NCBI RefSeq assembly: GCF_035621455.1
Contig: NZ_CP141822.1
Location: 124,001 to 188,000, forward strand
DNA: 64,000 bases
Origin: Vibrio natriegens NBRC 15636 = ATCC 14048 = DSM 759
GTDB taxonomy: Bacteria; Pseudomonadota; Gammaproteobacteria; Enterobacterales; Vibrionaceae
Direction: 5' to 3'
Shown here in pieces: positions 1-64,000 of this stretch (positions are counted from its first letter, which is position 1; the number at the start of each line of letters is the position of its first letter). The position numbers and the translations under genes are program-made. The notes under the pieces were generated by a model. It had not been told where the DNA came from, did no database searches, and saw only the letters and a list, made by a program, of their open reading frames with translations.

Positions 1-1384
1 CAAGTGGGTGAGTCGCCATGTTGATGCGCTCAACGTCTTTTGACTTAAGTGCGATGTAAGAATCGATAAAGTCATCAGAGAATACGCCGCCAGCTGTTAG
101 GAACTCACGATCTTCGTTTAGTGCATTAAGCGCTACTTCTAGAGACTCAGCAACTTTTGGAATCTCAGCCGCTTCTTCTGCTGGAAGATCGTAAAGGTCT
201 TTATCCATCGCTTCGCCTGGGTGGATCTTGTTCTTGATACCGTCAAGACCAGCCATTAGTAGAGAAGCAAACGCTAGGTATGGGTTCGCTGCTGGATCTG
301 GGAAGCGAGCTTCGATACGACGCGCTTTCGGGCTTGGTACCACTGGGATACGGATAGAAGCAGAACGGTTACGTGCAGAGTAAGCAAGCATAACTGGTGC
401 TTCGAAGCCTGGTACAAGACGCTTGTACGAGTTAGTTGATGGGTTAGCAAATGCGTTGATTGCGCGAGCGTGCTTGATGATACCGCCGATGTAGTAAAGT
501 GCAGTTTCAGATAGGCCGCCGTACTTGTCACCAGCGAATAGGTTTACACCGTCTTTCGCTAGAGATTGGTGAACGTGCATACCAGAACCGTTGTCACCAA
601 CTAGTGGTTTAGGCATGAATGTCGCTGTTTTGCCAAATGCGTGAGCAACGTTGTGAACAACGTACTTGTAGATTTGGATCTCGTCAGCTTTAGTTGTTAG
701 CGTGTTGAAACGAGTCGCGATTTCGTTCTGACCAGCAGTTGCAACTTCGTGGTGGTGCGCTTCAACAACTAGACCCATTTCTTCCATGATTAGACACATT
801 GCAGAACGGATGTCTTGAGATGAGTCAACTGGAGCTACTGGGAAGTAACCGCCTTTAACGCCAGGACGGTGACCTTTGTTACCGCCTTCGATTTCAGAAC
901 CTGTGTTCCACGCTGCTTCTACGTCGTCAATCTTGAAGAAAGAACCTGACATGTCGTTAGAGTATTTAACGTCGTCAAATAGGAAGAACTCTGGCTCTGG
1001 ACCAACAAGAACTGTGTCTGCGATACCAGTTGCACGCATGTAATCTTCAGCGCGTTTTGCGATAGAGCGTGGGTCACGGTCGTAACCTTGCATAGTTGCA
1101 GGCTCTAGGATGTCACAACGAATGTTTAGCGTTGCATCTTCAGTAAATGGGTCAAGAACTGCAGAGGCAGCGTCTGGCATCATTACCATGTCTGACTCGT
1201 TGATACCTTTCCAGCCAGCAACTGATGAACCATCGAACATTTTACCTTCTTCGAAGAAGTCTGCGTCGATTTGGTGAGCAGGAATCGAAATGTGCTGCTC
1301 TTTACCTTTTGTATCTGTGAAGCGTAGGTCAACAAACTTAACTTCGTTTTCTTGGATCAGCGATAGAACGTTTTCTACTGACAT
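1..1384 (-). CDS. glnA: Glutamine synthetase type I (3' end cut by window edge)
   Basis: Cytoplasmic dodecameric enzyme that makes glutamine from glutamate, ammonia and ATP. The visible 461 codons run from the ATG at 1382-1384 to a C-terminal His-Pro-Leu at the window edge, so only about 8 residues of the usual 469 are missing. Seen: the [10 protein letters not shown] active-site stretch, the EAHHHEVA metal and glutamate region, the [10 protein letters not shown] segment, and the conserved LYDLP tyrosine near residue 398 that is adenylylated in enteric GlnA. A strong GGAGG ribosome site precedes the ATG. A sigma-54-type promoter and NtrC-like sites lie upstream, so nitrogen control is expected. 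Family assignment is secure. Confidence 0.97.
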
Positions 1385-1507
1385 CTTGGATAACCTCCAG
1401 TGTTAAATAAGCGGTAAAAGCTCGATTTAGGAACTATTCTTTAAATGTGAAATTCGGCATTGATTAATCAAACTAAACTTTCATTAACCGATGCTGTTTT
1501 TTCTAAA

Positions 1508-1522
1508 GCTAGAACCGTGCCA
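1508..1522 (-). promoter_or_regulatory. Sigma-54 (RpoN) promoter of glnA
   Basis: Read on the minus strand this is TGGCACGGTTCTAGC. It has the invariant GG and GC elements at the correct -24/-12 spacing (consensus TGGCAC-N5-TTGC, one mismatch). It lies about 125 bp upstream of the glnA start codon, with NtrC-like sites 50-130 bp further upstream, which is the classical arrangement for NtrC-activated glnA. Confidence 0.8.
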
Positions 1523-1571
1523 AAAAAAATATTCCATTAATTTCAATGGATTGTGTTTTCGTATACTAGTT

Positions 1572-1591
1572 TGGTGCAAATCATTGCACCA
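1572..1591. promoter_or_regulatory. Everted NtrC-like palindrome TGGTGCAA-N4-TTGCACCA
   Basis: Perfect 8-bp arms around a 4-bp spacer. It uses the same half-site as the neighbouring NtrC site but in the outward-facing order, and lies between that site and the sigma-54 promoter. It could be a second NtrC contact or another regulator's operator. Confidence 0.5.
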
Positions 1592-1605
1592 TAATGATCC
1601 TTAAC

Positions 1606-1622
1606 TGCACCTTGGTGGTGCA
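1606..1622 (-). promoter_or_regulatory. NtrC-type enhancer site
   Basis: Perfect TGCACC-N5-GGTGCA dyad matching the known NtrC consensus, about 85 bp upstream of the -24/-12 promoter of glnA. Another TGCACC half-site follows at 1635-1640. NtrC binding is inferred from consensus and position. Confidence 0.7.
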
Positions 1623-1921
1623 ATTTATTTTTATTGCACCACGATGTGACAGCCACATCGCTTATTCAGCCCATTTTTTAAGCAATAGTCAATTTGTATT
1701 GAACGTTGAAGTAAAGAAAGTTCACTTCACGGCACCGCTTAGAAGACGAAAGCGTGCATTAAGCGTATAAATCGCAGAAATGCTCGGGAGTAGATCACAT
1801 ATTTCTAGGCTTTTTGCTAAAATCTGGTACATTATGGCCGTTTTTTTAATCAGCAAATGTCGCCAGAGAGCACCCGTTCTTAGCGTGGTGGCATTTCATC
1901 TATCTAAGTGAATCAATATCC

Positions 1922-3751
1922 ATGGCTACTCCACAGATTGATAAATTAAGAAATATCGCGATTATCGCGCACGTTGACCACGGTAAAACAACGCTGGTTG
2001 ACAAGCTGCTACAACAATCAGGCACGCTTGAGTCTCGCGGTGAAGCTGAAGAGCGAGTCATGGACTCGAACGACATCGAGAAAGAGCGCGGTATTACCAT
2101 TCTTGCTAAAAACACAGCAATTAACTGGAACGATTACCGTATCAACATCGTAGATACTCCGGGACACGCGGACTTCGGTGGTGAAGTAGAACGTATCATG
2201 TCGATGGTAGACTCTGTACTACTTATCGTTGACGCAGTTGACGGTCCAATGCCGCAAACTCGTTTCGTAACGCAAAAAGCGTTTGCTCATGGTCTTAAGC
2301 CAATCGTTGTAATCAACAAGATCGACCGTCCTGGTGCGCGTCCTGACTGGGTTATGGACCAAGTGTTCGACCTATTCGACAACCTAGGCGCAACTGATGA
2401 CCAGCTAGACTTTAAAGTGGTTTACGCATCAGCACTTAACGGTTGGGCTTCTCTAGAAGAAGGCGAAACTGGCGAGAACATGGAACCACTATTCCAAACT
2501 ATCGTTGATGTTGTTGACGCGCCAAATGTTGACCTAGACGGTCCACTACAGATGCAAGTTTCTCAGCTAGACTACAGCTCTTACGTTGGTGTTATCGGTG
2601 TTGCTCGTGTAACTCGTGGTAGCGTTAAGCCAAACCAACAAGTAACAGTTATCGGTGCAGACGGTAAAACTCGCAACGGTAAAGTTGGCACTGTAATGGG
2701 CTACCTTGGCCTAGAGCGTCACGACATTGAGCAAGCTAACGCGGGTGATATCATCGCAATCACTGGTCTTGGCGAGCTAAAAATCTCTGACACTATCTGT
2801 GCGCAAAACGCGGTAGAAGCGCTACCTGCACTTTCTGTTGATGAACCAACAGTAACGATGACGTTCCAGGTAAACACGTCTCCATTCGCGGGTAAAGAAG
2901 GTAAGTTCGTAACTTCACGTAACATCCTTGAGCGTCTAGAGAAGGAACTGGTACACAACGTTGCACTACGCGTAGAGCAAACTGACGATCCAGATAAATT
3001 CCGCGTATCAGGCCGTGGTGAACTTCACCTGTCTATCCTGATCGAAAACATGCGTCGTGAAGGCTTTGAGCTAGCGGTATCTCGTCCAGAAGTAATCATC
3101 AAAGAAGAAGATGGTCAGTTGATGGAACCGTTCGAAACGGTAACTATCGACGTAATGGAAGAGCACCAAGGCGGCATCATGGAGAACATCGGCCTACGTA
3201 AAGGTGAGCTGAAAGACATGTCTCCAGATGGTAAAGGCCGTGTACGTATGGACTTCGTTATGCCATCTCGTGGTCTGATCGGTTTCCAAACTGAGTTCAT
3301 GACGCTGACTTCAGGTTCTGGTCTTCTTTACCATACGTTTGATCACTACGGCCCTCACAAAGGCGGTAACATTGGTCAACGTGTGAATGGTGTACTAATC
3401 GCGAACGCGATGGGTAAAGCGCTAACAAACGCACTGTTTAACCTTCAAGAGCGTGGTCGCCTATTCATCGGTCACGGTGTAGAAGTTTACGAAGGCATGG
3501 TTATCGGTATTCACAGCCGCGACAATGACCTTACAGTAAACGCACTGAAAGGTAAGCAGCTAACTAACGTTCGTGCTTCTGGTACTGATGACGCACAGGT
3601 TCTTACTCCGCCAATCAAGATGACTCTTGAGCAAGCACTAGAATTCATCGATGATGACGAACTAGTAGAAGTAACGCCTGAAAGCATCCGTATCCGTAAG
3701 AAGTTCCTAACGGAAAGCGATCGTAAGCGTGCTTCACGTTCAGCGAAATAA
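1922..3751 (+). CDS. typA: Ribosome-associated translational GTPase TypA/BipA
   Basis: 609 aa, full length. Translation-factor GTPase that acts on the ribosome, with roles in 50S assembly, cold growth and stress. G1 motif AHVDHGKTT is at residues 16-24, the switch-region RGIT follows, then DTPGH and NKID. Domain II (beta barrel) and the two EF-G-like domains follow, ending in the BipA-specific C-terminal domain. The start is the ATG just after CATCC. No strong Shine-Dalgarno is visible, but the N-terminus [15 protein letters not shown] fits the family. It stands alone, divergent from glnA as in many gammaproteobacteria, and ends in a strong terminator at 3779. Confidence 0.97.
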
Positions 3752-3778
3752 TCTGCTGTAACGTTTTAAGTTAATAAG

Positions 3779-3806
3779 AAGCCCCGAGTTATGCTCGGGG
3801 CTTTTT
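3779..3806 (+). terminator. Rho-independent terminator of typA
   Basis: GCCCCGAG-ttatg-CTCGGGGC stem of 8 GC-rich pairs, extended by AA/TT, followed by a T5 run. Confidence 0.9.
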
Positions 3807-3831
3807 GTATTCAGGGAAAGGAAAGACTTTG

Positions 3832-4389
3832 ATGAAACCGATTGTGATTACGGGTGGTCCAGGCGCCGGCAAAACGACGTTATTGCACGCTTTGGGTGAG
3901 CAGGGCTTTGCAACTTTCGCCGAAAGCTCTCGCACCATAATAGAGCAACAAAGCCAGTTGGAAGGCGGTATCTTACCTTGGAACAACTTACCTGAGTTTG
4001 CCAGATTGTGCCTTGAGCTCATGAGCGAGCAGAAACAGCAGGCGCAGAGTCACGAAGTGGCATTTGTTGATCGCGCGATTCCAGACATCATTGCTTACCT
4101 GCGAGTTGGCGATTGTGATGTAGACTTAGACTTTGTGACAGAAAGTGCTGGGTACCATAGGCAGGTGCTGACTTGTCGACCTGAAGCCTCGATTTATGTG
4201 CAGGATGAAGTGCGTCCCCACAGTTTTGAAGAGGCACTGGCAATCCATCAAATCCTAGTTGCTACCTACGCTGAACTTGGTTATCAGGTGGTGGAAGTGC
4301 CATGGGGAACGGTAGAGGAGAGGGTAAGGTTTGTTCAAAGGGTGGCCGGTTTAGTCAGCCAGGAAGAAAGAGAACACCTCTCCACGTAG
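3832..4389 (+). CDS. Small AAA-type ATPase (AAA_28-like)
   Basis: 185 aa, cytoplasmic. Walker A GGPGAGKTT lies near the N-terminus (about residues 8-16), and VDRAIPD looks like a Walker B or lid-type acidic motif near residue 80. The overall size fits the AAA_28 family of stand-alone nucleoside-kinase-like ATPases, whose role is mostly unknown. The ATG at 3832 is preferred because GGGAAAGGAAAG lies just upstream. An earlier in-frame GTG-type start would sit inside the typA terminator. It is a single gene facing a convergent lipoprotein gene. Substrate unknown. Confidence 0.8.
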   Translation: MKPIVITGGPGAGKTTLLHALGEQGFATFAESSRTIIEQQSQLEGGILPWNNLPEFARLCLELMSEQKQQAQSHEVAFVDRAIPDIIAYLRVGDCDVDLDFVTESAGYHRQVLTCRPEASIYVQDEVRPHSFEEALAIHQILVATYAELGYQVVEVPWGTVEERVRFVQRVAGLVSQEEREHLST

Positions 4390-4398
4390 AGAGGTGTT
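4373..4398. terminator. Hairpin at the convergent gene ends
   Basis: Perfect 10-bp stem AACACCTCTC-cacgta-GAGAGGTGTT overlapping the stop codon of the ATPase gene. No good T-run on the plus side, and a T-rich but interrupted tract on the minus side. Probably a weak bidirectional terminator for the two convergent genes. Confidence 0.55.
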
Positions 4399-4411
4399 AC
4401 ATTCGGGTAGG

Positions 4412-5053
4412 TTATTTTTGGTTTAGCTTTTGCAGGAACTTGTCTGATTCTGCTATCGCTGCATTCATCTGTTTGATGGCATATTGAATGTCTTGCTCTA
4501 GGTTCGAGAATTCACCTCGTAGAGAGCCAATTGCGCTCGCATTTAAGTTATGTTTTAAATACAAGGTGTTGTCGCGTAATGTATTAAGAACTGGCGTCAT
4601 CTTTTGTTCAGCTCGCTTCATCGCGCTGAGCATGGTTTTGTAAGACGCTTTGGTATCACGCAATTTCTGTTCACTTGAACGACGAAGTTTTGCACTGGTG
4701 TACAGGTCGAGTTCGTCCTGCCATTCGTCAAAGAGTGCATCTGATACATCTTCGATAGCAGCGATACGATCGCGGACATCTTGCGCTGCTTTCTCACTGT
4801 CTTCATATTTGTCGTTTATGTTGTTGTAAACGTCTTCCAGCTCACCACCATCAAAGTTGGTCAGAGCGGATAGAGCCTCAAGCGCACTGGTGAACTCTTC
4901 TTGAGCGTCTTGTTGAGATTCTTTGGCGTCTTCAACACGATCGACCATGATGTCGCGTTTATGGTATCCCACTTGTTCCATTGCTGAATAATATGCAGAC
5001 TGACACCCTGTTAAAGTAAAAATTGATAGTACAATTGCTAATAAATAAGGCAT
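4412..5053 (-). CDS. DUF2959 lipoprotein
   Basis: 213 aa. The N-terminal signal MPYLLAIVLSIFTLTGC has a lipobox LTGC with the lipidated Cys at residue 17, so it is an envelope lipoprotein. The rest is hydrophilic and mostly alpha-helical, with charged heptad-like stretches suggesting coiled coils at about 40-110 and 150-205. It resembles the DUF2959 family seen in Vibrio and Shewanella. No catalytic motif is visible and the function is unknown. It is divergent from yihY with only 35 bp between the starts. Confidence 0.8.
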   Translation of the reverse strand: MPYLLAIVLSIFTLTGCQSAYYSAMEQVGYHKRDIMVDRVEDAKESQQDAQEEFTSALEALSALTNFDGGELEDVYNNINDKYEDSEKAAQDVRDRIAAIEDVSDALFDEWQDELDLYTSAKLRRSSEQKLRDTKASYKTMLSAMKRAEQKMTPVLNTLRDNTLYLKHNLNASAIGSLRGEFSNLEQDIQYAIKQMNAAIAESDKFLQKLNQK

Positions 5054-5088
5054 TTTTTATGTCCCAGATGCTAATTATGAGATGAACT

Positions 5089-6033
5089 ATGAACCAGTTA
5101 TCAGAGAGTTACAAGGCGAGATTGAGTAATCTATTGCCAAGTTGCGTCGCTTTCTTTAAGTATCTTCTTAAGCGTTTGACGCACGATCGCATGAATGTGA
5201 ACGCTGGCTACCTTGCCTATATCACCCTGTTGTCCATCGTGCCGATGCTAACGGTATTGTTGTCAATCTTATCGAAATTTCCGGTGTTTGCGAATGTTGG
5301 TGAGGTGTTGCAAGGGTATCTCATCGAGAATTTTGTGCCCGCGTCTGGAGAGGCGGTAAATACGGCTCTGCAAGAGTTTGTGTCTAATACCGGAAAAATG
5401 AGTGCGGTTGGCGGTGGATTTTTATTTGTCGCGGCACTGATGCTGATCTCTAATATTGATAAGAACCTCAACTACATATGGCGAGTAAAAGATAAACGTC
5501 GCTTTGTGTTTTCCTTCTCAATGTACTGGATGGTATTAACGCTCGGGCCAATTATGGTCGGCGCCAGTATTGCCGCCACGTCTTATGTGACATCACTTCA
5601 GATCCTGGAGCACGAAACCTTATCGGGTGCGTTTAACCTGTTTTTGCGTTGGTTGCCTTTGTTATTGTCTTTCTTTGCTTTTTTAGGCCTGTACATCTTA
5701 GTGCCGAATAAAAAAGTATACCTGAGCCATGGGGCTGTGGGTGCCGCTCTGGCTGCGGTATTATTTGAATTGAGTAAAAAAGGCTTCGCTTTGTATATTA
5801 CTCAGTTCCCGTCGTACCAGCTTATCTATGGCGCTCTGGCCGCGATTCCTATCTTGTTTGTTTGGGTGTACTTGTGCTGGATGATTGTGCTGTTAGGAGC
5901 GGAAGTGACGGCGGCGATGGGTGAACGAGAGCACTGGAGTGAAGACCTAGACATGATACACTCGGTCGCAGAATCTCAGTTAGCAAATAAAGGAAACGAG
6001 CGTAGTGATAGCTCTAATTCAACGGGTCAGTGA
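5089..6033 (+). CDS. yihY: YihY/BrkB-family inner-membrane protein
   Basis: 314 aa polytopic membrane protein with about six hydrophobic segments (roughly 45-70, 105-125, 145-170, 185-205, 215-235 and 250-275). The family signature [17 protein letters not shown] is near residue 40 and the [12 protein letters not shown] block is present. Once called RNase BN by mistake, the family has no firmly established function. The hydrophilic tail after 280 varies. The dtd start lies inside its 3' end, and the order yihY-dtd-yiiD is the same as in E. coli, which supports the name and an operon. Confidence 0.9.
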
Positions 6034-6439
6034 AGCTGCCGTCCGGGTTGACGGCGAAGTAGTTGGTGAAATCGATCAGGGTCTTCTTGTTCTGCTTGGT
6101 GTAGAGAAGGACGACGATGAAGCTAAAGCCAAGCGTTTGATGGAGCGTGTGACCACTTACCGTGTGTTTGAAGATGAGGATGGTAAAATGAACCTCAACG
6201 TCAAGCAGGTGGAAGGCAAGGTGTTAGTCGTTTCTCAATTTACTCTGCCAGCCGATACTAAAAAAGGGACTCGCGCCGGCTTTTCGCGCGGTGCTCACCC
6301 TGCCGATGCAGAACGTCTGTATGATTACTTTTCTGACTTATGCGAACAGGTGCTACCTACCCAGCGTGGCCGTTTCGCTGCCGATATGAAAGTGTCATTA
6401 ATTAATGACGGCCCAGTGACTTTCTGGTTACAGGTCTAA
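6005..6439 (+). CDS. dtd: D-aminoacyl-tRNA deacylase
   Basis: 144 aa, full length. Removes D-amino acids (and glycine mischarged on tRNA-Ala) from tRNAs in the cytoplasm. Both active-site signatures are present: SQFTL near residue 78 and the cross-subunit GPVT near 137. The start is GTG at 6005 with AAAGGAAACGAG upstream. It overlaps the end of yihY by 29 bp in another frame, implying translational coupling. Confidence 0.96.
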
Positions 6440-6459
6440 TCTGGTAACGCAATCTTCAT

Positions 6460-6510
6460 AGGCTAAGCTTTAACTCCAAGTGCAGGGAAATAGCTTAGCC
6501 TTGTTTCTTT
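6460..6510 (+). terminator. Possible terminator between dtd and yiiD
   Basis: AGGCTAAGCT and AGCTTAGCCT form a perfect 10-bp stem around a 22-nt loop, followed by TGTTTCTTTG. The long loop and interrupted T tract suggest partial termination only. Confidence 0.45.
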
Positions 6511-6545
6511 GACATTTATTTGTTTTGTACTTTCAAAGGATTGAT

Positions 6546-7463
6546 ATGTTCAAACTCATTACTCCAAAAACCGAAAACCAGCTTAACAAGTATTATCAGT
6601 TCCGCTGGCAGATGTTACGTGAGCCGTGGCGAATGCCGATCGGGTCGGAACGTGATGAATACGATGGTATGAGTCACCACCGGATGATTGTGGATGGTCG
6701 TGGCCGCCCGATGGCGATTGGACGTCTTTATATTACGCCAGACAATGACGGTCAGATTCGTTACATGGCGGTAAAAAGTAATCGTCGTGGCAAAGGCATG
6801 GGTTCATTAGTGTTGGTGGCACTGGAGTCACTTGCGCGCCAGGAAGGTGCGAAACGCTTGGTATGTAATGCCCGTGAAGACGCGATTGCGTTCTATGAGA
6901 AAAGTGGTTTTGAGCGCCGTGGTGAGCTGACTGATGAGCGTGGCCCGGTCCGCCACCAACAAATGGTTAAGCCCTTAGACCCGATGGCTAATGTTCTTCG
7001 CCGCCCTGAGTGGTGTACGGAGCTCCAGAAGCGATGGGAAGAGCAAATCCCGATCAGTGACAAAATGGGGATTAAGATTAATCAATACACGGGTTATCAA
7101 TTTGAATGCTGCGCCCAGCTTAACCCTAACCTTAACCCTCACAATACCATGTTTGCTGGCTCTGCTTTTACCTTGGCGACATTGACTGGGTGGGGAATGA
7201 CCTGGTTACTACTTAAAGAGCGTGGCTTGCACGGTGATATTGTTCTCGCGGACAGTTCCATTCGTTATCGCCAACCCGTTGAGCAAAACCCTGTCGCCAG
7301 CACATCACTTGATGGCATCAGTGGTGACTTGGATCGGCTGAAATCGGGTCGTAAAGCGCGAATCGTGATTCATGTGGTGATTTATAGTGGTGACACGCCA
7401 GCTGTCGATTTTGTCGGGACTTACATGCTAATCCCTAATTATTCGCAATTACTCAGCTGTTAG
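6546..7463 (+). CDS. yiiD: YiiD/MadA-type two-domain protein: GNAT acetyltransferase + hotdog thioesterase
   Basis: 305 aa. N-terminal GNAT domain (about 1-150) with the acetyl-CoA loop RRGKGMGS and a C-terminal FYEKSGF element. The C-terminal domain (about 160-305) is hotdog-fold and YiiD_C-like, with HNTMFAGSAFTLATLTGWG. In E. coli the orthologue has been reported as a malonyl-ACP decarboxylase feeding fatty-acid initiation. That role is inferred here from family and synteny only. The ATG at 6546 has AAAGGA directly upstream. The 3' end overlaps the convergent AsmA-family gene by 15 bp. Confidence 0.88.
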   Translation: MFKLITPKTENQLNKYYQFRWQMLREPWRMPIGSERDEYDGMSHHRMIVDGRGRPMAIGRLYITPDNDGQIRYMAVKSNRRGKGMGSLVLVALESLARQEGAKRLVCNAREDAIAFYEKSGFERRGELTDERGPVRHQQMVKPLDPMANVLRRPEWCTELQKRWEEQIPISDKMGIKINQYTGYQFECCAQLNPNLNPHNTMFAGSAFTLATLTGWGMTWLLLKERGLHGDIVLADSSIRYRQPVEQNPVASTSLDGISGDLDRLKSGRKARIVIHVVIYSGDTPAVDFVGTYMLIPNYSQLLSC

Positions 7464-9509
7464 TGCTTCGTCGGCAACAGCATTTATTGTTAGTTCATCT
7501 TCTTCCACTATCTCTTCAACCAACTCTTCTTCCTGCAGCTCCATATTGATTTCCGCGATAGGAGCTGTAGGTTGCGCTTCTCCTGCTGTTAACTCTGGTT
7601 GTTGAGTCTCTTTTGTTGACTCCTGTCCTTCGATCTCAGCGGGCTTGATACAGTCATTTTTCGTCGGCTCATGGCTGAAAATATCGCCGCTAATGACGCC
7701 ACACTGCTCTTCTAGCTGATACTCAAGCCCACTTAATGGGTTGTTAGCCAGATCAAACGCACCACTGATTTTGCCTTTAATGTCGCTTCCCGAAATGGTG
7801 ATGGGTTGGATTGAAACCTCACCACGTCGCGCTTGCAGACGGACAGGAGAGAATGTGATCGACTTCAGTGACTGATCGGCTTGAGAGAGCAACATCGTGT
7901 CACGGAAGTTGGCTTCGATATCTCCGGTTAAGCTGTACGCCAGCATATTATGATCGCCAGCCAGGCCTTGGAGATCAAGATTCAGATCGGACAAGCCTTC
8001 TACGGTTAATACTTTAGGTAGGTATGAGTGAAAGAGGCGCAGAGGAATGCCATCTGCATTGATGTTCAGCGTCCATGGTTGGCTGGTGGTGCTGACATCA
8101 ATCTGCCCGTAACCTTCGATATAGCCTTGCTCTAATGGCGCAAATAAACGAGTCAACTGCCAAAGGCCATTGTCACTTTGAGTTGAAAGCGCAGCGTGAG
8201 AGGCAATCACCTGATCATAGCTAGCGTTGACGACGCTAACGTCCAGGTTCCCATTCCACACCGACCAGTGCGTCCCTAGGCGTTTGAGGTCAAGTTGACG
8301 ACCTTCCAAATTCAGGCCCGAAACCTGCCAATATGGCTGTCGTGATATTTGTATGATTTGGCTGTGTTCAATGTCGAGCTGATTTATCGTCACTTCGTTT
8401 AGTGCTTTTGTTGCCGCTTGCCACCAGTCTGAACTTTCGTCAGGCTTCATTGCCCATTTCAAGCCATAAATTGAGGCATTGTCTATTTGCCATTGGGTTG
8501 GTTGGAACTGTCCTGAAATTTGAACACGGCCTTGTTGCCAGTCCAGGTAGAGTTCTTTCAGTTCAATCTGACTAGGCGTCATTACCGCGCTTAAACGTGG
8601 CTCTATTGCAGTTTGTTCCTGAAAGCTAACGCTGTCTGCTTGCAAAGAGATCTGAGCTTGTGTCTGCCAAAGTGATAGCGGAAGTGAAGCATCCTCGAGC
8701 GAAAGTTCCAGGTTTTGCCAATGCCAGTCGCCCCATTCAATGTCAGCGTTTAACAGGTCGAGACTATTAATGTGGTTAATTTTGAAAGGTATGGCATTCC
8801 ATGGCTTAGCGAGCAGCGATTGCAGCTGGGCATTGTTCATTTTCAGCTTATCGACGGTGACATTGACCAAAGACCAGCCTTGAGGGTATTGCTCACCCTG
8901 ACCAGAGATCAGACTGTCTCTCCATTTAAACGACGTACCATAGAGAGTGCTGTTTTCTGGTCGATAATCCATATCAAGCAACACATTATCGAAAGCTTCG
9001 CCATTCCAGTAGATTTGCGCAGCAGACAACTGAATCTCGCCATAAGGCAGTACATACGAGTTGTTTTGCCAGTCTGGTGATTGGATTTGTACATTCAGCC
9101 CATTGATCACTAACTGTTTGTTCGCGTAATCGAGATTTTTAACCGCCACTTGGTGGAACTGGACAGATTCTAGATTGGCGAAATCCGGCAGTCCTTGTTT
9201 TAAGCTCACGCCATTGATAAGTAAGCTATCGACAATCCACTTACCATCGCGGCGCACATCTGGGTTTAGCCATACATCGACTTGCTCAATGCTGGATATA
9301 TCTTCGCTATTCGTTCGAATGCCTTGCACGGTGAGGTGATAAGGAAAGTCGTAGTGCACCTTTTCTGCCTGAATAGGCAAGTTCAGGTGCTCTGAAATAA
9401 AGGCCCAGGTTTGGTTAGCGTAGGAAGTGGTAAGCAGCGCAATAACGGTTGCAGGGATAGCAATCAGTAATACAAGTAACAGAATTAGAATTCGAAGCGC
9501 TGTTTTCAT
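7449..9509 (-). CDS. AsmA-family envelope protein
   Basis: 686 aa. A single N-terminal membrane anchor (about residues 5-27) is followed by a long periplasmic region rich in short beta strands. The C-terminal AsmA-like repeat area contains a YSLTGDIEANF and NNPLSGLEYQLEEQCG block. Relatives of AsmA, TamB and YhdP bridge inner and outer membranes and are linked to lipid transport or outer-membrane assembly. The last 60 or so residues are an unusual Glu-rich tail after the conserved Cys pair. The ATG at 9509 opens a clean signal-anchor. No obvious operon partner; pckA lies downstream after a terminator. Confidence 0.8.
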   Translation of the reverse strand: MKTALRILILLLVLLIAIPATVIALLTTSYANQTWAFISEHLNLPIQAEKVHYDFPYHLTVQGIRTNSEDISSIEQVDVWLNPDVRRDGKWIVDSLLINGVSLKQGLPDFANLESVQFHQVAVKNLDYANKQLVINGLNVQIQSPDWQNNSYVLPYGEIQLSAAQIYWNGEAFDNVLLDMDYRPENSTLYGTSFKWRDSLISGQGEQYPQGWSLVNVTVDKLKMNNAQLQSLLAKPWNAIPFKINHINSLDLLNADIEWGDWHWQNLELSLEDASLPLSLWQTQAQISLQADSVSFQEQTAIEPRLSAVMTPSQIELKELYLDWQQGRVQISGQFQPTQWQIDNASIYGLKWAMKPDESSDWWQAATKALNEVTINQLDIEHSQIIQISRQPYWQVSGLNLEGRQLDLKRLGTHWSVWNGNLDVSVVNASYDQVIASHAALSTQSDNGLWQLTRLFAPLEQGYIEGYGQIDVSTTSQPWTLNINADGIPLRLFHSYLPKVLTVEGLSDLNLDLQGLAGDHNMLAYSLTGDIEANFRDTMLLSQADQSLKSITFSPVRLQARRGEVSIQPITISGSDIKGKISGAFDLANNPLSGLEYQLEEQCGVISGDIFSHEPTKNDCIKPAEIEGQESTKETQQPELTAGEAQPTAPIAEINMELQEEELVEEIVEEDELTINAVADEALTAE

Positions 9510-9575
9510 CCTTGCCAGAACCTACGTAAAGTATGGAAGTCTGCTTTAGCTTGTATCAATCTTGGGTGGGATTCA

Positions 9576-9602
9576 ATAAAAAGCCCCTCAAAAGAGGGGC
9601 TT
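9576..9602 (-). terminator. Terminator of pckA
   Basis: AAGCCCCTC-aaaa-GAGGGGCTT stem of 9 bp. On the minus strand it is followed by TTTTTAT. It lies 50 bp beyond the pckA stop codon. Confidence 0.9.
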
Positions 9603-9652
9603 GTAGAATATTTTGGTAACCAAGTCACTCTCGACCGGGTTTTCGCACAACA

Positions 9653-11281
9653 TTAGTCAAGCTGTGGACCAGCAGCAACCAGAGATTTACCTTCTGCGTT
9701 GTCTGTGTATTTATCAAAGTTATTGATAAAGCGTTCTGCTAGATCTTTCGCTTTGCTTTCCCATTGCAGTGGATCAACGTAAGTATCACGTGGATCAAGA
9801 ATGCTTGGATCAACACCTGGTAGTGAAGTAGGAACTTCAAGGTTGAAGATTGGGATATGCTTAGTTGGTGCATCTTCAATTGAGCCATCTAGGATCGCAT
9901 CAATGATGCCGCGTGTATCCTGAATTGAGATACGTTTACCGCTACCATTCCAGCCAGTGTTAACCAGGTAAGCTTCTGCACCTGCTGCTTCCATACGTTT
10001 AACCAGTACTTCTGCGTACTTAGTTGGGTGAAGCGTTAGGAACGCAGCGCCAAAACACGCAGAGAAAGTTGGCGTCGGCTCAGTGATACCGCGCTCTGTA
10101 CCTGCTAGTTTGGCAGTAAAGCCAGACAGGAAGTGGTACTTGGTTTGCTCTGGTGTCAGTTTCGATACTGGAGGAAGCACACCAAACGCGTCAGCAGACA
10201 GGAAGATCACTTTATTCGCATGACCGCCTTTCGATACTGGCTTAACGATGTTTTCAATGTGGTAAAGCGGGTAAGAAACACGAGTGTTCTCTGTCTTAGA
10301 ACCATCATCAAAGTCGATAGAACCATCGTTACGTACCGTTACGTTTTCTAGCAGCGCATCGCGGCGGATAGCGTTGTAGATATCAGGCTCGGCTTCTTTC
10401 GATAGTTTGATGGTCTTCGCGTAACAGCCACCTTCGAAGTTAAATACGCCGTCGTCATCCCAACCGTGCTCATCATCACCAATTAGCGCACGTTTAGGGT
10501 CTGTTGAAAGTGTTGTTTTACCGGTACCAGATAGGCCGAAGAAGACTGCAACATCGCCATCTTCGCCCATGTTCGCACTACAGTGCATCGATGCGATGTC
10601 TTTCAGAGGAAGGAAGTAGTTCATCATTGCGAACATGCCTTTCTTCATCTCACCACCGTACCATGTACCGCCGATAAGCTGAGTACGTTCAGTCAAGTTG
10701 AAGACAGTGAAGTTTTCAGAGTTCAGGCCTTGCTCTTCCCATTTCGGGTTAGTGCATTTCGCGCCGTTCATAACAACGAAGTCTGGTTCAAATGTTGCCA
10801 GCTCTTCTTCTGTTGGGCGGATGAACATGTTCTTCACGAAGTGCGCTTGCCATGCAACTTCGGTGATAACACGAATGCTCAAGCGTGTATCAGGGTTCGC
10901 ACCACAGTAACCGTCAATCACAAACAGGCGCTTGCCAGAAAGTTGGTTTGTCACTAATTCTTTTAGCTCATTCCAAACTTCTTGGTTGATTGGTTTGTTG
11001 TCATTTTTGACTGCGTCAGAAGTCCACCACATGTTTTCTTCTGTCGTCGCATCTTTAACGATGTATTTATCTTTTGGTGAGCGACCAGTAAAGATGCCTG
11101 TGTCAACAGCAACAGCACCCAATTCAGTAACCACACCGCGTTCATAACCGGTCAGTTCTTCACGCGTTTCTTCTTCAAACAGCACTTCGTAGCTTGGGTT
11201 GCGCAGAACCTCTTTTACGTTGTGCAGTCCATGTCTGGTTAGATCAAGTGTTGCAGCCTTTGTATGTTCCATAACGGTCAT
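9653..11281 (-). CDS. pckA: Phosphoenolpyruvate carboxykinase (ATP)
   Basis: 542 aa, full length. Converts oxaloacetate and ATP to PEP, CO2 and ADP, the first committed step of gluconeogenesis. Seen: the substrate motif [12 protein letters not shown] near residue 60, WYGGEMKKG near 210, the P-loop [11 protein letters not shown] near 250, and the metal-binding LIGDDEHGW stretch near 268. The start is the ATG at 11281, with GGAGCACCT immediately upstream; a second in-frame ATG three codons later is possible. In E. coli pckA lies by envZ-ompR and hslO. Here only hslO-hslR has stayed adjacent. Confidence 0.97.
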
Positions 11282-11617
11282 AGGTGCTCCTTATAAGGAT
11301 TTTGTAGGGATTTTGTAAGAATGTTTTAATTTTTATCTGCTCACCATGCTAGCAACGGGACTGGGAGAAAACAGGGATGTAGTTCAAAATTTATCCATGA
11401 TTTTGCTGGGGTTTTAGGTGACCCGTCACATATTGGTTGGAATAGTTTATCGTGGGCGCAATCCTTTACGCTAGGGCAAAACGATTATTAATTACTTAAA
11501 ATTAAGCGGTTATTTTATTACGGTAAAAGCTAGGGTTTACGGGGCTTAGGTCACAAAAAGGCCAGCATTGAGCTGGCCTTTTGAAGGGGGAATTACGTGC
11601 TTGGTAAGCTATGAAAA
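11282..11617. other. Upstream region of pckA
   Basis: 336 bp without a gene. It holds the pckA leader, a short GTGAC-cc-GTCAC palindrome at 11418-11429 with the wrong spacing for a standard CRP site, and the hslO terminator at 11556-11582. I could not identify a convincing -35/-10 pair for pckA. Confidence 0.6.
11556..11582 (-). terminator. Terminator of hslO (possibly bidirectional)
   Basis: AAAAGGCCAGC-attga-GCTGGCCTTTT, an 11-bp perfect stem. On the minus strand a TTTTTG tract follows. It lies about 35 bp after the hslO stop codon. Confidence 0.88.
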
Positions 11618-12493
11618 TTAATGCAGCGTTTTTTTGTCCGTTGAAGCTTGTTCGTAGAGCGCAGTAACCTCAGCTTCATCGAAGCTATAAGTTGTGCCAC
11701 AGTAATCACAATGTAACGAAACTGATCCAACCTCGGCTAAAATGTCATAAATTTCCGCTTTCTCAACAGTGACGATCGCAGCACCACTGCGTTCACGAGA
11801 ACAGCCGCACTGGAATGAAACTGGTTGAGGTTCGTAAAGACGTACTTTGTCCTGGTTGTAAAGACGGTAAAGTAGTTCATTGGCTTCTAAACCGAACAGC
11901 TCTTCCTCTTTTACTGTGTCAGTCAGTTGCTCCAAATGTTCAAAGTCATCAGGAGAGCCAGTACCATCCGGCATTACCTGAATCAGCATACCCGCAGCAT
12001 GCGGTTGACCTTCGAATTCACCAGTACGGATCCAAAGACGCGTTTTTAGCTGCTCAGAGTTAGCGAAGTAGCCTTCCAGAACTTCTGCAAGATTGTCACC
12101 TTCTAAGCCAACAACACCTTGGTAGCGCTCGCCTACTTTAGGTTCGATGGTGATCACCATATGACCTTTACCCATCATATCGTGAAGGCTCGCCTCATCG
12201 GCAATATCGCCTTCCCAGCGCGCAACACCACGAATTCTTTGTTTGTGGTCACCATTGATCACAGCAAGAGAAACCGGGCCGTCGCCTTGAATCTGAATAG
12301 TGATTGAGCCTTCGAACTTAAGCGTCGCGGTTAAAAGTGTGGTTGATACGAGTAGCTCGCCTAACAGTTTTTGTACTGCCGCCGGATATTCCTTGCTGGA
12401 GATAATACGCTGGTACGCTTCGTCCAATTGTACCAACTCGCCACGAACTGAAAGGTCTTCAAATAGGTAGCGGTTTAAAACATTATTTGCCAT
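11618..12493 (-). CDS. hslO: Redox-regulated holdase chaperone Hsp33
   Basis: 291 aa, matching the usual length. Cytosolic chaperone activated by oxidation plus heat. The four zinc-binding cysteines of the redox switch are present as CGC and CDYC in the C-terminal 60 residues. The dimer core carries [13 protein letters not shown] and [12 protein letters not shown]. The start is the ATG at 12493 ([11 protein letters not shown]), with GAGGAAA nine bases upstream. The frame stays open further upstream, but that part has no family resemblance and overlaps hslR. It is the second gene after hslR with 31 bp between them, so it is likely heat-shock controlled. Confidence 0.96.
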
Positions 12494-12524
12494 GGAGTGA
12501 TTTCCTCGTTGGTATTCCGGCTTT

Positions 12525-12911
12525 TTACTGGTGTTTGAACTTAATGATGTCTCGGCGCTGCTTCTTATCTGGGCGGCGTTCCGGACTTGGGTTGTGGGCA
12601 TTAAGTTTACGTTGTGTCGCGTGTTCCTCACGTTTCGCTATACTTTCATTAGTTTCGCGATACAGAGTCTGTGCGATTGGTGCGCCCTTACGCTGATCGG
12701 AGATTATCTCAATGATCACCGTTTTCTCTTCATTGCCTTGACGAAGTTTAATTTCGGCGCCCACTTCAACGATTTTACTCGGTTTGCTTCGTTGGCCATT
12801 ATAGTGGACTTTACCGCCATCGACCATGTTACGAGCGATGGAGCGGGTTTTATAAAATCTGGCGGCCCAAAGCCATTTATCTAGCCTAACGGCTTCATTA
12901 ACGGAACTCAT
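12525..12911 (-). CDS. hslR: Heat-shock ribosome-associated protein Hsp15
   Basis: 128 aa. S4-type RNA-binding domain at residues 8-70 with the signature [17 protein letters not shown], then a basic C-terminal tail. Hsp15 binds free 50S subunits that still carry nascent-chain tRNA after heat stress and helps recycle them. First gene of an hslR-hslO pair behind a sigma-32-like promoter at 12973-13003. Confidence 0.95.
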
Positions 12912-12972
12912 AGAACACTACGCTATCTAACCACTGCCATTAACTGCAGTGAGTGATGGATTATTCACCTAC

Positions 12973-13003
12973 AGATGGAGCCAAGGTCTAATTTTTTCAA
13001 GGG
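12973..13003 (-). promoter_or_regulatory. Sigma-32 (RpoH) heat-shock promoter of hslR-hslO
   Basis: On the minus strand CCCTTGAA (-35) is followed 15 bp later by CTCCATCT (-10). The consensus is CTTGAA-N13-15-CCCCATNT, with one mismatch. It lies about 60 bp upstream of the hslR ATG, and both downstream genes are known heat-shock genes. Confidence 0.75.
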
Positions 13004-13162
13004 AGTTGGCAAAAACTGAAGAAGAAAAAGGTATGCCATATCTGTTGTGATATAGTTCACTGCTATTTGTTTATTAGTAATTTTACTGTCATTTTAGAAA
13101 GATAGAGTCGATGTTTTTTTAATAGCCAGTTCGACCTACATCGAAAGAAAGGAATCAATTTA

Positions 13163-14080
13163 GTGAAGCGAATAGAGCTGAGTGCTGGATTATCTGGTAG
13201 CCCGCTACTGGCTCAGATGAAATCCAATAACTACGCGATTCAAACCAAGCTTAGTTTGCTGTTTACTTGTTTATTTATCGCGCTAGCCGGGTGGCTGCTC
13301 GGAAAGATAGTGTGGTTAGCGATCCCACAAACGGCTGATATCAGCCCATGGCGGCCTTCAGCAGGTAACGTTATTGCTGGCAATAACAAAGACGCGATTG
13401 ATTTCAATGCCCTTCAAAATGCTCACTTATTCGGTCAATACTCTGAACAAAAACCTGTCATCATCGAACAACCAGTTGTCAAAGATGCGCCTAAAACTCG
13501 TCTAAACTTAACTCTCGTGGGGGCAGTGGCCAGTAATCAGGTGCAAACCAGCTTAGCGGTGATTGCTAATAAAGGTAAACAGTCAACGTATGGTATCGGT
13601 GAAGAAATCGAAGGCACACGTGCGACACTGAAAGCCGTATTGGTGGACCGTGTGATCATCGAAAACCAAGGCCGTGACGAAACCCTGATGATGCAGGGGA
13701 TTGAATACAACAAGTTATCTGAATCGCCTCAATTAAGACGTGCTCAGGCAGCACAACCAGAGTCTGTAGCGGGTGACAAATTGGAGCAAATCCGAGAGGA
13801 AATTGCTCAAGATCCGAAAAGTGTTTTCAAATACATCAGCATTTCACCGGTTAAGAATGGTGATGACATTGTGGGTTACCGAGTTGCTCCGGGTCGGGAC
13901 GCTGCATTATTTAATGATGTGGGCTTAGAGTCTGGTGATATTGCAGTACAACTTAATGGGATCGACTTGAGTGATCCTTCTTCTTCAGCTGAATTGATGC
14001 GAATCATGAACGATCCGCAAGAGCTGAATCTGACTGTTGAGCGTGAAGGCCAGCAGTACGAAATCTATATCCAATTGTAA
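13163..14080 (+). CDS. epsC: Type II secretion system protein C
   Basis: 305 aa inner-membrane protein that links the inner-membrane platform to the outer-membrane secretin. A cytoplasmic N-terminus is followed by one transmembrane segment (about 33-55), a Pro-rich linker, the HR domain (about 85-180) that binds GspD, and a C-terminal PDZ-like domain (about 215-305, GYRVAPGRDAALF...GLESGDIAVQLNG). The start is GTG at 13163 with AAAGGAA upstream. First gene of a 12-gene eps operon. The 251 bp before it, shared with hslR, hold no promoter I can defend on this strand. Confidence 0.95.
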   Translation: MKRIELSAGLSGSPLLAQMKSNNYAIQTKLSLLFTCLFIALAGWLLGKIVWLAIPQTADISPWRPSAGNVIAGNNKDAIDFNALQNAHLFGQYSEQKPVIIEQPVVKDAPKTRLNLTLVGAVASNQVQTSLAVIANKGKQSTYGIGEEIEGTRATLKAVLVDRVIIENQGRDETLMMQGIEYNKLSESPQLRRAQAAQPESVAGDKLEQIREEIAQDPKSVFKYISISPVKNGDDIVGYRVAPGRDAALFNDVGLESGDIAVQLNGIDLSDPSSSAELMRIMNDPQELNLTVEREGQQYEIYIQL

Positions 14081-14116
14081 TACTTAGGCTATCAGCGTAA
14101 GTGCAGGGAGAAATAC

Positions 14117-16138
14117 GTGAAACATTGGTTAAGCAAAAGTGCTTGGTTATTGGCAGGGAGCCTACTCTGTGCCCCTGGTGCGATAGCAAATGAATTTAGT
14201 GCCAGCTTTAAAGGCACTGATATTCAGGAATTCATTAACATCGTTGGTCGTAATTTAGAGAAGACCATCATTGTGGATCCATCGGTACGCGGAAAAATCG
14301 ACGTCCGTAGTTATGACGTGCTGAATGAAGAGCAATACTACAGCTTTTTCCTCAACGTACTTGAAGTGTACGGCTACGCAGTTGTAGAAATGGACAATGG
14401 CGTACTGAAAGTTATTAAAGCGAAAGACTCGAAGACTTCTGCAATTCCCGTTTTAGGTGATAGTAGCGCGCAAGGCGACAGCGTTATCACCCGAGTCGTA
14501 GCTGTACGTAATGTATCGGTACGTGAATTATCTCCATTGCTGCGTCAGCTTATCGACAATGCCGGTGCTGGTAACGTCGTTCACTATGATCCAGCCAACA
14601 TCATTCTGATTACAGGTCGTGCGGCGGTGGTCAATCGTTTGGCAGAAATCATTAAACGTGTTGACCAGGCAGGTGACAAAGAAATTGAGCTGGTAGAACT
14701 GCGTAACGCGTCTGCAGCAGAGATGGTGCGTATTGTGGAAGCTTTAAATAAAAGCACTAACCAGAAAAGCACGCCAGAATTCTTAGAGCCTAAAATCGTG
14801 GCTGATGATCGCACCAATGCGATTCTTATCTCGGGTGACCCTAAAGTACGTGCTCGTCTTAAACGCTTAATCCGTCAGCTTGATGTAGAGATGGCAACGA
14901 AAGGCAATAACCGAGTGGTTTACCTTAAAAACGCTAAAGCGGAAGATTTAGTCGAAGTACTGAAAGGTGTCTCTGACAATCTACAAGCAGAAAAACAAGC
15001 AGGTCAAGGCCAAAGAGCAAGCGCGCAGCGTGGCGAAGTAGTTATTGCAGCTCACCCGGCAACCAATGCACTCGTATTGACTGCGCCGCCAGATATCATG
15101 ATGGCTTTGCAAGATGTTATCGCCCAGCTTGATATCCGCCGAGCACAGGTATTGATTGAAGCGCTGATTGTTGAAATGTCGGAAGGTGATGGTATTAACC
15201 TTGGCGTTCAATGGGGCTCGCTAGAGACTGGCGCAGTTATTCAGTACGGTTCTGGCGCGCAAATCGGCGAAGTCATGGTCGGTCTGGAAGAAGCGAAAAA
15301 CACTACGCAGACAGAAAGCTACTGGGATAGCGATTCAAGTAGCTGGCAGACCCGTGAGTACACCGAAGAAGGTGATTACTCAACATTGGCATCTGCATTA
15401 AGTGGTGTAAACGGCGCGGCTATGAGCATCGTGATGGGTGACTGGACAGCACTGATTAACGCAGTGGCAACGGATTCAAACTCTAACATCCTGTCATCTC
15501 CAAGCATTACGGTGATGGATAACGGTGAAGCGTCATTTATTGTTGGTGAAGAAGTGCCGGTTATTACTGGCTCGACTGCTGGCTCAAACAACGACAACCC
15601 ATTCCAGACTGTTGACCGTAAAGAAGTGGGTATCAAACTGAAAGTGGTGCCACAAATTAACGAAGGTGATTCTGTTCAACTGAATATCGAACAAGAAGTA
15701 TCGAACGTTTTAGGTGCTAATGGTGCGGTGGACGTTCGCTTTGCCAAGCGTCAGTTAAATACGTCTGTTATGGTTCAAGATGGTCAGATGCTAGTGCTGG
15801 GTGGCTTGGTTGATGAGCGAGCACTGGAAAGTGAAGCCAAAGTACCTCTATTGGGTGATATTCCCGTTTTAGGTTACTTGTTCAAATCAACCACTACAGA
15901 AACGCAAAAACGCAATCTGATGGTATTTATCAAACCAACGATTATCCGTGATGGAATGACGGCGGATGGCATCACTCAGCGTAAGTACAACTTTATTCGT
16001 GCTGAACAGCTTTACAAAGCAGAGCAAGGTTTGAAGCTGATGTCGGATGATAAGATCCCACTGATGCCTGAGTTTGGTAAGGACCGTGAGCATCCAGCTG
16101 AGATCCAAGCGTTTCTTGATCAGATGAGTATGAACTAA
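14117..16138 (+). CDS. epsD: Type II secretion outer-membrane secretin
   Basis: 673 aa. Signal peptide ending near ALA-type CAPGAIA (about residue 24), then N0 ([16 protein letters not shown]), three N1-N3 repeats, and the C-terminal secretin barrel with VPVITGS and [14 protein letters not shown]. Pentadecameric pore through which folded exoproteins leave the periplasm. The start is GTG at 14117 with GCAGGGAG upstream. The stop overlaps the epsE start codon (TAATG). Confidence 0.97.
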
Positions 16139-17640
16139 TGGTAGATATGTTAGACACTGCGCCAAGCATGCGTCGTCTGCCATTCAGTTTTGCCAATCGC
16201 TTTAAACTGGTGCTGGAGACTGAACATCCTGAGCGCCCACCAATTCTGTTTTACGTCGAGCCGCTTAACCCAGCGGCTCTGGTTGAAGTCCGTCGCGTGA
16301 TTAAGCAGAGCTTTGTGCCTCAGCCTATAGATCAGGAAACGTTCGATAAGAAGCTGACCGAAGCGTACCAGCGAGACTCTTCTGAAGCGCGTCAGCTGAT
16401 GGAAGACATCGGTGCAGACAGTGACGACTTCTTCTCTCTTGCAGAAGAGTTGCCGCATGATGAAGACTTGTTAGAGTCTGAAGACGATGCGCCGATCATC
16501 AAGCTAATCAACGCGATGCTCGGTGAGGCTATCAAAGAAGGTGCCTCAGATATTCACATCGAAACGTTCGAGAAAAAACTCTCGATTCGTTTCCGCGTTG
16601 ACGGTGTACTGCGTGAAGTTCTCACGCCAAGTCGCAAGCTATCACCCTTGCTGGTTTCCCGTGTCAAAGTCATGGCCAAACTGGATATTGCAGAAAAACG
16701 TGTTCCTCAGGATGGACGTATTTCCTTGCGTATCGGTGGTCGTGCTGTTGATGTGCGTGTTTCGACCATGCCGTCATCACATGGTGAGCGTGTGGTGATG
16801 CGTCTATTGGACAAAAACGCCACGCGTCTTGACCTGCACAGTTTGGGTATGACGACCTCGGTGCATGACAATTTTCGTCATCTCATCCAGCGCCCTCATG
16901 GCATTATCTTGGTTACCGGTCCGACGGGCTCTGGTAAATCGACCACTTTGTACGCTGGTTTGCAAGAAATCAACAGCAACGAACGTAACATTCTGACGGT
17001 AGAAGACCCGATCGAATTTGATATCGATGGCATTGGTCAGACACAGGTCAATACTAAAGTGGACATGACCTTTGCCCGCGGCCTACGCGCAATTTTGCGT
17101 CAGGACCCGGATGTGGTGATGGTCGGTGAGATCCGTGACTTAGAGACCGCACAAATTGCCGTGCAAGCGTCTTTAACCGGTCACTTGGTGATGTCGACGC
17201 TTCACACCAACACCGCGGTGGGTGCGATTACTCGTCTGCGTGATATGGGTATTGAACCGTTTCTGATTTCTTCTTCGCTGCTAGGCGTATTGGCTCAGCG
17301 CCTTGTACGTACGCTATGCCCGGATTGTAAACAGCCTTATGAAGCAGACAGTGAGCAGAAAAAACTGTTTGGGATGAGTGAATCTGAATCGTTGGTTCTT
17401 CATCGTGCTAAGGGTTGCGAGCTATGTAATCAGAAAGGCTACCGTGGTCGTACTGGTATTCATGAGTTAGTACTGGTTGACGAGGAAGTGCAAGAACTGA
17501 TTCATAAAGAAGCCGGTGAACTGGAAATCGAGAAATCGGTACGTGCGCATACACCTTGTATCCGCAGTGATGGGCTGAGCAAAGTACGTCGTGGTATTAC
17601 GTCACTTGAAGAAGTGATGCGAGTGACGAAGGAAGCGTAA
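16138..17640 (+). CDS. epsE: Type II secretion ATPase
   Basis: 500 aa cytoplasmic hexameric ATPase that drives pseudopilus assembly. N-terminal N1 region contacts EpsL. Walker [11 protein letters not shown] starts at about residue 261. Asp box, Walker B ([12 protein letters not shown]) and His box ([11 protein letters not shown]) follow. The zinc-binding CPDC...CELC motif lies near 395-430. The ATG overlaps the epsD stop and the stop overlaps the epsF ATG, both as TAATG, so translation is coupled. Confidence 0.98.
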
Positions 17641-18857
17641 TGGCGGCATTTGAGTACAAAGCGCTGGATGCCAAAGGGAAACAAAAGAAAGGCACCATCG
17701 AAGGCGATAATGGACGTCAGGTACGCCAACGCCTGAAAGAGCAGGGCATGATCCCAATTGAAGTGATGGAAGCGAAAGCAAAAGCGGCCAAATCTTCAGG
17801 CTCAGTCAGTTTTAAGCGTGGTATTAAGACCGCAGAATTAGCGTTGATTACACGCCAGCTTTCCACCCTCGTTCAGTCAGGCATGCCTCTTGAAGAATGT
17901 TTGCGCGCGGTTTCTGAGCAAGCAGACAAACCTCGCATTCGCACCATGATGGCAGCGGTGCGTTCTAAAGTGACAGAAGGTTATGCTCTGGCTGATAGCC
18001 TGGCAGACTACCCTCACGTGTTTGATGAGCTGTTTCGCTCGATGGTTGCGGCGGGGGAAAAATCAGGACATTTAGATGCGGTATTGGAGCGTTTGGCGGA
18101 TTACGTAGAAAATCGTCAAAAAATGCGTTCTAAATTGCTGCAAGCCATGATTTATCCCGTGGTTTTGGTCGTCTTTGCGGTTGCTATCGTCTCTTTCTTG
18201 CTGGCGACAGTCGTGCCGAAAATCATCGATCCTATTATTCAGATGGGACAAGAACTGCCTCAATCAACCCAAGTTCTTCTGGCAGCCAGTGAGTTTGTTC
18301 AGGAGTGGGGGTTGATTATCTTTGTTGTCTTAGTGGTGTTTTTCTATGGTCTAAAGCTGGCATTGCAAAAGCCGGATTTCCGCCTTGCCTGGGATAGAAA
18401 AATTCTTAACTTGCCGCTGTTAGGTAAGATTTCTAAAGGTATCAACACAGCGAGATTCGCTCGTACACTTTCGATTTGTACTTCCAGCGCCATCCCTATT
18501 CTAGATGGGATGCGTGTCGCGGTGGACGTCATGTCGAACCGCTACGTGAAGCAACAGGTGTTGGTAGCTGCGGACAATGTGCGTGAAGGGTCAAGCTTGC
18601 GTCGTGCTCTTGATCAGACTCGCCTGTTCCCGCCAATGATGTTGCACATGATCGCCAGTGGTGAGCAGAGTGGCGAGCTGGAAAGCATGCTCACTCGTGC
18701 CGCAGACAACCAAGACCAGAACTTTGAATCAACCGTTAATATCGCATTGGGTATCTTCACCCCGGTATTGATTGCCTTAATGGCTGGCCTTGTACTGTTC
18801 ATAGTGATGGCGACCTTGATGCCAATGCTAGAAATGAATAACTTAATGAGCGGATAA
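17640..18857 (+). CDS. epsF: Type II secretion inner-membrane platform protein F
   Basis: 405 aa. Two GspF domains (about 70-195 and 270-400), each with the ARTLSIL/ALITRQLSTLVQSGMPL type helix bundle. Three membrane segments at about 170-190, 220-240 and 375-400. Forms the platform that couples the EpsE ATPase to pseudopilin polymerisation. Start overlaps epsE as TAATG. A 60-bp gap with a separate GGAGAAA ribosome site precedes epsG, which usually needs higher expression. Confidence 0.97.
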   Translation: MAAFEYKALDAKGKQKKGTIEGDNGRQVRQRLKEQGMIPIEVMEAKAKAAKSSGSVSFKRGIKTAELALITRQLSTLVQSGMPLEECLRAVSEQADKPRIRTMMAAVRSKVTEGYALADSLADYPHVFDELFRSMVAAGEKSGHLDAVLERLADYVENRQKMRSKLLQAMIYPVVLVVFAVAIVSFLLATVVPKIIDPIIQMGQELPQSTQVLLAASEFVQEWGLIIFVVLVVFFYGLKLALQKPDFRLAWDRKILNLPLLGKISKGINTARFARTLSICTSSAIPILDGMRVAVDVMSNRYVKQQVLVAADNVREGSSLRRALDQTRLFPPMMLHMIASGEQSGELESMLTRAADNQDQNFESTVNIALGIFTPVLIALMAGLVLFIVMATLMPMLEMNNLMSG

Positions 18858-18917
18858 TATTCGGGTTAAGGGATGTCTACTAAGGTCGTTCCTTTGATCT
18901 AACTTTCGGAGAAAAAA

Positions 18918-19361
18918 ATGAACTTTAAGCGCAGTAAACAACGTGGCTTCACACTGTTAGAAGTAATGGTGGTGGTTGTAATTCTAGGTATTTTAGCAAG
19001 TTTTGTTGTACCAAACCTACTTGGTAACAAAGAAAAGGCAGACCAACAAAAAGCGATCACAGATATTGTGGCATTAGAAAATGCCTTGGATATGTATAAG
19101 TTAGATAACAACGTTTACCCAACGACCGATCAAGGTTTGGATGCATTGGTAAACAAACCGTCAAACCCTGAGCCACGTAACTACCGTGATGGTGGCTACA
19201 TTAAGCGTCTTCCAAATGACCCTTGGGGCTATGAATACCAATACTTGAGCCCTGGTGACAATGGCACGATTGATATCTTTACCTTGGGTGCGGATGGTCA
19301 AGAAGGTGGTGAAGGTCCAGCTGCAGATATCGGCAACTGGAATATGCAAGATTTCCAATAA
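18918..19361 (+). CDS. epsG: Major pseudopilin
   Basis: 147 aa type IV pilin-like protein. Prepilin leader KQRG^FTLLEVMVVVVILGILASFV is cleaved before Phe, with the invariant Glu at +5. The C-terminal globular domain contains the GspG calcium loop (GADGQEGGEG and the GYEYQYLSPG turn). Main subunit of the pseudopilus that acts as a piston or screw. Strong GGAG ribosome site 8 bases upstream. Confidence 0.97.
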   Translation: MNFKRSKQRGFTLLEVMVVVVILGILASFVVPNLLGNKEKADQQKAITDIVALENALDMYKLDNNVYPTTDQGLDALVNKPSNPEPRNYRDGGYIKRLPNDPWGYEYQYLSPGDNGTIDIFTLGADGQEGGEGPAADIGNWNMQDFQ

Positions 19362-19393
19362 CCGTGATCGTTAAACCAGCGCCAAGGAAGCAA

Positions 19394-19993
19394 ATGCGAA
19401 AACATCAAGCGTTTACATTAATAGAAATTCTATTGGTGCTGGTTTTATTATCTCTGACCGCTTTAGCGGTAGTTACGACATTGCCTACCAGTCAGAAAGA
19501 CCTTTCAAAACAATACGCCCAAAGCTTTTTTCAGCGCTTACTACTACTCAATGAAGAGGCAGTATTGAGCGGCAAAGATTTTGGTGTTCGAGTTGACGAC
19601 GTAAAATCGACCTATGCATTACTGAGCCTTGGCGAAGAGGGCTGGCAACCATTAGACATGCGCCAGATACCAAGTGAAACCACGCTGGATGAAGACATCA
19701 CGTTGCAACTGGACTTAGGCGGTGGCGCTTGGGATGACGATGATCGCTTGTTTGAACCCGGTTCCCTGTTTGATGAAGATATGTTTGCCGAGCAGGAGAA
19801 AAAGGTAAAGAGCAAGCCGCCACAAGTGTTTGTGTTTTCCAGTGCTGAATTGACGCCGTTTACGTTGTCTTTCTTTCCTAAAAATGGCGACGCATTGAAT
19901 GATGGCTGGCGTGTGGTAGGTAAAGAGTCCGGTCAGATTTTGTTATTAGCACCGGGTGAAGAAGCAGAAGAGGATGAGAATGCGCAATTTTAA
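19394..19993 (+). CDS. epsH: Minor pseudopilin H
   Basis: 199 aa. Prepilin leader RKHQA^FTLIEILLVLVLL with cleavage after Ala (most pseudopilins have Gly), followed by an acidic globular region rich in Asp/Glu at about 105-150. Start ATG at 19394 chosen because AAGGAAG sits just upstream and gives a short leader. An in-frame GTG at 19364 would lengthen it by 10 residues. The 3' end overlaps the epsI start. Confidence 0.92.
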   Translation: MRKHQAFTLIEILLVLVLLSLTALAVVTTLPTSQKDLSKQYAQSFFQRLLLLNEEAVLSGKDFGVRVDDVKSTYALLSLGEEGWQPLDMRQIPSETTLDEDITLQLDLGGGAWDDDDRLFEPGSLFDEDMFAEQEKKVKSKPPQVFVFSSAELTPFTLSFFPKNGDALNDGWRVVGKESGQILLLAPGEEAEEDENAQF

Positions 19994-20369
19994 GCGAACT
20001 CACCTGAGCTTAACGGGTCGCCGAACCAGAGGCATGACCTTGTTGGAAGTGCTGGTTGCTCTGGCGATTTTTGCGACAGCGGCCATTAGTGTGATTCGCT
20101 CAGTAAGCCAACACATTAATACGGTCAGCTACTTAGAAGAAAAAATGTTTGCAGCAATGGTCGTGGATAATCAAATGGCTAATGTGATGTTAGACACCGG
20201 TGAACTCAAAGCGAAAAATGGCACTGAGGATCTCGCTGGACGCACGTGGTACTGGAAAGTTTCGCCAATGGCTACCACGCAGCCATTGCTGAAAGCATTT
20301 GATGTAAGCGTCGCGACAGCAAAAGACGCAAGCCCAGTTGTGACGGTACGAAGCTATGTGGCGCAGTAG
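19980..20369 (+). CDS. epsI: Minor pseudopilin I
   Basis: 129 aa. Prepilin leader RTRG^MTLLEVLVALAIFATAAISVI followed by a compact globular domain. GspI nucleates the pseudopilus tip together with J and K. Start ATG at 19980 (AGAGG seven bases upstream), overlapping epsH by 14 bp. An ATG two codons earlier (19974) is equally possible. Overlaps epsJ at the 3' end. Confidence 0.93.
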   Translation: MRNFKRTHLSLTGRRTRGMTLLEVLVALAIFATAAISVIRSVSQHINTVSYLEEKMFAAMVVDNQMANVMLDTGELKAKNGTEDLAGRTWYWKVSPMATTQPLLKAFDVSVATAKDASPVVTVRSYVAQ

Positions 20370-21021
20370 AGGGCACAACGTGGCTAAGCACCACAAGCAA
20401 AAAGGTTTTACACTTATCGAAGTGTTGGTGTCGATTGCGATCTTTGCCAGCTTAAGTGTTGCAGCCTATCAGGTGGTGTCGCAGATACAGCGCAGCAACC
20501 TGCTTTCTCAGGAACGCACGGCGCGTTTGAATGAGCTGCAGCGCACGATGGTAATGATGGACAATGACTTTCGTCAGATGGCCTTGCGTCGCACTCGTAC
20601 CGATGGAGAGGAGGTGGCAAGCCAGCTCATCTTTTGGTCAGACTACTTGCTGGACTCGGATGCCAAAGGCGTGATGTTTGCTCGCTTGGGTTGGCACAAT
20701 CCGCAACAGCAGTTTCCTCGCGGTGAGGTAACGAAAGTGGGTTATCGAATTAAGGGCGAGACGCTGCAGCGCATCTGGTGGCGCTATCCGGATACACCTG
20801 TTGGACAGGAAGGGATTGTGACGCCTCTACTGACGCAAGTCGAAGCATTCGACATTCGCTTTTATGATGGTAATCAGTGGAAAAGTGATTGGGACAGCAG
20901 TGACTCATTGCCTAAAGCCGTATCGGTGGTTCTGACGCTGAAGGACTATGGCAAAATCACGCGCACTTATCTTACGCCAGATGGCAAACTGGGTGAGTCA
21001 GAGGGGAGTGACAATGGCTAA
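20356..21021 (+). CDS. epsJ: Minor pseudopilin J
   Basis: 221 aa from the ATG at 20356. Leader KQKG^[21 protein letters not shown], then the globular domain with [15 protein letters not shown] and the conserved [17 protein letters not shown] segment. Tip complex subunit with EpsI and EpsK. Start uncertain: ATG at 20356 lies inside epsI and gives an MWR N-terminus like other Vibrio EpsJ, but the GTG at 20380 has the better ribosome site (GAGGG). Confidence 0.94.
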
Positions 21022-22024
21022 AAGTCAGCGTGGTGTCGCTCTACTCATTGTCCTGATGTTGCTGGCGATAATGACGACGGTAGCAGCAAGCATGTCTGAG
21101 CGTCTATTTGCTCAGTTTCAGCGTGGTGGTAACCAAATCAATTTCCAACAGGCTTATTGGTATAGTTTAGGCGTCGAAGCTCTGGCAAAAGTGGGTATTG
21201 AACAAAGCTATGAGGATACCGACACCATTAACCTGAGCCAGCCGTGGGCGATAAAAGATCAGGTTTATCCACTTGATTACGGTCAGGCGACCGGACGGAT
21301 TGTAGATAAACAAGCGTGCTTTAACCTCAACGTGTTGAGCCGTGTACAGTCAACCAGTCAGCAAACGGTCAGACCTTACTTGGTGCAGGTCCTGCAACGC
21401 TTACTGGAAGAGTCGGAAGTGGACCCTTATCAAGCTGAAGTGATTGCAGATTCGACTTGGGAGTACGTAGACAGCGACTCTGTGGTTCGTTCGACGACCG
21501 GGGTCGAAGACAGTACTTATGAAGCGATGAACCCGGCTTATTTGCCGCCGAACAGCTGGATGGCGGACAAAACGGAGTTACGTTCAGTCTATCAGGTGAG
21601 TGGCGACTTCTATCAAAAAATAGCGCCGTTAGTCTGCGCTTTACCAAGCGATGACTGGCGTCTGAATGTGAACACTATCGAAGCTGAACAAGCGCCAATT
21701 TTAGTCGCGATGTTCTCACCCGGTTTGAGCAACAGTGATGCGGTACAGCTGATAGAAAAGCGCCCATTCGATGGCTGGGACAATATTGAAGCGTTTTTAG
21801 CCGAGTCAGAATTAGCTGGCTTAAATGAAAATATCACGAAGGAAGCCAAAGCTTATTTAGGCGTCGATAGCGCTTTCTTCGAATTAGATGCACAGGTGCT
21901 GGTGGATGATTCACGCGTGCGTATCCGCAGCCTTTTGCAAAGTACAAACAGAGACACAGTGACGGTAGTACGCCGTCGTTTTGGAGGGATCAGTGAGCGA
22001 GTTTCTGACCGTTCGGCTGAGTAG
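21014..22024 (+). CDS. epsK: Minor pseudopilin K
   Basis: 336 aa, the usual length. Leader KSQRG^[20 protein letters not shown] lacks Glu at +5, which is typical for GspK, the cap of the pseudopilus. Large alpha domain follows, with cysteines at CFNLNVL and ALVCALP. Start ATG at 21014 with GAGGGGAGTG upstream. Overlaps epsJ by 8 bp. The upstream in-frame extension to 20948 is not supported. Confidence 0.95.
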
Positions 22025-23192
22025 CGAACAACAAAGTACCATTCCTTGGGTGGTGTGGTCGACAGAGCAGCAGGAAGTGATTGCCAGCGGCGAAATCGCC
22101 GGATGGGAACATTTGGATGAGTTAGTGTCTTACGCTAACCAGCGTCCGGTGTTTGCTTTACTGGCAAGTAACGATGTCGTGCTCACTCAAGTGGATATCC
22201 CCGCAGGCGCAGAACGTCAGTTCGACACCATGCTGCCGTACTTGGTGGAAGACGAAGTGGCACAAGATGTCGACAGTCTTCACTTCACGGTATTGAGCAA
22301 GCAATCTGGGAAAGCGCACGTGTGTGCGGTTGAGCGAGTGTGGCTCGAAACCGTATTGCAGCGCTTCTTGAGCCAGGGAATGACAATTAAACGTGTTTTG
22401 CCAGATGTTTTGGCATTACCAGTGAATGAGAACAGCAGCGCAGCACTTATGGGTGATCAGTGGCTGATTCGTCACTCACAAACCGAAGGCGCGGTGGTGG
22501 ATGTTTCATGGTTAGACCTTTATCTCTCATCTTATCTACAAAACCATGAAGGTTGGAAACTAGACTGTTACAGCTCGGTTCCGGAGTCTGCCGTCAGTGA
22601 AGTATGGGTACCTCAGCCAGAAGAAATGACAATGGCGTTGTTAGCCAAAGGTGTGGCTGAAAGCAAAACCAACTTACTCACCGGAGCATTTAAGCCGAAA
22701 TCGTCTTGGGGTAAATACTGGAAAATTTGGCAAAAAACCGCTATCGCTGCGGGTGTTTTGCTCGTGGTCTTGGTCGCCCAACAGTTGCTAATGGTACATA
22801 AGTATGAAGCTCAGGCTCAGACGTACCGCGAAGAAAGTGAACGCATTTTCCGCCAGGTTTTCCCGGGTAAAAATCGCATTCCGACCGTCAGTTACCTTAA
22901 ACGCCAAATGACCGATGAAGAGCGTCGCTTGTCTGGTGGTTCTGGTGACGAAGCGATGTTGGTTTGGCTGGCCGCGCTTCCTTCTGCGCTGAGTCAGGTT
23001 GAGGATTTGGAAATTACCAGCTTCAAATATGATGGTCAGCGTGGAGAAGTAAGAATTCACGCTCGCAGCTCTGACTTTCAGCCTTTCGAACAAGCTCGAG
23101 TAAAACTTGCTGAAAAGTTTAATGTCGAGCAAGGCCAGCTTAATCGCAACGACAAAGTTGTGATGGGCAGTTTTGTATTGAAACGTTTGTGA
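21993..23192 (+). CDS. epsL: Type II secretion protein L
   Basis: 399 aa bitopic inner-membrane protein. The cytoplasmic actin-like domain (about 1-240) recruits the EpsE ATPase. One membrane segment lies at about 253-272 ([17 protein letters not shown]), followed by a periplasmic ferredoxin-like domain. Start GTG at 21993 ([14 protein letters not shown]), the same N-terminus as in V. cholerae EpsL, with GGAGGG just upstream. Overlaps the end of epsK by 32 bp. Confidence 0.96.
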
Positions 23193-23199
23193 GGTGATG

Positions 23200-23691
23200 A
23201 TGAAGAATTTAATCTCTCAAGTTCAAACTTGGTGGAGCGGCATCTCACAACGTGAACAGCGTATGATGATGGGTTGTGGGGTTCTCGTAATTGTCGGTCT
23301 CGTTTACTGGGGCATATTACAGCCGATGAGTCAGCGAGCAGAATTGGCACAGTCAAGAATACAGAGTGAAAGACAGCTTCTTGCCTGGGTGCAAGAAAAA
23401 GCAGACGACATCACGGCACTGCGTAAGAGCGGTGGTGTAACCTACTCGAATCAGCCTCTTAATCAGTTGGTGTCTTCTTCAGCTCGCCGTTATAAGGTTG
23501 AGCTGATCCGTGTACAACCCCGCAACGAGAGTGTTCAGGTGTGGATCAAACCTTTAGCCTTTAACCAGTTGGTAGATTGGTTACGTTATTTGAAAGAGCA
23601 GCAAGGTATCGAGGTGGAGTTCTTAGATATTGATCGAACCGAACAGGCGGGCATGATCGAGGTGAATCGCCTGCAGTTTAAGCGAGGATAA
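23200..23691 (+). CDS. epsM: Type II secretion protein M
   Basis: 163 aa. Short cytoplasmic N-terminus, one membrane helix (about 27-45), then a periplasmic ferredoxin-like domain with the conserved NQLVSSSARRYKVEL and RVQPR segments. Pairs with EpsL in the inner-membrane platform. The ATG at 23200 is preferred over two upstream in-frame starts because GAGG is correctly placed and V. cholerae EpsM begins here. Confidence 0.95.
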   Translation: MKNLISQVQTWWSGISQREQRMMMGCGVLVIVGLVYWGILQPMSQRAELAQSRIQSERQLLAWVQEKADDITALRKSGGVTYSNQPLNQLVSSSARRYKVELIRVQPRNESVQVWIKPLAFNQLVDWLRYLKEQQGIEVEFLDIDRTEQAGMIEVNRLQFKRG

Positions 23692-23692
23692 A

Positions 23693-24454
23693 TTGAAGCG
23701 AGTTGTACTTTATGCAGGCATCTTTATTGTCTGCTTTTCTGTGAGTTTATTAATGGGCCTGCCGGTTTCCTGGATTGTTAAACAAAGTCCAAAGGTAAGT
23801 GGGCTCGATATTCAGGGCGTTCAGGGCACCATATGGCAAGGTCAGGCGTCTAATGTTCGTTGGCAACGACAAAACCTAGGTGAAGTAAACTGGGATTTCC
23901 AATGGTCTGCTTTGTTTACTGGTAAAGCAGAATTTGCCGTACGATTTGGTCGTGGCAGCGATATGGATGTGCGAGGACGTGGCCTAGTGGGCTATGGTTT
24001 GTTTGGTGATGCCTACGCAAAAGACTTAGTCGCCTCTGTCCCGGCGATAAAAGTCGTTGAGCAGGCGCGCTTGCCAGTTCCGGTTGGTGTCGATGGACAG
24101 TTGGAGCTCAATATCCACCATGCAACGTATGCTTCTCCTTGGTGTAGTGAAGGGGATGGCACGCTGGTTTGGAGTGCGAGTGGCATACAAAGTCCATTAG
24201 GGCGCTTAGATCTCGGTCCGGTCGTAGCCAATTTGAACTGTAAAGACAGCGTGCTGACCGCATCCGGTGAACAAAATAGCCCGCAAGTCTCTGCGGCGTT
24301 TTCAGCGGAGTTAATGCCGAATCAGCGTTACTCGACGACAGCATGGTTTAAACCGGGCGCTGAATTCCCTTCTGCGATGGGAGATCAGCTGCAATGGCTC
24401 GGTAAGCCAAACGCACAAGGTCAATATGAGTTTGATTACAAAGGGCGCTTTTAA
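23693..24454 (+). CDS. epsN: Type II secretion protein N
   Basis: 253 aa. N-terminal membrane segment (about 5-25), then a beta-rich periplasmic region with VQGVQGTIWQGQA and the FTGKAEFAVRFGRG block typical of GspN. Probably anchored in the periplasm near the secretin. Many T2SS lack GspN, and its exact job is unclear. Start appears to be TTG one base after the epsM stop, with GCGAGGA four bases upstream. Last gene of the eps operon, followed by a terminator. Confidence 0.93.
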   Translation: MKRVVLYAGIFIVCFSVSLLMGLPVSWIVKQSPKVSGLDIQGVQGTIWQGQASNVRWQRQNLGEVNWDFQWSALFTGKAEFAVRFGRGSDMDVRGRGLVGYGLFGDAYAKDLVASVPAIKVVEQARLPVPVGVDGQLELNIHHATYASPWCSEGDGTLVWSASGIQSPLGRLDLGPVVANLNCKDSVLTASGEQNSPQVSAAFSAELMPNQRYSTTAWFKPGAEFPSAMGDQLQWLGKPNAQGQYEFDYKGRF

Positions 24455-24477
24455 ATAAAAGCCTAAAACAGACAAAG

Positions 24478-24510
24478 AAAAGAGCTGCCAATGTGAAGCT
24501 CTTTTTGTTT
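24478..24510 (+). terminator. Terminator of the eps operon
   Basis: AAAAGAGCT-N10-AGCTCTTTT stem of 9 bp, followed by TGTTT. It begins 24 bp after the epsN stop. Confidence 0.8.
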
Positions 24511-24547
24511 TTGGATCATGGTAGGCCAAACCCTCCAATTGCTGTAC
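24511..24547. repeat. Intergenic repeat, copy 1
   Basis: 37-bp element beginning TTGGATCATGGTAGGCCAAA and ending GCTGTAC. Matches copy 2 at 24631-24667 at 29 of 37 positions with no gaps. Start-to-start distance is exactly 120 bp. The conserved parts are TTGGA.CAT.GTAGGCCAAA and GCTGTAC, with the variable block between them. Confidence 0.7.
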
Positions 24548-24630
24548 GAGAAAATGCCTCATCCAAACAAAATGAAATAACCAATTGATTTTAAAGTTAT
24601 CTTTGAGTTTGTGTGCAGCTTGTAAAGCTT

Positions 24631-24667
24631 TTGGAACATAGTAGGCCAAATGCCCTGATCGCTGTAC
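24631..24667. repeat. Intergenic repeat, copy 2
   Basis: Begins TTGGAACATAGTAGGCCAAA and ends GCTGTAC. Lies directly beside the cysQ terminator. Short reading frames run across both copies on the minus strand but have no coding support. Confidence 0.7.
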
Positions 24668-24670
24668 AGC

Positions 24671-24707
24671 AATAAAAAGAAAGGCCACGAATTAGATTCG
24701 TGGCCTT
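24671..24707 (-). terminator. Terminator of cysQ
   Basis: AAGGCCACGAA-ttaga-TTCGTGGCCTT, an 11-bp perfect stem. The minus strand continues TCTTTTTATT. Confidence 0.9.
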
Positions 24708-24738
24708 ATAGAAGTTCGCTCTGCTGGAGGAGAGAAAG

Positions 24739-25566
24739 TTAATCTTTTCGCTGAAGAATATCATTCCAAGGTAATGATTCATCACCTAATACGATGAAGT
24801 TAGGGTTTTCCAACGTTTCGCGCTCATTGTAAGACAGAGGTTCCAATTGAGTGCTCAGGATACGACCTCCAGCCTCTTCAACAATGCATTGAGTTGCGGC
24901 CGTGTCCCATTCGCCAGTTGGTCCTAAGCGCAGGTAACAGTCCACCGCACCTTCAGCAACTAAACACGCTTTTAACGCAGCAGAGCCAAGTGGGATCAGT
25001 TCATAATTCCAGGCGCTGCTCATGCGGTTGGTGATGCGGTTGATGTCCTGACGACGGCTGATGGCAATCGCAATATTTTGACCGGGATGCTCATGTTTAT
25101 GAGTGTGGATTCTCACGCTCTCCGACATGTCGGGAATTTTCCATGCCCCTTTCCCGCTGTAGGCATAATAAGTGACACCGGATACCGGGCCATAAACAAC
25201 ACCGAGCGTCGGCTTGTTATTGTCGACTAAGGCGATAATCGTCGCGAAGTCGCCACTGCGTGCAATGAATTCCTGAGTACCATCGAGAGGGTCTACCAGC
25301 CAATAGCGTTGCCATTGAGCACGTTTTGACAGGCTGATGTCTGCGTCTTCTTCAGACAATACAGGAATATCCGGAGTCAGTTCGCTCAGGCGTTCAATGA
25401 TGAACTTGTGTGCAGCGATATCAGCGCTGGTCACCGGAGTTTCATCACTTTTGGTGTATTCTTCGTATTGCTTTTTTTGATAGATATCGAGGATCAATTG
25501 CCCGGCGCTGCGGGCGATCTCAATAACTTGAGGGAGCAGGTGAGATAGATCTTTTGTCATTGGCAT
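24739..25566 (-). CDS. cysQ: 3'(2'),5'-bisphosphate nucleotidase
   Basis: 275 aa, full length, inositol-monophosphatase superfamily. Hydrolyses PAP to AMP and thereby protects sulfate assimilation. Metal-binding motifs present: LSEEDAD near 70, the hallmark DPLDGTQEF near 93, and the C-terminal WDTAATQCIVEEAGG near 220. The start is the ATG at 25566 with AAGGACA about eight bases upstream; a second ATG two codons in is possible. Followed by its own terminator. nudE lies 44 bp upstream on the same strand and the two may be cotranscribed. Confidence 0.95.
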   Translation of the reverse strand: MPMTKDLSHLLPQVIEIARSAGQLILDIYQKKQYEEYTKSDETPVTSADIAAHKFIIERLSELTPDIPVLSEEDADISLSKRAQWQRYWLVDPLDGTQEFIARSGDFATIIALVDNNKPTLGVVYGPVSGVTYYAYSGKGAWKIPDMSESVRIHTHKHEHPGQNIAIAISRRQDINRITNRMSSAWNYELIPLGSAALKACLVAEGAVDCYLRLGPTGEWDTAATQCIVEEAGGRILSTQLEPLSYNERETLENPNFIVLGDESLPWNDILQRKD

Positions 25567-25610
25567 AGGTGATTGTCCTTACTCACAACGATGAATTGGC
25601 TCTGTTGTTG

Positions 25611-26180
25611 TTATTGGTTACTGTTGCGAGTGGTATTGCGTAAATGTTTCAGTGCTAACATCAATGCGGTGATGCTGCGTGCTTCACAGAAATCCATGTG
25701 CGTGATGAGCTCTTCAGCCTGTGCCAGTGGCCAGCGCACAATTTCTAATGGCTCAGGTTCGTCGCCTTCTTGTTTTTCCGGATACAACGCCTGACCTAAA
25801 AACAGGGTCATTTTGCTCGAAAAGTAAGAGGGTGCGAGGATAACTTGTTTTAAAGCGGTTAATTGATTACAGCCAAAACCGATTTCTTCTTTCAGCTCGC
25901 GGTCTGCCGCCTCATGTGGCGTTTCTCCCGCATCAATTAGACCTTTGGGAAAACCCAACTCATACCGTTCTGTACCAGCCGCGTACTCGCGTACCAACAG
26001 GAGATCGCCCTGTTCGGTAACAGGAACAACCATAACGGCATCTCGGCCACTAGGTTTCATACGCTCGTAAGTGCGATGTTCGCCATTAGAAAAGCGAAGG
26101 TCGAGGGCTTCCACTGCAAACAGCTTAGACTTTGCGACCGTCTGGCAAGAGAGAATCTCTGGTGGGGTCCTTTTCGACAT
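25611..26180 (-). CDS. nudE: ADP compounds hydrolase NudE
   Basis: 189 aa. Nudix hydrolase that splits ADP-ribose, NADH and Ap3A-type substrates. The complete Nudix box G-x5-E-x7-REL-x-EE-x-G is present as GLIDAGE...REL..EIGF near residues 85-107. The start is the ATG at 26180 (MSKRTPPEIL), with AAGGAG nine bases upstream. The frame stays open further upstream but carries no family resemblance and runs into nfuA. NudE length in E. coli is close to this. Likely upstream partner of cysQ. Confidence 0.94.
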   Translation of the reverse strand: MSKRTPPEILSCQTVAKSKLFAVEALDLRFSNGEHRTYERMKPSGRDAVMVVPVTEQGDLLLVREYAAGTERYELGFPKGLIDAGETPHEAADRELKEEIGFGCNQLTALKQVILAPSYFSSKMTLFLGQALYPEKQEGDEPEPLEIVRWPLAQAEELITHMDFCEARSITALMLALKHLRNTTRNSNQ

Positions 26181-26293
26181 AGCGCTGGCTCCTTGGTGTC
26201 GTTGGGTTTTTACGAGGTGCGTAAGATTCTTAATATATGAAAAGTCTGCCTGAGTTGCTAGCTGGAATTTATCGCTCTGGCGAATGCTAGATA

Positions 26294-26318
26294 CAAAAAC
26301 GGGAGACCTGAGTCTCCC
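26294..26318 (-). terminator. Terminator of nfuA
   Basis: GGGAGAC-ctga-GTCTCCC stem, followed on the minus strand by GTTTTTG. Lies 22 bp beyond the nfuA stop. Confidence 0.88.
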
Positions 26319-26340
26319 ATTTTCAATGACAGTACTTACC

Positions 26341-26925
26341 TTAGTAGTAAGAGTGGTCACCACGATCGTGTTCTGTAGCATCGCGAACCGCAGTTAGTTC
26401 ACCAGAGAACTGGTTTAGTAGTTCTTTTTCGATGCCTTCTTTCAGTGTTACGTCGACCATTGAACAGCCGTTACAGCCGCCACCAAATGCAACGATAGCA
26501 ACACCTTCATCAGTGATTTCAACCAGACTTACGTGACCGCCGTGGCCAGCAAGCTGTGGGTTCACCTGAGTTTGGATAGCGTATTCAACACGCTCAACAA
26601 GCGGTGCATCATCCGACACTTTACGCATTTTAGCGTTTGGCGCTTTTAGCGTTAGTTGAGAACCCATTTTGTCTGTAACGAAGTCGATTTCAGCGTCTTC
26701 AAGGAATGGCAGGCTCAACTCATCAACGTATGCTGAAAAGCCGCTGTATGGGAGCACTGTGTCAGTTCCTTCCACCGCTTCAGGTGGGCAGTAAGACACA
26801 CCACATTCAGCGTTTTGTGTACCTGGGTTTACAACGAAAATACGAATGTTAGTCCCTTCTGGCTGTTGACCGAGAAGATTAGCGAAATGCGTTTGCGCAG
26901 TTTCTGTAATAGTAATATTTGACAC
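26341..26925 (-). CDS. nfuA: Fe-S biogenesis protein NfuA
   Basis: 194 aa. Carries or delivers 4Fe-4S clusters to apo-proteins under oxidative or iron stress. N-terminal degenerate A-type domain (about 1-95) lacking the usual cysteine triad. The C-terminal Nfu domain has the CNGC motif near residue 153. The start is GTG at 26925, consistent with MSN-starting Vibrio NfuA, although its ribosome site is weak. Lies beside comF/gntX and bioH as in E. coli. Confidence 0.96.
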
Positions 26926-27021
26926 GACAATACCCGAGTAAATTTGTAGGTTACTGCTGCTATTCTACTCTTGTTGACGTATGGGTCTAGCTTTTTTGCT
27001 GATAAGGCATAGTGAATCGGT

Positions 27022-27744
27022 CTAGAGCGAAGTAGGAGCAGGTGTTCTGCAGATGCAGTAAATATCGATGCTTTCTACACCAACTTCAAGTAGTAATTGG
27101 CATAATTGTCGTACCGTACTGCCCGTTGTGACGACATCATCGACAATCGCCACGTGTTTATAAATCGGCTTTTTATTGAGGGTAAACGCACCTTGCAAGT
27201 TTTGCTCTCGTTGGGTTTTAGTATGGCCTCTCTGAGAGTTTGCGTATTGGATACGACGAAATACTTTAGGGTCAAAATGGCGATGCAGATGGGCTGCCAA
27301 GTGTCTGGCAAGTACATCACTTTGATTGAATCCACGCGATAAATAGCGTCGCCAGTGCAGTGGAACGCTGGTAATCAGTGTCGCTGGAGAAGAAATACGT
27401 GCCGCGAGCAATTGCGTTAATGCTTCTACGTGCCAACTCTCGCCATGATCTTTAAAGCGTTGAACCTCGCGTGACAGAGGAAACGCATAGTCTCCGAGAG
27501 TGATGAGTCGCTGCCAGGGCGGTGGTTCGGCCAAGCACTCGCCACACACCGTGTCGCTCCTTTCTGTTTCCTGCATAGCCAAACCACAATGTTGGCACCT
27601 TCTAATCGGATTAAGATACTGAAAACAATGGCTACACCAACGAAGAGCGTTCGGTGATTGTGCTGTTTTCAGTGGCAGCCTGCACAAACCACATTGACTA
27701 CCGAGCACGCGACGCATGATGTTTTGCCAGTGATGAGATAACAT
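27022..27744 (-). CDS. comF: ComF/GntX-family phosphoribosyltransferase-like protein
   Basis: 240 aa. N-terminal zinc-finger-like region with four CxxC pairs (CGLC, CSHC, CQHC, CGEC; about residues 18-70). The C-terminal phosphoribosyltransferase fold has the PRPP-binding signature VAIVDDVVTTGST near 200. ComF in naturally transformable bacteria, including Vibrio, is needed for DNA uptake into the cytoplasm; E. coli calls it GntX. Divergent from bioH with 84 bp between, the usual gammaproteobacterial arrangement. Confidence 0.93.
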   Translation of the reverse strand: MLSHHWQNIMRRVLGSQCGLCRLPLKTAQSPNALRWCSHCFQYLNPIRRCQHCGLAMQETERSDTVCGECLAEPPPWQRLITLGDYAFPLSREVQRFKDHGESWHVEALTQLLAARISSPATLITSVPLHWRRYLSRGFNQSDVLARHLAAHLHRHFDPKVFRRIQYANSQRGHTKTQREQNLQGAFTLNKKPIYKHVAIVDDVVTTGSTVRQLCQLLLEVGVESIDIYCICRTPAPTSL

Positions 27745-27828
27745 ACAACTTATTCAGGTAGAGGTTTTGCACAGACTAACGCCGGGATGTAAGCGTAAGG
27801 AATAAGTTAAGTGGGAGAGATTGAGAGC

Positions 27829-28596
27829 ATGAGCACGAATTTACACTGGCAGTCGTTTGGTCAGGGACCAGATTTGGTGTTACTGCATGGCTGGGGAATG
27901 AATGGCGCGGTTTGGCAACAAACCATCGAGTCCCTTCAGTGCAGTTTTCGGGTGCACGTGGTTGATCTTCCAGGATACGGCCACAGCGCTGAACATCATG
28001 GCGAAGATTTAGCTCATATTGCTCAGATGGTGCTTGAAGACGCGCCAGAAAAAGCGGTTTGGCTGGGCTGGTCATTAGGCGGTTTGGTGGCGACTCATAT
28101 TGCGCTTAACGCACCAGAGCGCGTGAATAAACTCATCACTGTGGCGAGCTCTCCTAAATTTGCGGCAGAGAAAACATGGCGTGGCATTCAGCCTAAGGTT
28201 TTGAGTGCTTTTACCGAGCAGTTGCTGGAAGATTTTTCACTCACAATCGAGCGTTTTATGGCGCTGCAAGCAATGGGCAGCCCATCAGCGCGTAAAGACG
28301 TAAAACTGCTTAAGCAAGCGGTGCTCTCTCGCCCTCAGCCGAATCCAGACTCACTGCTGGTGGGTTTAAATATCTTAGCGGACGTTGATCTGCGCGATGC
28401 GCTTACGTCGCTGACCATGCCGATGTTACGTTTGTATGGACGACTAGACGGACTGGTACCGATTAAGGTCGCCAGCGATCTCAATGAGCAGCTGCCACAC
28501 ACTGAGCATGGCATCTTTAGCCAGTCTTCCCATGCGCCGTTTATGACTGAACATGACGCGTTTTGTGCGCAAGTTCGAGAATTTGCTGTTCGCTAA
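27829..28596 (+). CDS. bioH: Pimeloyl-ACP methyl ester esterase BioH
   Basis: 255 aa alpha/beta hydrolase that demethylates pimeloyl-ACP methyl ester, ending the BioC-BioH branch of biotin precursor synthesis. Catalytic triad visible: Ser82 in GWSLGG, Asp in RLDGLVP near 206, His in SSHAPF near 234. HGWGMN forms the oxyanion loop. The start is the ATG at 27829 with GGGAGAG nine bases upstream. A GTG 18 bp earlier is in frame but less well placed. Confidence 0.96.
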   Translation: MSTNLHWQSFGQGPDLVLLHGWGMNGAVWQQTIESLQCSFRVHVVDLPGYGHSAEHHGEDLAHIAQMVLEDAPEKAVWLGWSLGGLVATHIALNAPERVNKLITVASSPKFAAEKTWRGIQPKVLSAFTEQLLEDFSLTIERFMALQAMGSPSARKDVKLLKQAVLSRPQPNPDSLLVGLNILADVDLRDALTSLTMPMLRLYGRLDGLVPIKVASDLNEQLPHTEHGIFSQSSHAPFMTEHDAFCAQVREFAVR

Positions 28597-28616
28597 CGGT
28601 TCGCGGCGCAAAAAAC

Positions 28617-28643
28617 TCAAGTTGTTTAAAAAGTGGTCGATAA
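28617..28643 (+). promoter_or_regulatory. Sigma-28 (FliA)-type promoter
   Basis: TCAAGTTG-N11-GTCGATAA. Compared with the FliA consensus TAAAGTTT-N11-GCCGATAA it matches 6 of 8 and 7 of 8 positions with exact spacing. Lies 64 bp before the ATG of the following unknown gene and just after bioH. Confidence 0.6.
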
Positions 28644-28707
28644 AGGTTTGAGCTAGGCTGTATTTGCTAGCGGCATAGACGAGTGGCGACTCCGAGGAGG
28701 GTTCGCA

Positions 28708-29172
28708 ATGATTGTGTCACCGACCAACGTAAGTGTGCCATTGATCGCCCCGTCCGTGAATGTGCAAACGGAGCAAGCGGCTCGTGATAACAAAGTCCGA
28801 GAGCCTGTGACGCCAACGACAGCATTGGTTAAAACTAGTGCAGAGCGCAAAGTAAAAGGAGATGACAAGCGGCGACGCCAGTCTGCTTGGGATCCTTCTG
28901 AGCATCCCAGTTATGAAAGGGAGCCTGAAGTTGACGCTCGTTACTCTGAAGAACCAGCCGATACGTTAGAACGGCTTTTCGGATTACTCGCACTCAAGTC
29001 GTACAGTGAAGAACAGGGGAAAGGCTATACGATACGCTTTCGCTTACCTAAACGCATTCTGGATGCTGCGATCTATCAAGGATTGATGGAAAGGCGCAGG
29101 AAAGTGATCAAGTTTCATTATGGTCATTCGGTCGCGCCTCATACGCCGTCAGACGTGATAGCAGTATTGTAA
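28708..29172 (+). CDS. Unknown protein, possibly in the motility (sigma-28) regulon
   Basis: 154 aa, not recognised. No signal peptide and no membrane segment. The N-terminal half (about 1-75) is Pro/Thr/Lys/Arg-rich and looks disordered (DKRRRQSAW region). The C-terminal half (about 85-154) looks folded, with TLERLFGLLALKSYSEEQ and a mixed alpha/beta stretch up to the end. Excellent GAGGAGG ribosome site. A sigma-28-like promoter lies just upstream and a strong terminator just downstream, so it is a single-gene unit. Function unknown. Confidence 0.72.
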   Translation: MIVSPTNVSVPLIAPSVNVQTEQAARDNKVREPVTPTTALVKTSAERKVKGDDKRRRQSAWDPSEHPSYEREPEVDARYSEEPADTLERLFGLLALKSYSEEQGKGYTIRFRLPKRILDAAIYQGLMERRRKVIKFHYGHSVAPHTPSDVIAVL

Positions 29173-29194
29173 TAACTCAACACTCTACTCAAAT

Positions 29195-29240
29195 AAAAAC
29201 GCTCCAGTCAGAGCTAACTGACTGGAGCGTTTTCTTTTTT
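29195..29240. terminator. Strong bidirectional terminator
   Basis: AAAACGCTCCAGTCAG-agctaa-CTGACTGGAGCGTTTT, a 16-bp perfect stem. T-rich tracts follow on both strands (CTTTTTTG on plus, TATTT on minus), serving the unknown gene and the convergent tex. Confidence 0.95.
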
Positions 29241-29254
29241 GTTTTTAACGGAAT

Positions 29255-31585
29255 TTACTTTTTCGCCTTGGCAAAAGCTGCGGCAAAAGCGCCACCCATT
29301 GCGTTATTTCCTAATGCATTATTTGATGAGGAATTATCACGACGTGGTTGACGACGTTGCTGATCATTTCGACGTGGCGCATCAGAACGCTGGCTGCGAT
29401 TGTCTTGGCCCGGTTCATCGTTCAGACGCATCGACAGAGCGATACGTTTACGCTGAACATCCACTTCCATCACTTTGACTTTGACGATGTCACCCGCTTT
29501 GACCACTTCACGCGGGTCAGAGACAAAGCGATCCGTCAGTGCTGAGATGTGTACGAGACCATCTTGATGGACACCGATATCAACGAATGCACCAAAGTTT
29601 GCGACGTTCGATACCACACCTTCCAGAATCATGCCGGGTTCAAGGTCTGCCACGGTATTTACGCCGTCAGCAAAGGTTGCGGTTTTAAACTCAGGACGAG
29701 GGTCTCGGCCCGGTTTATCCAGCTCTTTGATGATGTCAGTCACTGTTGGAACACCAAAGTTGTCGTCAGTGTAATCCACAGCATGCAAGCTTTTCAGGAA
29801 AGTGGTATCGCCGATGAGTGCTTTAACGTCTTTGCTGTTTTTCGCTGCGATACTTTTGACCACTGGGTAGGCTTCCGGGTGAACCGAAGAGGCGTCCAGC
29901 GGGTTTTTTCCATCCATGATCCGCAGGAAACCGGCACACTGTTCAAAGGCTTTTGGCCCTAAGCGAGGCACTTTTTTCAGTGTCGTACGCGCATCAAAGC
30001 GGCCGTTTTCATCACGGAAGTCAACGATGTTTTGCGCGATGGTACTGGAGAGGCCAGCCACGCGAGTCAGCAGTGCGGCAGATGCAGTGTTAACGTCCAC
30101 ACCTACGGCGTTTACACAGTCTTCTACCACTGCGTCTAGACGTTTTGCCAGCATCGATTGGCTGACATCATGCTGGTATTGACCCACACCGATCGATTTA
30201 GGATCGATTTTCACCAGCTCCGCCAGAGGATCTTGCAAACGACGGGCAATAGAAACAGCGCCACGCAGCGAAACGTCCATATTCGGGAACTCTTTCGCTG
30301 CCAGCTCTGATGCTGAGTAAACCGAAGCTCCGGCTTCACTGACCATGATTTTTTGTACTTTCAGGTTGCCGCGCTTAATGACGTCAGCAACAAAACTGTC
30401 TGTCTCACGAGAAGCCGTACCGTTACCAATGGCGATCAAGTCAACGTTAAACTTGCGTACCAGTTGGTCCACAATCTGAGCCGATTTATCGTATTGTTTT
30501 TGCGGCGGGTGAGGGTAGATGGTCTCGGTCGTCAGTACTTTACCTGTGGAGTCGACTACTGCGATTTTTGAACCAGTACGCAGACCAGGATCGAGGCCCA
30601 GCGTGGCACGAGGGCCAGCTGGAGCCGCCATCAACAAATCTTTCAGGTTGGTGGCGAACACATCAATCGCTTCGATTTCTGCGCGCTCTTTCATCGCACC
30701 CATTAGCTCGGTTTCCATGTGCATTGACACTTTGATGCGCCATGCCCAGCTGATTACCTGTTTACGCCACGTATCTGCGGGTGCATTGCTAAGTGTCACG
30801 CCATAATGGTCTGCAATGATGGTTTCACAGTAAGACTGACGAACGCCTTCTTCCTGTTCTGGGTCGGCATTCATCGCCAAGGTTAGGAAACCCTCGTTAC
30901 GGCCACGGAGCATCGCAAGGGCACGGTGAGATGGCACTTTGCTGAGTGGCTCATTGTGGCTGAAGTAATCTTTAAATTTCTCGCCTTCGTTCTCTTTGCC
31001 TTCGACAACACGGGCAACGAACTCTGCATTGCGGTTCAGATGCGTACGAATCTTTTCTAGTAAGTTGGCGTCTTCGGCGATGCGCTCCATGATGATGGCA
31101 CGCGCGCCATCCAGTGCCGCTTTGGTATCCGCGATACCTTTGTCTGCGTCAAGGTACTTACTTGCTTCGCTTTCTGGTTCAGTTTGCGGATGATTCCACA
31201 GGGCGTCAGCGAGTGGCTCTAAACCTGCTTCAATTGCGATTTGGCCTTTAGTACGACGCTTTGGTTTGTAAGGCAGGTAAAGATCTTCCAGACGAGTTTT
31301 ACTGTCTGCCTGAGTGATTTCTGTTTCCAGTTCAGGCGTCAGCTTACCTTGCTCCTGAATAGACTTCAGAATGGTTTGACGACGGTCGTCCAGTTCACGA
31401 AGGTAAGACAGGCGACTGTCCAGCGTACGCAGTTGGGTGTCATCAAGGCCACCCGTCACCTCTTTACGGTAACGTGCGATAAAAGGAACGGTGTTACCGT
31501 CATCAATCAGGGTGACAGCAGCGTTGACTTGCTCTGGGCGAACATTCAGCTCTTGAGCAATCATGCGACAGATAGCTTGGCTCAT
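29255..31585 (-). CDS. tex: Transcription accessory protein Tex
   Basis: 776 aa, full length. Nucleic-acid-binding protein linked to transcription and stress tolerance. N-terminal Tex/HTH region, a YqgF-like RNase H-fold domain (about 325-450, [17 protein letters not shown]), helix-hairpin-helix repeats (about 490-600, [18 protein letters not shown]), and a C-terminal S1 domain (about 650-725, [29 protein letters not shown]). The low-complexity basic Asn/Gln/Arg tail is species-variable. E. coli tex lies next to greB; here one gene separates them. Confidence 0.97.
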
Positions 31586-31793
31586 CCGTGTATTCTCTTT
31601 TTATTCAGTTGAGTTTCGTTAGGTATAAACATTGGGGTCATTCGATGAATTTGCAATGTTTTCCGCGAGCAGTGCAAAAATTTACCGGGCGCTGGTGGAC
31701 ATCAGTCAGGTTTGTGTCAAAACTTTAATTAAATTGAGAACTTATATCCTCGATTATCAACTAAAGTACATACCTTAGCTCATAGGGATAATC

Positions 31794-33674
31794 ATGATGA
31801 AAAAAATGTCTTTGGCTTTGGCGCTTACCAGTGCCTTACTTGTTGCGCCATTTAGCTGGGCGCAATCTCTTTCCGCAACCACTCAAGATCCAATTTACCA
31901 ACTCGATGACAAACTGGTGTTAGGCCGGGTTGAAAATGTCTATTACAGCGAGATTCCAGAGCTAAGTGACGTGCCGTTCATGGGTAAGATTGATACAGGT
32001 GCCGATACCACCTCGATGCATGCCGAGAATATTCACGTCACCAGCTCGAACCCAGAGTTCTCTAACCTGAAAGATAACGAGTTACTTTGGGCGATCATCG
32101 ATGATTTGGGTGGTACAAAAGCCAAGTGGGATGATGGGACTTTCGAGCCGTATCAAGTCAAAGTGAGCTTTACCATTCAGCACCCTTACACGGGCAAACA
32201 GATCACAGTCACCGATGATCTGGAACGTATCAGTGCGATTCGCAGCCGTACCAGTACAAAACCGATATTGCGTCCAAACGTAAAAATGCCGATGACGATA
32301 GCGGGTCATACCGTTGATACCGTTGTGAACTTAACCGCACGTAAGCAGTTTTCTGCACCAATTCTGATTGGAAAAACCTATCTGAAAGATAACGCGTGGG
32401 TGTTTGCCGGATATGACTACCTGCAGCAGCAGCCCAAGGCCAAAATGATTGGTAAGCAAGAGCTTGTCTCTGTAGAAGGCGTTCCTTACAAGGTGAGTAT
32501 TTCGACCAGCAGTCGCTACACCAATGCGCATGCTCTGGACATCAAAGTAGATAAGAAGGCCAAGCAAGTGTCCTTCACCTTAGAGGGCGAAAACGGTAAG
32601 CGACACCCGATGACACTGCCGCTGATTCGTATGCTTAAAACGACGAAAGGTGAGCGACCACTGGTATATTTACCTGTGAAAGTGTCGGAAAGCGAAACTC
32701 AGCACTGGTTGGTGTATTTGCGTGATCGCAGCAATTTTAGCTCACAGCTGCGCTTAGGCAATGATGTGGTTAGCCAGCACTTTGTGGTCGATACCGATAA
32801 AGAAAACCTGCTTGGTGGTGTTGAAAAGACCTTTAAGAGTGCTCTGAAAGCCAAACCTCTGGTGATTTCTCCTGAGGAGACTCTCAATATTGATGGCTAC
32901 TCCGTACCAGCCTACCCAACGTTTACTGTCAAAACTCCGCTTCTTCGCGTGCATGGCTTTGAGCTCAGCGAAAAAGGCAAAGATGAAGTGGCGACCTATT
33001 ACTTAACCAATGAACAGGGCAAAGAGGAAAAAATCACCAAACCCGTTGTGAAAAAGCTAAGAGTGGGCGATATGGTGCGCCCCGTGGTTGAAGGGGATTT
33101 TGTGATTGGGAACACAGAGAAGAGCATCGAATTTGCCATTGATGTGTTGGAGAACGAAGAAACTCAACCGTTTTTCGTGTTTGGCCATGATATGGCAAAA
33201 GGTGGTGTGCTGCTGAATACGCGTGCGGATCACCTCTTGGATGCCAAACCGTTATTCCGGGCTGGTCATATTGAAGTGGCTGAAGTGGAAGGCATGTTGT
33301 TCCCGGTGAAACTGGATACGGGGGCTGACGTCAGCTCAATCAGCGCTACTGATATCAAGCAATTTCAGAAAGACGGCAAAGACATGGTGAGCTTCACTTA
33401 TGAAAACGATTATGGCGTGAAAAAACAGCTGACTCGTGAAGTGGTCAATGTGATGCACATTACCGCGAAGAAGGGCGAGAAAACCAACGTCAGGCCGGTG
33501 GTTAAAATGCACGTGAAACTGGGCGATCTGGAGAAGAAAATAGAGGTCAACCTTCAGGACAGAGAGCGTTTTAAGTACAGCATGATTTTGGGTAAAAACT
33601 TTTTGAAGCATGGTGTGGTGGTGTCGAGTGATACCAATTACATCGTGACGAAAAAATCGGATGTCAAAAAGTAA
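31794..33674 (+). CDS. Exported protein with four tandem retropepsin-like modules
   Basis: 626 aa with a signal peptide cut after SWAQ (about residue 24), so periplasmic or secreted. It belongs to the retropepsin-like family annotated as RimK/LysX-associated 'ATP-dependent zinc protease'. Two copies have the aspartic-protease signature DTGA: Asp67 (KIDTGADTTSMHA) and Asp508 (KLDTGADVSSISA). Each is followed about 100 residues later by a DR/RKQF-type strand and an ILIGKTYL or MILGKNFL motif. Two middle stretches (about 218-345 and 355-485) align by eye with module 4 (VSFT..., RPLV, LRDRSNF...LRLGNDVV) but lack DTGA. Start at the first of two ATGs, with AGGGATA upstream. Substrate unknown. A zinc or ATP role is a database label and is not supported here. 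Confidence 0.82.
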   Translation: MMKKMSLALALTSALLVAPFSWAQSLSATTQDPIYQLDDKLVLGRVENVYYSEIPELSDVPFMGKIDTGADTTSMHAENIHVTSSNPEFSNLKDNELLWAIIDDLGGTKAKWDDGTFEPYQVKVSFTIQHPYTGKQITVTDDLERISAIRSRTSTKPILRPNVKMPMTIAGHTVDTVVNLTARKQFSAPILIGKTYLKDNAWVFAGYDYLQQQPKAKMIGKQELVSVEGVPYKVSISTSSRYTNAHALDIKVDKKAKQVSFTLEGENGKRHPMTLPLIRMLKTTKGERPLVYLPVKVSESETQHWLVYLRDRSNFSSQLRLGNDVVSQHFVVDTDKENLLGGVEKTFKSALKAKPLVISPEETLNIDGYSVPAYPTFTVKTPLLRVHGFELSEKGKDEVATYYLTNEQGKEEKITKPVVKKLRVGDMVRPVVEGDFVIGNTEKSIEFAIDVLENEETQPFFVFGHDMAKGGVLLNTRADHLLDAKPLFRAGHIEVAEVEGMLFPVKLDTGADVSSISATDIKQFQKDGKDMVSFTYENDYGVKKQLTREVVNVMHITAKKGEKTNVRPVVKMHVKLGDLEKKIEVNLQDRERFKYSMILGKNFLKHGVVVSSDTNYIVTKKSDVKK

Positions 33675-33802
33675 AAACTCAGTCAATTTGTAGGCTGAAC
33701 GCCAACTTCGCCCCGTGTTTTACGTACTGTGATTGGTATAATCTCAGAATTAGAGCCGGGGCATAAACCAAACGAAAATCACCCGTCTCCCAAGGAGAAA
33801 AA

Positions 33803-34306
33803 TTGAAAACTAAGCTGATTACGCGTGAAGGCTATAACAAACTCAAACAAGAGCACGATTACCTCTGGAACGAAAAGCGACCTGAGATCACCAAGATAGT
33901 CACCTGGGCCGCCAGTCTGGGCGATCGCTCTGAAAATGCAGATTACACCTTCAATAAACGATTATTGCGTCAAATCGATCGTCGCGTTCGTTTTCTCAGA
34001 AAGTTTTTACCTGAAGTGACCATCGTGGATTACTCACCTCAGCAAGAAGGTAAGGTCTTCTTCGGAGCTTGGGTCGAGATCGAAAATGAAGCGGGTGACG
34101 TGAAGAAGTTTCGTATTGTCGGGCCGGAAGAGATCTATGGCGATGCGAAAGGCTATATCTCTATCGACTCACCCATGGCACGCGCGATGCTTAAAAAACA
34201 AGTCGATGAAGAGTTTACGGTTAGGACGCCCGATGGCGATAAAGAATGGTTCATTAACTCGATTGAGTACAACCTATCCAGCCCAGATGCGACAAACCCT
34301 AGCTAG
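33803..34306 (+). CDS. greB: Transcription elongation factor GreB
   Basis: 167 aa. Rescues backtracked RNA polymerase by stimulating transcript cleavage. N-terminal coiled coil (about 1-80) with the acidic tip GDRSENADY, and the C-terminal FKBP-like domain with IVGPEEIYG. GreB rather than GreA because of the basic NKRLLRQIDRRVRFL patch. TTG start at 33803 with a strong AAGGAG eight bases upstream. Same neighbourhood (tex, ompR-envZ) as in E. coli. Confidence 0.96.
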   Translation: MKTKLITREGYNKLKQEHDYLWNEKRPEITKIVTWAASLGDRSENADYTFNKRLLRQIDRRVRFLRKFLPEVTIVDYSPQQEGKVFFGAWVEIENEAGDVKKFRIVGPEEIYGDAKGYISIDSPMARAMLKKQVDEEFTVRTPDGDKEWFINSIEYNLSSPDATNPS

Positions 34307-34312
34307 GGTGAC

Positions 34313-34345
34313 TGGTCGGTGAGTGAATGTTCCGACCATGTTTAA
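34313..34345 (+). terminator. Possible terminator of greB
   Basis: TGGTCGG and CCGACCA form a 7-bp stem around a 12-nt loop, then TGTTTA. Weak T tract. Confidence 0.4.
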
Positions 34346-34404
34346 CCGACATCCTCTTCATCCTGAGAAGAAAAGGCATTGAGCGCTTTTATAGGAGCAC
34401 ATAA

Positions 34405-34704
34405 ATGATGAGAGCAGTGATTAGTGGCACCGTATTAACCGTAGGATGTTCATTTTCTGCGTTTTCCCAAGAAGAACTAAAAGGGTGTGATGCAAAAGAG
34501 TTTGCTGTCGAGCAGCAGCTTGAATACGCCAAAGTGCAAGGTAAAGAGCAGCATATTGAAGGGCTCGAACGTGCGTTAGCTTCGGTACAAAGTGAGTGTA
34601 TTCGAGAGGAGCAACGCCAGAAATTACATGCAGAAATTGAAAAAAGTACTCAAAAGGAAAAGTTGCAAGCCAGCAGCGAAACAGAGTGGGAACTGAGCCA
34701 GTAA
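34405..34704 (+). CDS. DUF1090 (YqjC-like) small exported protein
   Basis: 99 aa. Signal peptide MMRAVISGTVLTVGCSFSAFS, then the DUF1090 core: GCDAKEFAVEQQLEYAKVQGKEQHIEGLERAL...SEC, with the two conserved Cys, followed by a charged helical tail. E. coli YqjC is the named relative and the function is unknown. Own promoter not obvious. Starts 98 bp after greB and ends 183 bp before ompR. Confidence 0.82.
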   Translation: MMRAVISGTVLTVGCSFSAFSQEELKGCDAKEFAVEQQLEYAKVQGKEQHIEGLERALASVQSECIREEQRQKLHAEIEKSTQKEKLQASSETEWELSQ

Positions 34705-34887
34705 CCTCCGGTTGATAGGCGATATTTTTGCTAATCTGAGCAATCACTTCGCTCAATATTAGCGCTGTATCTTCGAAATAATGTGTCAAAAGAGCGGCTA
34801 AGATAAAAAGAGTAACAATTTGCACAAGCACGTTTGAAAAAACAGTGATACATTTTCGACAATACATGCTTCTGAAAGGATGTTTCA

Positions 34888-35607
34888 ATGCAGGAAAATC
34901 ATAAAATTTTAGTGGTTGATGACGATGCTCGTTTACGTGCTCTATTGGAGCGTTACCTTTCTGAGCAAGGTTTTCAGGTTCGTAGCGTTGCCAATGGCGA
35001 ACAAATGGATCGCTTACTGACGCGTGAAAACTTTCACTTAATGGTGCTCGATTTGATGTTGCCAGGTGAAGACGGTTTATCTATCTGTCGCCGCTTACGT
35101 AACGCGAACAACATGTTACCTATCCTGATGCTGACCGCAAAAGGGGACGAAGTTGATCGTATTGTTGGCTTAGAAGTCGGGGCAGACGATTACCTGCCAA
35201 AACCGTTTAACCCGCGTGAGTTGTTGGCTCGCATTAAAGCGGTATTACGCCGTCAAACCATCGAACTGCCGGGCGCACCAAGCACGGAAGAAAAAGTGGT
35301 GGAATTTGGCGAGTTCCGTTTAAACCTTGGAACGCGTGAAATGTTCCGTGGCGAAGAATCGATGCCGTTAACATCTGGTGAGTTTGCCGTACTAAAAGCC
35401 TTAGTCACCAACGCACGTGAGCCAATGTCGCGAGACAAACTGATGAATATGGCCCGTGGCCGTGAATATTCGGCAATGGAACGTTCTATTGACGTACAAA
35501 TTTCTCGTCTTCGTCGCATGTTGGAAGATGACCCGAGCAAACCACGTTACATTCAGACGGTATGGGGCTTGGGCTACGTATTTGTCCCAGACGGCAAAGA
35601 AGTCTAA
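34888..35607 (+). CDS. ompR: Osmolarity response regulator OmpR
   Basis: 239 aa. Receiver domain with acidic pocket DDD at 11-13 and phosphoacceptor Asp55 (LMVLDLMLPG), switch Thr/Lys at about 83/105 (MLTAKGD, LPKPF). OmpR/PhoB winged-helix DNA-binding domain at about 135-235. Controls porins and osmotic and acid responses with EnvZ. AAGGATG ribosome site. A 127-bp gap with a hairpin separates it from envZ, unlike the overlapping E. coli pair. Confidence 0.97.
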   Translation: MQENHKILVVDDDARLRALLERYLSEQGFQVRSVANGEQMDRLLTRENFHLMVLDLMLPGEDGLSICRRLRNANNMLPILMLTAKGDEVDRIVGLEVGADDYLPKPFNPRELLARIKAVLRRQTIELPGAPSTEEKVVEFGEFRLNLGTREMFRGEESMPLTSGEFAVLKALVTNAREPMSRDKLMNMARGREYSAMERSIDVQISRLRRMLEDDPSKPRYIQTVWGLGYVFVPDGKEV

Positions 35608-35643
35608 TTCGCGTAACTGCACTCCGATATTTGTCTGTACATT

Positions 35644-35674
35644 CCGTCCTCTTGCATCTCCTGTATGAGGGCGG
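35644..35674 (+). other. Stem-loop between ompR and envZ
   Basis: CCGTCCTC and GAGGGCGG pair over 8 bp (one G-U) around a 15-nt loop. Followed by AAAATC rather than a T-run, so it is not a standard terminator. It could modulate envZ levels or protect the ompR 3' end. Confidence 0.5.
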
Positions 35675-35734
35675 AAAATCGCGATTAGGCACATTCTTTT
35701 AGCAACACTCTGTTAGGATCACCAGGAACTGTCC

Positions 35735-37027
35735 ATGCGAATCCGAAGCTCTCTCACTCAATCTATTCTGCTGTTCATTTCTTTGCTTCTCGCTAGCCAA
35801 GTCTTCTCTTATTACGCCGTTTTCAACTATGCGTTGATGCCGAGCCTGCAGCAGTTCAATAAAATTCTCGCTCATGAGCTCAACCTAGTGCTTGATGCCG
35901 ACGGAGAGCTTCAGTATGAGGCACCAATAAGGCGTCAGTTATTAGAAAGGCTGGGCGTAACGGTTCACAGTATTGATAGTGAAAGAGCGGACGAGTTTAA
36001 TCACGCGATGTCGATTGAATTGATGTCGGAAGAAATGACTCAAGAACTGGATTCTCCGACTGAAGTACGTTTGATGTTGGGCGAGGAGAGTTACATCTTG
36101 TGGATGCACATCGACAAGCTACCCAACTCGCTTATTCGTATCCCGCTTTCAGAGCTGCAAGAAGAGGATTTTGCGCCGCTATTTCGTAACAGCCTGATCA
36201 TGGCACTGCTGATTATCGCTGGTGGCTGGCTCTTTATTCGTTTTCAAAACCGCCCGTTACTGGCGTTAGAAAAAGCAGCCAAGGGGGTTGGTCGTGGTGA
36301 GATACCGCCGCCGATACCAGAGAAAGGCGCGTTAGAAATTCGCGCGGTGACCCGTGCTTTTAATCAGATGTCGAAAGGTATTCAGGAGCTGGAAGAAGAC
36401 CGCGCCTTGTTGATGGCGGGGATCAGTCACGATTTACGAACACCGTTAACCCGAATTCGTCTCGCGACAGAAATGATGTCACCAGAGGAAAGCTATCTCG
36501 CTGAAGGCATCATCAGCGATACGGAAGAGTGTAATGAAATCATCAGCCAGTTTATGGATTACCTTAAGCCGGTGAATAACCAGACGTTTGAGGCGGTGTC
36601 TCTGAACGACATAGTATGTGATGTCGCGAGCTCAGAAGGCAGTGATGAGCGGGAAATTGAGACCAAAATTGAAGGGTCTATCAAACCCGCTCTGGGTAAT
36701 TCGATTGCGATTAAACGCGCAGTGACTAACTTAGTGGTCAATGCGGTTCGCTATGGCAATGGCTGGGTCAAAGTGTCGACGGGTATGACCGCAGATAACC
36801 AACTGGTTTGGGTCACAGTGGAAGACAACGGCCCCGGTATTGAACCTGATCAGGTCGGTAAGTTGTTTGAACCGTTTACGCGTGGAGATACGGCACGAGG
36901 CAGTGAAGGTACCGGACTTGGTCTGGCGATCGTTAAGCGCATTGTCAGCCAGCATTCAGGCTCGGTTGTGATGCGTAATCGTAGTGAAGGTGGCTTAATC
37001 GCCCAAATCAGCTTCCCGACTAAGTAA
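35735..37027 (+). CDS. envZ: Osmosensor histidine kinase EnvZ
   Basis: 430 aa inner-membrane kinase. TM1 at about 8-30, a periplasmic domain (about 35-150), and TM2 at about 158-178. HAMP follows (about 180-228), then the H-box [11 protein letters not shown] with the phosphorylated His232. The N-box [10 protein letters not shown] and G-boxes DNGPGIEP and GTGLGLAIV complete the ATPase domain. Partner of OmpR just upstream. Start ATG at 35735 preceded by ACCAGGAACTGTCC. Ends in a strong terminator. Confidence 0.96.
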
Positions 37028-37060
37028 CCCAACAGCTAAAGCATCATCGACGAGCAAAAT

Positions 37061-37097
37061 AAAAGCCCAGCTTAGAACCTAAGTTGGGCTTTTTTAT
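37061..37097. terminator. Bidirectional terminator between envZ and the permease gene
   Basis: AAAAGCCCAGCTTAG-aac-CTAAGTTGGGCTTTT, a 15-bp stem with one G-U pair, followed by T-rich sequence on the plus side. A ATTTT tract on the minus strand makes it usable for the convergent permease gene. Confidence 0.92.
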
Positions 37098-37113
37098 TAT
37101 CCTATTGATCAGT

Positions 37114-38502
37114 TTAGGATTCTTTAATCTCTTCAGTTTGAGACTCTTCATCTTCCAGTTTTTCTGGCAATAACAGGTTCAAGATGATTGCAGTAATACC
37201 GCCCGCAGCAACACCCGTCGAGAAGATGCTCTTAATAAACTCTGGCATGAATTGCAGAATTTCAGGTTTCTGAGCAATACCAAGGCCCATCGAGAATGAC
37301 AGCGCCATGATCAGAATCGCACGACGGTCGAGATCAACACGAGAGATAATACGCACACCTGCCGCGGCAATCGTACCAAACATCACGATGGTTGCGCCGC
37401 CAAGCACAGGTTCAGGAATCAGCTGAACGAAGCTCGCCACACCAGGGAATAAACCAAGTAAAACCAGCATAGCGGAGATGAAGTAACCTACGTAACGGCT
37501 TGCGACACCAGTCAGCATGATAATGCCGTTGTTTTGGCTGAACGTAGAGTTCGGGAAGCTGTTAAAGACTGCAGCGATCGCTGAGTTTAAACCGTCAGCC
37601 AACACGCCACCTTTGATGCGCTTCATGTAAACCGGACCTTTTACTGGCTCACCGGACACTTCAGAAGTTGCGGTAATATCGCCGATGGCTTCTAGCGCAG
37701 TAATAAAGAAAATCAGTACTAGAGGAATAAATAGCGACCAGTCAAACGCTAGGCCGTATTGCATCGGGATTGGCAGCGCAACCAGGTTGGTCTCGCTTAG
37801 CTGTGAAGTGTCAACCATACCCATAAAGTAGGCCATGATATAGCCAACCAGCATTGCAATGACAATCGAAGCTACGCGAATGTAAGGGTTGTTTGAGCGG
37901 TTCAAAATAACGATCAGACCCAGTACAGTGCCAGCCAGTGCCAACTTGTCCAGGCTACCGAACGTGCCGTCACCCATCGCAGCATAGCCACCGCCCATCG
38001 AAACTAATCCAACTTGAATCAATGTCAGACCAATCAGAGTTACCACAATACCTGAAACCAGCGGAGTGATGATGCGGCGAGCGTGCTCAAGCACTCGAGA
38101 CAGTAGAATTTCCGCGAATGAAGCGACCAGAATCGTGCCGAAAATCGCGGCCATCATTGTGCTAATGTCAGCACCGCCCGCTTTCAATGACAAGCCGGCA
38201 CCAATGATTGGGCCTAAAAAGTTAAAGCTGGTGCCTTGCACTGATAACAGGCCAGAGCCTATCGGGCCAAAGGTACGAATCTGAATAAATGACGACACAC
38301 CAGAAGCAAATAGAGACATGCTGATAATCGTGTTTGTCTGATCGGCTGGTACGCCTAAGGATTGGCAAATGATCAACGAAGGGGTAATCACCGCAACGAA
38401 CATCGCTAACAAGTGCTGAATGGCGGCGAAAATCGTTTGTGGCAGTGGTGGGCGATCGTTTAATTGATAGACCAGTTCCGAAGATCGGTTTGAAGTTGTC
38501 AT
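37114..38502 (-). CDS. Xanthine-type NCS2 (NAT) permease
   Basis: 462 aa with about 12-14 membrane segments. Proton-coupled nucleobase import. NAT signature [14 protein letters not shown] near residue 325 matches the xanthine branch (XanP/XanQ) better than uracil transporters. The upstream TM1 motif [17 protein letters not shown] and the FSQNNG element fit. Start ATG at 38502 (MTTSNRSS); the upstream in-frame TTG has no ribosome site. A PurR-like box overlaps the predicted -35, suggesting purine control. Substrate specificity is inferred. Confidence 0.9.
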
Positions 38503-38644
38503 GGTTTGTCTCGCTTGTCGCAATATTTATTACCCAGCGCTCGCTGAATGGGAGTACTGGGAGGAGCTGACGTTTTGATCTGTGATTGCTGTTAATCAGT
38601 GTCAACTCAGATTGGTTGGGGTAAATACCCTAATTTTGTGCGCG

Positions 38645-38682
38645 ATTATAGAGTGATTTATTTAAAAAGCAAACGATTGCCA
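38645..38682 (-). promoter_or_regulatory. Sigma-70 promoter with overlapping PurR box
   Basis: Minus strand: TTGCTT at 38667-38672, 16-bp spacer, TATAAT at 38645-38650. The -35 overlaps AAGCAAACGATTGCCA (38667-38682), which fits the PurR consensus ANGCAANCGNTTNCNT at all but the last fixed position. This would let PurR with hypoxanthine or guanine block the permease promoter. Confidence 0.65.
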
Positions 38683-38720
38683 TGAGGCGTTGATAATCAA
38701 TTATTCGGACTATTTTAAGC

Positions 38721-40802
38721 TTAAGCTTTGGAGTAAATATCCCGTTCGCCTAGCCAACGATCGATAATCGCCGTGGCATTAATAGGATAATTGTCGTGAA
38801 TATGGCGAGCTATGCGTTGAACTTCGGGTATTAAGCGCTGATCACGAACCAAGTCCGCAATTTTAAAATCTGCCAGACCGGTTTGCTTGGTACCTAATAA
38901 CTCACCAGGACCACGGATCTCCAAATCTTTCTGCGCAATGACAAAGCCGTCGTTGCTTTCACGCAGAACGCCGAGGCGCTTTTGTGCGGTTTTTGATAGT
39001 GGTGAGTGATAAAGTAGAACACAATGACTGGCGACAGATCCTCGTCCAACACGGCCTCTCAGCTGGTGTAACTGCGCTAAACCGAGTCGCTCCGGGTTTT
39101 CGATGATCATCAGGCTTGAATTTGGTACGTCTACGCCGACTTCTATCACGGTTGTGGCGACGAGCAGATGCAGCTTGTTGTCTTTGAAATCCTGCATCAC
39201 GGCTTGTTTTTCCGCCGGCTTCATGCGGCCATGAACTAAGCCAATTTTCACATCAGGCAGCTTGCGCTGCAGGTCCTCTGCAGTATCAGCGGCAGCTTGT
39301 GCCTCCAATACCTCAGACTCATCAATCAGTGTACACACCCAGTAGGCTTGCTTACCTTCGTTGAGACAGGCATGGCGAACTCGTTCCACGATGTCGTTGC
39401 GTTTTGTATCGGGAATCGCGACGGTTTGAATCGGAGTTCGGCCCGGCGGTAATTCGTCAATTACTGAGGTTTCCAAATCGGCGTAAGCAGTCATCGCTAA
39501 GGTACGTGGGATAGGGGTTGCGGTCATGATGAGCTGATGTGGGTAAGCGCCTTGCTTGGCTCCTTTCTCACGTAATTCTAATCGCTGGTGGACGCCAAAG
39601 CGGTGCTGTTCATCAATAATAACCAGCGCCAGATGATGGAATTCAACATGTTCCTGAAACAAGGCGTGAGTACCCACTACCATTTGTGCTTCACCGCTGG
39701 CAATGCGTGCGAGTTCTGCTTCTTTAGCTTTACCCTTTAACTTACCTGCCAGCCAGCCTACTTGGATTCCCATAGATTCAAACCAGTTGGCAAAGTTGAT
39801 GGCATGCTGTTCGGCTAGCAGCTCAGTTGGTGCCATTAGTGCAACCTGATAACCGTGCTCAATCGCACGAACAGCGGCCAGTGCTGCCACTAATGTTTTG
39901 CCTGACCCAACATCGCCCTGAACAAGGCGCATCATCGGGTGAGGCTTCTCCAGATCGGCTTCAATCTCTTTTACCACTCGTGCCTGAGCGTTGGTTGGTG
40001 AGAACGGCAGTTGCGCCAGCAGTTGGTTCTTCAGTTTTTCACAAGGAGCAAGTGGCAGGGCAATATCTTGTTGTCCTTTACTGCGCACCGCCAACATAGA
40101 GAGGTTCTGAGCCAACAGCTCTTCCATGATCAGACGGATTTGTGCCGGATGTTTACCTTCATCAAACTCATCTAAGTTGATCGTTGGGGGCGGTCGGTGA
40201 ATGGTGTGCAGCGCCTGAGACATGGTGATTTGGTGATCGTATAAACCCGCTGGCAGTAACTCTTGTACGGCGGCTTTATCCAATAACGCTAGCGCCTGCT
40301 CGGTCAGGTTACGCAGGGTGATTTGTCTTAGGCCATCTGTGGTTGGATAAACGGGCGTCAGGCTTTGTTCTACATCTGGCTTTTGTTCGCTGATATAGAA
40401 CTTGTAATCTGGGTGGACGATTTCCAAACCCATTCCACCACGTTTTATTTCCCCGTAAGCGTGTACTAACTTACCTTGAGAAAAGTTGTTCTTCATCGCC
40501 GCGGTAAAATTGAAAAAACGCAGCGTAATGGTGCCGTTACCATCACTGATTTTTACCGTGAGCATTTTGCGTTTACCGAAAATGGTATCCACGGCCATCA
40601 CCTTGCCTTGTACCGCCGCCCACAGCCCTGCATGGAGCTTAGCAATAGGATAAATACGGGTACGATCTTCGTAACGAAGTGGCAGGTGAAACAGTAAATC
40701 CTGAACCGAATGTAAGCCAACTTTGGCTAGTTTTTCTGCGACTTTCGCGCCAACCCCTGAAAGGGAAGTTAATGGAACAGCAGATAGCAGTTGGGCAGAC
40801 AT
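38721..40802 (-). CDS. recG: ATP-dependent DNA helicase RecG
   Basis: 693 aa, exactly the usual length. Remodels stalled forks and branched DNA. N-terminal wedge/OB domain (about 60-160), helicase motif I GDVGSGKTLVA near 300, motif II DEQH near 395, motif III TATPIPRTL, motif VI QLRGRVGRG, and a C-terminal TRG region. The start is the ATG at 40802 (MSAQLLSAVPLTSLSG); a longer in-frame extension runs into trmH sequence and has no family support. No Shine-Dalgarno is seen before the ATG, and a hairpin with a T-run lies there. Confidence 0.97.
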   Translation of the reverse strand: MSAQLLSAVPLTSLSGVGAKVAEKLAKVGLHSVQDLLFHLPLRYEDRTRIYPIAKLHAGLWAAVQGKVMAVDTIFGKRKMLTVKISDGNGTITLRFFNFTAAMKNNFSQGKLVHAYGEIKRGGMGLEIVHPDYKFYISEQKPDVEQSLTPVYPTTDGLRQITLRNLTEQALALLDKAAVQELLPAGLYDHQITMSQALHTIHRPPPTINLDEFDEGKHPAQIRLIMEELLAQNLSMLAVRSKGQQDIALPLAPCEKLKNQLLAQLPFSPTNAQARVVKEIEADLEKPHPMMRLVQGDVGSGKTLVAALAAVRAIEHGYQVALMAPTELLAEQHAINFANWFESMGIQVGWLAGKLKGKAKEAELARIASGEAQMVVGTHALFQEHVEFHHLALVIIDEQHRFGVHQRLELREKGAKQGAYPHQLIMTATPIPRTLAMTAYADLETSVIDELPPGRTPIQTVAIPDTKRNDIVERVRHACLNEGKQAYWVCTLIDESEVLEAQAAADTAEDLQRKLPDVKIGLVHGRMKPAEKQAVMQDFKDNKLHLLVATTVIEVGVDVPNSSLMIIENPERLGLAQLHQLRGRVGRGSVASHCVLLYHSPLSKTAQKRLGVLRESNDGFVIAQKDLEIRGPGELLGTKQTGLADFKIADLVRDQRLIPEVQRIARHIHDNYPINATAIIDRWLGERDIYSKA

Positions 40803-40820
40803 AGAAGGCTCAAAAAAATA

Positions 40821-40842
40821 GTTAACATTGCAATATGTTAAC
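40821..40842 (-). other. Hairpin with T-run just upstream of recG
   Basis: GTTAACAT-N6-ATGTTAAC, perfect 8-bp arms. On the minus strand it is followed by TATTTTTTT and then, 10 bases later, the recG ATG. AT-rich stem, so it may be a weak terminator, an attenuator or an operator. Confidence 0.5.
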
Positions 40843-40866
40843 CATGGAGCTGTGTTTTTGTACAGG

Positions 40867-40910
40867 AAAAAATAAGAGGAGCGACCAGGAACTAGGATCC
40901 TAGTCTCGCT
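40867..40910 (-). terminator. Possible terminator of trmH
   Basis: Imperfect stem AGCGA...TCGCT enclosing an ACTAGGATCCTAGT palindrome, followed on the minus strand by CCTCTTATTTTTT. It lies immediately after the trmH stop. Confidence 0.5.
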
Positions 40911-40911
40911 A

Positions 40912-41595
40912 TTATTTCTGCTGCATCTCTTTCCACCACGCCTCGTCGGCGATGATTTGACCCTCATCGTCGAGTGGCGGATAAGCGAGACCTTTACGTT
41001 TCGCAACTTTAGCCAAAACCGGGTGACCACGTTCAAACAGGATTCGGTTAATCGTCTCTTTCGGCAGAGCGCTTTCTTCACGCTCGTACATACCAGCGGC
41101 TTCACGTTGACGCTGGGCTTCATACAAAATCACCGCACTTGCGACAGAAACATTGAGCGACTGCACCATACCAATCATCGGGATGATGATGTCTTGATCA
41201 GCGAGCTGTTTGGCTTGTTCTGAAGCGCCTGTTTTCTCACTGCCTAAAATGATGGCGGTTGGTTTTGTGTAGTCGATGTCTCGAAAGTCGACAGCTGTTT
41301 CCGATAGGTTAGTCACCAGCACCTGCATGCCTTGCGCTTTTAACTCGGTCACGGCGTCTTCGATTGAATCGTGAGTGTCCACTTCTACCCAGTTGCGTGC
41401 GCCCGCTGATGTGTGGCTCAGGGTACGCATTTTATTTGGCCAAATGGCGTGGACTTTGTGTAAGCCAGTTGCATCGGCTGTGCGGATAACCGCTGAGACG
41501 TTATTCGGCTTGTGAACTTCTTCAAGGCATAACGTTAGGTCGGTCTGGCGTGCTTTCAGGACTTGGTGGATACGGTGGTAGCGTTCTAGGTTCAT
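40912..41595 (-). CDS. trmH: tRNA (guanosine-18-2'-O)-methyltransferase TrmH
   Basis: 227 aa SpoU-family SPOUT enzyme that methylates G18 in the D-loop of tRNAs. Family motifs: NVSAVIRTADATG near 32-44, LGSEKTGAS near 118, and the SAM-knot PMIGMVQSLNVSVASAV near 140-156. Length and C-terminal extension match enteric TrmH. Lies between spoT and recG, the standard rpoZ-spoT-trmH-recG order. Confidence 0.96.
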   Translation of the reverse strand: MNLERYHRIHQVLKARQTDLTLCLEEVHKPNNVSAVIRTADATGLHKVHAIWPNKMRTLSHTSAGARNWVEVDTHDSIEDAVTELKAQGMQVLVTNLSETAVDFRDIDYTKPTAIILGSEKTGASEQAKQLADQDIIIPMIGMVQSLNVSVASAVILYEAQRQREAAGMYEREESALPKETINRILFERGHPVLAKVAKRKGLAYPPLDDEGQIIADEAWWKEMQQK

Positions 41596-41612
41596 AGTAA
41601 ATAAATAGGGAT

Positions 41613-41647
41613 ATAAAAAATCGCCACCTAGCGGAGTAGGTGGCGAT
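41613..41647 (-). terminator. Terminator between spoT and trmH
   Basis: ATCGCCACCTA-gcggag-TAGGTGGCGAT, an 11-bp perfect stem followed on the minus strand by TTTTTTATAT. It separates spoT from trmH within what is usually one operon. Confidence 0.88.
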
Positions 41648-41655
41648 GATTGTTA

Positions 41656-43776
41656 TTATCTTCTTCTGCGTCGGACTCGAGTCGCGTGTGGCATCGCTTT
41701 GATTTTTCTCATGATGCCAGCAAGGTGAACACGATCTTTGGTGGTCAGCAGAACGGTGACGGTATACAGGCGACCATCACGTTCTTCCGTTGACAAGCCA
41801 TGGATGTTCGAGCCTGTCTTCGAAATTACGTTGGTTAGCTCAGCGAGCGCACCCTGATGGTTGAGCATGTCGACTTTAAGTTCAGCGATGAACTCTTTAT
41901 CGTAATCGTCAGACCAGGCAACCGCCATGTAGCGATCCGGTTCTTTCTGGTAACCACGTACGTTTGGACAGGTTTCGCGGTGAACAACTAATCCACGGCC
42001 CGGTGATACGTGCGCAATAATGTGATCATCCGGAATTGGGTGACAACAGTTTGCAAACGTCAGCAGTAAACCTTCCGCGCCACGAATTGGCAGCTTCTTC
42101 TTCGAATCGCCAGGAATCGAACTGGTTGTGGTCAGCTCTTCGGTATCACCTAGCAGACGACGCGCAATGACGATACTCATTAACTCACCCAAACCAATTG
42201 CAGCCAACAGGTCATCGGTACTTTCCAAACGAAGGTCAGTCAGGACTTCCTGGACGTTATCTGGGTAAATAGAGTCAATAGAGTGGCGACCAAGTGCGTG
42301 ATTCAGCAAGCGGCGACCAAGTGTGATTGACTCTTCACGACGCATGGTTTTCAGTACCTGGCGAATCTTGGTGCGTGCACGTGAAGTCACGACATAATTC
42401 AGCCATGCCGCGTTTGGACGAGCGCCTGGTGCGCTGATGATCTCGACCGTTTGACCGTTTTTCAGTGCCTTACTCAGTGGGTAAGGGTTACGATCAACAC
42501 GGGCACCAACACAAGAGTTGCCGACATCAGTATGCACCGCGTAGGCGAAGTCGACCGCTGTCGCGCCAAGTGGCAATTCGACGATTCGACCTTTTGGTGT
42601 GAAGACGTAAATTTCGTCTGGGAACAGATCCGATTTTACGTTTTCAATGAATTCGAACGAGTTACCCGCGCTTTGCTGCAGTTCAAGCAGGCTTTGCATC
42701 CAGCGTTGAGCTTTCACTTGCGCTGTTGTGCCAGAGGTATCGCCTTTGTCTTTGTAAGACCAATGCGCAGCAACACCTTTATCCGCCATTTGATCCATAT
42801 CTTCAGTACGGATCTGTACTTCTACCGGAACACCATGAGGGCCGACCATCGAAGTATGCAGCGATTGGTAGCCGTTGGCTTTTGGAACCGCGATGTAATC
42901 TTTCATGCGGCCCGGGCGTGGCTTGTATAAGCTGTGCACCTGGCCCAGAACGCGATAACACGTATCTGCAGTATCAACAACCACTCGGAATGCATAGATG
43001 TCCATGATGGTGTGAAAGCGCTGTTCTTTGGTTTTCATCTTGTTATAGATAGAGAACAGATTCTTCTCACGACCAACAACGCGTGAACTCAGACCAACAT
43101 CTTGCAGGCGGCCTTCGATCTCGCTGTGGATACGTTGGATCATCTCTTTACGATTACCACGTGCCGTTTTCACGACTTCTTTTAGAACGCGATAACGGTT
43201 TGGGTAAAGCGCTTCAAAGCCCAACTCTTCCAGCTCGGTTTTGATATTGTGAATACCAAGACGGTGGGCGAGTGGCGCATAAATCTCTAGAGTTTCACGA
43301 GCGATACGGCGTTTTTTGTCTGGTCGAAGTGCGCCAAGCGTGCGCATGTTGTGCGTTCGGTCAGCCAGTTTGATCAGAATTACGCGGATGTCTTGCACCA
43401 TAGCCAGAACCATCTTACGAAAGTTCTCAGCCTGAGCCTCTTTCCTGTCACGGAATTTGAGTTTGTCCAGTTTAGATACACCATCAACCAGCTCAGCTAC
43501 GGTATTACCGAATTGCTCTTCGAGATCTTCTTTACTGACATCACAATCTTCAATGACGTCATGCAATAGAGCAGCTTGGAGGGTTTCGATATCCAGACGC
43601 ATTTCTGCCAGGATTCGAGACACAGCGACAGGGTGGATGATGTATGGTTCACCGCTAGAACGGGTTTGCCCTTCATGGGCATCTCGCGCTACCACATAAG
43701 ATTGACGCAGAGCCTCAATCTGAGGCTCTGTTAGGTATTCTTGGGCAACGTCTTTGAGGCTATCGAATAGATACAA
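41656..43776 (-). CDS. spoT: Bifunctional (p)ppGpp synthetase/hydrolase SpoT
   Basis: 706 aa, full length. HD hydrolase domain (about 20-190) with HEGQTRSSGEPYIIHP and HDVIED, synthetase domain (about 235-345, MDIYAFRVVV), TGS (about 385-450, DEIYVFTPKGRIVELP) and C-terminal ACT (about 630-706). Adjusts the alarmone pool to carbon, fatty-acid and iron starvation. Starts with TTG at 43776, as in E. coli SpoT, giving the N-terminus MYLFDSLKDV. rpoZ lies 39 bp upstream. Confidence 0.97.
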   Translation of the reverse strand: MYLFDSLKDVAQEYLTEPQIEALRQSYVVARDAHEGQTRSSGEPYIIHPVAVSRILAEMRLDIETLQAALLHDVIEDCDVSKEDLEEQFGNTVAELVDGVSKLDKLKFRDRKEAQAENFRKMVLAMVQDIRVILIKLADRTHNMRTLGALRPDKKRRIARETLEIYAPLAHRLGIHNIKTELEELGFEALYPNRYRVLKEVVKTARGNRKEMIQRIHSEIEGRLQDVGLSSRVVGREKNLFSIYNKMKTKEQRFHTIMDIYAFRVVVDTADTCYRVLGQVHSLYKPRPGRMKDYIAVPKANGYQSLHTSMVGPHGVPVEVQIRTEDMDQMADKGVAAHWSYKDKGDTSGTTAQVKAQRWMQSLLELQQSAGNSFEFIENVKSDLFPDEIYVFTPKGRIVELPLGATAVDFAYAVHTDVGNSCVGARVDRNPYPLSKALKNGQTVEIISAPGARPNAAWLNYVVTSRARTKIRQVLKTMRREESITLGRRLLNHALGRHSIDSIYPDNVQEVLTDLRLESTDDLLAAIGLGELMSIVIARRLLGDTEELTTTSSIPGDSKKKLPIRGAEGLLLTFANCCHPIPDDHIIAHVSPGRGLVVHRETCPNVRGYQKEPDRYMAVAWSDDYDKEFIAELKVDMLNHQGALAELTNVISKTGSNIHGLSTEERDGRLYTVTVLLTTKDRVHLAGIMRKIKAMPHATRVRRRRR

Positions 43777-43815
43777 ATTATAGGCCCGGGAGGTTGTTGA
43801 ATTCTCGAGTCAGAA

Positions 43816-44088
43816 TTAACGGTTGTGAGCGATGCTGCTTACTGCCGCTAGCTCTGCCGCTTCTTGCTCTTGTTGTTCTTGACGTTCACGAGCGTCCAGA
43901 ACTTCTTTCGTGATTAAACCTTCTTCGATTTCGCGAAGTGCGATAACCGTTGGCTTATCGTTCTCTTCTGGCACTAGTGCATCTTTACCGCCAGTTTGCA
44001 TTTGACGAGCGCGGCGAGCCGCAATCAGTACTAGGTCGAAACGGTTGCCAACTTTTTCAACAGCGTCTTGAACAGTTACGCGTGCCAT
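43816..44088 (-). CDS. rpoZ: RNA polymerase omega subunit
   Basis: 90 aa. [30 protein letters not shown] is the omega signature, which folds around beta' and supports ppGpp binding. C-terminal Glu/Gln-rich helix. First gene of rpoZ-spoT, 39 bp before spoT. An extended -10-like TGTATACTTT lies about 40 bp upstream on the minus strand without a good -35, so the promoter is uncertain. Confidence 0.97.
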
Positions 44089-44283
44089 GAGGACTCCAAA
44101 TAGTTAACTAAAATATTAGAATGACGAGAAAGTATACAGTCTAACTGCTTTATTTACTAGCGATTAGACGTGCCACTGTAAGCGGACTTTCTCCGGTGTT
44201 TTATTGTCTGCTCTTTGCTACGGAAAATTAAGAGCAAAGAAGCAAGAATTCTTTATGTTTTACAGCGTGACTTTATATTGAAG

Positions 44284-45240
<957 letters not shown>

Positions 45241-46452
45241 TTAGCCCTGGCTTTCTAAGAAAGTGATCCAAGGGTTCGCAACGGCTTTCAAGTCAGGAGA
45301 CTGAGCGGCACTTTGCATTGCTTTAAGAGCACTGTCTGGCTGGTTCAGCTCAAAATATGCCATGCCACGAATGTAGGCTAATTCGCCTTTTTGATCGCGC
45401 TTGGCATCAGGAGCGGCGTTTTGAGTAAACTTCGTCGCTTCTGAATATTGCTTGTCTAAAATCATCAGACGAGCGATTTTGATTTGAGTTTTTGCCTTTG
45501 GAGCCAAGTTATAAGCTTGTTGGTAGACGTCTATTGCACGTCCAAGCTCTTGCGCTTGCTGCCAGAATGCCCCCTGCTTTTCTAGATTCTCCGCGTTACG
45601 CTCTACATGACCTTCGTCAAAGGCCGTTTGAAGCGTTTTTGCTGCTCGGAATGGTACGCCTTGATAAGCCTGGAAGTTCACTAAGCGCAGGTACTCTTTT
45701 TCATCTTCCAGAAGACCTAATTTATAGGCCATCTCCAGAGTAGAAAGGGCATTACGCTCTTGGTTTAACTCCATGTAGATACCAGACAATTGCGTCCAGT
45801 AACGCTTATTTTTCGGGTACTTGGTGGTTAAAATCTTCAGAACACCGGCCACGCTCTTGAACTGTTTGAGTTCATAATGCGCAGACATCAGCAGCTGGTA
45901 CCAGGATTCGCTAGGGTCTTTACTCATTGCGATGGCCTGTTTAGTCGGCGGAATCGCATTTTTGTAATCTTCTAGCTGAATATAAGCACTCGCTAGCGTG
46001 ATGTAGGCATGAGCTTGCGGTTTTTCTTCCGTTGTCTCGGCAATTTTGAACCACTCTTTCATAGTAGAGACGGACTTTTTAAACTGACCTTCAGCAAGAT
46101 AAAGCTGAGCCACGCTGTAGCGAACCTGTTGAGCAACAGGGACAGGCAGCGCGTTCAAACTCAATGCATCAGCAAAGTATTTGACCGCTTTGGGATAGTT
46201 ATCTTGCAACGAGTACAAGAAGCCCATTTGTTGCAATAACACGGCGCGGTCGTATTCACGTTTGCTGCTACTTAACGCTGAGTTCAGTTTCGAAATCGCT
46301 TCCGAATACTTTTCCGTTGCGATCAGTTCCTGAACTTTATTGACGGTTCTGAATGTTCTGTCAGACAACTCAGGAGTGCTGGAGAAAGCAGGCGCGCCGT
46401 ACGCGCCTGCAATGAACACCAGAGAAGCCAACAATTTTGTGTATGATTTCAT
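45241..46452 (-). CDS. TPR protein of the TonB2/TonB3-type system
   Basis: 403 aa. Signal peptide cleaved near FSS (about residue 24), so periplasmic. About eight TPR-like helix pairs from residue 40 to 390 (for example YPKAVKYFADALSLN and YKNAIPPTKQAIAMS). In Vibrio TonB2-type clusters a TPR gene follows tonB. Its exact job is not established, but a scaffold role is likely. It starts 12 bp after the tonB stop and is the last gene before the terminator. Confidence 0.87.
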   Translation of the reverse strand: MKSYTKLLASLVFIAGAYGAPAFSSTPELSDRTFRTVNKVQELIATEKYSEAISKLNSALSSSKREYDRAVLLQQMGFLYSLQDNYPKAVKYFADALSLNALPVPVAQQVRYSVAQLYLAEGQFKKSVSTMKEWFKIAETTEEKPQAHAYITLASAYIQLEDYKNAIPPTKQAIAMSKDPSESWYQLLMSAHYELKQFKSVAGVLKILTTKYPKNKRYWTQLSGIYMELNQERNALSTLEMAYKLGLLEDEKEYLRLVNFQAYQGVPFRAAKTLQTAFDEGHVERNAENLEKQGAFWQQAQELGRAIDVYQQAYNLAPKAKTQIKIARLMILDKQYSEATKFTQNAAPDAKRDQKGELAYIRGMAYFELNQPDSALKAMQSAAQSPDLKAVANPWITFLESQG

Positions 46453-46464
46453 GATTGCGACTCC

Positions 46465-47097
46465 TTAGTTGGTAGAGAACTCGATTTCTTGAGAAAGACG
46501 AGAACTCACGGCTTTACCATCGACCATCTTAGGTTTGAAGGTCCATTTAGCTACGGTTGTTTTCGCTGCTTTACCCAAGCCTAACTTACGTGGTGTTTCT
46601 TTTAAGACTTTTACATCTTCGACGCCACCGCGTTCGTTAACGGTAAACTCTACAAGTACGATACCTTTCTCAAGTCCCGAGCGTGCCGCTTTACGAGGCA
46701 TCTGCGGTTGGAACGTGGCCAGAGGAACCGGGCCTCCGCCGCCAATGACCTGAGCACCACCACCTTGTGTGTAGTGACCCAGTACTGAACCACCCGTTAC
46801 GTTAACTGGAAGGTCTAGATTAGGCATGTTCATTGGAACTTGATCCATCACCGGTTTCACCGTCGACGTCACCTTCATTTCTGGTGGTGGCGGCGGACGC
46901 TTAGGTGGTGGTGGTTTCGGGAGTTCGCGTTTTTTCTCCTGTACTTTTTCGTCTGGTTTAATGCGAATGAAATCGACCATACGCTGATCATCATTCGACA
47001 CTAGCTCGTGGCGCTCTTTGTTTACCAGCTTGTCCATCCCCCAGAACAGTCCGAGGGAGACAATGAGCGCCAGTGCAATTGAGGCCAGATACCGCAT
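46465..47097 (-). CDS. tonB: TonB-family energy transducer
   Basis: 210 aa. N-terminal membrane anchor (about 3-25), a Pro-rich spacer (PPPPKRPPPPPEM near 67-79), and the C-terminal TonB domain (about 130-210) with GLEKGIVLVEFTVNERGGV and the final strands VDGKAVSSRLSQEIEF. Shorter than E. coli TonB and like Vibrio TonB2/TonB3. Start ATG at 47097 with AAGGA eight bases upstream. Transfers proton-motive energy from ExbB-ExbD to outer-membrane receptors. Confidence 0.93.
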   Translation of the reverse strand: MRYLASIALALIVSLGLFWGMDKLVNKERHELVSNDDQRMVDFIRIKPDEKVQEKKRELPKPPPPKRPPPPPEMKVTSTVKPVMDQVPMNMPNLDLPVNVTGGSVLGHYTQGGGAQVIGGGGPVPLATFQPQMPRKAARSGLEKGIVLVEFTVNERGGVEDVKVLKETPRKLGLGKAAKTTVAKWTFKPKMVDGKAVSSRLSQEIEFSTN

Positions 47098-47101
47098 AAG
47101 C

Positions 47102-47509
47102 TTAATCCTTACCGGTTGCGGCAATGGAGATGCTTTCTACACCTGCCATCTTGATCTGGTCCATAACCTTCACGACTACGCCTGCGTTGGCTTCTGTATC
47201 CGCCTGGATAACAACTGCACCATCAGGGCTTTCTGCGCGAAGACGCTCGATGTTGGCGCGAACGGCGTCGACTTCAATGCGTCGTTTATCAACCCAAACA
47301 TCACCAGCTGCACCAACGGCAACCATGATGTTACCTTTCTTCACGGTTTGTGCTGAGCTTGCCGTTGGGCGGTTTACTTCAATACCAGCTTCTTTAACGA
47401 ACGATGTTGTTACGATAAAGAAGATCAACATGATGAATACGATGTCGAGCATCGGTGTCATATCGATAGCGGTTTCATCACTGCTATCACTGCTATAGCG
47501 TCTTTTCAT
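47102..47509 (-). CDS. exbD: ExbD-family proton-channel subunit
   Basis: 135 aa. One membrane segment (about 18-42) with the essential Asp in MTPMLDIVFIMLIFFIVTTSF, and a C-terminal periplasmic domain. Works with ExbB to power TonB. Stop lies 4 bp before the tonB ATG, so the genes are coupled. Confidence 0.96.
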   Translation of the reverse strand: MKRRYSSDSSDETAIDMTPMLDIVFIMLIFFIVTTSFVKEAGIEVNRPTASSAQTVKKGNIMVAVGAAGDVWVDKRRIEVDAVRANIERLRAESPDGAVVIQADTEANAGVVVKVMDQIKMAGVESISIAATGKD

Positions 47510-47534
47510 GACCTATACCTCTAATTCCATTTAC

Positions 47535-48062
47535 TCAGGCAATATGCTTAAGCTTATCTTCCAGCTTTTGCGTTGTGACTTTGGCTAAATGATCAAGACG
47601 TGAACTAAAGAACAGTCCTGACAGAGAAGCCACCATCCCGGCTAACGTTGGGATTGTTGCCTTTGAGATCCCCGAGGCCATTGCTCGAGGGCTTCCTGTT
47701 CCTGTTACCGCTAAGATGTCGAATACCTGGATCATGCCGACAACGGTGCCGAGCAGACCGAGTAGGGGACAAAGCGCAATCAATACTTTCACGATTGGCA
47801 GACCCTTTTTATTCTCAATATCCTGACGAGAAACGATTTCTTGTCGGATCATCTTTGCGTTCCAGCTTTGATGTTCTGAACGCTCACTCCAAAGAGTCAC
47901 GGCTTTTTTCGCGGCTCTCGGAGCGACGGCGGCAAAGTAGAACCAGCGTTCTAGCAGCACTGCCCACAACATGAAGCTGAGGATGAAGATGGCGACGAGT
48001 ACATCGCCACCCATTCCCAAGAAGCGCCTAATTGATTCAAGTTCTCCAACTAACCACCACAT
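47535..48062 (-). CDS. exbB: ExbB-family proton-channel subunit (short)
   Basis: 175 aa with three membrane segments (about 17-37, 90-115 and 130-155). The MotA/TolQ/ExbB signature appears as LIALCPLLGLLGTVVGMIQVF and a second GISKATIPTLAGM helix. Inner-membrane motor subunit of the TonB system. Nine bp after the TtpC-like gene. Confidence 0.95.
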   Translation of the reverse strand: MWWLVGELESIRRFLGMGGDVLVAIFILSFMLWAVLLERWFYFAAVAPRAAKKAVTLWSERSEHQSWNAKMIRQEIVSRQDIENKKGLPIVKVLIALCPLLGLLGTVVGMIQVFDILAVTGTGSPRAMASGISKATIPTLAGMVASLSGLFFSSRLDHLAKVTTQKLEDKLKHIA

Positions 48063-48071
48063 AACGCCTCC

Positions 48072-49433
48072 TTAGCTTTCGGCTTTATGTAGTTTTTCCT
48101 GATAGCGAGCGATGAAACCTGCACTCTGTTCTTCAAGAGTTTGAACCAAACGACGACCTTTACTGTGTACGATGGTGTAAAGGAACAGTAGAGGAATTGC
48201 GACAACCAGACCTAGCATGGTGGTTACCAATGCTTCAGAAATACCGCCTGCCATTAGTTTCGGATCGCCTGTACCAAATAGCGTGATTGCCTGGAAGGTA
48301 CCGATCATACCCATTACTGTACCCAATAGACCTAGTAGCGGTGCAACTGAAGCAAACAGTTTGATTGAGCTAACAAAGCGTTCGATGCTTGGCGCATTGC
48401 GTAAGATGATTTCGTCCAGTTTCGCTTCAAGATCTTCAAGGTTGTCGCCTTTGTGCTCTTGGTAAGCTTGGATAACTTCACCCAGTGGGTTGCCAGGGAT
48501 AACCGTGTCAGATTTCGCCTGTTTACGCATCTTGCCACCGATAACCTGAAGGCGTAGGAAGCAGAACAGTGCAATGATGACACCGACAGCACCCATTGCC
48601 AGGATGACGTAACCAACGATACCACCTTGGTCAATACGTTCCTGAACGGTCGGGCTCTGTACCAATAGCGATAGGATTACGCCACGAGACGGGTCAAGGA
48701 ACAGCGGCTCATATGTGCCTTCTGCTGATTCGAAACCAGCCACTTGGCTTGTGATGTTTTTGCTTGGCTGACGTGATAGTTCTTCAAACTTGCCAGTTTG
48801 AGGTACGTAAATAACGTATTTGCCATCTGCAATTGCGTTGAACTCACCTACTAGTGTTACGTCGCGAACGGCTTCTTTACCTTCACCGTAAACAACGGTT
48901 GCTTGTGTTGTAGATGTATCACCAGATACGACAACTTGTTGAAGAATAGTGTGCCAGAATGCTTCTAGCTCTTGAGTTGACGGTAGCTCTTTACTTTCTG
49001 CCAGTTTCGTCAGCAGTGCATCACGCTCTGGGAACTGAACGGCATTTTGCGAAGCGGCAAACAGACCTTTAAATTCACCTGCGTATTGACGAACCACACC
49101 AAACATTTCACCCAAGGTACCGGAGCGAACACGCAGTGTTTCGGTTAGTTCAGTAAGTTGTTTGTCGTTTTCGTCGAACGTTGCTTTTAGCTGATCACCC
49201 AGAGCTTGTTGTGAGGCAAGCTCATCGCGCGCTTGTTGTAGCAACACGGCTTGCTGATCACGATCGCGCTTGAAGATTGCTTCGCGTTCTTTGTTTTCTT
49301 TCGATTCAACAATACTTTCTGATTTTACGTTTTTCAGTAGTTCAGACAGTGTTTGTGGGGTTTCTGCTTGAACGCCAGAAACCATAAATAAGCTAGCTAA
49401 TAGGCCAGCGGCTAGAGTTTTGAATCCTTTCAT
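48072..49433 (-). CDS. ttpC: TtpC-like long ExbB/TolQ-family protein
   Basis: 453 aa. Signal peptide (cut near VQAE, about residue 23), a periplasmic coiled-coil region (about 40-110), a beta-rich part, then a C-terminal MotA/TolQ/ExbB domain (about 270-440) with LFASVAPLLGLLGTVMGMIGTF. In V. anguillarum and V. cholerae TtpC is required for TonB2-dependent uptake; this is the same architecture. The gene overlaps nothing but starts 3 bp after the DUF3450 stop. Confidence 0.9.
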   Translation of the reverse strand: MKGFKTLAAGLLASLFMVSGVQAETPQTLSELLKNVKSESIVESKENKEREAIFKRDRDQQAVLLQQARDELASQQALGDQLKATFDENDKQLTELTETLRVRSGTLGEMFGVVRQYAGEFKGLFAASQNAVQFPERDALLTKLAESKELPSTQELEAFWHTILQQVVVSGDTSTTQATVVYGEGKEAVRDVTLVGEFNAIADGKYVIYVPQTGKFEELSRQPSKNITSQVAGFESAEGTYEPLFLDPSRGVILSLLVQSPTVQERIDQGGIVGYVILAMGAVGVIIALFCFLRLQVIGGKMRKQAKSDTVIPGNPLGEVIQAYQEHKGDNLEDLEAKLDEIILRNAPSIERFVSSIKLFASVAPLLGLLGTVMGMIGTFQAITLFGTGDPKLMAGGISEALVTTMLGLVVAIPLLFLYTIVHSKGRRLVQTLEEQSAGFIARYQEKLHKAES

Positions 49434-49436
49434 CTC

Positions 49437-50201
49437 TTATTCCTCCCCAGCAAATACAGGCAGTTTGATCAGCGATGGTGGCGCTTGCTTCTTAGCGATG
49501 CGCAGACCTTGCTGTACAGCAATACGGTAGCTTTCAGGTAATGTTTCCCATTGACGAGTTTGTTGGTTCCACATACCCGTTTCACCGCCGTCTGGAGATT
49601 GGAATAGAAGTGCCGTACGACCAATACGCAAGAAGTCGTAAGTCACAACTTCGCCGCCACGGTCAAGGCTAGCTTTGTAAGATTCGATAGAGCGCGAGAA
49701 GCCTTCTTCGATTTGGTAAGCTTCCATTACTTTACGGAATTTCTCTGAAGTCGTTACGTCTGCACGGTCCATCAGGCGACGTAATTCTTGAACGCGTTTA
49801 TTACGTTCTTCTTTTTGGAACGGCAAATCGAGCGTCACGAATTCGTCTAGTGCATCGATCATTTTTAGTGTTAGAGGGACAACTTCGGTTGCCGTTTGAT
49901 CGATTTGAGCAATCTGATTGTTTAATGAATCCAACTCACCTTGTTGAGATTGAACCATACGGTTAATTTGCTCATTGTAGACTTTCATGCTGTCGATTTG
50001 ACGAAGTAAGCCTTTGTATTCAGCCAACATGCCTTCAGTGCTTTCAGCATAGTTGTCGATTTTTTCTTGTGAAGCCTGTGAAGACTTAGTGGTTTGTGCT
50101 TGATTAGAGACTACGGTTCCTGAGTCAGCAGCCATTGCTGCACCACTTACCGACAGGATCGCGGCAGTCAACGCACTTACGCCAAATTCCTTTAACGTCA
50201 T
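49437..50201 (-). CDS. DUF3450 protein of the TonB cluster
   Basis: 254 aa. Signal peptide ends at GAAMA (about residue 23), so periplasmic. Long coiled coil (about 45-130, LAEYKGLLRQIDSMKVYNEQINR) followed by a C-terminal domain with YDFLRIGRTALLFQSPDG. Members of DUF3450 regularly precede TtpC-ExbB-ExbD-TonB in Vibrio and Shewanella. Role unknown, presumably periplasmic scaffolding. The ATG at 50201 with AAGGATG upstream is preferred over a longer form. Confidence 0.87.
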   Translation of the reverse strand: MTLKEFGVSALTAAILSVSGAAMAADSGTVVSNQAQTTKSSQASQEKIDNYAESTEGMLAEYKGLLRQIDSMKVYNEQINRMVQSQQGELDSLNNQIAQIDQTATEVVPLTLKMIDALDEFVTLDLPFQKEERNKRVQELRRLMDRADVTTSEKFRKVMEAYQIEEGFSRSIESYKASLDRGGEVVTYDFLRIGRTALLFQSPDGGETGMWNQQTRQWETLPESYRIAVQQGLRIAKKQAPPSLIKLPVFAGEE

Positions 50202-50239
50202 AGTAGCATCCTTGTTAGTGTATAAAGTCAGTCGAATAG

Positions 50240-50262
50240 GGCGCAGGAAATCCTCCTGCGCC
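50240..50262 (-). other. Intercistronic stem-loop without T-run
   Basis: GGCGCAGGA-aatcc-TCCTGCGCC, a perfect 9-bp GC-rich stem between the receptor stop and the DUF3450 gene. No T tract on either strand. May act as an mRNA-stabilising or processing element that lets the receptor be made in excess of the energiser. Confidence 0.65.
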
Positions 50263-50273
50263 AAAGGTCTTAA

Positions 50274-52874
50274 TTAAAAGTTTTGAGAGTATTTCAAGAA
50301 GTAAACACGGCCTTGAATGCTGTATAGGTCTGACTCATAAGTCACGCCATCAGCTTCAAATGCTGGATCTTCGTCAGTCAGGTTACGTACACCCGCTGTG
50401 AATTTTGCATCCCATGGAGCCAGATAGTTGTACGCCACGTTCCACGTTGTTTGTGAAGAGATGTGGCCAGTTTTCTTGTAGTTGTCATCAACATCTTGTG
50501 CCTGGTCTGCGATGTGATCTGCAGATAGGTAGATGTCGTGATCTTCAAGGAAGCTTACACCAACACCAGAGTTGAAGCGGTACTCAGGCAAGCCGTTGCG
50601 GCCTACTTGGTTGTTTGTTGGACCGCCAACGTATTCAGGTGTGCTGTAGTCAAGTACGTAGCTACCCATAAAGTCGTAACGAACAGTCGCGTAATCGAAG
50701 TCGTAACGGTAACCCAGTTTCAGGTCGATACCAGAAGTGTCTAGTGTACCTAGGTTCTGAAGACCCGCTGTTGCTTCAATGATACGGCCATTTGCATCAC
50801 GGATGATGTTCGGGTTAGAAACGCCAGAGCTACGCTCTTCGTCGATCATGCTTTGCAGAGTATTCAGTGTGATCATGTCATCAATGCTGATGTTGTAGTA
50901 ATCCACTGTTACGTCTAGATCTTCGATTGGTGAGTAGCTCACACCGAAGTTAAATGATACTGACGTTTCTGCTTCCAGATCTTCGTTTGAAGTACGAGTA
51001 ACATCGTATTGAGTCTCTGGACAGTCTTCGATTGCAATACCATTCGCTGTACAGTAACTGTAGTCTTTTGCGAAGTCTGACGAGAAGCTGTCAGCGGCGT
51101 AAAGGTCAGATAGTGTTGGAGCGCGGAAGCCCATACCAGCGCCAGCGCGGAACATCAGGTTATCGAGTGGCTGGTAACGGAAAGAGACTTTTGGTGAGAT
51201 CTCATCACCGAAGTCACTGTAGTGGTCGTAACGAGCCGCCAGGTTCATTTCCAGCTCATCAGTGAATGCGATCAAAGATTCCGCGTAAAACGCGTAAGTT
51301 TCACGGTCACCGCCGGCAGAGTTGCCCGAACTACCGATGATGTTACCCGCTTCACTTTGCGGATCGTAGATGTCAGAGTAGTCGTAAGTCGTGAACTCGG
51401 CACCAAGGTACAGTGGAATCGTTACGTCACCCACTTGCGCAAGGTCAAACTGAAGGCCGCCAGAGAACTGGTGCATTTCCATCTCGGTTTCACGGCCAGT
51501 ACCTGCAGAAAGCTGGTCTGTCGCGTCTGTACTGAACTCACCGTCTACAAATTGGCCTGATTCTACAAGTTGCGATGCTGCTGAACCGAAGACATAACCA
51601 GTACCTGTTTCGCTACCGTTGGAGTAGTTCATATGGTAGCCAGCTTCCCAAATCACATCACCGAATGTGTCAGTGTAAAGGGTTCCATCTAAGCCTGCTT
51701 TGAAATCAGCCTGGAAGTCTTTAACGGTATTATCACGAGTTCCCACGTTGTTAAAACGATAGTAGACCGAAGCAGGGCCTGCAGTTGGATCAAGACCATT
51801 TTCTGCGAAGAATGCTGCACCACCATCAGTGTCCGGGTTTACTGTAAAGCTACCCGCAGCTGGTGCGAAACGACCAAAACTTTCGTTACGGTTAAGCATT
51901 AACTGTGAATTAAACGTTGTGTCGTCAGTCAGGAAAATATTACCGTTAACAAACACCGTGTTACGTTCTAGAGAGGCAGTTTGAGCCGCTTCACCAGTGT
52001 AGTCGTAACCACAAATGTCACCCAGCCCCGGGTAGTTTGTTAGACCAACAAAGCCTTTTGATGTACATGATGCGTCAGTGTTGTAACCGTTTAGCGCTTT
52101 TAATTCGCCGTCGTGGTACACGTTACGGCCGAAGATGCTCACGCCAGACATATCGAAGTAGTTCGCTGAGCCAGTATTCGTTGAGCTTAGGTAATCGCGA
52201 TCGCGTTGGTAGATTTCATCTTTGCTGTCATGTTCAAACGAGAACATGATGTTACCTTTCTCGCCGCTGGTACCCATCACAAGCGCAACGTTTCCTTCAT
52301 CGCCGCCTTCCTGGCTAGGGATGCCTGAACCAACCGTTACGTTAATGCCATCAAACTCTTCTTTCAGGATGATGTTAACTACACCAGCAACCGCATCAGA
52401 ACCGTATACCGCTGAGCCACCGTCGGCCATTACTTCAACACGCTCAACAATCGCAGATGGAATCGCGTTGATGTTCGCAGCGCCGCCACCCATGGTTGCA
52501 GAACCAGGAAGACGTTTACCGTTAACAAGAACCAAAGTACGTGAAGCGCCTAAACCACGCAGAGACATGGTTGCCTGGCTTTGCCATGAGTTACCAGAGC
52601 TTTCACTGAATGATCCGAAAGAGTTGAATGAAGATTTACGTAGAACGTCTGCAATCGATACGTCACCAGCACGTTCGATCTCCGCACGACCGATCACTGC
52701 TATCGGAGTGCTTCCTTCCATTGATGCGCGCGTAAGGCGCGAACCAGTAACTTTCATTTTTTGAAGTTTTTCAACTTGCTGCTCTTCTGCCTGAGCTGCT
52801 ACAGGTGCGAAAGCCGTCGCCGTACCCAAAGCAAGGCTGATCGCAACAGATAAAGCTGTTGTGTTTTTATACAT
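50274..52874 (-). CDS. TonB-dependent outer-membrane receptor
   Basis: 866 aa. Signal peptide ends at VAAQA (about residue 29). TonB-box-like MKVTGSRL near 44, plug domain (about 60-180, DVLRKSSFNSFGS, ASRTLVLVNGKRLPG, VMADGGSAVYGSDAVAGVVNIILK) and a 22-strand beta barrel ending in ...FLKYSQNF with terminal Phe. It belongs to the large-plug class common in Shewanella and Alteromonas for peptide or oligomer uptake. No siderophore-receptor signature is evident. First gene of the seven-gene TonB operon and divergent from the peptide ABC importer. Ligand unknown; a peptide is inferred from context. Confidence 0.9.
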   Translation of the reverse strand: MYKNTTALSVAISLALGTATAFAPVAAQAEEQQVEKLQKMKVTGSRLTRASMEGSTPIAVIGRAEIERAGDVSIADVLRKSSFNSFGSFSESSGNSWQSQATMSLRGLGASRTLVLVNGKRLPGSATMGGGAANINAIPSAIVERVEVMADGGSAVYGSDAVAGVVNIILKEEFDGINVTVGSGIPSQEGGDEGNVALVMGTSGEKGNIMFSFEHDSKDEIYQRDRDYLSSTNTGSANYFDMSGVSIFGRNVYHDGELKALNGYNTDASCTSKGFVGLTNYPGLGDICGYDYTGEAAQTASLERNTVFVNGNIFLTDDTTFNSQLMLNRNESFGRFAPAAGSFTVNPDTDGGAAFFAENGLDPTAGPASVYYRFNNVGTRDNTVKDFQADFKAGLDGTLYTDTFGDVIWEAGYHMNYSNGSETGTGYVFGSAASQLVESGQFVDGEFSTDATDQLSAGTGRETEMEMHQFSGGLQFDLAQVGDVTIPLYLGAEFTTYDYSDIYDPQSEAGNIIGSSGNSAGGDRETYAFYAESLIAFTDELEMNLAARYDHYSDFGDEISPKVSFRYQPLDNLMFRAGAGMGFRAPTLSDLYAADSFSSDFAKDYSYCTANGIAIEDCPETQYDVTRTSNEDLEAETSVSFNFGVSYSPIEDLDVTVDYYNISIDDMITLNTLQSMIDEERSSGVSNPNIIRDANGRIIEATAGLQNLGTLDTSGIDLKLGYRYDFDYATVRYDFMGSYVLDYSTPEYVGGPTNNQVGRNGLPEYRFNSGVGVSFLEDHDIYLSADHIADQAQDVDDNYKKTGHISSQTTWNVAYNYLAPWDAKFTAGVRNLTDEDPAFEADGVTYESDLYSIQGRVYFLKYSQNF

Positions 52875-52909
52875 CCTTGTTGCTCCAATTTATTATTATT
52901 TCCTGTGTC

Positions 52910-52925
52910 TGGTCGTAAACGACCA
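52910..52925. promoter_or_regulatory. Inverted repeat TGGTCGT-AA-ACGACCA
   Basis: Perfect 7-bp arms, 2-bp spacer, 36 bp upstream of the receptor ATG. Could be an operator or a 5'-UTR hairpin on the receptor transcript. Confidence 0.55.
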
Positions 52926-52931
52926 AATGTG

Positions 52932-52952
52932 ACGTTAATGTTTCGTTAACGT
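52932..52952. promoter_or_regulatory. Inverted repeat ACGTTAA-N7-TTAACGT
   Basis: Perfect 7-bp arms, 21 bp overall, 58 bp upstream of the receptor ATG and 6 bp from the previous palindrome. A candidate repressor or activator operator. Owner unknown. Confidence 0.55.
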
Positions 52953-53262
52953 GCGGCCAATGTATAACCGAGGTCAAAAAAGGAAGTCAAACCAGTAGTA
53001 AACTAGGATGGTCAAATGTAAAAAAGATGTAAAAATCTGAAGAGATTGTGAATTGCAGAATAATTAACCAAGTAATAATAAAAAAATGACATTAAACCTC
53101 GATAAAACACCGTGTTTTGTCTTTCTTGTAAACTTTAATGGGTTATGTTGTGTATGGTTTTTAAGCGGGTAATTGAATCTGAAAAAAAGTATTTTTCCAG
53201 TGAATAATTCTGACATGGGTTTTATATGTAAAGCTAATCAAGTTAGCTCTAGCACGTAGGGT

Positions 53263-53281
53263 GGTATCAAAATATGATACC
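53263..53281. promoter_or_regulatory. Inverted repeat GGTATCA-AAATA-TGATACC
   Basis: Perfect 7-bp arms around 5 bp, in the middle of the divergent region. A plausible dimer-binding operator (LysR- or GntR-like geometry). Confidence 0.55.
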
Positions 53282-53300
53282 CGTTGCTACCAAAGGGCTC

Positions 53301-53316
53301 ACTCGTGATTTCGAGT
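53301..53316. promoter_or_regulatory. Inverted repeat ACTCG-tgattt-CGAGT
   Basis: 5-bp perfect arms, 20 bp downstream of the previous palindrome. Shorter and weaker, but close enough to be part of the same control cluster. Confidence 0.4.
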
Positions 53317-53692
53317 CAATATGCTTGGTTGGGAATTGTCTTATTATTCTTAATTTCTGCATTTTTATGTAGGGTTTTGGCTCTAATTTAGTCAGATTGA
53401 TATTCTGTATGAATTATTTTTGTGGTTTTTTATCATTTTTTACCAAAATATTGCGTTTTTTTTGATAGTGGACGAAGTGCGTCATGTTTTGTTTTTAAAC
53501 ACTTGAAGCCAATGTGGATTCAAGCTAAATATGACGCTGACATTATTGCAGTGATAAAAAACAAGTTATTGACCCACATGGAACGTGCTTCAGTGATTTG
53601 AATTTCTGCAAGATAGATATGCACCATTTGGGGCCGGTATTTTTTCTGTTACGCCGGTCTAAATTGGACAGTAGACAAGGAGCAAGTTGTAT

Positions 53693-54718
53693 ATGCTGTC
53701 GTACTTTTTACGCCGTTTAGCGTTAGTGATTCCGACGTTTCTCGGAATTACCATTCTTATTTTCGCCATTACTCGTTTTGTACCGGGTGGACCTGTTGAG
53801 CGTATGTTGTCTCAAATGCAATCACAGGGAGATGGCGCCGCCTCTATGACGTCTGCGGGTGGTAACACCGCGCTTTCTGACGATCAAATCGCAGAGTTAA
53901 ATGCTTTCTATGGTTTGGACAAGCCAGTGATGGAAGCGTATGTCGAGTGGTTAAGCCGTTTGGTTACTTTAGATCTTGGCGAATCAACCCGTTACTACGA
54001 GCCAGTATCAGAGATGATTGCAGAACGCCTGCCTGTTTCTCTGTTTTACGGAGGGATGACGTTCTTTATCAGTTACTTCATCTCCATTCCTCTCGGTTAT
54101 TACAAGGCGCTCAAGCATGGCTCCGTGTTTGATTCCTCTTCCTCGATATTGATATTTGTTGGCTATGCCTTACCTGGGTATGTGGTGGGCGTGCTTCTCA
54201 TTACCTTGTTCAGTTATCACCTCGAGTGGTTCCCTATGGGAGGCTTTGTTGGCGATGACTTCGATGACTATGAAACCTTCTTTGAGCGAGCCAAGGACAT
54301 CATGTGGCATGCCGTGTTGCCATTGATTTGTTATCTGATTGGTGACTTTGCCACGCTGACAATGACGATGAAAAACAACCTGATGGAAAACCTGTCATCA
54401 GATTACATTCGTACTGCAATCGCAAAAGGTTTGCCGTTCAAGAAAGCTGTTCGCCGACATGCTTTGCGTAACAGTTTAATTCCGATTGCGAGCCATTTCG
54501 GTAACTCTTTACTTTTCTTTATGACGGGCGCATTCCTGATCGAGGTTATCTTTAACATTGATGGTATTGGCCTGCTGGGCTACGAGTCCATTATGGAGCG
54601 TGATTATCCTGTAGTAATGGGCATTGTTGCCATCAACGCGATCTTGTTGTTGATCGGTAACATCATTTCAGATGTCTGTGTTGCTTTAGTCGACCCTCGT
54701 GTGAAGTTTGGAGCGTAA
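53693..54718 (+). CDS. Peptide ABC transporter permease (YejB-like)
   Basis: 341 aa with about six membrane segments. The C-terminal EAA-type loop (AIAKGLPFKKAVRRHALRNSLIPI) contacts the ATPase. N-terminal MLSYFLRRLALVIPTFLGITILIF and the FVPGGP element match the DppB/YejB group. ATG at 53693 is preferred, with AAGGAG ten bases upstream; the TTG at 53687 is too close. First of five genes on this strand. Confidence 0.92.
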   Translation: MLSYFLRRLALVIPTFLGITILIFAITRFVPGGPVERMLSQMQSQGDGAASMTSAGGNTALSDDQIAELNAFYGLDKPVMEAYVEWLSRLVTLDLGESTRYYEPVSEMIAERLPVSLFYGGMTFFISYFISIPLGYYKALKHGSVFDSSSSILIFVGYALPGYVVGVLLITLFSYHLEWFPMGGFVGDDFDDYETFFERAKDIMWHAVLPLICYLIGDFATLTMTMKNNLMENLSSDYIRTAIAKGLPFKKAVRRHALRNSLIPIASHFGNSLLFFMTGAFLIEVIFNIDGIGLLGYESIMERDYPVVMGIVAINAILLLIGNIISDVCVALVDPRVKFGA

Positions 54719-54719
54719 G

Positions 54720-55763
54720 ATGTTTACAGTCAGTCCATTAACTCAAAAGAAAATTCGCCACTTTAAAGAGATCAAACGTGGTTACTGGTCGTTCGTGGTG
54801 TTATCAATCATGTTGATCCTCTCTCTGTTTGCAGAGCTGTTGATCAACAGTAAAGCTCTCGTCGTGAAGTATGACGGCAGCTTCTATTTTCCTGTGGTCA
54901 GTGATGTGCGCTTAGGCAGTGATTTCGGCCAAAATTCCGCAAGTGAAGCAGATTACCGTGTGCTACAGAGGGTGTTCGAAGAGGAAGGTGGAGATAATTT
55001 TGTCATTTTGCCGATCGTTCCTTGGAACCCGTATGAGCAGGATTTCAGTGGTGATTTTCCACCAACAGCACCGAGCGCTGAGAATAAGCACTATTTAGGT
55101 ACTGACGTTATCGGTCGAGATATTTTAGCTCGTCTGGTTTATGGCTTTAGAACCGCGATGGGATTTGCTTTGCTAACCATGATCGTCTCGTACGCGATTG
55201 GTACAGCAGTAGGTTGTGCGATGGGTTTCTGGGGAGGCAAATTCGATTTGTTCGTTCAGCGATTGATCGAAATTTGGTCGATGGTGCCATTCCTGTACGT
55301 GATTATGATTCTGGTTTCAATCGTTCAGCCCACCTTTGCGCTCTTCGTCGCCATCAACGTGCTCTTCTCCTGGATGGGGATGACGTGGTACATGCGGACC
55401 ATGACCTATAAAGAGTCGGCTCGTGAATACGTAATGGCAGCGCGTGCTTTGGGTGCATCAACGGGACGTATTCTATTTAATCATATACTTCCTAATACGA
55501 TGGTTATGATTGTAACACTGGCTCCATTTACTATTGCGGCTAACATTACTGCACTAACAGCGTTAGATTACTTAGGCCTTGGCCTAATGCCACCAACACC
55601 GAGCTGGGGTGAGCTACTGCAACAAGGTAAGTCGAATTTAGACTCGCCATGGATTGTGTCTTCAGTAGTGACTTCGATTGTATTGGTATTGGTGATGGTG
55701 ACCTTCATTGGTGAAGCGATCCGAGCGGCTTTCGACCCGAAAAAATTCACACGCTATGTTTAA
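54720..55763 (+). CDS. Peptide ABC transporter permease (YejE-like)
   Basis: 347 aa. TM1 is followed by the long periplasmic insert typical of YejE (YDGSFYFPVVSDVRLGSDFG... NKHYLGTDVIGRD ILARLVYGFR), then five more membrane segments and the EAA loop (YVMAARALGASTGRILFNHILPN). Start ATG at 54720, 1 bp after the previous stop, with GGAG upstream. The insert separates it from ordinary DppC/OppC. Confidence 0.93.
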   Translation: MFTVSPLTQKKIRHFKEIKRGYWSFVVLSIMLILSLFAELLINSKALVVKYDGSFYFPVVSDVRLGSDFGQNSASEADYRVLQRVFEEEGGDNFVILPIVPWNPYEQDFSGDFPPTAPSAENKHYLGTDVIGRDILARLVYGFRTAMGFALLTMIVSYAIGTAVGCAMGFWGGKFDLFVQRLIEIWSMVPFLYVIMILVSIVQPTFALFVAINVLFSWMGMTWYMRTMTYKESAREYVMAARALGASTGRILFNHILPNTMVMIVTLAPFTIAANITALTALDYLGLGLMPPTPSWGELLQQGKSNLDSPWIVSSVVTSIVLVLVMVTFIGEAIRAAFDPKKFTRYV

Positions 55764-55800
55764 TTAAGCGTGTGAACAAAACATAAAAAAGGGAAGTTTT

Positions 55801-57627
55801 ATGAATAGATTACTTTTAGCGTCTACGTTGACCGCCCTGAGTTTCGGTGTGATGTCCGCGACGCTCCCGACTGACTTAGAATGGAAAACAAGTTGGGATG
55901 AGCCGCAATATGGTTCTCCAGAAGCTAAGCGTGGCGGTACTTATCGTACTTATATGTCGAGTTTTCCACAGACATTACGTAGCGTAGGGCCAGACGCGAA
56001 CGCAGGACTGCGTGCTTTCTTGTTAGATGACACTCCGGGGTTGGTGGTGCGCCATCCGGATACTTTGGAATTCATTCCTGAGTTGGCAAATGAATGGGCG
56101 TTGGCTGGTGATAATAAGACGGTTTACTTCCGACTAAACCCGGAAGCGAAATGGTCGGATGGCAAGCCAGTGACTGCAGACGATTTTGTCTTCATGCTCA
56201 AGTTCTACCGCTCCGCAGATATTCTTGAGCCTTGGTATAACGATTACTACAACAAAACGGTCGCAGATGTCATTAAATTCGATGATCACACGTTTTCAGT
56301 TGTTGCGGCTAAAGAGTTCAACCAAGAAGAACTGATGTTGAGAATGGGCGCGTTACGCCCACGCCCAGCGCACTTCTATGCTAACCCTGCCAAAGATGAA
56401 AACGGCGATGGCATCCATGATGATTTTGTTCGTTACTACAACTTTAAAAGTGAACCAACCACTAGCGCTTATTACTTGGACGATATCAAGAAAGGCAAAA
56501 GCGTAACGTTTAAACACGTTGGTAAAGACTGGTGGGGCTATAGCAATAAGTACTACCAAAACCGCTACAACGTCGACAAGATTCGTATCACTGTCATTCG
56601 TGATAATGACATTGCGATGAAGCACTTTGAGAAAGGCAATCTCGACGCCTTTGGCTTAATACTACCAAGTTTGTGGCATGATAAATCGAACACGGAACCG
56701 TATCAAAAGGGCTACATCGAGAAGTTCTGGGGCTACAACCAATATCCTGTAGGGGCTGGTGGCCTTTGGATCAACACGGCGCAACCGTTATTGAATGATC
56801 TTAATGTGCGCAAAGGTGTCACCTACGCGACGGATTTCGATGGCATGATCGAAAATGTCTTGCGCGGTGACTACTCTCGTAAGCCTAATCCAACCGGTTT
56901 TGGCCATGGCAAATACTCGCTGCCGGATGTAAAAGCACCCGCCTTTGATGTCGATAAAGCCATTGCAGCATTTGAAGCCGCAGGCTTTGACCAAATTGGG
57001 GCTGACGGTATTCGCGTTAACTCTGAAGGTCAGCGACTGAGTTTCGAGTTGACCTACGGAACGCCTGTTCACACCCCGCGTATTGCTTATCTAAAAGAGC
57101 AGGCTAAGTTGGCTGGTTTGGACATTGAACTGAAGCTGGTGGATGGTTCTTCGATGTTCAAATATGTGCGTGAGAAAAAGCACGATCTCGCTTTCCTGAC
57201 CATGAGTACTTCTGAGATTCCAACCTATTGGGAATACTTCCATTCGGTCAATGCCAATAAGCCGCAAACGAACAACTTCACCAATTACAGCACACCAGAG
57301 CTGGATGAAAAAATCATGGAGTATCGTTTCGGTTTAGATATGGATAAGAAAATCAAACTCGGACACGAAATACAGCGCAACATTATCGACGCGCACGTGA
57401 TCATCTCGGGCTACATGGTGCCTTACGTTCGCTACGGCCACTGGCGCTGGCTGAAGCTACCAGAAAAACCGATGAACCGTATGACAGAAGCACTTTACAG
57501 TGATGGTGTTATTGGTGACGGCACATACTGGATCGACAGTGATGTGAAAAAAGAAACTCAAAAAGCGATGAAATCGGGTAAGACATTCGAGCCTGTAGTT
57601 GAAATCGACGACACCTATAAGCTGTAA
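55801..57627 (+). CDS. Peptide-binding periplasmic protein (YejA-like)
   Basis: 608 aa. Signal peptide cut near MSA^T (about residue 20). SBP family 5 fold: RGGTYRTYMSSFPQTL, then ELANEWALAGDNKTVYFRLNPEAKWSDGKPVTADDF (the conserved WSDG... module). Longer than OppA/DppA (about 540 aa) and in the YejA range (about 600). Captures the peptide after outer-membrane passage. The gene lies in the middle of the operon after the two permeases, an order unlike the SBP-first E. coli yejABEF. Confidence 0.92.
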   Translation: MNRLLLASTLTALSFGVMSATLPTDLEWKTSWDEPQYGSPEAKRGGTYRTYMSSFPQTLRSVGPDANAGLRAFLLDDTPGLVVRHPDTLEFIPELANEWALAGDNKTVYFRLNPEAKWSDGKPVTADDFVFMLKFYRSADILEPWYNDYYNKTVADVIKFDDHTFSVVAAKEFNQEELMLRMGALRPRPAHFYANPAKDENGDGIHDDFVRYYNFKSEPTTSAYYLDDIKKGKSVTFKHVGKDWWGYSNKYYQNRYNVDKIRITVIRDNDIAMKHFEKGNLDAFGLILPSLWHDKSNTEPYQKGYIEKFWGYNQYPVGAGGLWINTAQPLLNDLNVRKGVTYATDFDGMIENVLRGDYSRKPNPTGFGHGKYSLPDVKAPAFDVDKAIAAFEAAGFDQIGADGIRVNSEGQRLSFELTYGTPVHTPRIAYLKEQAKLAGLDIELKLVDGSSMFKYVREKKHDLAFLTMSTSEIPTYWEYFHSVNANKPQTNNFTNYSTPELDEKIMEYRFGLDMDKKIKLGHEIQRNIIDAHVIISGYMVPYVRYGHWRWLKLPEKPMNRMTEALYSDGVIGDGTYWIDSDVKKETQKAMKSGKTFEPVVEIDDTYKL

Positions 57628-57636
57628 GGAGGTGTT

Positions 57637-58494
57637 ATGGAAAACGATGTAATTTTAAGTGTTAAAGACCTCGAAGTAGAATTTATGACCGACGATGGGC
57701 CGGTAAAAGTACTCCATGGTGTGAACTTTGATGTTCGAGCCGGGCGCACGCTTGGCTTAGTGGGTGAGTCGGGCAGTGGCAAGAGTGTGACTTCAATGTC
57801 TATTATGGGGCTGCTGCCGAAGCCATACGGCAATATTGTGAAGGGTGAAGTGAACTACCGCGGAACCAATCTGGTGGATTTGCCTGCAAATGAAATGTAT
57901 GCCATGCGTGGTAACCGCATTTCTATTATCTTCCAGGATCCAATGACGGCACTGAACCCTGTTCACACCATCGGCCGTCAGATTTGTGAAGTACTCGAAC
58001 TACACCGTCCAGAACTGGATAAGAAGTCACGCGAGTCCTATGCGATTGAAATGTTGGATAAAGTAAAAATTCCAATGCCAGAAAAGCGTCTTAACGAGTA
58101 TCCGCACAACTTGTCTGGCGGTATGCGTCAGCGTGTCATGATCGCAATGGCACTGGCCTGTAAACCTGACATTTTGATCTGTGACGAACCAACAACTGCA
58201 CTGGATGTAACCGTACAGGCGTCTATCCTTGAACTAATGAATGATCTTCAGGAAGAGACGGGTATGGCGATGATCTTCATTACGCACGACCTTGGTGTGG
58301 TGGCAGAAGTGTGCGACGACGTGGCTGTGATGTATGGCGGGCGCATTGTTGAAAAAGCAGAGATTTTTGAACTGTTTGATAACCCGCAGCACCCATACAC
58401 CGAGCGTTTGATGGGATTGATGCCAAGCTTAGATAATGAACCTAAGCAGATGATCGACATCAAACCAATAGATGCAAGTATGTTTGCTCACTAG
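57637..58494 (+). CDS. Peptide ABC transporter ATPase, OppD-type
   Basis: 285 aa. Walker [10 protein letters not shown] near 42-50, Q-loop [15 protein letters not shown] signature [16 protein letters not shown] near 160, Walker [13 protein letters not shown]-loop THDLGV. The C-terminal oligopeptide-type extension is short and lacks the Cys-rich Fe-S motif seen in longer OppD/DppD. AAGGAGG ribosome site 6 bases upstream. Pairs with the next gene as a heterodimer. Confidence 0.93.
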
Positions 58495-58526
58495 TACAAA
58501 GTGAACGAGTCATAAAAGAGGATGTT

Positions 58527-59366
58527 ATGGCAAAAGAAGTATTAAGAATTGAAAATCTTAAGCAGCACTTTGTATCTGGTAAAGGACTGTTTAAGAAAGG
58601 CTACACGATTAAGGCCGTAGACGGTGTATCTCTGTCTGTTGGTGAAGGGGAAACACTGGGTCTGGTAGGAGAGTCAGGCTGTGGTAAAAGTACCTTAGGT
58701 CGAACTATATTAAAGCTTTACGAACCAACGGAAGGCAAAATCTTTTTCGAAGGCAAAGATATCACCAAGCTGTCGGTAAAAGAGATGCGCTCTCTGCGTA
58801 AAGACATGCAGATTGTATTTCAGGATCCGATGGAATCGCTTAACCAGCGCCATACCATCGGTATGATTCTGGAAGAACCCTTTGTTATTCATAAAATTGG
58901 GACGCCGGCTGAACGTAAGCAGTGGGTGAAAGAGTTATTGGTTAAGGTGGGCTTGCCAGAAACGGCAGTAAACCGTTATCCGCACGAATTTTCTGGTGGC
59001 CAACGTCAACGTATTGGTATCGCTCGAGCGATTGCGTTAAAACCAAAACTCTTGATTTGTGACGAGTCCGTTTCGGCGCTGGACGTTTCCGTTCAGGCTC
59101 AGATTCTGAACCTGCTGTTACAGCTGCAGCAAGAAATGAACCTGGCGATCATCTTTATCTCGCATGACTTATCGGTGGTTAAACATGTCTCAGACAAAGT
59201 GGCGGTGATGTACTTTGGTAAGGTGGTAGAAGCGGGGAACGCAAAAGAGATCTACGCTAACCCACAAAACGAATACACCAAAAAATTGCTGTCTGCTATT
59301 CCGATTACGCACCCTAAATACAGGAAGAAAAAGCGTTTGGCCGAAAAAAAGCAGCGAGTGGCGTAA
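58527..59366 (+). CDS. Peptide ABC transporter ATPase, OppF-type
   Basis: 279 aa. Walker A GESGCGKSTLG near 50-60, Q-loop IVFQDPMESLNQRH, signature EFSGGQRQRIGIARAI, Walker B LICDESVSALD, H-loop SHDLSVV. C-terminal RKKKRLAEKKQRVA basic tail. With the previous gene it replaces the fused YejF ATPase of E. coli. Last gene of the importer operon. Confidence 0.94.
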   Translation: MAKEVLRIENLKQHFVSGKGLFKKGYTIKAVDGVSLSVGEGETLGLVGESGCGKSTLGRTILKLYEPTEGKIFFEGKDITKLSVKEMRSLRKDMQIVFQDPMESLNQRHTIGMILEEPFVIHKIGTPAERKQWVKELLVKVGLPETAVNRYPHEFSGGQRQRIGIARAIALKPKLLICDESVSALDVSVQAQILNLLLQLQQEMNLAIIFISHDLSVVKHVSDKVAVMYFGKVVEAGNAKEIYANPQNEYTKKLLSAIPITHPKYRKKKRLAEKKQRVA

Positions 59367-59392
59367 GCCGTGCCACTTCTAGGTTAAACAAT

Positions 59393-59424
59393 AAACGCTC
59401 CGCTAAATAGTCGGAGCGTTTTTG
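59393..59424 (+). terminator. Terminator of the peptide ABC operon
   Basis: AAACGCTCCG-N9-CGGAGCGTTT stem of 10 bp, then TTG and TTTTG. Lies 27 bp after the last ATPase stop. Confidence 0.9.
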
Positions 59425-59494
59425 TTTTGTATGCTTTTGCAACTAGCATGCTAAACTCAGGTTCATCTCTTTGGTTTCATTTGGATAATTGACT

Positions 59495-59920
59495 ATGGCG
59501 TCAGAGTTACCTAAATCATTCAGCCGACCGTTCTTAAAAATCTTCCATATCTTTGAGGCGATATTGTTGGTCGCTATTACCTTGGCGACCTTGTATGCCA
59601 TGGTTGAAGAGTTCATCCATGTTTTTATTGAAAAGCGAGTACTGCTAACAGACATCTTGTTGATGTTTATCTATCTCGAAGTGTTAGCGATGGTTCGGCA
59701 GTTTGTGATGAACGGGAAAATTCCGGTTCGTTACCCTATCTATATTGCGATGATGGCGATTGCTCGTTACATCACTCTTGGCATGAAAGAGCTGGATGCG
59801 GTTCCTGTGGTTTGGCTATCTCTTGCGGCGTTGATACTTGCGGCGGCGACATTGTTAATTCGTATCGGTCATCATTACTGGCCGTACGTAGATAACCGCA
59901 CGGCGGAAAAAGACGAGTAA
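59495..59920 (+). CDS. psiE: Phosphate-starvation-inducible-like protein PsiE
   Basis: 141 aa with four membrane segments (about 20-40, 55-75, 85-105 and 112-135). The family stretch VRQFVMNGKIPVRYPIYIAMMAIARYI is present. E. coli PsiE is induced by phosphate limitation and cAMP-CRP; no Pho box is visible here. Start ATG at 59495; a TTG two codons earlier is not preferred. Single gene. Confidence 0.87.
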   Translation: MASELPKSFSRPFLKIFHIFEAILLVAITLATLYAMVEEFIHVFIEKRVLLTDILLMFIYLEVLAMVRQFVMNGKIPVRYPIYIAMMAIARYITLGMKELDAVPVVWLSLAALILAAATLLIRIGHHYWPYVDNRTAEKDE

Positions 59921-59962
59921 AGCAGGCTTTATCCCAAATGGTTGAATCAATCAGTGGCTGAA

Positions 59963-60363
59963 CTATTGTTGTTCAGCCATTTTTTCATAGTAAAGCCGCT
60001 GCTGCTCATTGAGTTCTTCTCTGATTTTTGCGGTTTCCTGTTCATTCCCGAGCAAGCTAAGACAATAATCCATGTCGGCTTGTATATAGCGCTGTTCTCT
60101 TTTGGCCTTATGAGCGAGGGAACGTATCGGGGCTGAACATTGGTTACGCTGGGTAATTTCTTTAAGGTGTTTACACGGTTTATAAGCCTCAAAGGCAAAT
60201 GACATCGGTAAGTAGCCAGTCCACTTTGTTTGGCCATGATTGAGCAATGCAGCAACGCGTCTGCGCGTTCTACGTCGACTTCCGGCTCTTGCTCTGCTTT
60301 GCCAAGCGGAGAAAAAAGAAGAGTAAATAGTATGTAGCTATAAACAAGAGATTTATTGATCAT
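59963..60363 (-). pseudogene. Small secreted-protein gene, apparently frameshifted
   Basis: The 5' part is a clear start: ATG at 60363, GAGG eight bases upstream, signal peptide MINKSLVYSYILFTLLFSPLGKA, then EPEVDVERADALLHCSIMAKQ. After about residue 46 that frame becomes an implausible tail ending at 59947. The -1 frame carries a natural-looking continuation (KWTGYLPMSFAFEAYKPCKH...AKIREELNEQQRLYYEKMAEQQ, stop at 59963). The switch lies at an A-run near 60225-60231; one lost A would rejoin both parts into a protein of about 133 aa. Could be a real mutation, a sequencing error, or less likely programmed frameshifting. Family not recognised. Confidence 0.65.
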
Positions 60364-61380
60364 AATATGGCCTCGTTTTATAGCTGGCTCTCTTTGCTAA
60401 CGGCTATGTATGTGGTTTGTGATAAATAATTATAGTTTATAGGTTTACGTAAGTGTGCTTATTCAAAGTAAGAGTAAAGGCTAAAGAGCGCTGTTAAATC
60501 AGTTTGGGTATGCCCATTTACTTAAAAAGCGCGATTTGAAGATTAAGTCCCCCTATTTTAGGTGCTAATTAAGATATTTCTATCTGGTTTTTTAGTGTTT
60601 AAATGAGCCCTTGCTTTGTCCGACCTACAGTTATCTTTTCTTTTTGAACCTGATTTTGAGATCTGACTCGAAATATACGCTTGAGAATGAAGTACAACAA
60701 ATAATTAAGTTTTTTGTAAATGCGGGCTTTGAGGAAATATTCCATATATATTGGCTGAGAGTCTAAACGATTTTTTAACTCAATATTGGATTTTATTTTT
60801 AAAGTTGTTACTTATTTCAGTGCTATTTGATGTTTTTTAATTTTTGTTATTTCAGGTGTTACCACCTTATTAATATTTAGACTTATGATTTAAGTCTACT
60901 TATTTCCTAATACCTTTAAATTTAAGTGTTGATGTTAAATATTTATTTATAACCAAAAGACCTATTCTCATTAAACGTATCAACGGTGCTATTGCGATAG
61001 TCATGTCATTGGATAATTTAACTATTTTCTTTTTTCCTGGGGTTATACCTCTACGACCTTATAGTTGCCTCATTCACCCCGATTAACAGATTAAGATGAC
61101 CGTTTTATGTCGATATTGGAAGAAAACGAGTGATTGATGAGTTTGTTTGCAGAGCATAATTTTTAGAATTGTCAATACTCAATTAATCGGAGGTGTGTGT
61201 CAGATTTAAGTGAATTATCTGTCGTATTTGTGCAAACACCTTTTTACATTCATAACTGTTTCTTATATGATGGGCAAAATTCAAAAATCCTTATATTAAT
61301 CAAGGTTAAAGATAATAGAGAACTATTATTGCAGCTCTTTATTGGTATACCCTCACTTGCAAAAAAAAAAGGAGATTCAA
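60364..61380. other. AT-rich non-coding stretch before the polysaccharide-associated genes
   Basis: About 1 kb with long A/T tracts and no convincing gene. A short frame (61197-61436) with a GGAGG-like start overlaps the next gene and is rejected. No JUMPstart/ops element (GGCGGTAG) was found. A ten-A run at 61361-61370 lies directly before the ribosome site of the lipoprotein gene. Composition differs visibly from the flanking core genes. Confidence 0.6.
61361..61370 (+). repeat. Poly-A(10) tract next to a ribosome site
   Basis: Ten consecutive A residues followed at once by GGAGA, the ribosome site of the lipoprotein gene (GTG at 61381). Slippage here would change leader length and possibly spacing to upstream elements, but not the reading frame. 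Confidence 0.7.
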
Positions 61381-62328
61381 GTGAAACTTTCACTATTGGC
61401 AATCGCGGTTGGCTCCATGATTTTAGTCGGCTGTAATGATAGTAGCACTGATACTATATCTGCTTCTAAGGATGTACGTGCATTCGATGGTGCTGTTCAA
61501 GGTATGACAGCTCAGTTTGATTGTATTGATGGTTCAGGCGGCGCTATCAATGGGACTACTGACTACGATGGTTTCATCACTATTGAAAATGAAACGTTTG
61601 CAACTAACCCTGAAACGTGTTCTGTAACCTTCAATGGAACTGCCCTTGCCGTGGATACCTCTAACGGTAAAGATATGTCAAACGTAAGCTACAGTGTGCC
61701 AAAAGGATTACTCCAAGTGGGTCAACAAGCAGCGGCAACGCCATTGACGACAATTATCGCCAAGGAGCTTGGTGATGACGTGTACTCTGAAGAAGTTGCT
61801 AAAGAAACTTTGGCAAAACTGGGTATCGATGTTGATCAGCTGAACAATGATGGAGTCCAAATTGATGTTCTTGAGCTGCTCACTGACCCAGAAACAGCAC
61901 TAAATGCTATCAAGGAAGCTAATCCAGACGCTTACTCAGAAATCATGGTTACCACCGTCGTACTTTCTGATACACTTGTTGCGCAAGGTGACAAAGCAGA
62001 TGTAACTGTTGATCAGCTTGCTGATGTGGCGAGAAGGGTGAGCCAGACAGTTCTAGAAGAGCATCCAAACTATCCAGAAACTGAAGCCGGTGATGAAATC
62101 TATGTTGATCTTTCCGAAGCACTCGAAGATGACGCTGTATTCAGCGAAATTGCTAATGCTGAACAGGACGATATCGACTCGGAAAACCCGATCTTTGATA
62201 AAATTACTGATGATATAACAACAGGTAAACCAGCGGTTGTCCCTGCTCGCCCACCGACAGATGGCGGCACTACAGGTGGTACAGGTGGTACAGGTGGCAG
62301 TGGTAGTGAAGGTGGCGGCGGCGCTTAA
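61381..62328 (+). CDS. Surface or periplasmic lipoprotein with Gly-rich tail
   Basis: 315 aa from GTG at 61381 (AGGAGA seven bases upstream). Signal MKLSLLAIAVGSMILVGC with lipobox LVGC, lipidated Cys at 18. Acidic body with an N-terminal beta-rich carboxypeptidase-regulatory-like part (about 35-100) and a helical part containing the ATPLTTIIA motif. This resembles large families of unnamed Vibrio and Shewanella lipoproteins. C-terminal tail of Thr/Gly repeats (about 293-315). Lies just before a YjbH-like gene, so a role in polysaccharide export or surface attachment is possible. Not recognised further. Confidence 0.72.
   Translation: MKLSLLAIAVGSMILVGCNDSSTDTISASKDVRAFDGAVQGMTAQFDCIDGSGGAINGTTDYDGFITIENETFATNPETCSVTFNGTALAVDTSNGKDMSNVSYSVPKGLLQVGQQAAATPLTTIIAKELGDDVYSEEVAKETLAKLGIDVDQLNNDGVQIDVLELLTDPETALNAIKEANPDAYSEIMVTTVVLSDTLVAQGDKADVTVDQLADVARRVSQTVLEEHPNYPETEAGDEIYVDLSEALEDDAVFSEIANAEQDDIDSENPIFDKITDDITTGKPAVVPARPPTDGGTTGGTGGTGGSGSEGGGGA
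62272..62298 (+). repeat. Three 9-bp tandem repeats ACAGGTGGT/C
   Basis: Two exact copies plus one ending in C, encoding Thr-Gly-Gly units in the lipoprotein tail. Copy-number change would keep the frame and alter tail length. Confidence 0.8.
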
Positions 62329-62360
62329 TAACTTTCACTTTCCTTATCATCGTTAAAAGA

Positions 62361-62397
62361 TTAGTCACCCACAGCGCTCGCTTTGGGTGACTTTTTA
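62361..62397 (+). terminator. Terminator between the lipoprotein and YjbH-like genes
   Basis: AGTCACCCA-N12-TGGGTGACT stem of 9 bp followed by TTTTAT. Ends only about 17 bp before the ATG of the next gene. Confidence 0.85.
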
Positions 62398-62413
62398 TCA
62401 ATGGATGTATCGC

Positions 62414-64000
62414 ATGTTCAAACCAAATTATTCCTGGCAAAGCTGCATAACAGCTGTTTTGCTCTTAAGCCCCTGTACCAGTTTTGCTTCACCCGATAAC
62501 CTCTCTTCTTATCAGAGTTTCACCGGCTTGGGGTTTACCCCAAATGCTCAGGTGATTGATACTGGGGATTTTCATGTTTCTTTCAGCCAAGGCGTACCTT
62601 ATCAGGGCTCTATTGCTCAGCTTGATGACTGGTTTTTTGGTGCCGGCATTCTTCCTGGTGTCGAAGCCGGGGGGAGAATCGTTACACAAACATACGATTG
62701 TAATACTTACACTAGCAGTGACTGTGGAACCCGAGACTTGTCCGCGTCTTTTAAGGCTCAAGTTCCCTATATCTATGACTTAACTGGCATTCAACTGGCT
62801 GTGGGGGCTCAAGATGTTGGTGGTGCTGCCAGCAACTTTAGAACGACTTATTTCGTTGCAGATAAAACCTTCGAAGACTATGGGTTACGTTTTAGTACTG
62901 GTTATGGAAAATCCGACCTTAGTCTTGGGATTATGGACGGGCCTTTTGGTGGGGTAGAGTGGCAACCGCTTCCCTTTACTCAACTTGTCGGCGAATACGA
63001 TGCCAGCGAATTCAATGTCACAGCAAAGGTTTTCACTCCCGAGGGATTTTTGCCCTATGGCATTCAAACCTCTGCACATGTTGAGCTTTACACCGGTCAT
63101 CAGAATAGTGACCAGACGCTATGGGGCATCAATACAGCCATTCCATTATTAGGTTACAGCAGCAATAACATTAATAGCCGTAAGCGATTGAAGCTGGCCG
63201 TACAAGAAACGACTGAGAAGCGTCTTGCCTCTGAGTTGGCTGAAAGCCAATCAACTAGCCTGACGTCTTTGCAACAAGCTCTCAAGAATGAAGGCTTTAT
63301 CAATATTCAAACGGGCACTCACCTTAACCAATTGGTTGTTGCCCTCGAAAACCGACGTTACAACCACAATGAAGTTGACGGTGTTGGTGTGGCCTTGGGC
63401 TTAATCGCAACAAACCTAAGCCATGATACACTCGCGGATATGGTAGGTAGCAGTGATGCACCAGTGATCAACGTGCTGTTGCTGAATAATAATATTCCAG
63501 TAATGCGAGTTTCCACTACTCTCGACTGTTATCAGGACTTTTTGGCGACAGGCGAGTTATGCGAGAAGACCTCGTTTTCCTCAAAACACCTCAATGAATA
63601 CCGAAAACAGACTCAATGGATCCACCAGAATATCAACGAAGGGATTGGTCGTTCGCAACTCATTTTTGCGCCGATTATGAATTATAACGTTGCCACGGAA
63701 TACGGTGTTTTTGACTATTCTGTCGGTCTTAGTTCCAATCTGTACACACCATTGTGGCAAGGCGCAGCGTTTGATATCCGACATGTATTGCCGCTTGATG
63801 ATAGCGATGATTATGAGAGCGGTGGTCGCTGGGAAAATCAAAGCTTAGATAATGAGATCAACCGTGTTCTTATTCACCAAGCTTTCCGTCTACCTATTGA
63901 TATCATGACTCAGTTTTCTGCTGGTTATATCTACGGTGGTTACCTCGGCGGGATGAATGAAACGCAGTGGAATTCTCGTGAAGGAAACCATGGCGTTAGC
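62414..64000 (+). CDS. YjbH/GfcD-family outer-membrane polysaccharide protein (5' part, cut by window edge)
   Basis: 529 codons visible, open to the right edge with no stop. Start ATG at 62414; signal peptide MFKPNYSWQSCITAVLLLSPCTSFA. The family N-terminus is visible as SFTGLGFTPNAQVIDTGDFHVSFS near residue 35, where YjbH proteins have a GLxxTPNA motif. Long beta-rich region follows, with aromatic-alternating strands expected of an outer-membrane barrel. E. coli YjbH and GfcD belong to exopolysaccharide/group 4 capsule operons, and Vibrio homologues lie at wbf-type O/K loci. Most of the usual about 700 residues are here. Weak ribosome site (GGAT), so expression may depend on read-through of the terminator just upstream. 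Confidence 0.82.
   Translation, partial: MFKPNYSWQSCITAVLLLSPCTSFASPDNLSSYQSFTGLGFTPNAQVIDTGDFHVSFSQGVPYQGSIAQLDDWFFGAGILPGVEAGGRIVTQTYDCNTYTSSDCGTRDLSASFKAQVPYIYDLTGIQLAVGAQDVGGAASNFRTTYFVADKTFEDYGLRFSTGYGKSDLSLGIMDGPFGGVEWQPLPFTQLVGEYDASEFNVTAKVFTPEGFLPYGIQTSAHVELYTGHQNSDQTLWGINTAIPLLGYSSNNINSRKRLKLAVQETTEKRLASELAESQSTSLTSLQQALKNEGFINIQTGTHLNQLVVALENRRYNHNEVDGVGVALGLIATNLSHDTLADMVGSSDAPVINVLLLNNNIPVMRVSTTLDCYQDFLATGELCEKTSFSSKHLNEYRKQTQWIHQNINEGIGRSQLIFAPIMNYNVATEYGVFDYSVGLSSNLYTPLWQGAAFDIRHVLPLDDSDDYESGGRWENQSLDNEINRVLIHQAFRLPIDIMTQFSAGYIYGGYLGGMNETQWNSREGNHGVS

Follow-up and report, generated by a model that had tools for sequence, protein, structure and literature searches.

The protein described here, 626 residues long and encoded by Vibrio natriegens, is probably a periplasmic aspartic protease that works as a single chain and belongs with RloA and RimB (PF05618, Lpg0085-like); in it, four retropepsin-like modules (M1 to M4) would form a live pair, M1-M4, and a dead pair, M2-M3. 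Following export, the two ends of the chain, M1 and M4, would pack face to face as one two-lobed retropepsin, with D67 of M1 and D508 of M4 each contributing one Asp to the dyad in the manner of two identical RloA protomers. M2 and M3, from which Asp-Thr-Gly has been lost, would pair in turn, giving a dead and distorted version of this dimer whose two ends are connected to the live pair. They most likely keep the outer pair in position and may in addition provide a second binding groove. The motifs, the four modules, their conservation and the predicted pairing of M1 with M4 are supported by the computational analysis presented here.

The gene, its product and the export signal

In the window, i.e. 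the whole 64,000-nucleotide stretch of DNA that was analysed, the open reading frame at 31794-33674 on the forward strand encodes 626 residues, and its coordinates and strand are correct. As judged from the reading frame and its orthologs, the product is a four-module retropepsin-like protein that is predicted to be exported. Its N-terminus, about residues 1-23 (31794-31862, forward strand), resembles a signal peptide when the sequence is read by eye, and this probable signal peptide is retained in the orthologs. The protein contains no Cys, and the mature part is free of Cys in all 79 rows of the ortholog alignment.

The first-pass annotation had regarded a periplasmic location as unusual for the RimB-like family. 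This view was rejected, since three RloA proteases with signal peptides have been described in P. aeruginosa in the accessible part of PMC12239564. Besides, the host genome has three other PF05618 genes, two of which start like lipoprotein genes as read by eye. This genome comprises 5.1 Mb in two contigs and encodes four PF05618 proteins in all. An RloA-like lipoprotein gene adjoins its one RloB match (L001), a second RloA-like lipoprotein gene is present at L002, and a rimK-rimB-like pair, named by reading, lies elsewhere (L003).

Around the gene lie tex (upstream and divergent), ompR-envZ and a gene resembling greB, all again named by reading. The last of these is located on the forward strand of the window (33803-34704 region), followed by a small exported-looking open reading frame (34405-34704) that is present in 4 of the 79 named loci. 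In L008, L010, L011 and L016, which share the orientation of the window, greB lies on the opposite strand, and in L100 and L102 it lies as in the window; a local inversion is likely. Scans for promoters (1 versus a shuffle mean of 3.5) and terminators (3 versus 2.6) gave nothing above shuffled sequences. A conserved operon partner was not found: 16 of the 79 named loci, some of them with short flanks, have none of the seven window neighbours sought.

Four modules and their motifs

Module 1 (residues 38-214, 31905-32435; all features of this section lie on the forward strand) is supported by profile comparison, AlphaFold2 and Pfam and retains the DTGA motif at residues 67-70 (31992-32003), as is evident from the sequence and the ortholog alignment. 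In the structure model it also carries an insertion with a predicted helix at about residues 84-121 (32043-32156), which is confined to this module. Profile comparison and models support module 2 (residues 215-352, 32436-32849) and module 3 (residues 353-479, 32850-33230), the most diverged of the four. In M2, which has no catalytic Asp, the corresponding place is taken by S237 (32502-32504; Ser in 75, Ala in 3 and Thr in 1 of the 79 rows). In M3, which has no DTG, it is taken by T376 (32919-32921; Ser in 62, Thr in 15 and Asp in 2 of 79), and neither of the two rows with Asp has TG after it. Module 4 (residues 480-622, 33231-33659), assigned by Pfam, NCBIfam and structure, is the nearest to RloA/RloA2 and keeps DTGA at residues 508-511 (33315-33326), as seen in the sequence and the ortholog alignment. 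The two DTGA motifs that the first-pass annotation had placed at residues 67 and 508 are thus present.

Its further proposal of four retropepsin-like modules, of which only the outer two carry DTGA, is borne out by hhalign and by the structure models. When the modules were compared separately as profiles, hhalign probabilities were 99.4% for M1-M4, 98.9% for M2-M4, 97.5% for M1-M2, 97.4% for M3-M4 and 97.3% for M2-M3. The only pair without a direct link is M1-M3, whose 17.6% falls inside the range of 72 reversed or column-permuted control profiles (highest value 28.7%). Pfam family PF05618 matches the whole protein with 137.5 bits against a cut-off of 27 bits. On isolated segments, M1 (40.1 bits, in two stretches) and M4 (93.2 bits) exceed this cut-off, M2 stays below it (13.6 bits) and M3 gives no match. 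As M1 by itself yields two stretches and M3 none, the four stretches that Pfam reports along the whole protein are not the four modules, and that equation was rejected. The assignment of M3 as a module rests on profile-profile comparison and structure models. An unrelated fold of the middle stretches was rejected in view of the hhalign links, the model of the fragment and the superpositions described below. In the AlphaFold2 model, read by eye, the predicted strand order repeats four times along the chain.

A further DTGA occurs between the two conserved ones in 6 of 75 orthologs. By eye it lies at the end of module 2, off the active-site place, where the window protein has DTDK (residues 333-336, 32790-32801), and it is probably due to chance.

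Predicted structure and pairing of the modules

AlphaFold2 prediction of the mature single chain, with 79 sequences, is confident (pLDDT 91.3, pTM 0.89; model number plus 24 gives the residue of the window protein). With VIA-align, whose output names no aligned residues other than the first and the last of each superposition, the full model was superposed on the tethered HIV-1 protease dimer 1lv1 over 180 of 198 residues at 3.0 A (Z 12.3), on 3nxe over 183 of 203 residues at 3.0 A (Z 12.3) and on 4qlh over 179 of 198 residues at 2.9 A (Z 12.2). All three superpositions cover the model range 17 to 587, which begins with the first strand of M1 and reaches M4. Single HIV protomers reach a Z of at most 8.8 and cover only 94-97 residues, which is most simply read as one lobe of the two-lobed match being M1 and the other M4. 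For four of the HIV monomers listed (1met, 1meu, 1odx and 1aaq), the alignment begins in M1 (167 or 168) and ends in M4 (589); as far as end points go, this fits M1 touching M4. Pepsins also span the range from M1 to M4, at 3.8-4.3 A (1fmx: 214 of 325 residues, 3.8 A, Z 9.3, 14 to 594). Foldseek disagrees with VIA-align and aligns the full-chain model poorly with tethered dimers (rmsd about 14-16 A). We place more trust in the VIA-align fit owing to its Z and coverage. Of the two arrangements offered in the first-pass annotation, the full-chain model thereby points to the intramolecular dimer, and in the predicted fold a single active site is most likely made up by M1 and M4 of the same chain.

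A fragment of modules 2 and 3 folded alone also gives a confident model (pLDDT 92.6, pTM 0.85; model number plus 210 gives the residue of the window protein). In this model M2 has the fold of 2pma, 9g58 and 9g59 (Z 14.3-15.9) and superposes on 2pma over 124 of 129 residues at 2.0 A (Z 15.9) and on RloA2 over 128 of 141 residues at 2.4 A (Z 15.5). For M3 the agreement is weaker. Superpositions limited to this module are with retroviral proteases only (Z 6.7-7.8), the best being 92 residues of XMRV protease at 3.4 A (Z 7.8). For M2 and M3 together, the superposition on 4eq0, a tethered HIV protease, takes in 178 of 198 residues at 6.2 A with a Z of 8.1, a value near 8 being middling by VIA-align's own note, and Foldseek places this model at an rmsd of about 10-12 A from tethered dimers. 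The model of the dead pair is, at best, a related and distorted dimer-like arrangement without catalytic Asp.

Sequential pairing is the simplest outcome of a tandem duplication, and the poor two-lobe alignments of Foldseek leave the partners unsettled. Neighbouring modules could accordingly pair as M1-M2 and M3-M4, giving two one-Asp sites that bind without cutting. We consider this very improbable, because the two-lobed VIA-align superpositions listed begin in M1 and finish in M4, and the M2-M3 fragment folds confidently by itself.

Another arrangement would be RloA-like, with M4 pairing with M4 and M1 with M1 across two chains, so that two symmetric sites are formed and the inner modules serve as spacers. 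RloA and RloA2 are homodimers in the crystal and in solution with DTG at the dimer interface (accessible part of PMC12239564), RloA2 closely resembles M4 taken by itself (Z 13.6), and the AlphaFold2 model comprises one chain only. Even so, a single modelled chain, with a pTM of 0.89, is enough to match a two-lobed dimer that runs from M1 to M4, and pairing across chains is in our judgement quite unlikely; a further argument comes from the substrate residues discussed below.

Conservation and selection

For the comparison of orthologs, 153 stretches encoded a relative, of which the best 80 were retained. By record title, the resulting 79 loci stem from Vibrio (73), a Vibrionaceae MAG (1), a Vibrionales bacterium (1), Photobacterium (3) and Psychromonas (1). 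Among these loci, from which records of the own genome may have been omitted, the nearest named orthologs are 96% identical and belong to Vibrio sp. J1-1 and to a Vibrionaceae MAG. The 79-row alignment consists of the window and 78 loci; the Vibrio mytili ortholog (L045:6001-7907), which has stops and a shifted frame and represents either a broken gene or an assembly error, was left out.

Both DTGA motifs are present in all 75 uninterrupted match ranges from the 79 loci, and D67 and D508 are Asp in 79 of 79 rows, with the middle modules lacking DTG. Neither of the two outcomes that the first-pass annotation had named as speaking against its reading, an unrelated fold of the middle segments and loss of the DTGA motifs among orthologs, was seen. 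Both motifs are likewise kept in all 25 full-length sequences of a sample of the order, a set that includes the window's own sequence and may overlap in species with the 79 loci. The outer modules are the more conserved ones, with invariant columns amounting to 29 of 177 in M1 and 34 of 143 in M4, compared to 5 of 138 in M2 and 6 of 127 in M3. The dN/dS ratio lies between 0.014 and 0.16 in every module of every close pair where it could be computed (dS was saturated for all modules of the window-L039 pair and for M2 of L041-L042). Given these low ratios in every module of the close pairs, the dead modules M2 and M3 do not seem to be decaying.

Substrate residues

In the published model of RloA, the residues K46, R92, R114 and R137 contact polyglutamate, and RloA cleaves reporters with 8 or 10 glutamates and not those with 6 or fewer (accessible part of PMC12239564). 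To map these residues, we counted positions in the 9g58 sequence, which is from P. fluorescens, and took its numbering to be that of P. aeruginosa RloA. The equivalents in M1 are K65, R145, R160 and R183, kept in 79, 71, 79 and 79 of the 79 rows, respectively. In M4 three of the four RloA residues are kept, as K506, R567 and R590 (79 of 79 each). The place of R92 is occupied in M4 by Asp in 71 of 79 rows and by Asn (N552) in the window, compared to Arg in M1 in 71 of 79. Such opposite residues constitute an asymmetry that fits a hetero-pair of M1 and M4. Pairing of M4 with itself across two chains would leave a symmetric channel with an acidic residue on either side, which argues against the symmetric arrangement.

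The same residues bear on whether the whole protein is a pseudoprotease, i.e. a periplasmic scaffold or peptide-binding protein that keeps DTGA for structure alone. DTG has already been lost in two modules, the protein is not known to be active, and the bacterial PE_PGRS16, which has this fold together with DTG/DSG, showed no activity (accessible part of PMC6819658). On the other side, DTGA, the preceding Lys and the two key arginines of M1 and M4 do not vary in any of the 79 rows, in contrast to M2 and M3, where Asp and Gly are gone and the Lys is mostly gone as well: the Lys before the DTG place is gone from M2 in 79 of 79 rows and present in M3 in 8 of 79. This contrast is not a clean one, as the inner modules keep R429 in 79, R312 in 77 and R288 in 66 of 79 rows. 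On balance we regard a pseudoprotease as unlikely and expect, with good though not full confidence, that the four-module protein is proteolytically active.

Polyglutamate is a substrate lead for the four-module protein, drawn from sequence comparison, and the kept basic residues give a preference for polyglutamate or polyglutamylated proteins roughly an even chance. The dead modules retain R279, R288 and R312 (M2) as well as K421 and R429 (M3), which are candidates for a basic groove in the dead pair. It is conceivable, if rather doubtful, that a bacterial retropepsin, quadruplicated with nested pairing (1-4, 2-3), evolved separately from pepsin into an asymmetric single-chain enzyme of pepsin-like kind and that this groove acts as an exosite which catches polyglutamate or polyglutamylated envelope proteins and passes them on to the live site.

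Distribution and origin

Among 295 genomes of the order, 25 have the four-module form, taken as a full-length match. Fourteen of them are among the 21 genomes listed for the same genus (the own genome included), 9 come from one other family and 2 from another; 89 of the 295 genomes were without any match. In a sample of 369 genomes of the class, a search at E 1e-30, which may miss shorter or more distant multi-module forms, gave a full-length match in the own genome only, and the three remaining matches are confined to module 4.

A module tree was calculated from 10 of the 25 orthologs, five of eight single-module loci (without L032, L035 and L036) and the three paralogs of the own genome. Each module forms one clade across the ten orthologs (98-100% of bootstrap trees). 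Thus, a single origin of the four-module form is most likely, earlier than the splits or exchanges between these lineages; the order of the duplications is not resolved by this tree. RloB (PF14402) is present in 148 of the 295 order genomes and in 25 of the 25 that have the four-module protein. As a functional link this co-occurrence is weak, since whole clades carry both.

Comparison with known systems

Solved sequences that match the protein are 9g58 (RloA), 9g59 (RloA2) and 2pma. With RloA, RloA2 and RloA3 of Pseudomonas (9g58, 9g59) it shares PF05618, an export signal (here read by eye), a KLDTGA-type motif and basic substrate residues, and the crystal structures of RloA and RloA2 superpose on M4 with Z 13.3-13.6. 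The difference is that RloA and RloA2 consist of one module each, whereas here four modules, two of them dead, are found in one chain. Furthermore, secreted RloA has a two-Cys disulfide that is conserved in periplasmic orthologs (accessible part of PMC12239564), unlike the Cys-free protein of the window. NCBIfam scores all remain below their cut-offs (RloA2 121.9 of 250, RloA1 104.4 of 280, RloA3 101.4 of 210 and RimB 79 of 200 bits). RloA shows a genetic link with rloB and rloC in the tolerance of hypo-osmotic conditions, and rloABC of V. cholerae is under VxrB control, according to the same source. An operon with rloB and rloC is a trait of RloA itself, with no such claim for RloA2 or RloA3; in the present genome the one RloB match adjoins L001, and the window neighbours of the gene described here are other genes.

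The best structural match of both M4 (Z 14.7; 1.9-2.1 A and Z 13.3-14.7 for 2pma, RloA2 and RloA together, VIA-align) and M2 (Z 15.9) is the single-module protein Lpg0085 (2pma), a member of the SCOP Lpg0085-like family (accessible part of PMC11313796). RimB belongs to the same Pfam family, PF05618; unlike the window protein, it is cytoplasmic, has one module and acts on the ribosomal protein RpsF (accessible part of PMC12239564).

Pepsins of family A1 have one chain with two unlike lobes and one Asp each, as is predicted here (1fmx, Z 9.3), but no inserted dead pair, and the pepsin Pfam family is absent among the five families matched at E up to 10. One chain with two retropepsin- or pepsin-like halves is also found in PecA and the C-terminal domain of PE_PGRS16 (4ehc) and in the putative endopeptidase 9iy9 of B. 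fragilis, which belong to other families and have two halves, not four. M2-M3 aligns with 4ehc over 203 of 280 residues at 4.9 A (Z 7.9) and with 9iy9 over 218 of 420 residues at 6.3 A (Z 7.0). In PecA/PE_PGRS16, DTG and DSG lie in neighbouring halves (accessible part of PMC6819658), unlike in the window protein. The engineered tethered HIV-1 protease dimer resembles M1 plus M4 in its two-lobe geometry; its man-made linker is short, and its place is filled here by two dead modules with about 265 residues in total.

Novelty and meaning

A literature search covering titles and the beginnings of abstracts, with most subscription papers outside its range, found no multi-module PF05618 protein, and the accessible part of PMC12239564 names no four-module protein. 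The protein is a new architecture inside a known protease family, PF05618, namely a single-chain variant of the RloA/RimB retropepsins. This novelty is limited by the known single-chain two-lobed bacterial aspartic proteases such as PecA/PE_PGRS16 (PMC6819658, as far as accessible). The unusual part is the dead pair nested in a live pair, of which the M1-M4 half is a prediction from the models.

The relation between two-lobed pepsins and one-lobed dimeric retropepsins has been called a 'chicken and egg' situation (accessible part of PMC2761423). A family whose characterised secreted members are homodimeric includes a chain with apparently fused and diverged halves, most copies of which are still linked by sequence profile. 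It offers a testable natural case of evolution from dimer to single chain. The protein might also act alongside the Rlo enzymes of envelope stress, which have been described recently, although we hold such a role beside the Rlo envelope pathway only tentatively, at somewhat less than even chances.
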